Part shown: positions 1-64,000 of the stretch, in pieces
Layout: each line of letters opens with the position of its first letter
Numbering within the stretch: position 1 is the first letter of the stretch
NCBI GenBank assembly: GCA_033220425.1
Contig: CM065647.1
Coordinates: 3,844,001-3,908,000 of the forward strand
Direction of reading: 5' to 3'
DNA: 64,000 bases
Origin: Lepraria neglecta
Taxonomy: Eukaryota; Ascomycota; Lecanoromycetes; Lecanorales; Stereocaulaceae
Made by a program: the position numbers and the translations under genes
The notes under the pieces: generated by a model
The model's input: the letters and a program-made list of their open reading frames with translations, nothing else
What the model was told of the DNA's origin: nothing
The model's database searches: none

Positions 1-1415
1 AATGCAGCATATGTATCTATCCACGCGCACCTTCTACTGTGCCCAGCCCCAAAACTTGGCAAGTTACCTCGACATATTACAACAGCGGGCAAGCTCATTG
101 CGAAGAATCACGATTTTGCTCTCTCGGCATCTTAAAGACGATCAAGCTTGGATCGGTGCTTTCGCATACCTTCCACCCAACTTTATCTCTGTGGCCTTCA
201 AGCTCCAATTCTTCGTCGAAATGTCTAACAGGGTGAATTTTTTCAAAAAACGGCTGACTACACGGGACATTCTCAACAAGCGAGTCATCCGAACTGCACC
301 AACCGCTATCATATCGATACACGATTTTTAAGAGTCCAAGCATTACTCCCCAGCGGAACGAGCCATGGTTGAGGCTATTATGTCAGACTATGAAAGATTA
401 CTAGGATAGCACATAGACCATCGAAGCTCGACTGAAGCGCGAATTCAAGACGTTTTCAATACGATATTGAGTCTTTCCGCACAGCCGGAGGGTGATCTGG
501 GTGGGCTCAAAGGAAATATGCTTGGGTCAAAACATCAAAGGTTTATCAGCGCTATACCAGACTGTTTGGTGATGAGCGTAGGACCCTTAAAAATCACACA
601 CTGTCGCTCTCAGCCGAGTAACTAAGGATCTCCGGAGCTGCGCAAATGACAAAAAATGTAAAGAAAAACTTCGACGTAAGCTTATACAGGCCAAGCCGCA
701 CTATGGCAACAAGCCGTAAAACCTGAAGGGAGGCCAGTTTAGGTCCGGATGAATCGAAGAATTTGATGGGAATCTATCATACTAGTTCGAATATGTCTGT
801 AGCTTGGCTAGACGATGAGTAAGATGTTGGAGCAGCCTTGTGCAGCGGAGCATGGTCCTGGTTCGGGTTGGAAATGACATTCAAGAAATGCCAAGAGACT
901 AGTGCAAGCTAGATCGTACTGGGCTACCTTTACTCCAGATCAGGGCGGCAGCTTCCCAGTCGTCAGCCTCATTTTAGCAACATCATCTCTCCCATGTACT
1001 CTGTCCATCTCAGTCGTCGCTTGGGTGTTTAGTTGTGACAGATTAAGTCTCTAGGTCATATGCTGTTATAATTGGAACCGTTCACTTCTTGTCCACGCAT
1101 GTCTACGACCCCAACGACAGAATAAGGCTGAGAGCTATACATCCAAAATTTTGGCATATCTAGGTCAAGATAAGCTTCCATCATATCATTCATCACTTGC
1201 ATACCAATGATCTGGCCAGAATCTTGACTCGAGAAGTTCTTTTGCAGCTCAGTTCAAGCCGTTTGTCGAGCTACCAATCGCAATCTTTGGGCTTCATGAG
1301 AGCCTGTACCTGACATCTTCTCCGGCTCAATACCCTTCAAGGCGTAAATTTGCAAACCAAAGTCCTCATTTATTGACGAAGTGCTGGTTTTCCTTCCTCC
1401 GAAAGTGGACCAGCC
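1..1415. other. Gene-poor left edge
   Basis: I see no gene I can support here. Short open frames exist on both strands, for example plus 2-331, but none matches a family I recognise and none joins convincingly through splice sites. It may include the promoter of the NLR-like gene that starts at 1416. Confidence 0.4.
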
Positions 1416-4400
1416 ATGTCTTTCGGCTTCAGCATTGGAGACATTATTATGGTTTCGAAGCTCGCCCGTGATATTTGGAAGCAATTCCAGGATGCTTCAA
1501 GTCAATTTCAGGCAATACGCACCGAGTGAGCGCAATTTTCCTACTTTCGAGTTCGAGCTAATGGACGATAGAGTCGCTGGGCTTGCCCTTTTACTTGACG
1601 ATGTTGCTCAAAATTCTAGGGTCGGCCTCACGGAAAAGCAAACACGGGACCTATCCTCCTTAATACAAGCGTGCCGTGAGCTACTAGAGGAGCTCAACGC
1701 GTTGGCCGAGAACTACAACATTTTGGCTGCTGATAAGGAGAGTCCGAGCTTCGGAGACAAATTTCGGAAAGGTTCGAAGAAGCTGGGATGGGACCAAGAT
1801 GAGATCAAAGACCTTCGGTCACGTATCATCTCAAACACTACCCTCTTGAACGCGTTCAACTCAAACCTCGCAAGGTAAGCCTTTTTCTTCCATCAGTGGA
1901 ACTAGCACGTTCAAACTCTGGCCCCTCAGTGTCAATTTTTTTCGGATGTCTCCCTTGTTTCAAAGCCCAAATTGCCTTCCAAGAAGCACTGGATGGTCGA
2001 TTTTTTGGGGCACAATCCCGGAACTTCTTCCAACTGGGATTCTGTGGCCCACTCTTTGTGCTGTGAATATTTGTGGCTAGAGCTGCCAAAGGCAACTTTC
2101 TGCGACGCTCTTACGCAGCGTTCTTGCCACTGGCGGGCGTGTGAAGCTCGAAAACTCCGAAAATACGAGACTCCTGCCGAGCTTACTAGCTTTTTTAAGA
2201 TACCATTCGAGTAGAGCATCATGCAGGTCGAAGATTATCTCAAGCACAATATCCTTCGTAACGATATCCAAAGTTGTTGTCTGCCACCAGTCAATTTTAT
2301 TGCAGAGCATTTCACAGGAATCTTTTTTGTTGTGAGAAGGGGGGGAAATTGGAGCGAGCGATGCTAACGAACTTTACTAGCGCCAAGTCTCAGGCCGACG
2401 TCGCTGTCCTAGGGAGAGGCATAGAGCAATTACAGCTTGTTCAGGATCGTCAGAAAGACCAGAAACTCCTTGACTGGCTTTGTCCTCTCAATTTTTCAGC
2501 TCAGCAAAGCGAATTCTTCAGTAGGCGTCAAGAAAGCTCAGGTCAGTGGCTACTGACACATGATCACTTCAGAAGTTGGCTAGCTACACCCAAAGAAACA
2601 CTCTTTTGCCCTGGACCTCCTGGTGCTGGGAAGACCATACTCGCAAGTATTGTAGTAGACCATCTATGGAACACCATTCGTGATGATGATATCGGCGTCG
2701 CTTACGCTTATTGCGACTACAGAAAGTACGAAGAACAAACATCCAACAATCTCGTGGCGAGTCTATTGAACCAGCTGCTTCGGCAACAGTCAAAATCTAT
2801 ATCTGACGATGTCAATAAGCTCTATCTGCAGCACGATCGGCAAGGTACACGCCCATCCCAAGCAGAACTTTTCAGTCTACTACAAGCTGAGACTGCCAAT
2901 TTCTCCCGCATCTTCATCGTTATTGATGCCCTCGATGAATGTTCCAACGATGATCGAACTCGGCAAAGTCTGCTCGAAAGACTTCGTACACTGCAGAAAT
3001 CGACGTCCGTCAACTTGATGGTAACTTCACGTCCTCTCCCTGACATCACTGAAGAATTTGAACGTGCGATGACATTAGAAATACGTGCCAGTGAGACAGA
3101 CATTCGAACATATCTCGAAGAGCAAATGTCTCGTTTACCCAGATGCGTATTAAAAGATTCGAGGTTACAAGCCCGCATTTTGGACGAGATCTCAGGTGCT
3201 GTTGACGGAATGTAGGTTTATCTAACCCAAGGTTCCGCGATCTTTGCTGATACCCATCCGTTCAGGTTTTTGTTAGCCCAACTGCACATGGACTCGCTCG
3301 TTGACAAAACGACAACAAAAGCAATCACTAGAGCTTTAGATTGTCTCCCGATCGGGTCTGATGCCCTTGATCGTGCTTACGAAGTTGCGTTGGAAAGGAT
3401 AGAAATGCAAAAGCAAGGCTTCAGCAGTCTTGCCAAACGGACCTTGATCTGGATCACAAACGCTCAGAGGCTTCTCACCGTCGCAGAAATCAGGCACGCC
3501 TTGGCAGTTGAACTGGGAGAAGACGATTTGGATGATAATAACCTGAATGAAATCGAAGACATCATCTCTGCCTGCGCTGGACTTGTGATTGTGGATCAAG
3601 AAAATCTCAGGCTGATCCACTTCACTACTCTTGAATACCTCAAGAGACATGGGCCTGATCGCTTTCCAAACGCACAACAAATGATCGCCTTGAGCTGCCT
3701 TACTTATTTGCAGTTTCACACATTCCGAGAAGAGGAATGTCGTGGAGAAATCCAACCAGACGCCAAAGGTGCTATTAACATTGTAGTGAACTATCCGCAT
3801 GACGCGACCCTTGCTGAGGAGTCCACCGGAGATAAAGACTGGTCAGAATCTGTGGAAGATAGGTTGATAAAAAGTGAAGATTGGCTGGAACACAGCAAAG
3901 AAGCAAATTGCAAGAACGAGGGAATGGGAGAAGAAGAAAAGAGCGAAGAGAATGAGGACGAGTGCTATAGCAAAGGGAGTGGTGATGACGGCATCAATAA
4001 ATGTGAAGGGCTTAGAACCCTTCAGCGTCGTATTCAAGGGTACCCTTTTGTTGAATATGCCGCTTACTTCTGGGCCAGCCATGTTGAGCAATATACCGAT
4101 CCAGGTATCAGTCCGACGATCATGGATTTTCTCAGTAATGGTTACAATGTCTCGAGCGCATTCGCCCTCGTTTTGAACCAAGACCATCCACACTATCTTG
4201 AAACGTTTTTAGGATATATGAGTTACCCTAGACTCTGGACTGGAATGCATCTAGCTGCTTATCTTGGATTGGATGAGGTGGTGGGGATGCTACTCCAGGC
4301 AGGCGCCGAGGCAGACCCAAAAGATGCAGATAACAGAACCCCATTGTCTTGGGCGGCCGAACAGGGTCATGCCGCTGTTATTCGGCTATTGAGGATGCGA

Positions 4401-4655
4401 GAGGATGTCAATGTCAATACGAAAAACACACGTGCTCAATCTACGGCTCTATACTTCGCGGCTTGGAACAACCATGACGCAGTAGTGGAGCAACTACTGA
4501 TGCGCGACGATATCGACGTGAATGTAAAGACTGACCGGAAAGACACCCCTTTACGAGTTGCAGCTAGAAAAGGCTATGAGGCAGTTGTGGAGAGACTATT
4601 GGTTCGGCAAGACCTTGATGCAAACTCTGGGGACAACCGCCTGATGACTCCTTAA
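1416..4655 (+). CDS. NLR-like NACHT-ankyrin protein (STAND class), C-terminally truncated
   Basis: Exons read as 1416-1525, 1572-1874, 2381-3211 and 3266-4655, giving 877 aa in one phase. The start is ATG 1416, because its product opens MSFGFSIGDII, a common N-terminus of fungal STAND proteins. The frame then continues through a 46-nt intron into a helical region ending near residue 138. The NACHT domain follows, with P-loop GPPGAGKT, Walker B IFIVIDALDEC and the downstream VNLMVTSRP motif. A winged-helix-like stretch and then ankyrin repeats fill the rest. Such proteins are signal-operated NTPases linked to non-self recognition and programmed death in fungi; that role is family knowledge, not shown here. 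The intron 1875-2380 is unusually long at 506 nt, though its branch site (GCTAAC) lies just before the acceptor. The TAA at 4653 cuts the ankyrin array short; see the next entry. Confidence 0.75.
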
Positions 4656-5174
4656 GTTCGTGCAGCCTATGAAGGGCATGAAGCTATTGTGAAACTTCTC
4701 CTCAGGCAGGCAGATGCCAATCTGAACACGAAAGATGGGTCTGGAAGTACACCTCTGTCAATATCAACTCTAAGAGGACACGATTCAGTCGTGAACATGC
4801 TACCGTCACAGAAAGATGTTGAAGTTAACTCAAAAGACGAGGCTGGGATGACGCCACTGCATTTTCTACCTGTTATGGCTGGCAAGAAGTTGTGAGGACC
4901 CTTCTGGCAAAAGTAGATATTGAAGTCAATCCTCGATCGAACAACGGCAATACGCCTCTATCAAATGCGGTCTTCTGTGGACATCTAGATGTAGTAAAGC
5001 TCTTGTTAGCCCGTGCTGACGTCGACGTGGACTCTTTGGACAAGCATGGAGAAACGCTACTATCACGCGGAGAGGAAGTTTGCCGTAGACCCTTCCTACA
5101 GCGAGATAGGCGAAGTGGCCAACCTGTTACGGGCGACGGTCCAAGCCCATTCATCGAGCAAAGACAAGGGCTAA
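4656..5174 (+). pseudogene. Broken ankyrin-repeat tail of the NLR-like gene
   Basis: Downstream of the TAA at 4653-4655 the same frame keeps coding ankyrin sequence (AAYEGHEAIVKLLL at about 4668). At about 4865 the repeat moves to another frame (CYGWQEVVRTLLA), and at about 5066 it returns to the first one, ending at TAA 5172-5174. The stop itself looks like one base lost and one gained within about six bases: CCT TAA GTT CGT stands where the usual CCT TTA AGT CGT (PLSR) would be. The original protein therefore probably reached 5174. Sequencing errors could also cause these breaks. Confidence 0.65.
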
Positions 5175-6103
5175 TAGCCTCGGGAATTTGCCATATCCAT
5201 CCCAAGTACTGCATGCAAGCAGTATCATTCTGGGCACGTTCCCGCAAGAGGATGTCTTCCCTTGTCGGATCTTCCGGCTGTCTTCAGCCCGTTTGAGCTA
5301 TCGAACCATTCCAAGATCACTGTCGTGGGTCTGAATCCGCGGCTTGGAGCGTTTTCACACATGGCGACTTTCGAAATCTGCAAAGTTTGGGCGATCGACC
5401 GGTGGGCGGTTTCCGATGAAGGTAATGGGATCTAGAATAGTGGAGGAGAACTGGGGTTGAGTACCAAAGGAATTGGGCAGGAGAGGGCGATGTATCAGTA
5501 GATGGTGCTAGCGAAGAGGACGGTCCCCACGCTATGATCCTACAATATCGTTCTATTCTGCATGCAAGACTAGAGACGAGTTTTATTTTTACCTACGAAG
5601 ATGACGGCGATGTGGCAATGAGATCAGCGTTTGCAGTATCCGAGAAGGCATTTGTCCACATTCAGATTTGTAGAGGTCGGAGCGTTGCCGGCGTCTTTGG
5701 AGGAAGTCTTTCGTATTAGCCCCCTGCTGCCGCAGTCTATTACAGCTATGTCAATGAAGTGCTGTTCTATTTTCTACCCGAGCTCGTCCCCACCAAGAAT
5801 AGAGGACTTCCGCCCAAGACCAGGGTAAAAGAACCTCGAGTTCTAGGGGCAATTTCATTTCGGCGCGGCCAGTCCCTTGAGAGCTCCCCATTTGGGCTTT
5901 TTTCTATTACAAGACCTCTCAAACCCCTTCGGCGAGGAGCGTCAAATCGCCTTTGCAAGCACAGACACTTAGTGCGAGGATTAGACACAAGTAACATAGA
6001 TCAGCATGATTCATTGACCTTACTCACTATTTACGATAAGCCATGGCGGCTTATCCAATACCCCCCTCACAGCAGATTCCTCCTCGATCCATCAGTGCAT
6101 GCT
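5175..6103. other. Intergenic region
   Basis: This lies between the convergent NLR tail and Crb2-like gene. I see short overlapping open frames only (for example plus 5534-5719 and 5759-6118), with no recognisable domain or splice structure. Confidence 0.45.
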
Positions 6104-9100
6104 TCATTCCTTAACTAACATCCCCAATATCAAGCTCTGAATCACGAATTCGTTCCCCACCACCTTAGTCTTAGCCCTCTTCTCCCTTCCTTGCCCCGCG
6201 TGAGCCTCACTCTCCCTCCCGCGCTTGCGCTTCTTGCCTGTCTGGTTCGTCCCAAACAATTGATCCTCAACCGCTTTCTCCTTGTCATAGCTGAAGACCC
6301 AGTCCCACGGCTCACCTAGTGCTTGTGCGTCGCTTACTGCTTTTGCGGCTGCGTCTTCGCTGATGGCTCTGGTGATTTTGCTGGCGCCGAGCGCGTGCAT
6401 GATGAGCGGGTGCTGCTTCATGGTTTCTTCTTGGCCCTTTTCCATGATGAGGAGGACGGAGGCGTTGTCGAGCATCCTGGGTCGGTTATCTACGATGTCG
6501 GACAAGGTAGAAGTTTCAGCCGTAAACGGTTGGAGAATTCGCGAGCGGATAGCGCCACCGAGGAATGCAGATTCGCCGGAGGGTAGGAGATAGGGACCCC
6601 AAGGTAGAATGCGCTGTTTGGCTATGCAATCGGTGATCCAGCGGATTGCAAGACAGGGAATGCCGAGGGCGAGAGCTTGGATGAACTTTGCTCGACGACA
6701 GTATTTTTCTGCTATGAGACAGGTAAAGCCTAGATGTTTGGCCGCTGGGGTCAGCTCAAATGGATCATCAGTGCTTGGGTCCTTAGGTCCTGTTGTGCGA
6801 GGAAGAGGAGGAATATGGAAGAGCTCGTCGAAGCCATTGTCAAGGATTGTACCTCCGTTAGAGAAGATGTGCGCCTTGGCTCGCTCGCTGTCTTCAGAGC
6901 GACCGACGTTGGTGATGGCAAAGGCCATGTTGTTGAATATACCATCATTGGAACGGGTACTGGTGGTCATCGAACGAGACTGGGTAAGACCAGACGGCCT
7001 AGCACGTCGGGTCCGAGACGATGGTGTTGAAGGGGTCGATGGCCGTTCGGAGGGCGTTTGCAGTCCCGTCAGAGTGGGCGGCCCATTCGACGTATGTGTA
7101 TATTGGCGGTTCTTGAGAGGGGCCCACAATGTCTGTGTGAGGTAGAGTTGTTCTATAGGTACAGCAATCTGGGAGCTCGCCGGTAGGTTGCCGTCGACGG
7201 ATGTTCGCTGCTTAGGAGATACAAGCACGGTCGCGAAGCCATGGATGTCTGTCTCAGGGAATGCCGAGTCATTTGTGGATGCAACACACCCGCGGCGCGA
7301 GGGGGTTGCTGGATCTGAAGGAACAGCGGAACGGTGCTGATCACGCATGCCTTCTACAATATAGGTCTTGGTGCGAGAGCCGGGGAGATCCACCTTGACC
7401 TGATCACCATTCTTCAATTCCAGCCTCTTTATGCTATAGGCAGCGATCGAATCTACCGTGCCATCATCAAAGCGAACAGTATAGCGAGGCTCGTCACCAT
7501 CGATGACGCGCAGGCACGTCGCTGGGTGGTAAGCTGGGGTAGTGCCATTGAAATGTGCGAAGACTCGGTTTGGTGCAGTGACGGGCAACCTGCTAGTAGT
7601 TTCTGCTGTAGTAGATTGAGGCGTGGCATCGGGTGGTTGTGCAGAGGAATTTGAATTAGCAACCATGAGCTTCGTCTCAGTATCTTTGGCGGCATTCCCC
7701 TGGACTGGCTTGGGAATAGGTGTCGCCCTGGTGTTTAATGATTGCAAAGGGGCCGGTCTCTCCCTAGCTGACGACGGCTGTGGTTCTTGTCTCTTGGGCT
7801 GTCTAGTCGTAGCCTTTGTCATCGCTGGGCTTCTCACATCGGCCTCTGAAGATGTGTGGGCAAGAGTGATCGCAGAGATAGCTGATGATGGAGGTGGCAG
7901 AGGAGACTCAGGTAAGGGAAGTAGCTTGGTAGATCCAGGCTCTGCAGCTTGCAGAGCCAGCCCGCGGCCTCCTCGACGACTCTTCCTAGCAGGCGCAATA
8001 GGACTAGAACCGCTGAGAGTACGTTGGAACTCGATATCTTCATTGCTCAGTAGATTGATATCGACATCGACATCACCAAGTGCATCCGGAGGTGTGGGAT
8101 CAGCTGCGATCTCGCTAATTGTCCTTGGCTGCTTGGATTTGGTCGGGGACACTGGTTGGCTTTTAGATTTTTGCTGCATTCCTTGGATATGGGACTTGGT
8201 AGGGGAAGTAGGTAAATTTTCCTGAGCAGTCTCGAAGAGCGTGGAAGGCCGTGATTGCTCAGCTACTGAAAGAGTTGAAGCTGGCTGTGATGCAGATTTG
8301 GGTGTATTCCTAGGAGATGGCACCGAACTTGAAGAGTCGTGGGTAGGCTCTTGGGTGTTGTGATTGCGGTTCGTCATGCTACGAGTTCTGGGGCTTGTGT
8401 TCTGACGCACCGATGGAGAGCTTGGTAGTTGAGCACTAGATGTGCCTTCCGAGACCGGTAAGTCATTGCTCGAGCCTCCCCGCAGCAGTGATTTGCCCGT
8501 TGCTCCTTCTTCAACATCTCTACTCCTTGTCTTCATCATATGTACGTCGGACAATTTGTCTTGCTGCAGGCTCAGATTTTTGGTTGGACTGCTTGGTGGA
8601 CCTTGAGAAGAGGCTTTGTCCATTTGTACTCTAGGTTTAATATTGGTATAGCGATTGGGTTTGGAAGCTTCTGATGATTGAGATTGTGGGACAAGAATAC
8701 GAGAATCAAGAGAAGAACGAGGCTCCAAGAAAGTTCGTGTTCCAGGCCTGGTGGAAGGGTGTTTGTTTTGAGCATGACCCTGGGATGGCTGCGAATCGGC
8801 AATCGCTTCGGGATGAGTTCCACTCCCAATCACTATTGGGTTCCCCTGTGATCTAGTGACTTGAGGACTGCTATCTGTCTGGATTCCACTTCGAAAATGA
8901 GCGCCAGACTTGGGTTCCCGTGATCGTCTGTGAGATGGAGTAGGTTGTGAGGAGACAACCTGCGATGTCGCATGCTGGGCTCGTGAAATTGTCCTTGGCA
9001 CTTCCACATTCTCCTTGTTGTCCTCTCCGAGCTCATCAATGTCGTCTTCTCCTTCTTCAATGTCCATCTCTTCCTCGCGCTCTGTCTCATCCTCCGTAAT

Positions 9101-10496
9101 GTTCCCCTGGACGTCCTCTGGAGGTGCATCATCAGATATGATGACTGGCTCACTGGCTTCTCTTCCTGCTCGACGAGGAGAGATCCTGCTAGGAGTATTT
9201 CTTGCCCTGCCACCGCGGCGTCTGCCACGCCAGCTTATTACCAGCTCTGACCGTGCCATGACACCAGCGAATTGAGCCTTTGCTTCCAGACTGATCCTCC
9301 TCCGATTCAAGCGTCTTCGAAGCTGGGTGTCGGCAGATCCAAAATCGTCATCGGAAAGCTCGTCAGGTGAAAGTTGTTGCTCTGCTTTCATGGCTTGGAG
9401 CATCCTTTCCCTAGCTTCCTGAGACTCCTTCATTGAGACGTATGTAGTTTGGGGCTCCGTGACTGCGCGTAGCATGCCCGAGCGCGGCAGCCTAGCCGGC
9501 GAAGATAATGTACCAGCTGTAGACGGACGCTGTAGACTGTGCATGTCCGGTGACGGCCTGTCTGACAAACCATCTGAGGGTAGGATATTTGCCAATGGCG
9601 AAGTCAATGCTTGGGTAGCTTTGAAGAGCTGGCTCGGATCCATGAGCCCATCAATCCTGCCCATTTGTCCTGCGAAAGGATTTACCGGCAAACTTGGGGT
9701 TTCAACCTCTTGTGAGTTGACCTCACTACCTCGCTTGCGTTTTCTGCTCTGTGGGGCGGGTGTCTTGGGTTGTTGGGAGTGCTTAGACTTGGGGAAGATA
9801 TCTGCTCGAACATCCGGTGCTTGGGATAAGGAATCAATGTCATCGTCATCGTGGACTTGAGAAGGTCTATCCGCATCAATGTTCGAGGGCTGGTCGAAGA
9901 TGCCGAGGAGGTCAATGTGACCAGTCTGCCCTTGCTGTATGCTATGAGACGCGTCGTCTCCACCGATGACAGTACTCTCATCAATCTCGGACCTCGACCT
10001 CGTAGCCCGCTGGCCCTTGCTTCGGTTGGTGAACTCTTCGTAGACCCATTGAGATACTGGTTGTGTGTCCCCCTGTGACTGGCTGCCGCTTGACAGCATC
10101 TTGCTTCTCGAGGATTCAGGAATGGTGCTGGGCAGCTCAGGCTGAGAAGCTGAGAATCGTTGTGCTCGAACCCTCAAGCCAGGTGGTCGAGACTGCGGTT
10201 GACTGCACGGCCATGCCTGACTGTGTGTTGTATTGTGAGGTTGCGAATTGGGTATGGCGGGTGCATTGGCGTGGTTACCGTCAGGCAATATTGTGCTTAC
10301 TTGCCTCTCATCATGCTGTCGTAAGGCGGTGGTGACAGCCGGCAGATCGCGGTGCTCAGACTGCAGGGGTCAGTTTGCGTGCATACCCGAGGCGACAGGC
10401 ATTATATGCGCAGGGATTGCTCACTTGATCCTCATTTAGGCCCAGGGCGAATACTTTCATTTGTGATATGTCTATGCTATCATATTGAGTCCCCAT
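6104..10496 (-). CDS. Crb2/Rad9/53BP1-type DNA damage checkpoint mediator
   Basis: Two exons, 10496-10425 and 10360-6104, give about 1,441 aa. The start at 10496 (MGTQYDSIDISQ) was chosen because a 64-nt intron with a CTGCAG acceptor joins it in phase to the long exon. The N-terminal two thirds is disordered and rich in Ser/Gln and Thr/Gln sites, as expected for an ATR/ATM (Mec1/Tel1) substrate; DTQPVSQWVYEEF is an example. A Tudor-like region lies near residues 955-1035 (VFAHFNGTTPAYHPATCLRV and onward), the fold Crb2/53BP1 use to bind methylated histone H4. Tandem BRCT repeats end the protein, about 1160-1415, with the conserved Trp in IRWITDCIAKQRILPW. It is expected to act in the nucleus, recruiting Chk1/Chk2-type kinases. 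The sequence looks intact. Confidence 0.88.
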
Positions 10497-11179
10497 GATA
10501 GGCAATTGTCCCGTGTCATGAGGTGACATTAATCCTGAAGGGTGTTTAAAGTGCTTCTCGTCACGCACGAAAATCGAAGATCGAAGAACGCGCCGAGAGG
10601 CGTTTCAATATATCGACAGCCCCAGACCTCTTTGGGATTAGATCGATTATGAATATCACGTGATTGAAGTCACTTATATTTGCGACTCTCCCGTAGGGTT
10701 CTCAGCGCTGGTTTTCCTTCATGAATCGACAATCTCGCGTACCTATAGCGGTAGTGCCGTTTTTCAGCTAGGTATATTCAAGCCCATCCGAGTGATTTTT
10801 TGGTATTTCTGATTGACCTGCCGAGACCATCCTTCCCTTCTCTGAATATTCTGGTGACAGATGGCCTGGGGCTTCTTTACTTCGTCTTAACATAAAAGGT
10901 CAAGTCTCTACCCAGCGGTAGTTAAACGATAAGCTGCCTCTTCGCCAGTCATTACCGATCCTACAGGTACGTCCATGGGTCAACCTTTCCCATTGGACAC
11001 AACCCTTAGACCAGAACCTTACAGGCGAAAGTCAGATGGAGCTTCCATAATAATCGCCTTGAGTGCTTTCCTATCTCCAGAATCAAAGGTTTCTACATGT
11101 ACTCTGTGCCTGTCGGCACTTCTCTCCTCCTCTCTTCCCTTCTCCCCCTTCTCATTAATCGTGCAGACGAGCCTGAGAG
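10497..11179. other. Intergenic region upstream of the Crb2-like gene
   Basis: No gene seen. It should hold the promoter of the minus-strand Crb2-like gene and the 3' end of the DUF6594 gene. The plus frame 10975-11202 has no recognisable features. Confidence 0.45.
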
Positions 11180-12542
11180 TCAAGCACTATTGCTCGTGGT
11201 AGCATACGTGCCAAATTGCATGAACACCATCAGGACAGCCCCGTAAGCTGCGGTAGCAGCTAGAACCTCGAAAGGTTTGGCCACCGTGAAAAGGCTGATC
11301 AACGTGGTAAAGAGTGCCAAGAACCCTGTTATAACACCCAGGCGAGCCTGGAAGGTTGACTGATTATTCGACAGATGCTGGAGCAGCCACAGAGGGCCAA
11401 TAAGCATCGCTAAACCAAGCATCACTGTTATGAAAGTTACGACCCTGTCCAAAATTGAATCTTTGTTATACACAGTGGTCTGCATCTCGAAATCGTCTTG
11501 GGTGAATAGGCGTTCGTTCCTCTTCGCATTCAATACATCAGCACCTCGGATTCATATGGTTGATTTGATACCTTACCTTTCTTTCTCTAAAGCAAGCAGC
11601 CAGCCTGAGAAGGTTGAATCTATCGATGAATCTCCTTAGCGGTGTCTTTGGCTTGGAAATTACCGGGATTAGGTCATCCTCTCCCTCTTCTCCCACGAAT
11701 GCCACTTCTTCTTGTGCGATTGGATGGTTTGCGTTAATCAACCACTGTCTAACATTGTTGATTTGGAATTTTGATGCTCTAGGATGGGATTTCAGTTCCA
11801 TATGGTTCAAGACGAACTGATCTGCCCTTTTGTTAGCGAGGTTTACTCTTAGCTTTCTTGGCTTTTGATAGAATGAATGTTTTCGTACGATATCTTTCAA
11901 GCTGTGAGAGTAGATTTCCCAAGATCCTGAGTCTTTCCGGTCGAAGGTCACGACGGAAAGTTCCATTATCAACACCTTCCTCCACTGCTTCTGCCTCTGC
12001 GTCCTCCTTCATAAGTGCATGCTCGGTTTCTACAATCTGGTCCTGCAAAAACAGAGCTACTCGTGCGCTTGAATTCCCAAATCTGCGAAGCACGAAGAAG
12101 TCATCGTCGGATGCCAGCCATCTACAGAATGTTCGGTAGCCTCGACTGTACAGACGTTAGCTGTTTGCCAACATTCTGGCTTCTAGTCTGCTTTCCGTGA
12201 GACTTACTATCTCCATGGCTGTTTATCCGCGCGTTTGATTGATGAAATCCTCTGTGGAGGCGTTACAAGCAGTGAGGGACCCTCGCTATTTGCGGGGTTC
12301 GAAGCATCCATAGTGCTCGAATCGGCTCTTCGCTGGTGTGCTTCATTCTGAGTTGTTGGCGCTACATGAGCTGATGACGGGCTCTGCGGCAAGACGGGCT
12401 GCGATGTGCTTGCTGGCGTCCCCAAGTATTGCAGGTTCGCCGTTATTTGCAACGTTTGTGGAGAGGCTCCCGCGAGGGTCGACGAGTCGGACGGCCCGCT
12501 CGATGGACCCGAAATAGTCGTCAAAGGAATCGAGGGGCCCAT
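11180..12542 (-). CDS. DUF6594 family membrane protein
   Basis: Four exons, 12542-12208, 12145-11889, 11821-11577 and 11521-11180, give 392 aa with all phases consistent. The introns are 62, 67 and 55 nt, and two carry CTAAC branch sites. The first about 110 residues are Ser/Thr/Pro-rich and probably disordered. The conserved part begins at DDDFFVLRRFGNSSARVALF and carries the family's pattern of acidic helices (LQDQIVETE). Two or three hydrophobic helices lie at the C-terminus (FITVMLGLAMLIGPLWLLQ, LGVITGFLALFTTLISLF, YGAVLMVFMQFGTYA). The family is common in ascomycetes, often near NLR-type genes, but its biochemical role is unknown. I infer membrane location. Confidence 0.75.
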
Positions 12543-13311
12543 GCTACAGCGATACTAGAATTCGTTTTTGAACTCCCCTGAACTCAAAATTTGTTTTTGG
12601 GTAGCAACGTACCTCAACTTAGCATTCTTTAGGCGAGAGTGGATCCTCTCACACAGCTGCAAGAATCATAGCCAATCATGTAAGATCCGAGTTGCGGGTG
12701 GAAAGCGAAGATGGGAACTGTTCGACACAGCCCATTCTTATGCGTATGGTCAGAGGGAGCGCCTCTTTGCCCCGCGCTGCGATAGGTGACTAGCTTATCA
12801 TGTACTCACACAAGGTTGCATTTGGATGGTCCAATAAAAATTGGGCGGGGAATTGTAGCCTTACGCCCCGGCACTACTGGTCTTTACACCGCCAATCACC
12901 ATTGCCCAGCCCCACGTTTCGCTACCAAGCCGCTTACTTTTACAACGCATCTTCGATTCGCTCGCGCCGCTAATGCATGACAAAACCTGTGACCCCGCTC
13001 AGGCTTCAGTCCTGGTTTGGGCAGCTCTGCGGAGCCTCGTTTTGCCTTATTCCCTCCGGCCTGATGTGCGCAGGCATAAAGCTCAAAGTCTCGGGAGTCG
13101 CACACGAATGGACCTCGCAACGTATTCTATAAAGCGGAGATTCATGAGCGCCTAAACGACACTTTCAGTATTGCTATCGAGCCCAATATGCAACCACGAG
13201 CATCGCATTGATCCCACCGCTTCTCTCCAATCTGCTTGTTGTCTCACTTATCTGGCTGCATAATCCATAGTGTGCATATCCTTGTGAAACGTGTCTGCAA
13301 TCGAACCGCCA
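12543..13311. other. Intergenic region between divergent genes
   Basis: The DUF6594 gene (minus) and the low-complexity gene (plus) diverge from this stretch, so it probably holds both promoters. I see no gene. Confidence 0.45.
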
Positions 13312-14039
13312 ATGCCTAAGCAAAACCACGAATGCGGATGGGAGAAACCCCGCAAACCTCCCCCAGACCAGCCCGATCCACGGCCTGGCCAAAATTCCTC
13401 TCATTATGGTAGTCCGTCGGCCAATGAACGACGTTCCTATGGCTATTCTTCGAGTTCTACGGGTAACCCTGGCTCACAGAGCGGCTATCGACAGCCTAGT
13501 CAGCAGGCTACTGGCTATGGCACGTCTCAAGATCCTCCAACCCCGGACCGTCCGCCCTATGGATACGCTCAACAAACAATGAGTGATCCTGATCCTCAAA
13601 CGGGCCACGTTCCAGGTCATACCTCGTTGCCTCCTCAAGGTTCAGGTTGGCCTCCACTGCCGCCAAGCCAGCATGCCCAGGGCCAGTACGGAGGTCTAAA
13701 TGCTCAACAAAGCTATTCCCAGCCTCAGCAGGGTTCTGCGTACCCATCACAACAAGGTCCGACTTACCAGTCGCCATACGGCCAGAGTCAGCAGGCCCTC
13801 TCAGGACCACCGCCTCCAAATTCGGTTCAGTATGGTTCTTATGGCCAAGGCTATCAATCTCCCCCCAATTCTTCGGGCGGATATCATCAAGGCAATCAAA
13901 GCGCGGTATACAAGTGTGATTTCAACCTCCCAGATAATGGATCGTAAGTGTTTGTTGCCAATGTCATTTCCGTCATTAATTGGATCTCAGATGTTTTGGC
14001 TGCAACTATCATGATAGTAGCGGTCATCCGCGTCGTTAA
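13312..14039 (+). CDS. Low-complexity Pro/Gln/Tyr/Gly-rich protein
   Basis: Exons 13312-13943 and 13991-14039 give 226 aa. Nearly the whole protein is repetitive, rich in Gly, Ser, Gln, Pro and Tyr, with motifs such as PYGYAQQ, YPSQQGPTYQSPYGQSQQ and GSYGQGYQSPPNSSG. There is no signal peptide or membrane helix. A GTAAGT donor at 13944 and a TCAG acceptor at 13990 replace an immediate stop with a short conserved-looking end, KCDFNLPDNGSCFGCNYHDSSGHPRR split across the junction, which carries a Cys-x2-Cys pair. Composition resembles prion-like or phase-separating regions and also some fungal proline-rich cytoplasmic proteins. I do not recognise a family. Function unknown. Confidence 0.55.
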
Positions 14040-14921
14040 TCGAGGATGAAGCCCTCATCACTATACGAAAGCTTGTTCGGAAAAGTAATTTGGATTTCTG
14101 TGAGCTTAGCCGGCCTGGATAGGAAGCTGTTGGCTGTTATTGGAACCTTACCGTTGATCATTGGAGGACTCCGTATTCGCTTGGACCCGGCACGATGGCT
14201 GGCACATATACATATACGTTTCCGTTGATTTCTTTCGTAAGTAAATGATGTTACTTGGGTGAGTTGAGCTGGCGCATTAGCTGACATACTGTATCCACAA
14301 GAGAGAGACCCAAGTCCTCGTGTTTTGAATTACCACAGAATTGCCCGTGCGCATTGACCGTTTAACCGTTTGTCTTATCGAACCTTGCAGTAGCCATGCT
14401 GCCGAACGCTTCTGGATACCTCATTAGGATCCGTTTCGGACCATATTTTGCTGCTGATTGGCCTATTTTTGTGCCATATCTACGGACGAATCTGAATTCC
14501 GGCAGCCACCAACTTTTTTCGACTGAGAAGGCCGACAGAAGCAAGTGAATTCTTTCCAAAGCCTCTTTCTCCGGACCAAAGCAGGAGACCAGCCTTCTAT
14601 CATCAGTGGTTCCGCCAGCGTATCCAAGCTTTGTTGCACAGAGACGGTTCATTCCTGCTTCATCCTGTTTTTCTTCATCGTCACAGCTAATTCGCATGGG
14701 TTTTCCTATGTGCAGGTGCGTGAGTAAGGCACTCGGCTTGCAGTGCTCTAGCCGAAAAACATTCATAAGTAACCCAAGCGCAGTCGAAAACAGCTAATTA
14801 TGTTATTGAGCATAAGATTAGCGCACATTGACCCAGTGGCAGGAGGCAGTCGCGAAAACTGCCAGCTCTTTTTCGCCCTTTCTCCGCTCCATTCCATCAA
14901 ACTTCTTTGCAAGCTCGAAAA
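14040..14921. other. Intergenic region
   Basis: Short open frames on both strands (minus 14362-14766 is the longest, 134 codons) show no family resemblance that I recognise. I do not call a gene. Confidence 0.4.
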
Positions 14922-15860
14922 TTATGCTCTCCATTGGCCAGATCGAGAAGAGAATGCCCGTTTTCTTACGTAGGACGAAGGGTCTCTTGACCATTTTGAA
15001 ACAAAGTGACCCGCCGGGATATCAATGTTGTCTCTGAACGCCAAATCATACGGCAATTCACTTAGGTCACCACGAGACCGACTGTTGTTGAGGATGCACT
15101 TCCAAGCCCCAGATCTGAACAGCCACAATCCATGGCCATTGAGCCATACAAACATCCAGATTCGGACCAGCACAGTTTGTGCTGGGGTGTCGTGATTTGG
15201 ATCTTCCACATCCTCTTGTCGGCATGCTCGATAGTTGTTGATGCCTTGAATACACAGCCATACGCCCCCAGTGATGAGAAGCGCGATGACGGTAGTACCG
15301 AAAAAGACTCCTAGATATTGTCCACTTTTGTTCAGCTGTTGAATGTTCATTCCGAATATAGATGTGGTAAGATTCAGGGGTACGTAGATAAAAGCGAGTA
15401 TGGTGACTAGAAGTGGTTAGCACGTCCGAAGTTCAGTGGATATAGCCTATGCTCACAGATCTTCACTGAATGTTTGTAAGTGATGTATATCTCTCAACTT
15501 CTAGCGCTCATGCTACTCGCCCCGCTTCCCTTCTTGGATCTCATAATTTGACAACTCGATAGATTTCTTTGACTCCCGCAACGCCAGATTCCCGACTTAA
15601 AGTTGCAAATGATCTCGGATTTCCAATTCGAGTCGACTTGCTCCCTACTGTGCTTTTGCGTGCTCCTTTGTCGCTCCTAGATAACACAGCTCTTGCAGCC
15701 GATCTTCTAAACCTTACACACACAAATAAGTCGTTAGTTGCTCGAGACCGTCCTTAGCATCCTCAATTGATCTGCGAAGCCGATACCTTGCTTCTTCCAA
15801 ATCGTTGTGCGTGTGACCTAGATGAGGCTTTCTTGCCCCTTGATATCGCAGATATTTTCT
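14922..15860 (-). pseudogene. CorA-like Mg2+ transporter relic
   Basis: The minus strand carries the hallmark pore end of CorA-family transporters. A first transmembrane helix (TILAFIYVPLNLTTSIF) runs into the GMN signature, and a second helix follows (LGVFFGTTVIALLITGGVWLCI). This exon starts at 15406, after a 50-nt intron (15456-15407) with a CTAAC branch site and in-phase joining (YKHSVKIF|TILAF). Upstream, helical coding sequence is visible (LEEARYRLRRSIEDAKDGLE at about 15790-15735), but it cannot be joined cleanly. An in-frame TGA lies just before EIYITYKHS, and frames change between 15540 and 15860. No N-terminal cytoplasmic domain is found. I infer a decayed gene; missed introns or sequencing errors could explain part of it. 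Confidence 0.5.
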
Positions 15861-16128
15861 ACGAACTGAGCAACATCTTGCACGTACGTGGAGAGAATTT
15901 AGTTATATCAGCAGCAGCAATGAGGCGATACAAGTAGGCGGCTCTATTAGTCATCTGAAGTGCCCAGCATTTCTCCTTTCGTTCTTTCGCATCCTAGTAC
16001 CCCCTTACCCTTTCAAGATGCACGTTGCAACGGACTTGATTTGGGGTGATGATAGTGAATCGGAATTATTCGCACCAGCTCAAAGTCAGGAGATGTGTGT
16101 TATCTTTAAGTTCAATTTATTAAGAGCT

Positions 16129-16161
16129 GAAATATTAGTACTATCATAGTACTAATATTTC
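16129..16161. repeat. 33-bp perfect palindrome
   Basis: Two 16-base arms (16129-16144 and 16146-16161) are exact reverse complements around one central base. The right arm overlaps the left terminus of the inverted-repeat element starting at 16158. The hairpin could be part of an insertion footprint or a nested element end. Confidence 0.75.
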
Positions 16162-16853
16162 TGCCTCGGGGGTGCCTCAGTGGCCTCCGGGGCTATGAGC
16201 GGGGGTTGCCAGAAAGCTAGCTCAGGAGCGCCTCTGGGGGCCACCGAGGCACCCCGAGGCAGTCACGAGGCAGCAAGAGGCAGCCCCAAATCGATTCCGT
16301 TGGGCCCCAAATTTGGAGGCCACCTGCGCAAAGGTTATACGATAAATCGGTCTGAGTCAGGGCCCCGTAGGTGCCATATTACGCGAGTTATTCGACTGCG
16401 CAGCGTTGAAATGTTGATGTTTTGGGGCTGCGGGCGCTAGGAACGCGCCCAGACATCAACAAAGCCAAGGCATTAGCAGCCCTCTAACGAGCGCCACAAA
16501 CATCAGCGCAATCAGCGCAATTGGTAATTGCGCAAGTCCACCGAATACGCATACATTGACGCCGACGATATATGCTGTAGAACTTCACAGGCGCAACCTC
16601 ACGCGAGAACTTTGGCTGAATCGCCCGAATCCGGGTAGATGTTGGGGCTGCGATATGGCGCTGTTGTGTCCCCGCCGATCATACAACTTTAAGGCTTTCG
16701 GGGTTAAGCTACTTGGCAATTAGCCCCGAAGCTTGGCCCTTAGGAGCTGCCTCAGAGCTGCCTCTACTACCTCGGAGTAATACGTATTGCGCTGAGGCTC
16801 CCTGGGGGCCCCCGGGCGCTATCCGCGGAAGCTAATAGTTGCCGAGGCAGAAA
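16158..16853. mobile_element. Non-autonomous DNA element with short TIRs and TA flanks
   Basis: The ends TTTCTGCCTCGG (from 16158) and CCGAGGCAGAAA (to 16853) are inverted copies. Each is flanked by TA (16156-16157 and 16854-16855), the target duplication of Tc1/mariner-type elements. The interior is about 700 bp, unlike its neighbours in being rich in CCTC/GGGG runs. It has no long open frame, so it would depend on a transposase elsewhere. It lies 140 bp beyond the PKS stop codon. The family is my inference from the TA flanks. Confidence 0.55.
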
Positions 16854-16995
16854 TAATTTGCAGATGTTGGATCTTCTTTACATTCATCTGATACATATGA
16901 GACTCTCGCTGATCTATTCCCTGATAAGTTGACCGGAAATCCAAGAACTTGTTGCCAAAACATATAACCCCCCTCAAACATCGACCAAGTTTGCA

Positions 16996-19900
16996 TTAGT
17001 TATGTCCCCACAAGCGGGCCCGCTCTTCACCAAACCGTGCTCTGTCTTCTTCCGTAGAGCTCAAGAAGCCAATCTCTCTCCAGATATGGATGTATTTCCT
17101 TGCCACTGTCTCACTCACTGGACCGACCTCTCGGAGAGTCTTCGAGTGCTCAAGGGTCTTCTTTGTATCCAAGACGAGGCCGCCACAAGACATCCGAAGG
17201 AAGTTATCTTCCAAGAACTCAAGAAGTGTCGATGCAGGATTGTTCTTCTGCGGAGCATTTCGCACCCGTTCAATCCACTCCTGAAAGGGTATCACGTTGC
17301 TGGGTGGAATGTGCAAAGCCTCGGCCAAGATGAAAGTCATCTCGCGCCAAGGCTGGCCCACTGGGTTCTCGACATGGTAAATGGGGTAGGGTACATTATC
17401 AGCCAGAACGAGATCGGACAGTGTACCGGCAATGTCGTTGATTGGGGCCCAGTACAGGCCGCCGACCACGTCCGGAAAGGCGTTCAACGTTTGTGATGAC
17501 TTGACCAAGAAGCCGAAATGTTCCAAGGGGTTCCAGTAGCCACTGGTCTTCGAGCCTGCAATCTGTCCCAGACGGGCGGCCATGGTGCGGAATCGGTCAG
17601 GATGCTGGTGGAGCGTCAAGTCAAGCATCCACTCGCAACCCCACTTGGCCTCTCCGTACCCGTTTGGCAGGACTGATTCGATGCCGACTCTTTCTTCGGG
17701 CACGATGATCTTCGTATTGCTTCCGAAGCCGTACTGTCCCACGACGCCAATGGAAGATACCATCTGGAAGCCAAATTTGAAGCTTTCCGGACGCCGAGAG
17801 GCAGCCTCGCATGCAAAGTCAATAAGGTTGCGCATGACTTGGAATTGGGACTCGAAGCCTGACAGAGGACGCTTTGCGCTCATAGGCCATGCGTTGTGGA
17901 TAAGATGAGTGACGGAATTGACAAGGCCTTCGTAGTCGCTCTTCGAAAGTCCGAGCCTTCGTTTGGAACTGTCGGTTTGGAAGACTTGCAGTTTGTGCTT
18001 GAGTGTCTCGGGGAAGCGAATACCTTTATCCCTCATGGCTTTCTGTTGGCGAACGTACCCTTCAGACTTATTCTCACGGTTGAGACAAACCACCATCTTG
18101 ACGTCAGGAAGTTGGGCGATGTGGTAGGTCAGGTGAGCACCTAAGCCTCCTGATGCTCCTGTGACCAAAACGACCTTTTCGTGGTCTGTTGTGGAGAGGT
18201 TTGACGGAAAACTTGATGGTCCAGAGAAGCAAGCGGTGTACTTCTGAACGTATTGTTTGACGGCCATCATACGAGTTGTCAAGGAAGCCGTTTCGGTCTC
18301 GCTCCTGGTTGGCGCTTCTACTGGCTTGGGAGCAGGCGCAGGCGCAGGCGCAGGAGCAGTCGGCTCTGGCTTGCGCTCAGCCAGCGGTGCCCGTGACATG
18401 TCTTTGCTCTCAGTTGTGTCTCCCTCAATCAGCCTCCTCAAGTCCACCACGGTAGGACACTCCAAGAACAGAGATTCGTGTGATATGTCAATCTCGAGCT
18501 CATCACGGAGACGGCTAACGATGACCAAAGATAATAGAGAGTCCACACCACTGTCGGCAAAGCTGGTGTCGTCGGTGAAGTCCTCGATCGCCACCCCGCT
18601 TTCCTCTGAGACAATAGCAAGAGCACGCTGAAAGTCGATGCTGTTGCCGGGATCTGGTGTCGTGGCCCCTGTGACATTCGGGGCTGGAGAGCTAGGTGTG
18701 GCAGATCCGGAAGTGCTGCTACCCGGTGTTTCGACTGCATCCTCAATCGGAATCGTGCTGACTCCGGAGTCTCCCAGCAGTTCCTTGAGGCTCTTAACTG
18801 TAGGATATTCAAAAAACAGGGCGTTGAAGTCAATATCAAGGTCCATCTCCTCCTTGAACCGAGCCGAGATGGTTAGGGCCATGAGAGAGTCAATGCCAGC
18901 GTCGCTGAATACAAGGCCGTCGGTCAAGTCGTCCACATCAATACCGCTTTCTTCAGCGATAATGGACAATGCTTTTGCACCCTTGGATGCTGTGACCACT
19001 TTGGTTTCTGGACCAGGCTCCGGATACATCTTGGGAGGTGCCGATACCGTCTTCGAAGGTGCGGGCGCAGCAGGTGAAGATCCATTCTTTCGTGCGGCTT
19101 GCTGCGTTTGCGACTTCGCTCCACTTTCAATGGACAGGATGACCTTGAGTACCCGGCGTGGAACACCTTGCATCTAAAGACAGTTAAGACATATGTTCTC
19201 AACAACGAGAAGCGAGAGACACGTACTGTAACCTGCTGAAAGCTTGCAACGATGTTGTCACCGTCAAATACCGCCACGTCGCCGTGCCACAACTTATCAG
19301 CCCCTTCATGCATGCGGGTGTAGGTGGTGTACTCCTTGTCAAAGTCAATAGGCTCGAAGATCTTGAAGCCTCCCCAACCGTGGTTCATAAAGACCTCGAT
19401 ATCCAGATCAGTGCTATCGTTGCAATTCATGGCAAATCCGCAAGACTGTGTAAGTGCGTCGATTATGGCCGGATGAGTGTGGAAGTCGCCACCCCTCTTG
19501 ACACTGCCAAAACTGAGCTTACTCGAGGCCTCAAGCGTCTTGCTGTTCAGCACAACTTCGTCAATGGCACGGTAGTCGTCGTGGAATCGTGCCAGCGGGC
19601 GGATCATGCGGTACACCATAGGGCGATTGAATCGCGCAGTGTCCCCAATAGCAATACCATCTCGGAGGGCTTGCATCTTGTGCTTCACTTTGAACACATC
19701 TTTCTGCAGTGTCTCCTGTAGGCTGCGGTCTTGGAAGCGAACAACGCACCGTGCGTGTTCCTGCAGCTTCTTATTGGTACCAAAGGACATGAACATGATG
19801 GTCGCCGCATTGGAGGTCCAATCAACGTCAGCGTGGGCCTGAAGAAGCTGTTCAGCGACCTTTTCTCTCAAGATGAGGGCTTTCGAGATGGTCATTTCCG

Positions 19901-22900
19901 AGACGTCGACAAGTCTCTCCTGCTTGTTTGGTCGATATCGGTCAAGTAGGTAGGTGCCCAATGACAGCGCAATGTCGGCGTACACAGATGGAGTGCAGAG
20001 TGGAATATTGTCGACCTCATGGCCTTGCACGAGCGGGCTCAGATCTTTGCGTGCAATATCTGCCTCCACGACAATGTGAGTCTTATCGGTATCGCCAGAT
20101 TCTTCAACAACCCTGTGGATTGTGGTGCTCTCAAGCTTCGGAGCGTTTCCGGCGTTGATCACAATTGGAGGATCTCCCTTGCGCAAAGACCAATCATTCA
20201 CATATTGCATCCAGTACTCTTTCAAATCCCAGCTATACGCAGGCAGGGGAATGACCTTGTGAGAGGCCTTGAAGTCTCGGTGATATTCAGACCAGCGAAT
20301 CTCAGCGCCTGCACTGTAAAGTGTCTTCAGGGCGGCTGCCAGAACCTGGAAAGGTGGTCTGCCACGCTGCATCGACACGAGAGATGCGACGTGCGGCAGC
20401 TCTGCCTTAATCATACCCGAAATAGCAGGATGTGGACCAATTTCGAGCGTTGTCGTCTGGTCCGTAATGATTTTATCGCTGTTCGCCGCTGCGAGTGCGG
20501 CGCGCAAATTCACCGTTTCGCGACAATGACGGGCAAGGTAATGTGGGCCGAACTTGCCCTCGTCGACAACGACGCTGCCGTCGAGCGGGCACAGGACGGG
20601 CAGCTTGGGCTTGGCGTACGTTACGCCAGCGGCCAGCTTCTCGAATTGCTCCAATACCGCATCCATCTGGGAGGAATGGAAAGCGTAAGGAACCTTGAGC
20701 AGTGTCGACTTCATTCCCGCGGCGGCGAGCAATGATTGGAACACAGAGACGGCCTCGTTCAGCCCGGCTACGACGGTCTCAATGGGAGAGTTGATACAGG
20801 CGATTTCGAACTCGGTCTCCTTCAGGGCAGAAGCAACAGCATCTAGTGGTCCCTTGACGACCAGCATTGAGTGAGTGCCCTGTGCGCACTTCTCCTCGAG
20901 CAGCTGGGCCCTCTTACCGACAAGGTACACGGTATCGGCATCGGAAAGCACTCCCGCCATGTTGAGAGCTGCGTATTCACCCAGAGAGTGTCCGACGACG
21001 GCCACTGGAGTGATGTCCCAAGAGGCCAACAGCCTACTGAGCGCAATTTGCACGCAGGTGGTTGCCAGCTGGACAGCTGCCGGAGCAAAGATGCCGATGT
21101 CTTGTTCCTCGGACTGGATCACTGCCAGGACAGACGGGAAGCCCAGGCTCTGTCCAATCTGGTCGAGGCGACGCACCTCGTTGCGGAAACGAGAGAAATG
21201 TTCGAACAACTGCTTTCCCATTCCAGGATATTGAGCGCCGTTCCCAGTGAATGTGAAGACTATCTTTGGCGCGCTCTTGGGTCTATTCATGCCTGTTTGA
21301 TCCTGAATAGCCATTTCGAGTTGATTGCAGATCTCCTCTGTCCGGGATCCAGCAAGCATGACACGATGCAGGTAATGCGTCCGCCGTGCCGTCGTTGTAT
21401 ATGATAGCTGATCCAGTCGAACATCCGGATTTTGCTTCAAGAACTCCAGCATTGACCTGAGATTACCTTGGAGAGAGATGCCATTTTTGGCCGAGATGGC
21501 TACGAGGTGAAGGGTTCGTGTGTCTCCGTCCAAGCTAGGGATCTCACGCTTGATCGGTGCATCTTCGATCAGCAGCGCCGAGTTCCCACCTGCTGCACTA
21601 AAATTGTTCACGAAGACACGCCTAGGCTTTGCTGGGTCGGAGCTCCTTTCCCAAGCAGTGGGCTGAGTGGCGATCCTGACATTTCGCTCTTGAAGATCGG
21701 TCGGGAACCTGTGGTTGATTTTGGTCTTGATGCCACAGTGCGGAACGATAGTGTTCTTCTGCATCATGAGCACGACCTTGATAAGGCTTGAGACGCCCGA
21801 CGCCGCCTCTCCATGCCCGATGTTTGCCTTCGCGGACCCAAGGTAAAGGGCTTGATCATTGCCTCTTCCTCTCTTGACCTCACTGAGAGGCGGCGCAAAG
21901 GAACTCAAAACGCTATTCATTTCCGCAGCATCGCCCGCTTGCGTGCCTGTCCCGTGCATCTCAACATAATCGATGTCGTACGGGTTCACGGCACTCTTGT
22001 TCAAGATTTTGTTGAAGATGGCTTGTTGGGCCCCGACATGGGGCCGAGTGATAGATTCTGACTCTGCTGAGTGGTTCGTGTCCGCGCCCAGGATCAATGC
22101 CAGGACCGGGTCGTTGTCGGCAATGGCATCTTCAAGACGCTTGATAATCACTGTCCCGATTCCCTCTCCGCGACAGTACCCATCAGCTTCGTCATCGAAG
22201 GTTTTACAGTTTCCTGTTCGCGAGAGAAAATGCCCTCGGTCGAGCCCAGCTGTGAAATCCGGATTTGTCAAGACGTTCGTGCCACCTGCAATAGCTGTAT
22301 CGATGTCTCCTCGCCACAGGGAATTGCAAGCAAGGTGGATGCCAGCCAGACTTGAGGAACAAGCTGTGTCGACTACATAAGAAGGGCCGCTGAACTTGAA
22401 GAAATAGTTGATCCTTCCAGGAATGAAGGCCCGGTTCCCACCAGGAATGAAATATGTATCGATGCTTTGGGCGCTGTTGGTCTCCATCCAGTCGTTGGAT
22501 GTCACACCATAATAGACACCAACTCGATCCCGTCGGGTCGAAGGTGTTGCGTCGGGAACAATCCCAGATTGCTCAATAGCCTCATACGCAGTCATCAAAC
22601 CGAGCCGTTGAGCAGGATCCATTTGCGCCGCTTCTCGTGGCGAGACGTTGAAGAACCGTGCGTCAAAAGCGGCGGGATCATCAAGCCAGCAGCCAAAAGG
22701 CGTTGCGCTTGTATTTTTGGCGGTTCCAGTGGAATCTACGTGTGTTTTAGAATCCCAGTGCAGGGCAGGAACTGGCTTGTGAACATCTAGGCCTTGGTAG
22801 AGAAGGTCCCAGAATGCCTCGTTGTCTTTCGCACCAGGAAAACGGCCCGATACTCCGATGATGGCTAGCTTGGGCTGCTTAGGGCTGGGGCCTGTGATGC

Positions 22901-24110
22901 CGTCGAGAGGAGATGGTCCGCTGGGCGGGGCGGTAGGTGGCAGTAATGAACGCAACGTCGTCTGTTGGAGCGCGGTATAAATGAGATGTTCTTGATTTGA
23001 CCCTATCGGCACGACGCTGAAGGCCGTCGGCGCCGCCTCTGTGTGGGTCAAGGTCCGGAGCCAAGTCTGCAACTCTTCAATCACGCTATCCCATCGAATT
23101 GGGTGTAGAAGAATCTGTCCGACTGCAGCCTTGAGTAGGATGCCGAAGTCACCGCCTTGCGCTGTAGTCCCAGCGCTCGAAATGACAGGAATCCGATTAG
23201 GATGCGCGGCCGCATTAGATGCCAAGCCTTCAAGAATGTGTTCGATATCGGTCTCGGAGGACAGAGGTGAGGAATGGTAGGGGCCATAAATCGGAACGCT
23301 CGTGGATCTGAGGTTCTCAAACCCCCCAGAACTGCGCAGCTGCGACAGAGAGCTTGGCGGGCCACTCACCGTGATTCCTCTTGGTGCATAGGCACTGATG
23401 TAAGGCCTCTTGGTCAAGGGAAGCATCTGCCACTAGTCAGCTACTCTGAAAAATAAGAATGTGGTAGCTAGGACCGTCAGCTTACACTCTGTTCGCAGAA
23501 CGTTTCCACAACTCCAGCCGCTGCCGAGCCAGCAACGACCATCGACCAGCTCTGATCAGAGTCCTGCAGAGGCTCGATTCGCTGTGCAACATCACTGACA
23601 TGCACGCCCGTCTTGAATGCGACAATGACTGCTTCAACACCCAACGGGATGAGATCGAGCTTGTTGCGGCTGCAACTCACGGCGGCAGCCGCCAAGGCTC
23701 CTGTACAGAGGCCCAGGATGCGGTCGTTGTCTGTATCTGGGTACTGAAACTTCAGATCTTCATAGCTGTAGGCTTGTTCAGCTTCTAGTCTGACCAGCGG
23801 CTACTGTGCGCAACCCTTACCTGATGAAGACCCCAAGCTGATACATGCAAGTCACAGCCATGTCTAGGGGAACACATCGCTTGCCATCTTGCTTCCAAAG
23901 GACGAGATCATCAAGGCACGTAAACCGGGGAAGGCCGTCCCTGACCTGCGGCGGTAGCGTGAATATTTCCATGCGAATTGCATCGTATGCTTTGACAAGG
24001 AAGTCTTCGAGGATTGGATTGGTTCTGTAGCGCAACAAATCTTTCAGGTGTTGCCGTACGTCGTACGTCTGGTCTCCGAAGAGGTACAACTTCTGTTGCT
24101 GCTTCGCCAT
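16996..24110 (-). CDS. Non-reducing polyketide synthase, SAT-KS-AT-PT-ACP-ACP-R
   Basis: Four exons, 24110-23821, 23765-23486, 23426-19227 and 19173-16996, give about 2,315 aa, all in phase. Domains run in order. SAT: GLCTG, Cys near 117. KS: DTACSSS, Cys about 546; His about 681 in EMHGTGT; His about 728 in NIGHGE. AT: GHSLGEY, Ser about 1004. PT: QGHEVDN, His about 1327, and HPAIIDAL, Asp about 1513. Two ACPs: GIDSL, Ser about 1686, and GVDSL, Ser about 1802. The terminal reductase has VTGASGGLG about 1927 and YGEAK about 2096-2100. It would condense malonyl units without reduction, PT would set the cyclisation, and R would release an aldehyde or alcohol. There is no C-methyltransferase domain, unlike many R-ended fungal synthases. 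The first intron could instead be 31 nt (acceptor at 23790); I prefer 55 nt on size. The frame looks intact. Confidence 0.92.
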
Positions 24111-25344
24111 CTTGAGGTGTATGGTGGGAGGAGGAAAACGCGGAGAGTGAAATGAGAGTCTGTGATGTACGGCGATTTAGACTAGTGATGCGAGCAGAAA
24201 ATGAGGCTCGAGTCTAATAGAGACTCCTGTCATGAGGGGGAAGCATGGCGCTATTGCCAACCAATCGCTGTACAAATGATGAGACAGAGTCACCGACTCT
24301 AGCAGCAGCAGCAGCAGCAGCAGTAGTGGTAGTAGTAGCAGCAACGTTGCTCCTGAAATTATGGGTATCGACATCTTTTATCCTGACGCGCTCGATACGA
24401 TGTTGGACAATCCTTCCTTCCCACTAGTAAAACGCCTCAGAATCATGGAGAGACGCCCTGCCGTGAGCGCGGACGGGCTGTCCCACCCATCGAACGCGTT
24501 TGAATAGTTATAGCCCCGTCGTGAGGGCGCTCGCGAAGGCTGTGCTAGTTCGAGCAGGACCGCAATGGCACCGAAACCCGAGATAACCCGCCGGGGACAA
24601 ACGAAGCCTTCGTTCGGGGAAGCCCAGCCACATGTCTGTCTTCAGAGCACGCCACGGCACGCATGAATGACACCTGTAGGCTGTCAACGAGCTTCGCAGA
24701 CAGTCATCCTTGGCAGCATGGGCGGCACGTGGGGTGTGACTGTAATTGTCAGAGTGAGAACACGAGGTGAGCACGACCACTTTACGAGATGATCAGCAAC
24801 GCTTGCAGTTCAACGCATACGGAGTACGAGAGGAGTACTGTACGTACTCTTTCCCGATGTGGTGGTGGGTCAGAGGGCGCGGTCTTCGGGAGTCGTGATA
24901 CATACCGTCAAAGAGGCCCATCCCGATCCCCCAAACTCAATCCCGAATGGACTGTAACTTATCGCGGGTGCTTGCGTTCTCTTTTCCTATTTGCAGATCT
25001 CCGTAATCCCAAGGCTCGTGTTGATAAGCTGTAGGAAGGCTGAAGCTGAGCTTGAGGTGGTTGGGAGGTTCGGTGTTGTACGGGAATCTGAGTATCAGAG
25101 TAAACCACGGCACGGGACCGGGATAATGCACGGTGTACGCCTCGGCGGGCGGCACGAAGTAAGGTAAAGCTCGTTCGGGAATGTTGCGGGGCGAAGCTCT
25201 GCTCTGCTCATGCAACATCAAGACGAATCAACTCCAAGCTGGCAGATTATCTGCACACCAATGCCGCTCATCTCAAAGAGACTTAAATGCTTCTTGCAGC
25301 CTCCAAGCCAGTGATTTTTTGCGTAAAGACACTTTCACGAGGGC
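24111..25344. promoter_or_regulatory. Divergent PKS / O-methyltransferase intergenic region
   Basis: The PKS (minus) and methyltransferase (plus) start at opposite ends of this 1.2-kb stretch, so it should hold both promoters. I see one match to the AflR consensus TCG(N5)CGR, at 24571-24581 on the minus strand. About one match is expected by chance in this length, so it is not evidence by itself. A CAG-type microsatellite lies at 24300-24345. No gene is seen inside. Confidence 0.5.
24300..24345 (+). repeat. AGC/AGT trinucleotide microsatellite
   Basis: A run of AGC units grades into imperfect AGT/GGT units, about 45 bp, in the PKS/methyltransferase intergenic region. It sits about 200 bp upstream of the PKS start codon. 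Confidence 0.8.
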
Positions 25345-26600
25345 ATGGCTGTCCAAACCCAAGCAAGAGACGAGATTCTCGAGCATGCAACGCGAACGAA
25401 ACAACTGGTCCATGATCCCAGTAGCTTCTTGACCGAACTTCTGGTCCAGCAGCAGCAATATGCGAGTCTCGGATGGCTCTGCCATTTCGATATCCTCTCA
25501 AAGATCACCAAATCACCTAGTGGGGTACCTTATGTAGACCTTGCGCGGCTGGCTGGCGTCCCGGAAACCACGCTACGAGCAGTTGCTCGCATGGCAATGA
25601 CTTCAGATTTCCTCGCAGAGACTCCCGAAGGCTACCTTTCCCACAATGCCTTGTCCAGCGCCATCATCGAAGACCGGCATCTGAGCCACTGGCTCTATTA
25701 TATCGTGAAGCATACGGTGCCTTTGATGGGTTGCTTGATACCGGCAGTGGAGAAATGGGGAGACTCCAAGCAAAGTAATCACACGGCGTACAACATTATG
25801 GGAGATACCGATCTGCCATTCTTCGAGTTTCTCAAGTCGCGGCCGGATCTCAGCGCCGAATTCGACGCCTACATGGAAAGCCAAGCTGTCATGCATTCTG
25901 GCACCCGCATCGACCATCTCCTGCAAGGCTTTGATTGGGCGGTTCTTGAGGAAGCGGTGGTGGTTGATGTCAGTTTTGTCCAAAGGATTTAGTCCTTTGT
26001 TTTCTGGCCTTTTACGTACCGGTGGCTAACGTTTCCCAGGTCGGCGGCAACGCCGGCGCCACTTCCATTACCCTCACCAAAGCTTTTCCGGCCCTTCGCT
26101 GCATCATCCAAGACCTAAAGGCTCCTATCGATACCGCTCGAAGCAAACTTGCCGAGCTGCCGGCCGATGTATCCAAGCGGATAGAGCCTCAGGAGCACGA
26201 CTTCTTCACACCTCAACCCGTCAAAGGCGCGGATGTGTACTTGCTGAGAATGATTCTCCATGACTGGAAGGATCCTGAGGCAGTTAAGATTTTGAAGCAG
26301 CTAGTGGATGCCGCTAAACCTGACAGCCGTATATTGATCATGGACATGGTTCTGCCGACTCCTGGATCAGCCTCGAGAACTCTGGAGGCAGCCTTGCGAC
26401 AGAAAGATCTAGCGATGCTTCATACGTTCAATGCCAAAGAGCGGGAAGTGGAGGATTGGCGGAGCGTGCTGCAGAAAGCAGACCCACGCTTGGAAATCAA
26501 GGCGATCCGAAGACCGGATGGAAGCCAGCATTCTGTCATCGAGGCGGTTCTTAGGCAAGAGGCAGGAACGAATGGACTGAACGGACGCCACGACGATTGA
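25345..26600 (+). CDS. S-adenosylmethionine-dependent O-methyltransferase
   Basis: Exons 25345-25968 and 26040-26600 give 394 aa. The 71-nt intron has a GGCTAAC branch site, and the join rebuilds VVDVGGNAGATSI, the glycine-rich AdoMet-binding motif near residue 206. The catalytic His lies in MILHDWKD (about 282), typical of plant-type and fungal class II O-methyltransferases, including the sterigmatocystin-type enzymes. The N-terminal third forms the winged-helix dimerisation domain (PYVDLARLAGVPETTLRAV). It is transcribed away from the PKS across a shared intergenic region, so I infer that it methylates a phenolic hydroxyl of the PKS product. No breaks seen. Confidence 0.9.
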
Positions 26601-27199
26601 AAGTCTTTTACGGTGTAGCGTAGATTCAGAGAAGGCAGGTCTGCCGAGATTGGCAAAAGCATGTAAATAGGGGCCCTCCGCCTACATTTTTCCTCCCTGA
26701 GCAACCCCAATAATCAGAATGCCAACCATACCGGGACCCGTACTTCAAATCCCTTTTCTGATTCTGCTCGTAATTTGTCTCGCTGTTTCTCAATCAAGGA
26801 CGATTACACTCAGCTGTCCGTGCCACCTGTAGACCGGTGTTGTGGACATTACTTATACCTTCGGTGCTCTTCTGAAAACCCTCACCTACCTCCCGTTGCC
26901 TCCAAATAGAGCTCCGGAGCATCCCGGGCGCCGCGGCCACAGAATTAAAGTGAACGCTGGCGAGTCCATTCATGGCCGAGAACTCCGCAGTATCTAGCAC
27001 CAAACTCTTTGCGACTACCGTGTCATGGCGATCTGTGAGGCTCGGGAGCGCTGGGAATTTTAGAATCTACGAGGACTTGAAAGCTTAGAAAGGTTCGCAG
27101 CATCTCTGACTTGTTCGTACGGTACAAGCGAGTTACCAAATACGTCTACTGTGAAACCCATCAAGCTTGACAGTCATCCGCCAGTGCATGCTTTACATT
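26601..27199. other. Intergenic region
   Basis: Downstream flank of the methyltransferase gene. I see no gene; the small minus frame 26794-27003 is not recognisable. Confidence 0.45.
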
Positions 27200-27950
27200 C
27201 AAATGTGCCAGTTACCACAGAAGCCTGACCGTACTCTCAGGGCTCCGATACCAAGGAAAATCATTATCCTGCAGAAAGGACTGGAATTGGCTTTCCAGGT
27301 AGAGTTTCTTGAAATTCGCAGACATCAACAGCGAGTCCTTTTGCACCTTGACTCCAGATGACAGAGCGCCAGTGATCGAGGATCCAAACAGCAAGATCGG
27401 ACTATGGAAGGTACATACTCACCATTTTTGATTCTTTTGAACCCTCTCAAGTCTGACATTGGAGCTTGCAGTCTGAGGCTTTCGTCGAGTAGTCGGAGGA
27501 TATACAAGGAAACAGAAGATCAGTTGAGATATACTTGCTTTCCAGAAGTATATGTGCAGAAGGACCTGGGAATACCTTCAGTCAACATGGCAGGACCAAT
27601 GATTTGGGCTCAAAGCCTACTCCGCCAAGGTGAGTGTACTCTTCCATGCGGCAATAGGTCACTGCTACATTTCTTGCGTGGATCCTGGTTTCACTGTGAG
27701 GAATACATCGAGAGTGTGCATGAATACTTCCGGTGGTCTCGCAAACGCATTCTCAGGGACATTGACGGGCACCTCGTCAAGACCAGGAATGCATAGCTGA
27801 TTGGGGACAAATTCACTTTCGCAGGTTAGATTTTCGTCCCGTCGAACCATGTCGTGACGTCGCTTCTCCTCCGGCCACACTTCGAGGCCGAGTGGAAGAC
27901 AAGGCCTACGTGCTTCGAGTGTGCATCAGAAGCGCATGGCGCGATCACGT
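27200..27950 (+). pseudogene. Glutathione S-transferase pseudogene
   Basis: Pieces in several plus frames line up in order with the intact GST that begins at 28722. PRKIIILQKGLELAFQVEFLE (about 27250-27315) matches the first beta-alpha unit. After a frame change, APVIEDPNSKIGLWK (about 27369-27411) matches its VPAIEDPNTGITLWE. RDIDGHLVKTRNA, stop, LIGDKFTFAG (about 27755-27826) matches the conserved C-terminal segment with LVGDKCTYADLAF. HFEAEWKTRP (about 27880) matches its EFAKEWETEYP. TAG codons at 27793 and about 27829 plus frameshifts show that it is dead. It is a diverged second copy in the same orientation as the intact gene. Confidence 0.7.
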
Positions 27951-28721
27951 GTGAATGAAGTCATGGCCATGAGGGGAAAAGAAACCCAACCTCGTGAACT
28001 TCGACGACCGCCAAAGTAGGAGCGGGAGTCGTCCGCTATTAGGATCTGCCGTTTTTTTGGCAGCGGTGCTTTCGTCGACGCATCGGTGCAGGTTCAAGCA
28101 TCTCATGCTGCGATAGGCATCACCATGTCTCAGGTAAATGCGGCAGTTTATATTATCCTATGACGCCGAGACAACTGCGATTGGCAAATAAGGGGTCAGG
28201 CATTCATTTCCGGAATATGGATGTACGAAGCAGAAGAGCAATAGGGCATCGAACAAATCTCGAACACCTTGTGAAAGACATCCATTCCATTCAGTCCCCG
28301 CTCGAGGCTGCCGGAAGTGAGAGACTACTATCTTGGCTGGTGGACTTGCCGAATCTGACCGACGTAAACAATGTTGGCTTCCATAACTACTCGGATTAAC
28401 CACGAGCCGTCGATTTTTGGCCGAGCATTTACCGTTGCGCGGGTCACAAAGATGAAGGACCCGTGTGAGCATGTGTCGGGCGTACAACGGTGTTAGGACA
28501 TGGAAGGCGACATGTCCGACGCTTCCCGATGCTCCTCGCTCCCCAACGCCACGCTGATTCGAGGAGCGTTTGCTGCTAAAAAGGGACCGTGGTTATTATT
28601 ACAACGAACGCTCACTAATAGATCTCCCATCGACCTTCTTCCTCGCCCTTCTTGCCTCGCTTCTCCAACTCAAGCTTTCGTCGTATTACCCGAACCACTC
28701 CAGCAAAATCACTCCAGCAAA
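27951..28721. other. Intergenic region upstream of the GST gene
   Basis: No gene seen. It should contain the promoter of the intact GST; small open frames near 28160-28487 lack features. Confidence 0.45.
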
Positions 28722-29573
28722 ATGTCGAAGCCCATCAAACTCTATTCGCACGCGGGCGTACGTGTACCGACCCTACCCACACAATATCCACGACTAACAC
28801 AATGAATCCAGGGCCCGAACCCTCCCAAAGTCGCCATCGTCCTCGAGGAGCTCGGTGTGCCCTATGAGACGCAGCTGATGGACTTCCCGGACATGAAGCA
28901 AGAGCCTTTTACGTCCATCAACCCAAATGGCCGGGTGCCTGCGATCGAGGACCCCAACACGGGCATCACACTTTGGGAGTCGTCGGCGATAGTCGACTAC
29001 TTGCTAGGGACGTACGACAAGAGCAACAGCCTCCAGTACACGAGCGGGCCGGAGAAATTCTTGCAGAAGAGCTGGATGGCCTTCCAGATCAGTGGGCAGG
29101 GACCCTACTACGGGCAGAGGGCGTGGTTCCTTTTCGTAAGACCTCCCCACATTCACCTAATCACGATTGGCGGCGTAGCTGACTGCGCTTTCTTCAGTAC
29201 CATCCGGAGAAGGATATCAAATCTGCCATCGATCGCTACGGCAACGAGTATGTAGGCTCCATCTTCACTTGGCACAGCGGAAAGCTCACGCGTTTGCAGG
29301 GTCCGTCGCGTCATCGGCGTCATCAACAGCCACCTCAAGAAAACCGGCAAGCCTTACCTCGTTGGCGACAAGTGCACTTATGCCGATCTCGCCTTCGTGC
29401 CGTGGCATTGGACCCTTCTTTTCCCACCACAGTTCATGGGAGCTGAGTTCGCGAAGGAGTGGGAGACTGAGTACCCAGAAGCCTGGGCGTGGCATCAGAG
29501 GTTGCATCAGAGGCCGGCTGTGACGAAGGTGTTTGATGAACGGCTAAAAGTCATTATGGCTTCCAAGCACTGA
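28722..29573 (+). CDS. Glutathione S-transferase (Ure2p-like)
   Basis: Exons 28722-28757, 28812-29135, 29198-29247 and 29300-29573 give 227 aa, with every junction in phase. The thioredoxin-like N-terminal domain opens KPIKLYSHAG and contains the glutathione-binding segment NGRVPAIEDPNTGITLWESS. The all-helical C-terminal domain carries GDKCTYADLAFVPW, the N-capping/hydrophobic-staple region. The length fits fungal Ure2p-like cytosolic GSTs. In fungal clusters such enzymes conjugate glutathione to electrophilic intermediates or protect the producer; for this gene that is inference from position, between the PKS/methyltransferase pair and a transporter. A decayed paralogue lies about 0.8 kb upstream. 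Confidence 0.88.
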
Positions 29574-30059
29574 GCCTAGGAGAGGAGCAGGAAAAGATAG
29601 CTTCTCATGAGAGACTGCAGTGACTGTATGAAACTGGACTATAACAATTACACGACTGTGATTTTCAGCTCTTGCCATGCATTAAACTTGTTCCTTTCAA
29701 ATCCTCAAAAAACGCTCTCCTGTCAACGAGTGACGGTTATGCGTCGTTTGCCACTCCGAAATTTCGACGGTACCTTCCGAGTAGCGAGAAAGCTTGTACT
29801 AGCTTAACTGCGCGAGCGGGGCATTGCTTGTAACGCAGTTGTTGCCGTTCCGTTGTTGGCGAATTCAATGCACGCAAGTTGGAACACCGTCTGCCTGACT
29901 GTACCTCATGAAGCTCAATCCAGAAGTTGCCAAATTGCAGAAGTCTCCCCCTTATCGTTGTAAACAATCTCGAAGTTGCATAGTGCATCGAGTAACGTAA
30001 TGCACAGAAATTGATGGTTCTTGCTACTTTATAGGACTCGCTAGCTAATATTCGTACAT
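29574..30059. other. Convergent intergenic region
   Basis: The 3' ends of the GST (plus) and transporter (minus) genes face each other here. The long minus frame that crosses this stretch is out of phase with the transporter gene and shows no features. Confidence 0.5.
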
Positions 30060-31506
30060 CTATATCTTCAGCATGAGGTGTCGTCCTCCTCTGTAAAATC
30101 TTAGTCCAAACAAGATCGTGCCAGATACGAGGGCACAGACCCCGGCGTAGATCCAGGTGCGCTCCCAGTCTGACGAAGACGGGTTGGAGCCAAGAATTCC
30201 ACCGCCCCCAGGTCCACCCGCAAGTATACCAAGTCCAATGAAACAAAAGGCCATGCCGATTCGGGTTCCGATTCTGGATTTGTCTTTGGTTATAGAAACC
30301 ATGACCACACCGGGAAGTGAAAGATAAACGCCCGAGAATAAGCCGTACAACACTGCGAGCGCGATTAACGCTGCCGAATAGTCTGCCGCAATGAAGCAGA
30401 AAGTCAGGACGCCCATGATGATTGCGGACGGTGCCATTATGTTCAGCGGCCCAAAATGATCCGAAAGCCAATTGGGGACGGTGCGGCCCAGGATTGATGC
30501 AGCGTTGAGAATCGGCACAATGTAGAAAGCCATGCGTTCGCTTAAGATGCGCTCGCTTTCTCCGTAGAAGCTCACGTAAAAGATGGTGACGTAGAGGCCG
30601 CAGTAGCCAATAACACAAGCGGCCGTGAACATGATGAATGACAGGTCCGTAAAGGCGGAGGTGTCGATGAGTGCTCGGTGAGAAGACGGTCTGGTCCGCA
30701 TGCGCATACACGCGACTGGTATAGATCTACCAGGCCTAGGTCAGCACGCGGGAGACGGACTGTTGCATTGCGCTTACAAGAGCCCAAGTGCCATAAACCC
30801 AAGTACTCGCACGCTCCAGCTGAAGCCAATCTCATCAATTAGTCCTGGGGTCTGTATCAGCAATGCATCATAACAACAGTTCTGGATATATTACGGTAGA
30901 ATACAAGAGGGTATATGATACCACCTAAACGGCTATCAGCGAGTGGGTAATAAGCTACGGCTCCAGCGACTTACCGAACGACGAGCCAGAAACCGCGAGG
31001 CCTACAGCGAGCCCGATATGACGAGAGAAGTAGCCCGGCAAGACCGCGATGCCTGGTATGAACAAGCAACTTGCTCCGAGTCCGACGGTGATGCCCTGCG
31101 CCAGGAGAACTTGCCAGTATTCATGGCATAGGCTCAACATCATATGCCCAAACACGACGCCAAAAGAGCCCACCACCAGGAGCGCCCGCAGATATCCGGC
31201 GTCGTATACAGGCCCGGTCAACGCGCCGACGAAGAGAATCGTCAAAGCCTGAATCGATCCGATCCATGAGATATCCGACGAAGAAGCTTTGAAGAGCTGA
31301 CCAGACGCGTAAAAGGTCTGATAGACGCCAAAGGTGTTTATCAGTCCGAATGTGTTGAAGAAGAGTATCCACGACCCGAAGACCTGCATCCACGCTAATA
31401 CGCCTCCATCAGAGATCGTGTCGGTCTGCTCAGGGTGTTCGCGTTGTAACCTTTTCTCCTTAGGGCTGGTGGCACGCTTATGTATAAGGGCCGCTGTGTT
31501 GTCCAT
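30060..31506 (-). CDS. MFS transporter, monocarboxylate-type
   Basis: Exons 31506-30975, 30924-30905, 30851-30778 and 30735-30060 give 433 aa. The start at 31506 (MDNTAALIHKRAT) is preferred over an upstream in-frame ATG at 31554. About twelve hydrophobic helices are visible. The N-terminal block has the fungal monocarboxylate-transporter pattern: DGGVLAWMQVFGSWILFFN, then FGVYQTFY, then SDISWIGSIQ. The C-terminal half has GLYVTIFYVSFYGES and LGRTVPNWLSDHFGPLN. The 20-nt second exon (encoding GGIIYPL with its neighbours) is needed to keep phase and family alignment. It may export a cluster product or move an acid across the plasma membrane; the substrate is unknown. Confidence 0.85.
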
Positions 31507-32626
31507 TGTTGAGAACGCACAAGTGTGAGATTGATTTGCGCAGACAGATATCAAGAATGACAGACGTCAAAGAATGACAGTCGTCAAAGAATGACAGGTA
31601 TCAAGTTGGACGTGAAAGGGTTGTCAGAGGCCCCTGCGCGTCTAGATGCTTGTATTTGCACATCCGGACGTACGACAGCGATTTTACCAGTGCTTAAGTC
31701 TGGTAATATCCGTTTTGACTTCCCGCTCAGCTCAGCTGGTGGGGAGACAGGGGCTGAGGGCAAGGAAGCATTACCGCTCGAGCCTGCTCGGCTTCACCAG
31801 AAAAGGCATTCTCGCTCGGGATTGATCCTGCGGATTGCGTCTTGACGGTTGCCGCGCGGCTAATTGCCTGCTTGACCGGCACGGGAGTGATCGGGTTAAG
31901 AAGGCGATCACAATTCAAGGAACAGGAATACGCGCTGACCCCCGGACAAGGGTCACTATTGGGATCTATCAACAACATAACCACATAGCGCAACGGTGGA
32001 TATTGCACTAATTTGTCTGATCTATTACGAGGCTTAGACGGCGAAAATCCGAGTTGCTTTAGGATTGAGGTTGCATTCGTATAGCTATAAATAATTGGCG
32101 AGAGATGGTTGCCATAGTGCTAGCTGGATGTCAGCCGTCCTTCATTCAGCGACATGCAAGCCCAGAATAATGAGGGTGGAGATGTACGGGAAGTCTTTGC
32201 AATGGCTTCTTCACAACGGCGGACGGCGAATCGAATACCATGTTAAGGCCTAGCAAGACTGTCGGACCGTTGCTGAGAACTATCTGGAGTCAATCGTCAA
32301 TGACCGCCAGAACACATGGCTGAAGTTGCCGTAATACGATCTAGGCCCTGCGAGTCCAAGAGCGCGCTTGCAGGAACTGACCGAGATTTGACATGACTTA
32401 GATGGGAGATTGAATGCACAAGACGAAGAGGTCAGCGCAAGGTGTTGCAGGTGGACGGAGACAGGCATGAGACGCATAATGTCGATTAGCAGCTAGCTTC
32501 CGGAGACAGTGTCTTCAGCGAAGATAAAAGCTATGTGTACTTGTATGCCATCGCCTCTTTCTCGAGAGCGTTCAATCTCCCACGCTCTACCTCATAGACG
32601 TCTCTGACATCTATCTAACAGCACAT
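31507..32626. other. Intergenic region with a short tandem repeat
   Basis: At about 31551-31605 a unit of about 17 bp containing CAAAGAATGACAG is repeated three times with small changes, just upstream of the transporter start. The rest holds no gene I can support. Confidence 0.5.
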
Positions 32627-33473
32627 TTAGAGCTGGTCCAGGATAGCGTTGGCGCCGGACACCTAATATGAGGTATCAGCGACGGTGTTCTCCTGCGCTC
32701 TGATACATTGCAGGACTTACCTTGACCTCGCGCGGGCTCTGCTCGACCTCGGCGTAGCTGACGGTGCCGTCCTTCTCGATGACCATGGCCCAGCGACCGT
32801 TGCGCTCGCCCAAGCCGGACCAGCCGTAGTTCTTGCTGAAGAAGGTCTTGGTGTCGGACATGAAGAGCTGTGGTAGTACGAGTGATCAGCATTTTGTTTT
32901 GTATCCATCGCACACCATATTCAACGGCCCGTCGGTACGCAGAGAGGTCGCTATGGCCGCCCTGGCCGCCTCCAATGCAGAGATGGGAGACACTCACGAG
33001 GTCCTCTCCAGACACCTTGTTGACCTTGCCCCAAGCGCTCATGACCCAGCTGTCATTGAATGCGATGACGGCGACGATGTCAACGCCCTTACCCTTCAGC
33101 TTCTCGATGTTCTGGATGTACGGCGGCAGGTGGTTGGCCTGGCAGCCCGGCGTGAAGGCGCCCGGGACGGAGACGAGCACGACCTTCTTGCCCTTCCACT
33201 GCTGGGAGGCGTTATACTCTTGCGGCATGCCGCAGGCGGTTGGGTCGTCGTTGGTGATCGGTGTCCATCTAGTTCGGTTCTGTCAGCGGACGTGAAGATG
33301 ACATGGTGAGTGCGAGAGTATATAGCAACTGTGCACCGCCTTAATCATGAGGCTTTATTAGACGCAATGATAGCAATGAAACACCCTAATAGACAGCTCA
33401 TTCGGAAGGGAAACGAAACGTACTCAAACTTGACGCTGTCGGGGAATTTATCGCCGGCCTTGAGGGGTGCCAT
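32627..33473 (-). CDS. Peroxiredoxin, Prx5 / AhpC-TSA (Asp f 3-like)
   Basis: Exons 33473-33424, 33268-32998, 32867-32721 and 32662-32627 give 167 aa. The peroxidatic Cys sits in PGAFTPGCQANHLPPY, the Prx5 signature. Other family landmarks follow: VAVIAFNDSWVMSAWGK, the LFMSDTKTFFSK block, and the RWAMVIEKDGTVSYAEVE strand. It reduces hydrogen peroxide and alkyl hydroperoxides with thiol donors. The C-terminus (AILDQL) is not a clear peroxisomal PTS1 signal. It is broadly conserved and could be a housekeeping gene; its place beside GST and transporter genes makes a role in self-protection possible but unproven. Confidence 0.9.
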
Positions 33474-34094
33474 TGTGTCTGTCAGGGTTCTGCAATTGGG
33501 GTTCACTCGGATTTGGGCGAGATTGGTTGTTGAGTTGTTGCAAGTTCGAAAGATGTAAGCTGTCGGGTGCAGAAAGTATTTGAGATCCCAGACGGGCGAT
33601 CAGGCCCCTCCATCCCACTTCTAGCTTTGGGATTTAGCATCGGAGCTCGGGATGATCATGGTGGATCTACTCCAGCCACATTACATCACTGCATGCAAAG
33701 CCCGGCGGGATGCTGGACGTGTCGAACGTCGTTTAGAGGGACAAGACCACATGAACTCTGAAGATATCCCCGAAAACCCGAACCTCAGGCGGTTGATCTT
33801 CATGTGCACTGTAGTCAATAACTAGCGGCCAGTATCTTGAAAAGGACAGAATAGTCGTAGCGTAGCCTCCCCGTCTCACGGGCGGGGGGCCGTTTTGGCT
33901 TTCTCCTTTCTTTTCCTTCCTTCTAAGAATACGAAGATGTGACTACTTGACAGGACTGGTGTAGGATTTGGCGATATGATACACTGAGAAAGAGTAGCAC
34001 TTGCGAAGGAACAGCGGAAATGACATTTTCCTTGCTAATGAATCTGCTGGCCTTATCTGCTGCATGAAATGAACACCGACCACTCGGGCTTATT
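33474..34094. other. Intergenic region
   Basis: The peroxiredoxin promoter should lie in the left part and the 3' end of the monooxygenase gene at the right. I see no gene. A GC-rich segment with a small inverted repeat occurs near 33868-33895. Confidence 0.45.
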
Positions 34095-35492
34095 CTACTT
34101 GGTCCCAGCCTCCATGTCCTTGACCGTCCACGGCTCGAACGTATAATGCTCAGGAACGTTAGTATTCTTGAATGCCTTACCCGTCTCCAAGCAATTGCGG
34201 CATTCTTCGAATCTGTCTGTCGCATACTTGTCCGGATCGTGTTCATACTGCCATTTCGCCGGTTCACTCGCAACGATACTCGGGTCCTTCTTGACAGCCT
34301 CCCAGTCCAGATTGTAGTACGCATGCCGGCGCTTGAAGCCGAGCTGCTGGATGAAACTCACACGGTCAAGCCGTAGCGTGTTGTGTACCCTGGTTGCTGT
34401 CGGGATGCCATCCAAGCCTTTCTGATCGATAGCCATGCGCAAACAGCAAGGTAGCGACACAGCGTCTTCAAATGCCTGCGTTCCACCATTCACCGACGTA
34501 GGCAAGAAAGCATGAGCGGCATCTCCAATCTGTACCACGCGCCCCTTGGGCGATACCCAGTCTTTGTGAAGATCTCGCCACACAAGTTTCCAGTGAACGA
34601 TGCTATTGGGAGGCGTTGCGTCGACGACTGCCCGGTACTCGGGACTCCACTCCCCATCTCCGTCCAGTTGCTGTAGAGCTGTCTCGGATGAGAGCTTGGC
34701 GGACCACGATTCCGTAGAGGTCGTCTCATCGTCCCTGTGCATCCATCCCCAGCATATCTTTTCCTTGCCGATCAGCATAATGCCATGGCTAACGGAACCA
34801 AGAAAGAAGTGCATTGTCTCGCCGTGAGTCGATATGTCCCAGTTCTCGCGCAAAGAAGGAATCGTCATGGCATGCGAGGTGGGGTAGGCGCAACGAAAGA
34901 TCGCGCTCCCGCTGCTGTAAGTCTTTGGTTCTTCGCCAGTGACTACCGTCCAGCTTTTTGAGCGGATTCCGTCAGCGGCAATGACGAGGTCGGCATAGAG
35001 GATTTCGCCATCCGAAAGCTTCACCCCCCTTTATCCGGTGTCTCCAAAAATTCGACTACGTGCTGCAGGTAGCGCACTTCTATACCTTTGGCCAGTACCG
35101 TGTCCATCAACATCTTGTGGAGGTCAGGCCTGATAATGTTCCAACCAAAGGACTCATTAACCTTCCTAGGACCTGCGGCTACCTCGCCATTCTGTTTATG
35201 GTAGTAAACATTGGTATCATATGCTGCTTTGTGGAACGCGTCGTAGAGGGTTGGCCAATTCTTGAAGGCGCGAATGGCGGTCGGTCCGATTGTGATGAAG
35301 TCTCCTGCAATTGGGTTAATCAAAATATCGTCGAGGTCCTGCTCGAAGATGCACACCAACAGATTGTACGACGTCTCTTGATTCCAGCACGATTGGAGCA
35401 AATCCCCGCCGTTTGCACTCCAGAGCGCAGAATAGACCAGCGAGCCCAGCGCCTACAATGAGGATTTCGATGCGAGGCTCTGCAGAACCCAT
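34095..35492 (-). CDS. FAD-dependent monooxygenase (salicylate hydroxylase-like), frameshifted
   Basis: Exon 1 is 35492-35357 and exon 2 begins at 35304, after a 52-nt intron. FAD-binding landmarks are all present: LIVGAGLAGLFCALECKRRG near the N-terminus, DLVIAADGIRSKSW in the middle, and GRVVQIGDAAHAFLPTSVNG near residue 325. Together they place it with aromatic-ring hydroxylases that use NAD(P)H and O2. The frame breaks at 35024-35030: a run of six C (plus strand) leaves FLETPDKGG followed by a stop, while KLSDGEILYADLV continues in another frame. One extra G in the coding strand would restore it, and no splice pair can. It is either a mutation that kills a tailoring enzyme or a homopolymer sequencing error. 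I infer that it hydroxylates the PKS product. Confidence 0.8.
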
Positions 35493-37283
35493 ATTGCGAG
35501 TCAAGCTAATCGTAAAGCCCCGAAAATGATACGTTTGAGCGAAATCTAAGGGAGTTGTAGTTGTCGTTCTGGTCTACAAGACGGTCACGCTGAGCTGGTT
35601 GCCCTTTCTGTTGGCGTATCAAAGAGCCAAAGTGTAGCTGAATGTGAGCCAGACGTTCGGCCTCAATATTCTAGTATCACATCGAGCTGAACCACGGTAT
35701 GTCCGACCGACCCTCCCCGACCCTCTCCGACGCTCACCGACGAAACCTGTTGGAATCGGCATCGTGTCGGTCCCTGCCGCTCGGCAGAACTTTACTATGT
35801 GTGCATATAGCCTGTTCGACTGGTCGAGACAGTGCGGGGATCTGCAAGGCACAGACAGCGGTTGTGAGTTTGTTAGCCCACGTGGGTTTTGCCAGGTCAT
35901 CTATTTCAGTAGACATATCGGCTCGGTTTGACGTAAGCTCACTGGTGCCGAGTGAAGAAGAGTTAGAGCTAATTCAATGAAGCACGATTTGCTGCTAATT
36001 ACTACACTGTTCGTGTTTATGCGTCATGTCTTCTGCTCGTTCAGTTTTGCTTGCTTTAGCTGCCACTCTCCTCATTTTGCGACTGTTCGCAAAAGGTGGA
36101 ACCAAGTCTCTGAGTCTAATCTCTTTCGGCAGGTCTCGGTCCGGCATCCACAACGGGTCCTTTCCGCCCGCGCGAGAATAAGAGGACGAGCAATCAATGT
36201 GCACGCCATCTGTGCGCTACGTTGGCTATCGCGACAAAGGTATTGAAAATATCGCCTACGCCCGCAGCGACTTTCTGAGTCTCCGAGGGCTGGGTTCAGT
36301 GTGGTTTCATATTCCTCCAAGGCCGTGAACCTTTGACTGTGGAACAGGAAAACGTAGATTGAATGAGTGGAAGGGTAAGGCTGCGGACTGTAACTTGCAA
36401 GAGACATAAGCAGTCGAGGTCGGCGTAACGTACCAGCAGGGTGGACGCCGTCTGCTGTGTCAGAATAATGGTCTTGATAGATATTCACGTGACTAAAATT
36501 TACGTGACTTAACTCAAACTTATTTTTACCTTTTATTCCGCTTTTAGGTCTCTTTCCTCTTCCGTACCTTGTACGACGTCCTGTACTCTTAGCTACCCAA
36601 TAACACTAAGTTTCGTTGCCTCCCAGCACCTTCCTTGACATGCTGCTACTAGCGAACAGGCTAAAGCTTCGATGACTTTTCTAGAAACAGCATCGACCTT
36701 GTGCAGGCGACCCTTCCATCCTTGCGAGCCAGTGTTCGTATGCACGCCCTCGCTCAGCCACGCCGTTAAAACACTCCTGTCGGCTCTGAAAGAGTGCTTC
36801 TACAGCATTTGGCCCGAGTTTGAAAAGTGCAGAGCCTGTACCGCGATGTCCGAGTGTCAACTCGACGCCTCCTAAGCCTCTGAGGCACCTGTCGGTGCCT
36901 ACTGCTCGTCTATGCCGCCGCCGATAATAAGGATTGGCTCTATGTTGCAGTTTGTAGTCGTCATTGGCACTTTTGCGACGCGATGGCTTCAGGTGAGTAA
37001 GCAGAATAGGAGCTCATCTCGCCCGCGAAATCACTTGGGTTGATTCTAGCAGGATCACGTGCATTAAGTTGTGACATCGGTCAGAGTGGGCATGCATGTT
37101 ACACAGCAGACAGCCTAGGAGTCGGCATGTGGACGGCAAAGAGACTAACGGAATCCGGCTGTTCACGCAGGTCTGTCACCGCATTATTTCGGGTGTATTT
37201 CAACTTTGCCCAATATCCAGGTGTAATTAGACATCATTTGAAGTCCAGTGGTAGTAGGTGCGACTACCGCCACAGCGCAACAT
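35493..37283. other. Intergenic region
   Basis: This is 1.8 kb without a gene I can support. Open frames such as minus 36072-36488 and plus 36672-36875 lack known motifs and splice support. Confidence 0.4.
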
Positions 37284-37789
37284 CTAGAAAGAATATTTAT
37301 ATAGACCTTCCTTGCCCATTTCGCCGGTGCTGCAGAGCTCGTTGAGTACATTCTTCATGTTCGTCGCCACCCTTGTCGCATGTCCGGCAGCGATGGTCTC
37401 ATTCTTTGAAGCCGGCTCACCTGGGACGACCCAAGAGACCTCTGCCTTGCCTTTGCAGGAATCTCGGACCGCCTGCAACTTGTTATCGGTATAAGTGCGC
37501 CCGACTAAAATAGCTTTCGGAGGTGCACTGTAGTTGTGCGTCCCAACTTCGTTCACCTCGACGGGTTGTGGTTGCTCGTTCGATAGCAGGCGAGGAATCT
37601 CCGCGCAAGCCGCGTCCACCGATACGCAGAAATGTATCACTTCGGAAGTCAATGAGAAACATCACATAAAAAATTCGACAAGCTCTACGTACCTTCGAAT
37701 TCGGGTTTCATAAAATTCGCCGACTCCAATCCGAGCGCTACTTTGGCGCCGCACAGGACGATAGGGACGGGAGTGTTCGCAGAGGCCAT
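37284..37789 (-). CDS. Small conserved fungal protein
   Basis: Exons 37789-37693 and 37639-37284 give 150 aa. It opens NTPVPIVLCGAKVALGLESA, a beta-alpha start resembling a nucleotide-binding fold but lacking a full GxGxxG. It continues through YEVIHF-like (EFEVIHFCVS), NYSAPPKAILVGRTYTD, AEVSWVVPG and a C-terminal MGKEGLYKYSF. I recall similar short proteins as conserved hypotheticals in many ascomycetes, with VLCGK...IG starts and EDGVYFY-type ends; this is from memory and not checked. No signal peptide or membrane helix. Function unknown. Confidence 0.6.
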
Positions 37790-38320
37790 ATTCGTTCCTC
37801 GAGTCGGTCAACTTGACAGTGTGTGAATGAGTCGAACTGGCAGCGGAAAGGATTCCTTTTGTATAGTCCACTCAAATATTGTCGGCAAGTGCGATCAATT
37901 AGCATCAGCGTACATGCTAGTTCGCAAGAGACTGAACTTGGTTGCTTCAGCAAGCAGAAGTTTCCTATCACAGAATCTGACGTGATAACGTCGCCGAGCG
38001 CCACCGGGTGTCACCGGGCGTGATCGGGCGTCTGCCGTTCCAAATCACCGAATCCTTTGAATCCTAATCCTTCGAATCCTTCGAATCACCACATAGTGAC
38101 GTGTGCAAACTCTGCCACTGTACGGAGTACAAGCACCTGCTACCAGGCTTAACCAAGATACTCTTACTAAGTGCAGTAGTGTTTCACTTGTCAGTCCTGC
38201 ACAGGCACCACCGGCCCGCTGTCCCTGCTCCGCTCGCATAGGTCCGCGCCGAAAAAAATCCCTGCGATAGATAAGAAAAAAGCGATCGACCTGATTGGCG
38301 TAGATGCATCCAGGAACCGC
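37790..38320. other. Intergenic region with a short tandem repeat
   Basis: Near 38045-38090 a unit like GAATCCTTC is repeated about four times. Otherwise no gene is seen. It belongs to the upstream region of the small conserved gene (minus) and of the AflR-like gene (plus). Confidence 0.5.
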
Positions 38321-38561
38321 GGGTCGGTGACACTAATTTTGGCCACGTCAAATCAATTACCCGCGCCCAAATCACCAAAATTCTGAGACTTCGGTATTTT
38401 TTCCTACAACAACGCAACAAAGATTAAGACAACAAACTTAGTAAATAAATTCTCCAGACTGGAATCTAAATCCTTGAATTTTCTAGGGTTTCTCCGTATT
38501 GATTTGGGTGGGTGGATAGCCAGTGCGAATTTGGCATGGCTAAAATTAGTGTCATCAACCC
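38321..38561. mobile_element. MITE-like element with about 33-bp terminal inverted repeats
   Basis: The left end (38321-38353) and the reverse complement of the right end (38529-38561) agree at about 28 of 33 positions. They share the core TGACACTAATTTT, followed by a GCCA and a CAAAT match. The 241-bp element has no coding capacity. No clear target duplication is visible. Its right end lies 143 bp before the ATG of the AflR-like regulator, so it sits in that gene's promoter or 5' leader. Confidence 0.6.
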
Positions 38562-38704
38562 TTGGACGGGACGGCCTACTCGTAGCAGGCAGTGGTGACT
38601 TTTAAAGCTGTAAAAAGCCGCAAGGTTCAGTTTGTTGATATGACGGTTGAGCTATAAATTCAAACCCCCGCGTGTGTCTGCTTGCTTGGAGCGTTCTCCC
38701 CGAG

Positions 38705-40069
38705 ATGCAGGCACCCTATTTCCCGAGCCCGGCGCCTGCCCAACAGCCGGTGCGGGTGCGATTGTCATGCGATTCATGCTCAGCAGCCAAAGTCAAATGT
38801 GATAAAAGGCGGCCAGCCTGCGAGCGTTGTTCATCGAACCAGTTGCATTGTACCTATAGCGTTTCTCGGAGGCATGGGTGCAAGCGGAGAGTAGTATGTG
38901 AGCCAGCAGTCACGGCACATGGAGCAGCGAACATAACCCAGCAATCTTCAAGGGGCGGCGGCGGCTCTTCAGCGTCAGCCACAAAGAGGCAGGGCCGCGA
39001 CACTGTTGGTTTCTCGACATATGACAATAATGAAGTGAGCGGAAGCAGTACGGCAAACGAAGGCATCACCTTCCCCGATGGCAATGATCTTGCGGACCCA
39101 TTCCAGTATCTGGCGGATGATGACTTCACAATGAGCGTGGACGTGGATGGCTCAAAATTCTCAGCTTTCGCCTTTGGCAATTCCCTTCCGACGCCTTACG
39201 ATCCGTCTCAAAATGCGCATCTCCCCCCCAGCCAGCAAGAGCCTGGACAGGCTCCATGGACGCCATTTGCAACTCCTTCGACAACATCAATCCATGGCGA
39301 AGATCTCAGAATCTCAGGATACAATGTCGCACTACCTGCTGCTTCCAAGGCCATTGGCGGCGCCTTTAATGGACCCATAGACTCCCCAAATCAGGCCACT
39401 GGCAACGAAAAATCTAAAGAAGTTCACGACTGCGAAGCATATGCTCTCACCCTGCTTCGCTCGCTGCACCACTGGTCACTTTACTCCCCTGACAAGCACA
39501 ACCAGATTACGTCCAGCAACCAGGCTTGCGCCGTTTCGGAAACCTACCTTGCCAACAGTAACGCCAATCCAGAGGTGCTCCACAGCCTAGATACAATCTT
39601 AGACGCCAACAAGTGCGCCCTTTCAGGCGTTGTGAAGCTTCTTGACTGCTCATGCGCACAGCGTCCACATCTGGCAACACTCTACATGTCCATCATCACC
39701 AAAATGTTGTCCCTGTACGAGATAGCGGCGACTACGGATATCTCTTCACCGGACTGTCCAAGCTCGGCATCACCTGCTAGTGCTACGCAAAACTTGTCCG
39801 GCCCTCGCCTGGCGCGCAATACAATCATTCAGGTCGGTGTCTTTGACCTGGACGAAGAAGACCAGGCGACTCTGCAGCGTGGTATTCTTTTGCGACAACT
39901 TCGCAAGATGGAGAGAGCAATTGAGAAATTTGCTTCTTTGGGTGGTGGCGATGCCAACGACCATGATATAAGCGTACGGCAGTGGCATAGTATGGCTGTT
40001 TCTATGATAGAGAAGGAGCTGCAAAGGATTTATCAAAATTGCAAAGAGAGACTACTAACAATTGCTTGA
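38705..40069 (+). CDS. AflR-like Zn2Cys6 transcription factor
   Basis: A single exon of 454 aa. The start at 38705 (MQAPYFPSPAP) places the zinc cluster at residues about 22-50; an in-frame ATG at 38672 would add 11 residues. The six cysteines follow the Cys-x2-Cys-x6-Cys-x6-Cys-x2-Cys-x6-Cys spacing (CDSCSAAKVKC, then ACERCSSNQLHC), with a basic linker (SRRHGCKRR) as in AflR. A C-terminal region from DCEAYALTLLRSLHHWSLYS through LLDCSCAQRPHLATLYMSI matches the AflR-type regulatory domain, in which two Cys precede a helical stretch. It would bind DNA in the nucleus and activate cluster genes. AflR prefers TCG(N5)CGA-like sites; whether this protein does is unknown. No breaks seen. Confidence 0.88.
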   Translation: MQAPYFPSPAPAQQPVRVRLSCDSCSAAKVKCDKRRPACERCSSNQLHCTYSVSRRHGCKRRVVCEPAVTAHGAANITQQSSRGGGGSSASATKRQGRDTVGFSTYDNNEVSGSSTANEGITFPDGNDLADPFQYLADDDFTMSVDVDGSKFSAFAFGNSLPTPYDPSQNAHLPPSQQEPGQAPWTPFATPSTTSIHGEDLRISGYNVALPAASKAIGGAFNGPIDSPNQATGNEKSKEVHDCEAYALTLLRSLHHWSLYSPDKHNQITSSNQACAVSETYLANSNANPEVLHSLDTILDANKCALSGVVKLLDCSCAQRPHLATLYMSIITKMLSLYEIAATTDISSPDCPSSASPASATQNLSGPRLARNTIIQVGVFDLDEEDQATLQRGILLRQLRKMERAIEKFASLGGGDANDHDISVRQWHSMAVSMIEKELQRIYQNCKERLLTIA

Positions 40070-40907
40070 GCGAAATCCTAATACATGATTTCGCCGGGAA
40101 GTCCACCAGGCCTCGCGGGGAATGGCTTTTTGGGTATACCCACCGTCGGAGGTCTGCCCTCCCTTGGCGTTCTTACTGTTGCCACAGGCGGGCTATTTCT
40201 GCCCTCCTATTTGTCGTATAAGACGATCAGCTGGCGGGAGCCGAGGGTTAACAAAAGCACGGCTCATGCCATGTCCGGCATCGTGATCGAAAAGGGTGAA
40301 GACTTCTGCTATCTCCAGAATTGGACGGCCGGCTGAGGTCCGCAGTCAGCGAGGTACTGGAAACTCGACATGAGCAGGCCTCCAGTCCACGGAGGTCCAC
40401 GGAGTTCCCCGGAGTCCGAATACATAGGTCCGACGAGGTTTTGGGAACCATTGGCCCAAACGAAGCAAGCCATGACCATCAAAGACTAGACATCGGTTGC
40501 TGATGTTCTAGTCGAGGGGTTCTTGGGACGTGGAGTGTTGTGAGGCACTGGCGAGGCTCTGGTCACGTGCCACACCCGTTTATGGCGTGTGCCAAGACCC
40601 GGCCTTTTTATCACCTTATGCTCTTCTGTCTCCTCTTCTTATATAGCAACCAATCCACTCTTTTGGTCTTGAAGCCTCACTTCTCAACATGGGGTGTTAT
40701 TTTAACGGGCGCTCAGCAAGGCTTTTCGCGTAGCCTGGCTTTGAGTCATCAAGCATTGCTCTTGCACTAGCATTACTAACAGGACCGTGTACTCGTCTTC
40801 AATCGTCGACCCCGGCAGCCTAGTGTCGTCCAGCAGTCTTCTCCCCAAACGCTCCAAAACATTCACAGCTTCACACCACTCAGCAGCAAGCGTCACAAAC
40901 TCTCGCC
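40070..40907. other. Intergenic region
   Basis: The plus frame 40085-40336 (GIPTVGGLPSLGVLTVATGG and onward) has one possible membrane helix and faintly recalls a MAPEG-type start, but I cannot support it. The rest shows no gene. Confidence 0.35.
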
Positions 40908-41630
40908 ATGGCCTCCGCCGACGATGCCAACGCGGCCGCCGTGATCGCATCCAAGGGCGCGCGGGTGACGGTGACGACGCGGCCAGTGCCGACCCCCAGC
41001 GAGAGGCAGATGCTGGTGCGCAACCGGGCCATCGCGTGCAACCCCGTGGACTGGAAGATCCAGGAGTGGTCGCTGTTTGTGAACAAGTACCCGACGGTAC
41101 TGGGCAGCGACGTGGCCTGCGAGGTGGTAAGCGTGGACCCCAGCGTGACGCACTTTGCCCCCGAAGACCGCGTCACGGGCTACTCGGGCGTCTACTACAA
41201 CCAAGACATCGACCACGGCGCGTGGCAGACGTACACCATCCTGCCGTTCTTGGGCAGCAGCAAGCTGCCGCCTTCCATGAGCTTCGAGCAGGGCGCCGTC
41301 TTCCCTACGAGCATGGCCGCCGCCGCCGTCGCGCTCTTCCACGTCCTAGCCGTGCCGCTCGAGCAGCACCCGGCCGACAGTCCCCAGCACCACGACTGGC
41401 TCGCAAGCTAGGCGCCACCGAGATCTTCGACTACCGCGACCCCGAGGTCGTGGCCAAGATCGGCCAGGCCGCAAAGGACCGGGGCCTGGTGGTGCGCAGT
41501 GCACTCGACCCCATCAGCGCGGGCAGCACGCGCGACCTCGTCCGAGGCCCTCAATGCCGCCGGCGGCTCGGGCGGCCCGTAGTGCCGCGGCAGCCAGAGC
41601 CCGAGCGGGGAGCGTTAGCATTATTATGAT
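40908..41630 (+). pseudogene. Zinc-type alcohol dehydrogenase / enoyl reductase (ToxD-like) relic
   Basis: An open frame from 40908 codes the GroES-like half of a medium-chain dehydrogenase: MLVRNRAIACNPVDWKIQEW, VLGSDVACEVV, DRVTGYSGV and FPTSMAAAAVALF. It then stops at 41409. The Rossmann glycine motif is missing. The sequence resumes in another frame as ARKLGATEIFDYRDPEVVAKIG (from about 41402), and again in a third as EALNAAGGSGGP just before a stop (about 41578). So there is a deletion around 41390 plus at least one frameshift, and the C-terminal part is gone. The piece is markedly GC-rich compared with both flanks. Confidence 0.75.
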
Positions 41631-41748
41631 GGAATCTCTGGCGGTGCCCCTGGCACTAAGCCTAAAGCGGTTGGCGTAGTATTTCACAGGCCTGGGCCCG
41701 TGAAAAGTCTGTTTATTTCTGCACGCGACTCTATAGATTTAGCAACTT

Positions 41749-42978
41749 ATGCAATATCAACATCATTCTTCTCATATGAGCTTATTAGCTCGCCCATATG
41801 CTAAAGTGAGTGCTGTAATATTCGCCGTTCTAGTAATATATCTGCTTTTGCAAGCCCACCGTCCCCCCTTGCACGAGAAGAATGCGGAACATGACCCCCC
41901 CCTCTCCTCACTGCAAGATGCGTCGCGTGCTCACCCCGGCACCGCTGCCTCGAGGCCTGCAGGAGATCCCCCAAGCGCTCCTCTCAACGACAACGGCCCC
42001 ACTGGCTTGAAGCATACTGCAGTTGGGTTGGTTGAAGATATGCTACCTACTTCTACGGCGAGTGTGCTGGTCTCTCCTCAACCTCCACATTCGCATGGTC
42101 CTCAGCTCCATGTAGTCATCGCCCACTACTCCGAGGAACCTTTCTACATGAGGAGATGGATAGACAGTCTACGCTCAATACCACACGTGAAAGAGCTTGG
42201 AGCCAAAATCATCATCTACACGAAGAATTCTGGGACGAACCTCGCAACCTTAAAAGAGACAACAGCGGCGGACGAAGTCATCCAATTGCCCAATGTTGGA
42301 AGAGAAGGAGGCACATACTTGCATCATGTTCTCAGCGTCTATGATGACCCACCAGCTTTCACAATGTTCACCCAGGCAGTGATTCAGAAGGGTCAATACC
42401 TCACTGGAGAGGTAGAAGATGACAAGGTGGCCACATTGAAGGATTGGCTTTACGAGAGGTTGTCCACAAAGTTCGGCAACGATACTGGGTTCATGAGCTT
42501 GGATCGGAAACATGATGTCTGCTATTGTGGGCACTGCACCGATATGGGACAGGATGACTTCTACCCATTGTGGCCGCAGATTTATGCTATGTTGGAAAAT
42601 ATGGTGTGTCAAGAGTTGGAAGGACATGTGCTTTCGTTCAATGGGCATTTCATCGTGTCTCGGAAACGCGTCCTCGCTCGTCCGAGACGGATTTATGAGT
42701 ATCTGAAAGAACTTGTAGATGCGCGTGAGGATAATTGGATACACTCCGAGCCCGAGCCGAGCTGGTTCGAGAAAGACAAGGGAAAGAGCATGCCTAGTAA
42801 TCCGAAATTTGGTCATACCCTTGAAAGACTCTGGCATGTGATCTTCAATTGCAGCAATCCGGCTCAATTGGTTGATTGCGATGTGAGAGGAATGAAGGCC
42901 GAGGGTCCGGGCGGTTGTACATGCAAAGATGTACAAGAGGCATTTGTACCAGCTCTCGGCGCCGATACCCGAATATAA
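41749..42978 (+). CDS. DUF3431 protein, probable type II membrane protein
   Basis: A single exon of 409 aa. An N-terminal membrane anchor (KVSAVIFAVLVIYLLLQAH, residues about 22-40) is followed by a Pro/Ser-rich stem. The conserved domain starts with LHVVIAHYSEEPFYMRRWID and continues through KIIIYTKNSGT, QLPNVGREGGTYLHHVL, FTMFTQAVIQKG and FNGHFIVSRKRVLARPRR, the usual DUF3431 landmarks. The family resembles glycosyltransferase-like folds and is frequent in ascomycetes, but no reaction is established to my knowledge. The topology suggests a Golgi/ER lumenal domain. The alternative start at M10 would keep the anchor. Confidence 0.85.
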   Translation: MQYQHHSSHMSLLARPYAKVSAVIFAVLVIYLLLQAHRPPLHEKNAEHDPPLSSLQDASRAHPGTAASRPAGDPPSAPLNDNGPTGLKHTAVGLVEDMLPTSTASVLVSPQPPHSHGPQLHVVIAHYSEEPFYMRRWIDSLRSIPHVKELGAKIIIYTKNSGTNLATLKETTAADEVIQLPNVGREGGTYLHHVLSVYDDPPAFTMFTQAVIQKGQYLTGEVEDDKVATLKDWLYERLSTKFGNDTGFMSLDRKHDVCYCGHCTDMGQDDFYPLWPQIYAMLENMVCQELEGHVLSFNGHFIVSRKRVLARPRRIYEYLKELVDAREDNWIHSEPEPSWFEKDKGKSMPSNPKFGHTLERLWHVIFNCSNPAQLVDCDVRGMKAEGPGGCTCKDVQEAFVPALGADTRI

Positions 42979-43436
42979 AAGTGGGTTATATGTATACGTT
43001 TACTAATTCTATCGTACCCTTCAACCCCTTCTCCCTTTTGCTATCCGCAAACGGTAGTCAAAACAGTGATGATAGCGAAACATTCTACCAATCCATTGGC
43101 CAATTTTTCTGGATATCCCGCCCTGCTGCGATGCCTTACTGGCTGAATGGAGATAATGCTACCTAATGGAGATAACGATTCTTGAGTGGAGATAATTATT
43201 ACCTGATTCGGGATAGCGGAGCGGACTTGGACTCTCTATTCCTCCGCCCTTGCACTTATCATTGTCTATATAAATGAAGCCTTTTAAACGCATCCCATCT
43301 TCCATGCAAGAAGTTGCGACTCCAGTCAATCCAGACGGTTCACATCTTTCTTTGCTTCCAGCCAGCCAAACCTACCCTCACTTTCTACAACGACAATCAA
43401 CTCTCAAGTCTCTGCGACCCTCGAATCATATTCATC
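42979..43436. promoter_or_regulatory. Promoter region of the NmrA-like gene
   Basis: A TATA-like box (TATATAAA, 43267-43274) lies about 165 bp before the ATG at 43437, followed by a CT/CA-rich leader typical of fungal start regions. No gene seen. Confidence 0.45.
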
Positions 43437-44511
43437 ATGGCCCATAAATTTGCTCGAGAGCAGCCGCAGGGTGTCAAAAACCATATCGAGAAAGTTGCAA
43501 TTGTTGGCGTAAGTCGTAGCATTATTGTCCCAGCCTCTGCTTCAAAAACACGGCCTAAACTAGAGCTTCAAACAGGCTGGTGGCAATGTCGGCAAACTCA
43601 TCACAGAAGAGCTCCTCAAAGCCGGAAAGCACCAAATCACCGCCCTTACCCGCCAAGACAGCACGAACACAATTCCCGCAGGCGTAGAAATCAAAAGGAT
43701 CGACTACGCCGACCAAGCATCCCTCATCGAAGCCCTTCAGGGCCAGGACGCTCTAATCATAACAATGGGAGCCAGAGCACCACCGGAGCAACAAACGAAG
43801 CTCATCGAGGCCGCCGCGGCGGCCAATGTGGCGTGGGTCTTGCCTAACGAGTGGGGCTACGACATTACCGATCCGGGCCTGTGCAAGGATATCCCGATTG
43901 GTGAGAAGCATGCTCAATATCGTGCGCACATCGAAAAGCTAGGCAAGAGTTCCTGGATTGGCGTCACGTGCGGGTTTTGGTATGAGTTCTCCCTATCTCA
44001 TGGACCATCAGCGTTCGGTTTCGATCTCAATGATCGCACTGTTACGTTCTTTGATGACGGGAATACGCATGTCAATACCAGTACCTGGATCCAGTGTGGC
44101 CGTGGTGTTGCCAACTTGCTCGCTTTGAAAGCGTTGCCGGACGATAAGAATGATCAAAGCCCTTGTTTGGCGCACTATCGGAACAATTTCATCTACGTCT
44201 CCTCGTTCAACGTCAGCCAGAGGGACATGCTGGACTCAGTCATGCGCGTGACGGGCACTGAGCTGGATGACTGGAAAATCGAACACGAGCCCTCTACGAG
44301 TCGCTACAAGGATGCAGTGGAGGCTATGCAGAAGGGAGACCTTACGGGGTATGTGAAGTTGATGTATACGAGGGTTTTCTATCAGGATGGGAGTGGGGAG
44401 TTTGAAGTGACTAGGGGATTGCAGAATGGGGTTTTGGGTCTGCCTAAGGAGAACTTGGATGAGTGTACGAAGATTGCTGTGGAGATGGCTAAGAATCCGA
44501 GGAATTACTGA
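43437..44511 (+). CDS. NmrA-like / isoflavone reductase-type NAD(P)-binding protein
   Basis: Exons 43437-43508 and 43576-44511 give 335 aa. Splicing out the 67-nt intron creates VAIVGAGGNVGKLITEEL, the GxxGNxG dinucleotide-binding motif at the start of an atypical short-chain dehydrogenase fold. The second half follows the NmrA/CipA pattern: DALIITMGARAPPEQQTKLI, VLPNEWGYDI, and WIGVTCGFWYEFSL. No canonical SDR Tyr-x3-Lys is evident, as in NmrA-type proteins, so it may be a reductase or a redox-sensing regulator. Its place at the end of the putative cluster allows a tailoring role, but such genes are common elsewhere too. Confidence 0.85.
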
Positions 44512-45700
44512 TGGCGGAGGGAATCGTTTCGGGTACTGAGCCTTTGGCGTGTTTTGAGTCGTGGTTTTCTGCAATAGAAATGCTTGGCTTAGGATTTATG
44601 AAATCTTCCCAATCCTCGTGTTATCGTCGTTCAAATTTTTATATGCAATCGGATGTTCAAACAACTAAAGATCCTAATATAGTGTTGTGGTTGTATGACT
44701 TTGATGTTCCTTTAGTTTTGATGCTCCCTGCTAAGCCACGAGTCCTTCATTCGTGTGATAGTCTTGCGCCTCTATCGAAATAAATAGAATGTATTCCCAA
44801 ATCTCCTCTCATTATACTCCAGCGCGAGGACACCAGGTCTTGTCCTAAATTCCAATGTCAGCTTCTCCCACCTTTCTAGTTGTCTGAAAAAGTCTCAAGT
44901 ACCTCTAATCAGCTGATGTTATACAAGTATAGCTCGACTTTTTCGTTAAGCATGTTTTGAAATTCTCTTCCATCGAATCGAGGCCGTGCGCTATGTCGGT
45001 CGGGCTGGAACACGTTCGCCGCTTCGGGGATCGCTATTATCTCAGGGTCAATACCTATAGTATCAACACAACATCCATAATATCCACCAGAAAAATCATC
45101 GATGCGGCGGCATTGACAAATTTTGTCTGCTATCAGAATCATATGGGCTTTTGTCTACTGTGATAAAAGCTACCAGAGAAGAGATATTTGCGCACAAGCT
45201 AAGGCTGCAAATGATGAATCAGCAATCAGGCTAGCTTTAGACAAAGTGATCCTCTCCAGGTATCTGATTCCAGCTGGCCTGAGTGGTTCCCTTTTGATCT
45301 CCTGGCTTAGTGTTAATCCAGTACTAAAACATGACAATCTATTCGTGAATTCAGGCCCCCCGTCGCACTCACTACAATTACAGCATTTCTTCTACACTTT
45401 GAAATTGATATTTTGTAAGTCGAAATAGAGGATATACATGACGTTGGAATCAAGTGCGTCAACGCAAGTGCTTAGCCCTTCCATGCTCCGCACGTTTACT
45501 TCACCACTTGGTACAAGAAGCTGGGAGAAGCTCCCCCCTGCTCCCCCGTGCTCCCTTCGCGCTCCTCTTCTCTTGCCTAGTGCTGCCCCTCCTCCCTCAA
45601 TGCTGCTTCTCGAGCGGCCCTGCTGCCTTCTAAGAACGAAAGCTGGAAGCGGCAAGCCTCTGTGTTCGGGGAATTATACAATATGTACATATATATATAC
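44512..45700. other. Convergent intergenic region
   Basis: The NmrA-like gene (plus) and the large fusion gene (minus) converge here. Open frames such as plus 44957-45163 and 45438-45878 have no recognisable features; I call no gene. Confidence 0.45.
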
Positions 45701-48700
45701 CTATTCTATCTTACTCTTCACCCCTTTATCCCTCGCAACATGCGCAAAGGGCAACCAAAACAACGACAACAAAACCACAACAGCAAAGAAAGGCACAGAA
45801 GCATTTTGCCAGTCAGTAGGCCACTTCTTCAACCAAAGTCCCCAAAACGCCAACGGTCCCGCAAGAATCAGCAAATGATACAACGCAACTTTATAAAACG
45901 ACACACCAAACACGGCATTTATCCCCCACGCCTCATCTACTTCTTCGTCGCGGTCAGTCTCCCACTTCCTTCGTCGTTTAGGAAGACGATCTAAGACTCG
46001 GTATTTGCCGCAGTGGTTGCGGCCTTGGCATTCGTGGAAGAGCGAGAGGATGTCGAGGTGGAATTTTATGCAGGCTTTGTTGCAGCCGTAGAAGCTGGTG
46101 TTGAAGACGGTGCTTAAGATGGGAGGGTCGCGGCGGGAGTTATAGTGGTAATCACTGTCTGTCGAGGGCGGTAGCTCTTCTGGACCCTGTAGGATCTCGT
46201 TGGGATTTGCTTTGTGAAACTGTGATTGTCAGCCTTGACATAATTACTTCCTTTGTCTCAACTCCAGGGCCTTACCATTACAAATTCGCAGGTGCGGAAT
46301 TGCCATATTGAAAATATCCACCGCATGTAGCCACGAAGCTTTTTGTACTGTACCATCATCTCGTCAAAGAAGCTGTCGTCGTCTATGAATATTGCGACAT
46401 CGATTTGGGCTAAGCGGAGTCGTGCGTTTCGTAGACGCTTTGCTCCTAGTACACCGAAGAGGATGAATCCTCTCAGCGTGCTGGGCCGGACGATATCTAC
46501 GGCAACACTTCTACCAGGTGGGCGAGCGCCTTTGTCAGGTGTTATTTGGTCATCTGAGCCCTGCTCGTCTTCGGCTTGATCGGAGAGGCTGCCTTCAGAG
46601 GTCACTGAGGAAGATCGATCAGGAGAAGATTGGCTACCAGAGCGTTCACTCGAATTAGTGCTGGAACCGCGGTCGGAGACCACCAGTGCTGTGGGCGTTA
46701 GTTTAGATGAGGCTCCAGCAATCAAGGCATTGTTATCTCCTAGAGTGCTTCCACGCGAAGACTGCTGGAATGAGGTGACGTTTACCCTTTGCAGTTCCGA
46801 CGAATGTGTGTGTTCCAACTTCTGTTTGGCCTTAGCGTCTATTTAGCAGCAAAAATCTAAACCAATGTACTTACGCAACTCCACTTCACTCGGACGTCAC
46901 TGGGCTTGAGCTGTCTGTACCTTGGCTCAAAAGGCCACCAGTCCCATGACTCTGCGGTCACATCTTCTATATAGCCTTTCATCGAATTGGCGATAGTGTA
47001 CTCTTCACCATCACATATGTGTATATTGGCGGGATATTTCGAAGTCCTATGATCCATTCTGGTAGCTGCTGTTGGCACACTGCTTTCCGTCATGCTTGAT
47101 GTCTCCTCAGTCGAATCGCAAATACTGGATTTGCTCAGAGCATCGGCGTCAATGATGAGTGAGGATTGGTTCCGTGAGTCCTGGATCGCACCTAGGTCCT
47201 GCTCTTCGACTGTGGAACTCACTGCTATGCTATCAGCGGCTGGAGCGTTTATTACACCTTCGCTGATGGCGTTTTCAGTGATGACAACGCTTTTGATGGG
47301 TGTAACCATATTTTCTTGACGTAACGCAGAGCCGTCCAAAGTATTCGCCTCACTCTCATCGACCAGAATCCCGACGATAGACTCTCCCAAAGTCCTGTCC
47401 CAATCGACCCACGGATGGACCTTATTGAACAATCTTTCGCCCACGTCCACTCTTCCAGCAGCTCTCATCAGTTGATTCTCACCTCCCGGGTGGAATTTCA
47501 TGAATGGCGTCAAATCATAGACCTTCCCCTGCCACACGCCCCATGCGTCTTTCCCGTTTCTGCCATTATGCTGTTGAAGTAGAGCGGACGAGACATACAT
47601 AGATTGAGATGATAGACTCTCACTGGGAAGGACGGCGGGCATGGGTGAGCTGTCAAACAATAGTACCCAGTTATGAGGGGATTCACCCGGGTCGAGGAAT
47701 CCCAAGTCTGAAGGGCGGGAAACATAGTTTGGGCTATTATTGCCGCGGAATTTGAATGGTTGACGGCGACTGCGATCCGAGGATCGATCCGGCGATAGGA
47801 ACGATAATTGCTGAGCCTCACCGGTCTCAATCAGGCCAAAATTTTGCAAGTTAGCTTCGGTAATGGCAGGAGTTCGATCGACACGAGGGTTGCTTCCAGG
47901 TGAGAAAATCGAATAACTACGCCGGGGTAATGGGGGCGGGAGAGACATGGTTGCTAGAGAAGAGGTTGTTGAGGGAGCAGGTGGGCGAGAGGGCGGGGTT
48001 GCTAAGGATAGAGGTGCGCGAAGATCAATCTTTAGCAGGTCAGACATTGGCTTCGACTCTAGTGTTGGCTCGTTGTCAGTCTTAGTGGCACTAGTATGAC
48101 TGTAGTGTCCAGAGCCGCGAAGTTTGTTACGAGCGATCCCAAGCTTCTTGAAATCGGGCCTCCGTCCTTCTCTTGTTGCTGTCTCTTTGATCTCTCGTAC
48201 GAGGTTCTCTGCTTCAAGCTCTCGCTTCCCATATGAAGTACCTTGCCTATCAATGATGGTTTTCGACCGTTTATCTTCAGAGTCTGTCCTCGAGCCAGAA
48301 CGCCGTTCGTCTATTTCGAACTGGTCCCATTGCACCCCTGTGATGTGTTCTTTCTGCCAAGTCTGCGAGGGATGCTCAGTTTCTGATTTTTTCATCGGGC
48401 CTGCACGTCCATGCATTGGATGTTCATGCCCCGCCACGGCCGTCAAAGGCTGCTCCTCATCCAGCAGACGCCCAAGCATATGGCTCGTCATTGTAACGTT
48501 CTGCATCTTGCACAACCTATCTATCGGTGTCGGCTCCTCCTTATACACGCTCAGCTTAGCGGCGCTATTACTTCCACACTCCAGTGCATCTGCTAAAGCT
48601 TCTTCATCAATAAGTGAGCTATTCGCCATATTGATAACACGAGCGCCACGGGGAAGTAGAGCAAGAGTGCGCCGGTTAAGTAGAGGACCGCTTGCAGCGG

Positions 48701-50741
48701 TAGTCATTGGGACGCTAGCTATTAGGACGCATTCGCTTTGTCGAAACATGTCATCTCGATTACCATAGAATGTAGCCCCAACTTGGTCTTCTTGCTCGTA
48801 TGGCTTTCTTGTCACATCATGATATAAGATCTCCATATCAAATACCGCTCTGGCTTTTTTGGCAATTGCGAACCCTATACCGAGAATATGCCCGCGTGGA
48901 TTATCAGATTTGAGGGCGATTTGGTTGTAGGCTTTCATCCATTGAGAAGATTTGCTTGAGCGTGCGGCTATAGAGGACCAGTACGTGTTGCGGAAGACGG
49001 AAATTATGTACCAGAGAGCCGTATCGGCAACGGATTCGATGGAAGCGCCGTCTGGGAACATATACATGGAGGTTTTCTCTTCGTTTGAAAGATGAACCTC
49101 GCTGATTCGCGTCTCATCTATCTTCTCCCGGTAGTCCTTCGAATACTCGAGAAACACTCTAAGGTCAAGCAATAGTAGCCGTCCAGATTCGCAAAATTTC
49201 ATCAGCTCCGCAAATTCCTGATGCATTATCATTGTAGGCTTGACAGTCTTGGAATCCACGGGCGTTGACAGCGCTCGAGAATGCTGGACCAATTCTGATG
49301 GTTTGGATGTTCTAGACTGGCCAGACTTAGACATTCTCCGCTCGCATTCATCATGAGCTAAGTGCCCAGCCAGAGCCGTTTCTCTACTGAAGCCTGCACC
49401 ACAGCGAGGACATAAAAATTTGGGTTTCGGTATGATTTGAGCATTCTCGCGCTGATGTTTGGAAAGATCACCGAGTGGGTCCCACAGTCTGACAGTCTTG
49501 TCGTAGGATGCAGAGGCTAGAAGCTTGCCGTCAGGCGAGAAGACGACCGCGTTGACCGAATCTGAATGGCCTTCAAGCGTGCCGCGTGAGGCTCTTGTGG
49601 CTGGGTCCCACAGTCTGATAGTCTTATCCCAGGATGCAGAGGCTAGAAGCTTGCCGTCAGGCGAGAAGACGACCGCGCTAACCGAACTTGAATAACCTTC
49701 AAGCGTGCCGCGTGAGGCTCCTGTAGCTGGGTCCCACAGTCTGACAGTGTTATCCCAGGATGCAGAGGCTAGAAGCTTGCCGTCAGGCGAGAAGACGACC
49801 GCGCTAACCGAACCTGAATAACCTTCAAGCGTGACGCGTGAGGCTCTTGTAGCTGGGTCCCACAGTCTGATAGTCTTATCCCAGGATGCAGAGGCTAGAA
49901 GCTTGCCGTCAGGCGAGAAGACGACCGCGTTGACCGATTTTGAATGGCCTTCAAGCGTGCCGCGTGAGGCTCCTGTAGCTGGGTCCCACAGTCTGACAGT
50001 GTTATCCCAGGATGCAGAGGCTAGAAGCTTGCCGTCAGGCGAGAAGACGACCGCGTTGACCGAATCTGAATGGCCTTCAAGCGTGCCGCGTGAGGCTCTT
50101 GTGGCTGGGTCCCACAGTCTGATAGTCTTATCCCAGGATGCAGAGGCTAGAAGCTTGCCGTCAGGCGAGAAGACGACCGCGCTAACCGATTTTGAATGGC
50201 CTCCAAGCGTGCCGCGTGAGGCTCCTGTAGCTGGGTCCCACAGTCTGACAGTGTTATCCCAGGATGCAGAGGCTAGAAGCTTGCCGTCAGGCGAGAAGAC
50301 GACCGCGCTGACCGAACTTGAATAACTTTCAAGCGTGCCGCGTGAGGCTCCTGTAGCTGGGTCCCACAGTCTGATAGTCTTATCCCAGGATGCAGAGGCT
50401 AGAAGCTTGCCGTCAGGCGAGAAGACGACCGCGTTGACCGATTTTGAATGGCCTTCAAGCGTGCCGCGTGAGGCTCCTGTGGCTAGGGGAAGTTGGCGCC
50501 TATTGCATCCGCGGTGCCAGCATCGTTTCTCTAGGCAGACTTTTGATAAATGCGCTCTCGGTGGCGAAGCTAAATCGGGTTGACTTTTGTTTTTATCTTT
50601 GTGGGAGGGAGTGTAAGGTCTATCATGGAAGACCACCTCACTTTGACCGAGGAAGGGCTGACCGTCCGCAGTTGCCATAGTGAGGGTCCTTGGGCTTGTG
50701 GGTTTGATGCTCAAGGTTGATAGAAACCGAGAATGATCCAA
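45701..50741 (-). CDS. WD40 - pseudo-2-hydroxyacid dehydrogenase - cytochrome b5 - membrane fusion protein
   Basis: Exons 50741-46875, 46830-46276 and 46219-45701 join in phase to give about 1,646 aa. Modules in order: eight 42-residue WD40 repeats (about 89-424); a C2H2-like motif CPRCGAGFSRETALAGHLAH (about 443); a D-2-hydroxyacid dehydrogenase-like region (about 505-755; ASIESVADTALWYIISVFRN, LLPRGARVINMANSSLIDEE); a cytochrome b5 / Irc21-like domain with heme motif FHPGGENQ (His about 1085); then a fungal membrane module (ESWDWWPFEPRYRQL through YHLLILAGPLAFWGLWLKK) with two helices at the end. The dehydrogenase lacks much of its glycine loop and its catalytic Arg, so it is probably inactive. 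The cytochrome b5 core looks sound. The long unbroken frame argues for one gene, though transcripts could be separate. An alternative start is 50678 (MATADG). Cellular role unknown. Confidence 0.7.
49470..50477 (-). repeat. Eight-unit WD40 tandem array, 126-bp period
   Basis: Eight units of 126 bp encode AVVFSPDGKLLASAS-type WD40 repeats that are almost identical at the DNA level. Differences cluster at the strand position before the conserved core (GHSKS, SYSSS, GYSGS, GHSDS) and in DKTI versus DNTV. DKTI and DNTV alternate through units 1-7, which implies duplication of two-unit (252-bp) blocks. Such high internal conservation is known from fungal HET-E/NWD-type recognition genes. Confidence 0.9.
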
Positions 50742-51191
50742 AGCATAACGTCAACAATGACTACTAGAACTATTTATATGAGCGCTGGCATTTTGTGTAC
50801 AGCAAGGTGGACGAGGTTCGGAGCAGAGGTGGGCAGAATCTCCACCGCAGGCTTCTGAGGCGCAGTCGTACGGCTGTGCTTGGATAGGTTTGGCTTCCAG
50901 CACCAATCAAACCAATCAGAGGCAGCCACACTCACAATTGTGGTTTCTAAAACGTTTTACGATCCAGAAAGTGCCTTACATGTTGAAGTTAGGCGTACCA
51001 ATAATTACAGCAATGATCAGGCTTGACTGCTTCCCGAAAACGTCAGCGTCAACCCTAAGTACCGTCGATTAGGTATTTGGCAACAGCGTCGCCCTTGCCT
51101 CCCCAACCGCGTCCTCAATGGCTTTTCTGACCCTAAATACAGCAGCACTTCGGCTAATAGCCGTTGAAGAAAAAGTCCTCTGCTCTTCTGC
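50742..51191. other. Upstream region of the fusion gene
   Basis: It should hold the promoter of the minus-strand fusion gene. No gene seen. Confidence 0.45.
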
Positions 51192-51635
51192 CAAGGTTTT
51201 CAATGGTGCAAACGGTGCAGTTGGAAACGCAATACACCAACTACACCAACTACACCAACTACAAGATTTAAGCGATGCGTAGTGTAGTTCGAAAGCCAAA
51301 CGATTTTAACCATTAGAACCCGGTGCTGCACTAGTAGTGTAGATGGTTTACCCTTAAGACTACCAGAAGTTTTTCTCGTTCCAGGGACTACTATTTCTGG
51401 CTTCGCGCCGTGTCTGAACCTTAACGCTAAGCCTATCAAGTCAAGATACTAACTAGCTAAATTCGGAAGCTTTAATTATATGATCTACATCCTCTACGTT
51501 AATGGTGCAAACGGTTTAAGTCCACTGTATATATTCAACGGTTTAAACTGCATGAACTACTAAGCAAAAAAAGGCTTAGCTAGTTGGTTCAAACCGCCAA
51601 GCCCTTAAATAGCTGGTGCACCATTAAAAACCTTG
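51192..51635. mobile_element. Candidate inverted-repeat element, 444 bp
   Basis: The left end CAAGGTTTTCAATGGTGCA (51192-51210) and the inverted right end ending at 51635 differ at one of 19 bases. The interior holds a further copy of AATGGTGCAAACGG (about 51502) and a 9-bp triplet repeat ACTACACCA (about 51236-51261). It has no coding capacity. The target duplication is unclear, so element status is tentative. Confidence 0.45.
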
Positions 51636-51689
51636 TCCTCCTCTACACCCATGCTCAAGTTTAGTTAAGTCCAAATCGGCTCATCCATG

Positions 51690-53188
51690 CTACATTGTAG
51701 ACCATGAACCCTTCTGACAATCACCACCGCTCTCCAAACCCATCTCCCTTTCTACAGCTAAACATTCAATCGTAACTTCCACATTCCCTTTCCCCACCTC
51801 CTTTCTCTCCACCCCTATTACTGGCGGTGATATAATCGGTACCACCTGCTCCAAGTGTCGCTCAGGCGCACTTTCCAAATGAAACTCATTCTCTACCAGA
51901 CGGCCCTCCGAGTCGTTGTCCAGCTTACGGCTCCAACTGAGCCTGTTCCAGATCTTGGGCCTTTGGCTGGCAAAGAGAGGCCGGGTAAATGAGAGGGTTG
52001 AGTGCTGGGATGCAGGCGGCTATGATGCCGACGGCTTGTTCGAGACTGGTAAGGAAGTGAAGGATGTTGGTCAATGGTTACCTGAGGGTAAATGGGAGCG
52101 AAGATGATTTATGGACAGTAAGCACTTACGCAGCCCATATGTCGTAATTGGCCAGTCCCCTGAAGTCTACGTCAGCTTGAGGAACTATGTGAACGTAGTT
52201 CGGGCACTAAGGGCTTACATGTAAGATCTACCGCTCCCAGAGGTTTCTCAATCAAGGTCCAGACGAGAACACAGACTCCAGTGCTGCACGTAGGTGGTGG
52301 GTCAGATGTATCCTAAAATGAATCAAAATCTCCAGTGACAAGGAGAACATACAAAAACCCCATGGGCATCAAAAGACAGATCTTGACTTCCTGCTTGGCA
52401 AACATCTGAACATCCCACAAGCACATTATAGGTAGGGCAGCAAGAAACCAATCGCAAAAGGTTATAACAGCTGTGGCGAAGCTTAGCTAGTGGCTCTATC
52501 ACTCACGACAGCTTCGAAGGGTAGACTACCGCCACAGCAATAGTCGGTAACATATGCTGCCTCAGGATCTAACCAGCAAGTGCCAATCATATTAGGATCC
52601 TAATATTTCCGGATCGGCGAACATCTTATAAAGCTTATGAGGGCGAAAACCGCAATTTTTACCGTGATGAAGATGACGGCGGAATAGAGGAGCATCCTCC
52701 ATCGTTGTATCGATCCAAAGAGTCGGAGCAACAACAGACAAATGGATACTCTGATGAATATAAAGCAACCATTGCAATATAATGTTGATAGAATTGCCAT
52801 TTAAAGGCTTGAGATAAGTGCTGCCGTGATTCTGGGGTGAGTGACAGGTAGTATTCGTGCCTTCCTACTCCGTAATGTGCGGCAAGGCCGGTGAATATTT
52901 GTGAGATGGTAGTGAGTACCTGAAATTGGAGTCAGAAGTTGACTGCATGCAGCGTCACGGAATCCGTACTACACCGATTATTATAAAGTAATCGTCTAGC
53001 CCTAGGTTTTTGAGGACAAGGGATCGGACTGTTATTCGCGCAAGGACCACCTTAACTGCGAGTACAGCAACGATTACTGACGTGATAATCAGTGAAGTCC
53101 CCGTGTTGCGGTCGCTATCCGGAGGGCTCCTCGTTCGAAGGATCCGGGTACTGTCATGCCCAGATTTAAAGGATGGCCGTGTGAACAT
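51690..53188 (-). pseudogene. Fungal rhodopsin-domain (PTH11-like) membrane protein, decayed
   Basis: Segments in family order are visible on the minus strand. First helix and signature: VVLARITVRSLVLKNLGLDD, at 53070-53000. Then FTGLAAHYGVGRHEYYL (about 52880), FIFIRVSICLLLLRLFGSI (about 52750), FALISFIRCSPIRKY (about 52640), DWFLAALPIMCLWDVQMFAK (about 52450-52390) and LEQAVGIIAACIPALNPLIY (about 52050). The tail ends at TAG 51690. At 52602-52600 a TAG replaces the Trp expected after SPIRKY (the family has a W-D pair there), a single G-to-A change. Between 52820 and 52780 the frame changes without splice signals. So I call it dead or dying. Intact relatives are seven-helix plasma-membrane proteins, some with receptor roles in pathogenic fungi. 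Confidence 0.65.
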
Positions 53189-54363
53189 TGGCTTGGCCTG
53201 ACCAAGATCCTAGGCACAAAAGTGTATTGAAAACTAGCATAAAGAACAGATTGTTAGAAGCGGAACTGCCATAGTAAGAAAAGAGGACTTACGTCTTGCA
53301 AAACTTCAGAGTATGACGACGACCCAGACCTGACCGGCTATTTAGATCTGCATCTGGGAGGACGAGGAACAAATCCGAACGAGCATCCAAGCAAGGCATC
53401 CTTGTTTGAGCATAGTCTTTGTTGGCGTCCCGCGGCAGTTCGCGTACCAGAGGCCTGACGTGAGGTCGTGTTCAGTCAGACGGTTGTGGCTCTGGTTAGC
53501 AGACAAATCCATCATCGAAAAATCCGAACAATGCGGGAGACCTAATCATCTCTGATAAGTATACACTCACCAAGCATTTTGATAGGTGAGGAGGTAGAAA
53601 GCTAGCTTACAAAGTGGGGGCTTGTAAGATCTAGGCCGAGCTAGTGCTGCTTATTCATGAGCTCGCGACGACCGGAGCCCTTTGGTTGCATAATTATCCC
53701 TCATTTAGCATATAGAGGCGTACGCGACATGTGCAGTCATCAAATTCGTGCATGAGGCCAGTAGGCTGAACCTTGGGCTGAAAATCAGCCTTAAATAGAC
53801 AGTCTGGTGTGAGGGAAAACCCACCATCCAGTAATGCCAGCATTCTCGACCGATCGGCTGCGAGCCTGAGAAGGCACCCGCAGAGAGTTGCATTATCTCG
53901 CAGGAATTACCGCCCGGGGTAAGAACCATCTTCTATCAATCACTGCCACGCTTTGTAGGAAGCTCGCATCAAATCAGGTCTGAAAAATGCTAACATCCTG
54001 CTACCACGAATCATTGTCGGTTTTGCCTTTGCCATCGACCCTATTTAAGGTTCGGGGTATCCGTGACTGGGATGGGAGAGCGTTCGTGCCATACGGTCAG
54101 TACAGAGCTCGCGGACGTGGCTCGCTCTTGGCGTGTCCATCCTCGGTACCCTGCAGAAGCAACAATCTTGAAGATGAGTGTCGATCTCGCCAGTGCCAGG
54201 GTGGTCCCGGTAGCCTCAAGAGGTAACCGAAGAATTGACACCAAGAACTCGATCTGGTGGTCGAGCGGATGCAGTGCTCATGGGGTAATTTCCGACGTCG
54301 CCTCGAAGACTTCCGCTATGCCCCAGGGCCTACTCGCTCTTCACGCAGCCAACAAGCAACATC
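53189..54363. other. Intergenic region
   Basis: No gene I can support in 1.2 kb. Short frames such as minus 53705-53929 and plus 53987-54226 show no family features. Confidence 0.4.
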
Positions 54364-56142
54364 TCAAGCCCCATAGTGCGGAATGTAGTTGTTCCTATTC
54401 ACCGTCTGACAGGTGTCCACTGATATTGCTCGGAGCGCGATGAGTGCGAGTACTGTAAATGTGATACGTGCCAAAGCGTATAATAACAATGGGCCAATCA
54501 TGAAAACAAATTCCACATCAGAGTCGCTGTAACGTGTATGTTGCAGGAAATTCTTCCACCTAACCTAGACAATGAAGGCCTCTAGTACTGGCAAACACGT
54601 TGTAGCGACTGAGCAGACGCCCCAAGCGGATCGTTCTTGGGATGTCGGGAAGGGTGAGTTCCAGGCTAGGCAATGTATTGCTCCAAATAAAGATCCTAGA
54701 AGTCCCAGTATAATTGAAAGAATCATGTCAGAGTCGTCGACTAGTATATCTAGTTTAGAACATGAATGCTTTCGCAGCCATTTCAACGTCGCCGACCTTC
54801 CCGTCAGCCTTTGCTTTCGCGGAGTCCGGTGTCAGAGGACTTAGGAGTAATTTTGGATCCGACTCTCCGAATTTTTTTAACGGTACCTTAGCACACTGAC
54901 CATGGTGCAAATCGTAGTCGTGGCTATTTCGGGCTTCGGTGATGCAATTGTCTTTCGCAATGGTGTTAGAAAAACGGCGGGGATTGGAGGGCCTAATTGC
55001 ATCACTGTCCGAGCGCCTCGGCCATATTAGGAGGCTTTGAGCGGACAAATTGCTTGCTTTGAAGTGGCTATTGCGTGAAGTGAGAGAATGAAGACGCTCA
55101 ACGTCGCCCACTTTAGGCGTCTTTTTTTTGTGGCGGAAGTGCGGCGGGTCGCAACTGTAGCTGTACAATGGGCCTGCTTTCGTGTGCTCTGGACATATGC
55201 CCAGCGTTCCACAGAATCGGAGGGCAACTTACCTGATCCGAATTCAGGGCTAGGAGGTCTAGCAAGCCATCTTTGTAGGCTCTACCAATTTCGAAATCAT
55301 ACTTCGAGCGTAGCCAAGATTTTCGACGTTGTAACATGTATCTTCGAGCTGAATCCGGGTCGCTTGCTTCATGCTGTTCAACATATGTCTCCTGGTCATC
55401 CAGTAACTTAGGATCGTTTTGTTCTAACGCTTTATTTGAAACCAGTCCCTCCTTGTCTATCTGCATGATGATCGGATACTCAACATCTTGAGGTTGATTC
55501 CAACACAAGCCATAGATGACAAACGAGCGAAATACGAATGCCACAGTCATAATTTCAAGAGCAGTGACCTGAACATGCTGAATTGCACGGAGGAGCGCCT
55601 GGAGTGCAAACCAGGTGATTTGGCAAATGGCAACGAGCTTGATAATCCAATCACTCTTACTGCGGCTTCTCAGCTCCTCCTCTGAGATTGGCGGCTCACG
55701 GATCCCACCGGATTGTACAGCTTCTCTTAGATCTCTGGCGATTGGGCACGAGGTTCCCGTGCACATTCCTCAATCTTATACCACCCGCCATAGCAAACTG
55801 TGCATGCGTTATTGTCCACTCTTCGCCCCCATGTGCTACAAGATGGCGTGAAAGCTTCTGCGCATCAATACAATTATCAATTGACACAATAATAGTCCAC
55901 TCAGGCGCTAACGCGGTGAACAGCATCCACCCGACCTTCCGGAAGAACAGATACCAGCGGCCGTGGCGCTTTCGAACACCAGACCATGTGCGGATGAAAA
56001 TGGTAACGAGGCAGCTCCAAAGGATAGACCAAGTACAGCATCCATCTAGCTAAGGCACCCAACTATAGACTATCGTATCATTTCTGCCTTGCGCAACGCC
56101 ACTCCAAAATGCAACCAAGACAAACGAAGCCAAAGCACGCAT
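54364..56142 (-). pseudogene. Fungal multi-pass membrane protein family, decayed
   Basis: The signal-peptide-like start is MRALASFVLVAFWSGVAQG (from 56142). Family landmarks follow: CTWSILWSCLVTIFIRTWSG (about 56030), LFTALAPEWTIIVSID (about 55920), EEWTITHAQFAMAGG (about 55830), LVAICQITWFALQALLRAIQ (about 55640) and NQPQDVEYPIIM (about 55490). The C-terminal part has LFGAIHCLAWNSPFPTSQER (about 54680) and ends TVNRNNYIPHYGA at stop 54366. The family is a widespread ascomycete set of unknown function. Two lesions appear: TAG at 56050-56048 between WVP and LDGCCTWSI, and a frame change near 55790-55745. The 3' half looks better preserved. Missed introns cannot explain the stop. Confidence 0.55.
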
Positions 56143-56194
56143 TGCGCCGGCGGATTGTCCGGCCACAGAGCTAGAGATAAGAGGCCATTGAAGG

Positions 56195-56434
56195 GTGGAT
56201 GTTCGTGGGGGAGATAACATTACGGCTAATTGCCAGAGGTGAGACGCGATTCCAGTGTGAATGTCCAAAGCGGGACGATAGTGATATGACTAATTACCAG
56301 AGTTGAGAGGTGATTCAAAGGTGAATTTTCGAAGGGGGGACATAGTATTATGGCTAGGTAGTTGCCAGAGGTGAGAGGCGATCCAAGCGTGGATTTTGAA
56401 CGGGGGAGATAGCATTATGGTTGACTACCAGAAG
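56195..56434. repeat. Degenerate minisatellite, about four units of 60-68 bp
   Basis: Units begin GTGGAT or GTGAAT, contain GGGGGAGATA or a variant, then ATTATGGCTA or a variant, and end TTGCCAGAGGTGAGA or a variant. Four diverged copies are visible. The array lies directly upstream of the decayed membrane-protein gene. Confidence 0.65.
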
Positions 56435-56964
56435 ACGATGACTTCTAGACGTACATAGCGAGAAAAAGATGGAGAGCTCGCAGATGAGTATTGAAGAGTG
56501 GTAAAGATCATTATCAAAAGGGCTTGCTGGTCGACGAGAGGTTTATGAGGATCGCACTCCTCAGCTGCACGGTTTCTGCGATTGCGGCTGAGCATTCGTG
56601 ATGGTGTGCGGACCCTCAGCCACCGTGCAAGTCTGCCCAATCACGACTTACCACGAAAGTGCGGCCCGCAGTAGCTGGCTTTTGAGCTGCATCGTGTCGA
56701 TAAGCCGTGGCCGATGTTTGGGGCAAAACTCCGGTTGACTGGATCAGGTAACGAGTGGCGCGCCCCCCTCGTGAATTTTTTTTTGGTGCTAGTCCTAAAT
56801 GATAAGGCTGAGGATCTTGGCAGCGAGAGAAAAAGTGATCCAGCCAGTTTGCTACACAAGAATGTTGCCCTACAATATGTCCATGATATGTGAATGGAAT
56901 TGGACTTCCAGATCTGCAGATAGGAGCAAGATCCAGATATGATGCCAGTTCCCCAAATTCATGC
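56435..56964. other. Intergenic region
   Basis: No gene seen. The minus frame 56616-57005 overlaps the last auxilin exon in another frame and is not supported. Confidence 0.5.
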
Positions 56965-59901
56965 TCATAGCCCATTCTCAGCTTTAAATCTCTCCCATGC
57001 CTCATTCAATGTAGCAAAAACAGCAGCACTAGTCATCTTCTGCTCCGTAGTAGCCGTCGTGGGAAGCTATTAACCAGTGTCAGCCTCCGGCTCACACCAA
57101 TATCCTGCCTCACCCCCTCTACGCCAGCGTAATCAACATACCTTATCAGGATGCACCTTAGCAATCCCCTTCATATAAACCAGCTTCACCTTTCCAGGCA
57201 ACAGCACATCCGCCATTCCGACTTGCTTCCAACCGCTGTCCTCCCAGAGAACGTTCTCCAGCGTCGATAACAGTGCGCGCAAGTTTCCTTCCTTACCTGC
57301 TCGCCATTTCGAGACACGCGAGTCTACTATATCTGCAAGTGCGAATTTCTCGTCATCGAGGCGATCTGCCGCTGCATTTGCGGCGCGCAGACGGGTCACT
57401 GATTCGGAGTCTGGAGCAAAGTCGCCTAAAGCTGAGGGTTTTGGCCTGGGTCTTTGCGCAGGTTTCTTGGGTGCTGTAAATGGTTTGGGTGGTGCGGCAG
57501 CTTTCTCGCAGCGATTACGGCCTGCGATTGATGTTGAGCCGCCTACGCCCATTTCAAGGCATGCTCGCCAGATGGCAGCTGCCTCAGACCAGCGCTCTAA
57601 GTGCTCTAATGCTTCGGCTTGGCGGGTCATAGTTTTCTCCCAGTAGGTACTCATTTGCTTCACTCCTTCACCGCTGCCAAGATCAATCGTTTCGGAAGCA
57701 CCGCGGGAAGGCCCAATTAACTCCAGTGCGGCCTTTGCGTCTGCGATTGAGGCTTTCGGATCGCCCGTTTTTGAGTGGGAGAGGGAACGGTTGGTGAGTA
57801 GTACGATGGTTAGAGGATGGGTGGATGGGAGGGCAGAGAGAGATGTCGAGTAGTGCGTTGTAGCTTGGGCATAATCGCCACGTTTAAAGGCTTCGTTGCC
57901 AGCTTTTCGAGCTTCGGTTGATGCTTGTTGGGCGAATGAGGAAAGTGAAGGGATGTTTCGTTTTGGTGGAGGTGGTTGCGTTGGCAGAGAAGTAGCGGGT
58001 AGGGTGCGTGGTTGGACACTGGGTTCCGGACGAGGCGCTGGTTGGGATAGTCGAACTGATGGCTGGGAGTCGGTGAACAGTAGCTCTGGTTCTGGTCCAG
58101 GTTCCATTTCTGTTGGAGTTGGTTTGGGTGTAGGCCTCTTCCGTCGTGCTGGGCTAATGTACGCTTGCGCTGTTTCCTCTTCAACCTTTTGCCTACTTAG
58201 CTTGGCTCTAGGATCACGAGCTGGTGTTTGTTGCATGAACTTAGGCTGAGACATGGCCTGCTCTCGAGGTCTCGTAGGAAGTGCAGGGGACTGATCTCTG
58301 GAGGAATCAAAGTCTTGCCTAGGTGCATCTGCTTTCGGTCGAGACTTTCGCGGTGGCGGACGAGAGTCCGCTTCTAGCATCAATGCTTCATCCGTAACGT
58401 TGGAATCCTGAGCTTTTGGTACCGGCCGCTGCCGAGGAGGTCGTTCCATCCTGTCGTGATCATTGACATCATGTTCGCGTTGCTGAGTCCTTGGCTTTCT
58501 TGCTGCAGGCTCTGCTTGGGCATCTCTCATCCACTTGGGCTGAGTTGAGTCGCTGTCTGAATTGAATTCAGATACGGCCTGATTAAACTTCTTGGTTCCC
58601 GTCTTCCACAAAGAACCTGCGGTCTTGAACATCTTGTTGCCGATCTCGGACGCATATTGTGCTGAGTCCTTCTCGCCATTGACAGGAGACTTGCTATCTG
58701 GACGCTTCTGATTTGAAGTCGGACGCTCTTGCTCCCGCATCCAGGCTGGCTTTGGCGCACCTGAGGTGGAACTTTTTCTTCGTCCGGGCGTTCTCCTAGG
58801 CTGCTGCCCCCCAGACCCACCATTGTGATCCTCTCCCCGACTCGGCTGTCTGGGTTTCTTCCGCGACTCTTCGTGTGCTTGGTTCAGTAGCAAGCCCACA
58901 GCAGCTTGCACATCCGTCCCTGACTCTGTAGATTCCAGGGCTCTTTTAGCCTTGTCTGGAGCAAAGCCCATATCCACCAGCTCGGCTACAGCATGATCTT
59001 GAGGATGAGCTTCAATGTCTACCGGGGGTTCCGGAACCTTAATTTCAATTGCTGGCTTCTTTGGGAACTCTGACACAGGACGACCCAGCATACCGAGAAC
59101 GTCGTCATCCTCGTTTGCCCCATTACTGACGGGAGCCACCTGGGCAGCCTTAACATAGCCACCTGTACCAAGACCGAAAGGGTCATCGTCCGGAACTTCT
59201 GTGTAACCTACACTTGTCCCGTTCAAATCGTTCAGTGACGAGCCTGACCTCCCAATGCCGCCATTGAACGAAGCTAAATTATCCACACTAGCAGTCTTCG
59301 ATGCCGGTTCCATATAGCTCGACTTATCAACCGGAGCCTCCGCATTAAAAGCAGCCAGCAAATCATCCTCATCCTCCCCTAATCCCTTCACCGGAGCCGG
59401 CACAGAGTCCTTCGGTATCCCAGCAAAAGGCTTATTAATAATCTTCGACAGCCTCTGTCCCCCATACTCCTCCGTAGCCGTATACGTAGGCGGTGAGGTA
59501 ATCCTATTCGGCGTAGTCCTCCCATCCCCCAAGCTATCCCAAGCTGCTGCCTGCACTCCACTGAATCGTGCATCGAAATGTTTCCTCTTCGCCGCTTCCT
59601 CCTTTTGCTTGGCTTCTTCCCGTAGCCGCTGCTGTTCTTGGAGCGAGAGGTTCTTGCTTGGTTGTGAAGAGCTAAAGCTCACTAGATTGGCGAAGCTGTC
59701 GTTTGCGGGTGTTGAGGAGCCGCTGCGTGGAGGGCCATTCGTTGGAGGTCTTTGAGAGGGTTGGAGAGTTGAGGGCGTTGCATGTCCTGATGGAGGTGGA
59801 GTTGGCCTCAGTGCTGGATAGTAATTCCCGGAAGCTTGTGGACGTTGGTGACCAGTGGGTGCTTTGGGGGCTATCCATTCGACGCTTGATAGGTCATCCA
59901 T
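56965..59901 (-). CDS. Auxilin-like clathrin-uncoating co-chaperone (Swa2/Aux1 type)
   Basis: Exons 59901-57142 and 57066-56965 give 953 aa. The start at 59901 (MDDLSSVEWIAP) fits fungal Swa2-like proteins better than the upstream in-frame ATG at 59967. Order of parts: a Ser/Pro/Gln-rich N-terminus with clathrin/adaptor-type DPF (DDDPFGLG); a UBA domain (VAELVDMGFAPDKAKRALE, about residue 310); a long basic disordered stretch; TPR repeats (ARKAGNEAFKRGDYAQATTH, about 660-760); and a C-terminal J domain. The second exon completes that J domain after KVHPDK (the HPD tripeptide that stimulates Hsp70). It recruits Hsp70 to strip clathrin from vesicles in the cytosol. No breaks; a housekeeping gene. 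Confidence 0.9.
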
Positions 59902-60491
59902 TGCGACGATTGGATGGGTGATTAGCTGGGCAGCATAGTTCCGGTATGTCTCAATGGGTGAAAGCACGTTAGATGAAAGTGAGAGCTAGAATGAGTGAAG
60001 TGTAGAGTGAATACCGGAAGGATGCCTAAGGGAAACAATTCGTTGCCAAGACTTTCATCAGCCAAGCAGTTCGACGCTTTCAGGAGATTTTGGGGGCGAA
60101 ACTTCGCTAGTCGAGACTACAAGGCATTCTAACAGCGAAATGGAGTTTCGAAGAGGCACTTCCAGCTCTTTTCGTTATCTACGAGTACCCATAACGACCA
60201 CTGTTACTTTGTACAGTGTCGTGTGTGAAATGCTTCATTTAACAGATGCATGATTCAAATAGCTACAAGAAGAATTACGAGCAGAATCGCTAGTAGTCAT
60301 TCCTAGTAGCCATTTTCCCTAGCATACCCTCACATTCATTAATCACATATCACGATTTGAAGTCTACAATCCCCAAAAAGCCGTTCACGCATGCTCGATA
60401 CCTCCTCCCGTCCGTCTAATAGTCATTATCCTTCATTAAAGCCCTAGTAGTAGAAGATGGAGAACAGAAGAAAGAAGAAGAATCCAGTACC
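59902..60491. other. Intergenic region
   Basis: It holds the auxilin promoter and the 3' end of the Urc4-like gene. No gene seen. Confidence 0.5.
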
Positions 60492-62153
60492 TCAAAACAC
60501 AGTACCATCCGACATTATCATGATAGGAGGCCCACCGGTGTTTGGTCTTGAAACTTCTGCTAATTCTCGACCGCCCTTGAAGAAGTTAGCATGGTTGTCT
60601 GTTTATCTTGAGCGTCATGATTACTGACCTTCCAAGTCCCGGCCTCTAGCAATTGCGCCAGGCTCAATTTATCCTGCCCAGAGAGCCCTAGAATGCCATT
60701 GACCTCAACCAGCAGATCGTCCAGAAAACCCACCGTAACCGCCCTCCATTCAACAATAACATCGTCATCCGTGGAGAAAAGCGGCACAACTTCCATGTTC
60801 GGCTGTCCCTTCTGCATAGCATTATCCCTATAAGCCGCCAATCCCCTATTCGCGTCCTTATCCTTCAGTGTTAAAAGTCCAGTATCAATCAATAATCCGC
60901 CGTTCCTATACTCCGGCAGCCCAGTAAGCAATTCAGTCCCCGCGAAGTGAATCTTCATAACTTTGGTCATGGGAACCATAAGCGAGTAACAGAGCCATTG
61001 GGTAAGTTTGTGGAAGGGAACAATATTTTCCCATGGTAGGCGGGGTGGGGAGGGAGGCATCGAAGAGCAGGGCCAGGCGTCGCCAAGGGAGACGCCGTCG
61101 ATTTGTGTTCGGGTGGAGGGCCAAACGCAGGAGAGACCGTTGATGAGGACGGTCCAAAGGGTAGGGACTGTGATTATTGGGACGGAGGCGGCCTGAGTTG
61201 TTGGGTGTGAGAGAAGGTAGTCTGTACGTAACGATTAGTCGTAAATGCTTTGTCTTGGTACTGAGGTATCTTACCTAGCATATGGCCCGGCCTGCCTTCC
61301 CTGCCGAATAGTGCTGAATTCTTGAGTGCGTCTCCAAGCCTTGATAGAAGCCCAGCTCTCCCCTCCAACCCCGCGATTGGGTTATCTTCTGAGACCTGTA
61401 GGCCCCTTGCCAGTTGCTGCAAGCTCAATCTCTTCAATCCCTCAACATCCACTTGACAAGGCTCCAGCTCCTCACTCGAAAAGAATCCAGCTTTAAACAT
61501 CTCCAAGCTTGCCACTGCGAGCCCTTCACTCCGCTTGTATATCTTCCCTGACTCCTTTGATTTGTAGCTCCATTTGGTTCCAGCACCGGCATCGAGAAGG
61601 ACAGAAACGAGGAAAAGGTCGATGAGGCGGCGGGTCCGTTCTTGGACGTCGACTGATGAAGGCCATGATTGTAGGAGCTGGTCTACACGGGGCCGGCCGC
61701 CAGCTTCGAAGTGAGACCAGCGGCTATGAGCCGGGATCTTGTCATAGTCTGGGGCGTAGTCTCTCTGTTGTAAACTCATCAGTGGCTAGGCCGTTTCATT
61801 GACGAAAGACTTTGTCTCACCTTGAGTATCGAAACAAGATACGCAGCCGTCTCTCCGAATTTGCTTCCATCGACATCAAAATGAGCCAACTGGTTCCTCT
61901 TCGCGCGCTGGTAGACTAGTCCACATCTCGCTCTCACAGCAAAGATGCTCTTAAGGTATGCAGCAGGATCGAGGGTGGGGTCTGGTGGGGCAGGGAGAGA
62001 GACATCGATAGCTGACGGGGAAAAGCCAGCCGAGTTTCTAGCGGTCAGCGGTGGTGACTTCAGACCGCTGCTGGCACTCAGGCTGGAGCCGGTAGAAGAT
62101 CTGGCATCGCCGTTGGTATTGATTTTGGCATTCTTCTTGTTGAAGAGACCCAT
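60492..62153 (-). CDS. DUF1688 / Urc4-like protein (uracil catabolism)
   Basis: Exons 62153-61821, 61764-61275, 61221-60629 and 60575-60492 give 499 aa, with all phases consistent and introns of 53-56 nt. After a Ser-rich start (MGLFNKKNAKINTNG), the DUF1688 domain runs through AYLKSIFAVRARCGLVYQRA, DYDKIPAHSRWSHFEAGG, LLDAGAGTKWSYKSKESG and NPIAGLEGRAGLLSRLG. It continues with LPWENIVPFHKLTQWLCYSL and ELLTGLPEYRNGGLLIDTG, ending RPNTGGPPIMIMSDGTVF. Urc4 is one of the genes of the yeast URC pyrimidine degradation pathway; its reaction is not settled as far as I know. The gene appears intact. Confidence 0.88.
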
Positions 62154-63842
62154 AGCTAAGCGAAGCGAGGGGCAAGATGTCCCCCGCAGTCAGGAGAGCG
62201 GTACTGTGCAGGTGGCTAGTTGGTCGGTGAAACAGCTTGTGGGTATGGTAGCTGCAGAATGCAGGTCGAGAAAGTTTGGAAGGAGCTTCCTAGAAATTCA
62301 TTCATTGTATAGTGTTAGATTTCCGGCTAGTCCTTTATATCGCTACCGTACACCTCCCTCTTCCCCCTAACTCCTCCAACTGAGGAGAAGAAAAAAAAGG
62401 TTCGGCCTATCGCTCTAACTCAATTGAACTCGCGTGGCGCCTCATGCAGGTACGAGTTTTCCCGCGGTCGAATTACATCGAACAGGCCTCGAAGCTATCA
62501 CAAGCTTTTGCGCTGTCGACGACTCACGACGTTGGGGTTTGCGGAATGGGGATCTCTTCCCCGCTAGGAGCCAGCATCTTTATCTTTACCTCTCCAACGG
62601 GACAGGTCTAGGCTTTCTGCTAATGTTATAAGCGGTTTAGGGGAGTGCTACCGAATGCAACGATGGGATCCAAAGACGGCGGACACACGTGCCGGCCCTA
62701 TGTTCCTAACCCCCGAGCGAATTCGTTCGCAATCTCGCCTCCACTAGTGCCGAGATCCTTCTAATCCTCCCCAATCCTCAGACTACCCGGCGACTAAAGA
62801 TACCAGAATTACAAATACGTTGTTCATAAGCGAGACACTATCCTTACAAAGCTTGGGTCAGACCAAAAGCAGTGCGTCAAAAGCCACCTCCGTAACAGGC
62901 GTTACAAAATCCATCATCCTTGGGGGGAGTCTCAAAAATGAGATTCAGCCACTAGTGCAAAGCACACCTTCGGTACATGACCAATAAAGGCTTCTCTCAA
63001 AATGAGCAAAGCGTCACGGAGGTAATTGCAGCGATGATATCTCCCAGCCAGTACGGGGCACCAGAGAACTCTGCGATCAGACTCTTGATCTGTGCTTCAT
63101 GGACGCCAGTTTGCAGAGTTTGCCGTAAGAAGAATATTCAGCCAGCAGGCAAGATCATAATTTATGGTCATACACTAAAGCAAAGAGGGTTGACAACGCC
63201 ATTATTGAGAGCTAGGACATCCTATACGTATCGAGCTAGGCTTAGTATGTACAGAATTTTTGTTCCGTTTTTGGAAAATTGTCACCAAGTACGCAAACCT
63301 GGAGGTCAGGATGATTCGATAGCATTCGTGCCTCCCAATGGGGCTGTCGTTTCATTCCAATCTTGCGGAGCAATTGCTGTCTCATTCGTCCCTTGCACAG
63401 AGCTCGTCGTCACATTATTCCCTGGCGGAACTGGATGAAAACCTCTCGGCAAGCTACTATCGAAACCCGGTTTTGAACCAGAAACTAAGATGGCAATCGA
63501 ATTTGCCAGACCTTTTCCCATTGGCATCATCGTCATAAATTATTGAACGAGCAATGGAATCTGAAATAGGGGACATATACTCACCAACGGTCGCGCAACC
63601 AACCTCGCCCTTCCCTTGCAAACACCCGAAACTCACTCCATAGGTAGCAGGCGCATAAAAGTCCCCCCCAATATGCCACGTCACTCTTTGGAAAAGGTCC
63701 CGTGGGCCCAGCTGGCAACAATTCCGTTGGAATATCTGCAAGACTTACAATGGCCCAGGTACATGTACCTATTCATGCTCCCCGGTCAGCGATCCTGGGA
63801 AGTTGATATTGATGTGCTTGGGTGCTTGGTAAGTTTACTCAC
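62154..63842. other. Intergenic region and unresolved downstream exons
   Basis: The left part is the Urc4-like promoter and apparent non-coding DNA. From about 63770 down to 63300 the minus strand shows coding-like pieces (VTWHIGGDFYAPATYGVSFG and a Thr/Asn-rich tail) that may be further exons of the right-edge gene, but the splicing is not clear. Confidence 0.35.
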
Positions 63843-64000
63843 CAAAAGTGTATCTTCTAGGCGTTTTCATGGTCTCCATTCCCGACTTGGAGGGTCGTGC
63901 ACCGTCGCTGAGGAATTCGTACGGGACATTATCATGTGTCAGGAAATCTGTCATGTCCATGTTATCGTACGCGATCTGACAATCGTCATCGAATTTCGAG
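63843..64000 (-). CDS. Partial exon of an unidentified gene at the right edge
   Basis: The minus strand is open for about 52 codons from the window edge (DDDCQIAYDNMDMTDFLTHD and onward to PRRYTFG) and ends at a good donor (G|GTGAGT, 63842). Its start lies outside the window. Downstream pieces at 63770-63300 may follow, including a Cys-containing segment. I do not recognise the family. Confidence 0.35.

Follow-up and report, generated by a model that had tools for sequence, protein, structure and literature searches.

The present study analyzes a locus in the genome of Lepraria neglecta within a window of 64,000 nucleotides (the whole stretch of DNA analyzed, to which all positions refer; all features described lie on its reverse strand). 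The locus holds a predicted composite gene of about 1622 amino acids, read from frame and splice signals as three exons from ATG to stop (45701..50678). Exon 1 (46875..50678) comprises 1268 stop-free codons between the ATG at 50678 and a donor at 46874, inside a stop-to-stop frame of 1297 codons (46857-50750). Exon 2 (46276..46821, 182 codons) and exon 3 (45701..46219, 172 codons plus stop) are joined to it in phase 0 across introns of 53 nt (GTAAGT..CAG) and 56 nt (GTAAGG..CAG), with branch-like sites CTAAG and CTGAC. The fusion in one spliced frame proposed in a preliminary description of this DNA was recovered. The longest stop-free run was 261 codons in 300 dinucleotide shuffles of exon 1 and 232 codons in 300 further shuffles of the 867 codons past the WD40 array, and shuffled exon 1 carries about 50 stops per frame versus none in the 1622 codons observed. 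A TATA-like ATATAAATA was noted by eye about 95 bases 5′ of the ATG (50771..50779). The open frame is real, and its splicing and transcription are predictions from sequence; exon 1 may contain hidden introns, which we count against a one-gene reading.

Within its own genome the frame matches genes of seven families that are not linked to one another: a C2H2-like zinc-finger gene (matched by two separate pieces), a NACHT-WD40 NLR array, a rhodanese/tyrosine phosphatase, a D-2-hydroxyacid dehydrogenase, an ataxin-2-type LsmAD protein, an RLF/NCB5OR-type cytochrome b5, and a two-helix membrane-protein family that is the source of both introns. Protein identities were 68% for the dehydrogenase piece (E 1.6e-71), 56% for b5 (1.6e-42), 58% and 51% for the zinc-finger gene pieces (5.7e-16 and 6.6e-6), 37% for LsmAD (2.4e-7), 43% for the phosphatase (2.1e-5), and 37% and 28% for membrane exon 3 against two paralogues (7.4e-22 and 2.7e-10), while a neighboring 950-aa frame used as a control matched itself alone. 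Above cut-off, Pfam detected WD40 (8 stretches), 2-Hacid_dh_C and Cyt-b5 in the frame itself, and the families of the dehydrogenase, b5, LsmAD and phosphatase pieces were named from above-cut-off matches on their source genes. The frame is composite in the sense that one frame has parts matching different non-homologous genes. The preliminary description was right that the modules share a single exon but understated the case, as the frame is a mosaic of fragments from genes that are separate elsewhere in the genome; its four modules are present, and it missed the split zinc finger, the phosphatase/rhodanese and LsmAD fragments, and the second piece of the zinc-finger gene. When 11 loci were compared by tblastx with 43-53 kb, 10 gave matches and the top match for each piece lay in the spliced sense frame; the remaining locus, L006, had no match to that interval. 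Out-of-frame or antisense fragments were considered and rejected, since off-frame matches nearly all mirror the same DNA, with a few stray low-identity ones elsewhere. No second mosaic copy was found among the best candidates scored in the genome. Bacterial, archaeal and viral contigs searched held no relatives of the frame, which has no bearing on fungi.

At the 5′ end, an N-terminal part (50484..50678) resembling a gene at C3:4.659 Mb closes with the initial half of a C2H2 finger (CWHRGCNRRQ..; 1/2000 shuffles equally good), and this left half alone, searched genome-wide at E <= 1, matched only itself. The other half and the next finger (49329..49475; LSKHQRE..CPRCGAGF..HLAHDEC; 0/2000 shuffles equally good) follow after an NLR-type WD40 array of exactly 8 x 126 bp (49476..50483), which sits within the zinc finger. 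The finger register is kept across the array (CNRRQLPL / LGDLSKHQRE versus CNGRQFSTFSNLLRHQRE, same length) with no flanking finger residue gained or lost. The fingers are thus not uninterrupted C2H2 fingers, the first being split by 336 residues, and the second scores weakly (zf-C2H2_6, 15.3 bits versus a cut-off of 25). The array, which is N-terminal in the composite gene rather than C-terminal as expected of a fungal NLR, consists of 42-aa units with variable positions that include 14, 17, 33 and 35 and a mean internal DNA identity of 0.94 over 8 units, consistent with the rapidly evolving propeller suggested earlier. The nearest array belongs to an NLR on another contig (C1:1.84 Mb, 90–93% DNA identity); array units are 0.912 identical to the C1 units, which are 0.917 identical among themselves. 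Pfam assigns NACHT above cut-off to a like gene on C4 and gives an NPHP3_N match for the cut C1 stretch. In the composite gene, Pfam showed no NACHT or other STAND domain among 5 families in the 862-aa part past the array, none in exons 2 and 3, where 0 families matched, and none among the matches listed for the whole of exon 1 (25 of 56 families), nearly all of which are propeller models. Eight further WD40 loci, a minority of 103 matches listed, showed NLR-type genes or relics in translation (frames in 7, none in 1), with no second mosaic.

Past the split finger lie three fragments with fuller copies elsewhere: rhodanese plus tyrosine phosphatase (49137..49277; C2:4.395 Mb), D-2-hydroxyacid dehydrogenase (48459..49067; C8:2.924 Mb) and LsmAD of ataxin-2/Pbp1 type (48168..48341; C2:1.750 Mb). 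The dehydrogenase was previously called dead, and this agrees with absence of the GxGxxG dinucleotide loop (a 6-residue gap at IIGLGN) and loss of the catalytic Arg (ARG to ANS); one Glu and one His still align, and we take the Arg, Glu and His to have their usual catalytic roles. The piece has dN 0.24 and dS 1.24, and its closest PDB structure is the D-mandelate-type 2w2k. Nothing in it corresponds to what exon 1 of the C8 gene encodes, and by eye it begins within about 2 codons of exon 2 of that gene. Exon shuffling is not claimed as the origin of the pieces, the comparison with exon boundaries covering the dehydrogenase piece alone.

Next come a Pro/Ser-rich linker like that of a cytochrome b5 gene on C5 (47922..48008; a weak likeness, 13/2000 shuffles being equally good), a piece from the N-terminal region of the zinc-finger gene on C3 (47706..47921), and an RLF/NCB5OR-type b5 domain (47349..47720; separate gene at C5:0.693 Mb) whose first residues overlap the match of the preceding zinc-finger-gene fragment. 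The two pieces from the C3 gene stand in reversed order, and this second one sits inside the b5 part. HPGG and VHPWV align with 8tgb (plant RLF) and 3lf5 (cytochrome b5 reductase 4), the best PDB matches, and Pfam Cyt-b5 scores 8.4e-14; with both axial His ligands present, the domain is inferred to bind haem, in keeping with the heme domain of the preliminary description. The membrane-family module starts at a WDWWPFEP motif (46875..46997). At E <= 1 Pfam gives no match for exon 2 or exon 3, but the two exons have two paralogues on contig C7; the first donor is common to the composite gene and both paralogues, and the second intron is common with one of the two. Motif, intron positions and two C-terminal hydrophobic stretches (in exon 3 of the composite gene) place the module in what is here named the WDWWPxxP membrane family, paralogue gene models and C-terminal helices having been judged by eye, and the membrane end described earlier stands.

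Codon scores are coding-like (0.10-0.18) in the ORF frame for 10/13 exon-1 segments, spacers included, and negative in both other sense frames for all 13. The exceptions are the N-terminal part (-0.05), the rest of the finger (0.02) and the b5 linker (-0.13). Spacer 2 (0.20 versus 0.135), the b5 linker and, barely, the N-terminal part score higher in antisense than in the ORF frame; all segments exceptional in either respect are < 200 bp. Conserved residues have been lost faster than in paralogues (18 versus 5 in the dehydrogenase, 11 versus 5 in b5), so that parts of the frame are under relaxed constraint. Lineage-specific changes in composite gene versus paralogue, polarized by the second paralogue, number 13 versus 20 in exon 2 and 23 versus 17 in exon 3. 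For 3/7 pieces (b5, phosphatase, membrane), dS was saturated and not computable.

These patterns are, in our judgment, quite probably the result of stepwise in-frame insertions upstream of a membrane-module gene, giving one composite gene that is probably still translated. The ancestor would be a fungal membrane-protein gene with WDWWPxxP, two introns and two C-terminal hydrophobic stretches, and repeated insertions, each in frame, of parts copied from no fewer than 6 unlinked cellular genes (C2H2-like zinc-finger, phosphatase, D-2-hydroxyacid dehydrogenase, LsmAD, cytochrome b5 and NACHT-WD40) would have added new 5′ coding sequence. The zinc finger would have received eight whole WD40 repeats from a NACHT-WD40 immune receptor, possibly entering as an integer repeat number by way of a repeat-derived circle (eccDNA) or repeat exchange, with the array perhaps later expanded by two-repeat steps. 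The protein encoded by a single mRNA would then be anchored in the membrane, bind haem through its b5 domain and present a binding surface of NLR type on a propeller of eight blades; its dehydrogenase, phosphatase, LsmAD and zinc-finger remnants would presumably be linkers only. The membrane-tethered sensor imagined in the preliminary description is possible.

An alternative explanation, which we consider unlikely, is that one continuous frame holds two genes, the upstream one carrying zinc finger, WD40, phosphatase, dehydrogenase and LsmAD and the downstream one, b5-membrane, starting near ATG 47948 (~712 aa). This ATG has a fair start context with A at -3 and lies by eye close to where the second zinc-finger-gene piece starts; downstream, the b5 retains its haem ligands and the membrane exons are not clearly faster than paralogues, while the upstream dehydrogenase is dead. 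However, no in-frame stop precedes ATG 47948, the upstream gene could reach a stop only through an unseen splice, and the LsmAD piece and the spacers on either side are coding-like in the same frame (0.135-0.164). Poly(A) signals between modules, a check proposed earlier, also fail to separate two genes: the only sense-strand AATAAA/ATTAAA in 45.6-50.7 kb is at 47253, within coding sequence, though such signals are weak in fungi. An untranslated or dying mosaic, in which gene fragments fell together and the open frame is a relic of coding sources, seems improbable; the losses of dehydrogenase loop, catalytic Arg and other conserved sites and the split finger would fit, but the pieces share one spliced frame free of stops even though non-array pieces differ from the nearest genes at about 1/3 to 2/3 of residues, and neither the stop counts of shuffled exon 1 nor the changes in the membrane exons point to decay. 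Very improbable is an old conserved multidomain family of this fungal group with the separate genes as distant relatives rather than donors: protein identities of 28–68% suggest considerable age, but the likenesses are to different genes, found on other contigs or at distant places, and the reversed C3-gene pieces are also against it. An assembly join, one of the preliminary description's refuting cases, has a next to negligible chance: no sign of one was seen, non-array pieces are at most 68% identical to the nearest genes, and the spliced frame is continuous through all joints.

Composite genes are already known as a class. The array of the composite gene is like those of the het-d/het-e (HNWD) NACHT-WD40 NLRs in its 42-aa units, high internal identity and variable unit positions. 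In Podospora, members of the family exchange WD40 units internally and with one another (PMC1805685, PMC4986451); the exchange described there is among NWD family members, whereas the present array is in a non-NLR gene, without a detected NACHT, inside a zinc finger and of exactly eight units. Movement of cellular genes or their pieces to new sites is described for the Pyrenophora histone H3-like gene and Pleurotus helitrons, with an in-frame chimera in Pyrenophora (PMC3538342, PMC4289320). Transduplication and transposon capture resemble the present case in relocating gene pieces and differ in that the composite gene joins seven families in one frame. No inverted repeats >= 16 nt flank the locus in 44.5-52.5 kb, and mobile-element ends were rejected there, the sole find at that minimum being one 20-nt palindrome. 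The architecture was not reported in open-access literature searched by title and abstract start, a search of limited coverage. One frame from seven unlinked families, with an exact NLR propeller in a zinc finger, would show gene assembly by serial in-frame insertion, and would also show that the hypervariable WD40 arrays of immune receptors in fungi are able to move out of their own family. A bolder extension, distinctly unlikely in our view, is that complete NLR propellers are a transferable cassette in this fungus, an exact closed WD40 set movable into unrelated genes as a ready-made recognition surface and tolerated there because the propeller's two ends meet, and that the composite gene is a functional membrane-anchored, haem-containing non-self sensor made from pieces of ordinary genes. 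Since the likely source genes are in the same genome, comparison with sister species can reveal the order and age of the insertions.

Short dispersed repeats occur on both sides of the locus, their link to the gene not being established. The composite b5 domain is presumably related to Irc21-type cytochrome b5, and Pfam found no reductase domain in the composite gene. On C5 the separate copy has a frame of 334 aa, with a hydrophobic stretch seen by eye at its N-terminal end, whereas the b5 domain of the composite gene is embedded in the mosaic.

The composite gene lies on the minus strand of the window C2:3844001-3908000, in a genome of 42 Mb and 11 contigs; a frame runs there without a stop from 50750 to 46857. 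The short introns, together with receptor genes of the NACHT-WD40 type, suggest a filamentous fungus. From the ATG at 50678 to the donor at 46874, exon 1 contains 1268 codons, and two further exons join in phase 0 to give a predicted spliced product of approximately 1622 amino acids. The longest open run in dinucleotide shuffles of exon 1 (n = 300) was 261 codons, and after the WD40 array 867 codons are open, compared with at most 232 in dinucleotide shuffles (n = 300). Because these runs far exceed the shuffled maxima, the preliminary description of a long stop-free exon with two in-phase exons is borne out, the splicing being predicted. Codon usage was scored as log-odds, with 5907 codons from ten other frames of the window as the training set. 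In the ORF frame the score was 0.10–0.18 for 10 of the 13 segments of exon 1, spacers 2, 3, and 4 among them, comparable to nine of the ten training frames (0.12–0.19; the tenth, −0.03), for which training and scoring used the same data. Three short exon-1 segments showed no coding score (−0.05, 0.02, and −0.13), exons 2 and 3 scored 0.10 and 0.06, and the remaining two sense frames were negative in all 13 exon-1 segments. In spacer 2 (0.20 vs. 0.135) and the b5 linker, and by a small margin in the N-terminal part, an antisense frame outscored the ORF frame.

Pieces were ordered from N to C terminus by searches of the same genome and by tblastx with 11 loci, in which the best match of every piece was sense and in the spliced frame. 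All pieces are on the minus strand. The N-terminal part, ending CWHRGCNRRQ (50678-50484), resembles a C2H2-like gene on contig C3 at its first finger (1 of 2000 shuffles as good), and a genome-wide search with it at E ≤ 1 returned nothing but itself. Eight WD40 units follow (50483-49476), and then the remainder of the split finger with the finger after it (49475-49329; 0 of 2000 shuffles as good). Beyond these are pieces of a rhodanese/tyrosine-phosphatase gene (49277-49137), a D-2-hydroxyacid dehydrogenase (49067-48459), an LsmAD gene (48341-48168), a weak b5-like linker (48008-47922; 13 of 2000 shuffles as good), a second C3 piece from the N-terminal region of the zinc-finger gene (47921-47706), a b5 domain (47720-47349), and the membrane module, from 46997 onward and including exons 2 and 3. 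Source loci are spread over C1, C2 (two places), C3, C5, C7, and C8. Among them Pfam found Y_phosphatase and Rhodanese, LsmAD, Cyt-b5, and 2-Hacid_dh_C, all above cut-off, with zf-C2H2 sub-threshold for the C3 finger (20.6 vs. 25.2 bits); we infer that the two C3 frames belong to one gene. As controls, a 950-residue window frame matched nothing but itself at E ≤ 0.001, and an 858-residue stretch had 28 further matches, the best three covering approximately 760–770 query residues, the pattern of a single large family.

The length of the array is 1008 bp exactly, and the finger flanking it stays in register with the C3 gene, with zero residues gained or lost. The array has 90–93% DNA identity with the C1 array; unit identity was 0.912 to C1 units, 0.917 among C1 units, and 0.80 to the C4 array. 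The C4 receptor gene, with a like array, has NACHT above the Pfam cut-off, and the partial C1 receptor stretch has NPHP3_N above and NACHT below it. In the usual WD40 fold the inserted units would extend from strand D to strand C, an arrangement in which the propeller could presumably close on itself. A two-unit pattern recurs by eye, which suggests later expansion in pairs of units. pN/pS inside the array was 1.07, compared with 0.81 and 1.26 in the two NLR arrays, ratios that rest on few differences. Varying unit positions include 14, 17, 33, and 35. A Podospora study (PMC1805685) reports four WD40 positions under positive selection, three of which match varying positions here in our own register, whereas the fourth is invariant in the composite-gene array.

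Neither the GxGxxG loop nor the catalytic Arg is present in the dehydrogenase piece. Compared with the C8 dehydrogenase gene, this piece had dN and dS values of 0.24 and 1.24 (NG86) or 0.26 and 1.10 (YN00); values were 0.27 and 0.66, and 0.34 and 1.36, for the two C3-type pieces and 0.42 and 1.14 for the LsmAD piece, with dS saturated for the b5, phosphatase, and exon-1 membrane pieces. From these values, protein constraint appears to have acted during much of the divergence, before or after capture. Departures were counted where the composite gene differed while paralogue and outgroup agreed, and conversely for the paralogue: 18 vs. 5 for the dehydrogenase and 11 vs. 5 for b5, or, at sites where two outgroups agreed, 9 vs. 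3 of 72 and 6 vs. 1 of 37. In the PDB, the b5 piece matches RLF and cytochrome b5 reductase 4 best, and its two axial His are intact. In the membrane exons, with the second paralogue as outgroup, departures were 13 vs. 20 (exon 2) and 23 vs. 17 (exon 3). All three membrane-family genes have the first intron donor and two of three the second intron. For the C7:3.085 Mb paralogue Pfam found no families in exons 2 and 3, nor did it find any in two frames of the C7:0.435 Mb paralogue; the first exon of the former has a weak zf-BED match below cut-off.

The simplest history would be a gene with the membrane module extended by serial in-frame insertion, with selection for an open frame filtering each step. 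The array may have arrived as a circle cut from an NLR array or through repeat exchange, and if so, an integer repeat number is expected; a study of a fungus (PMC9694575) states that eccDNAs can reinsert. The protein would be anchored through its C-terminal helices and would combine a b5 domain capable of binding haem with a propeller of the NLR type. That it functions as a sensor is possible but rather unlikely.

WD40 arrays at C6:1523230-1524126 and C9:44191-45365 (loci L049, L055, and L057) contain many TAG/TAA stops, which could be left by repeat-induced point mutation; unlike these, the composite-gene array has zero stops. At C4:1776778-1780623 (loci L019-L023), in-frame (ASDD)n-like runs break NLR WD40 units inside a blade. 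A short frame at C2:2020750-2021061 (locus L058) has broken WD40 units of the composite-gene subfamily, which may represent a further displaced fragment of an array or the remnant of an NLR. Upstream of the composite gene, a dispersed repeat of approximately 90 bases (51543-51635, and 51192-51347) occurs at at least 20 genome places, those on C1, C5, and C8 matching a longer stretch. Immediately past the stop codon, 45530-45701 matches five dispersed places on C3, C4, and C1 at 70–79%, and a 64-bp tandem repeat is present in three copies at 56226-56419.
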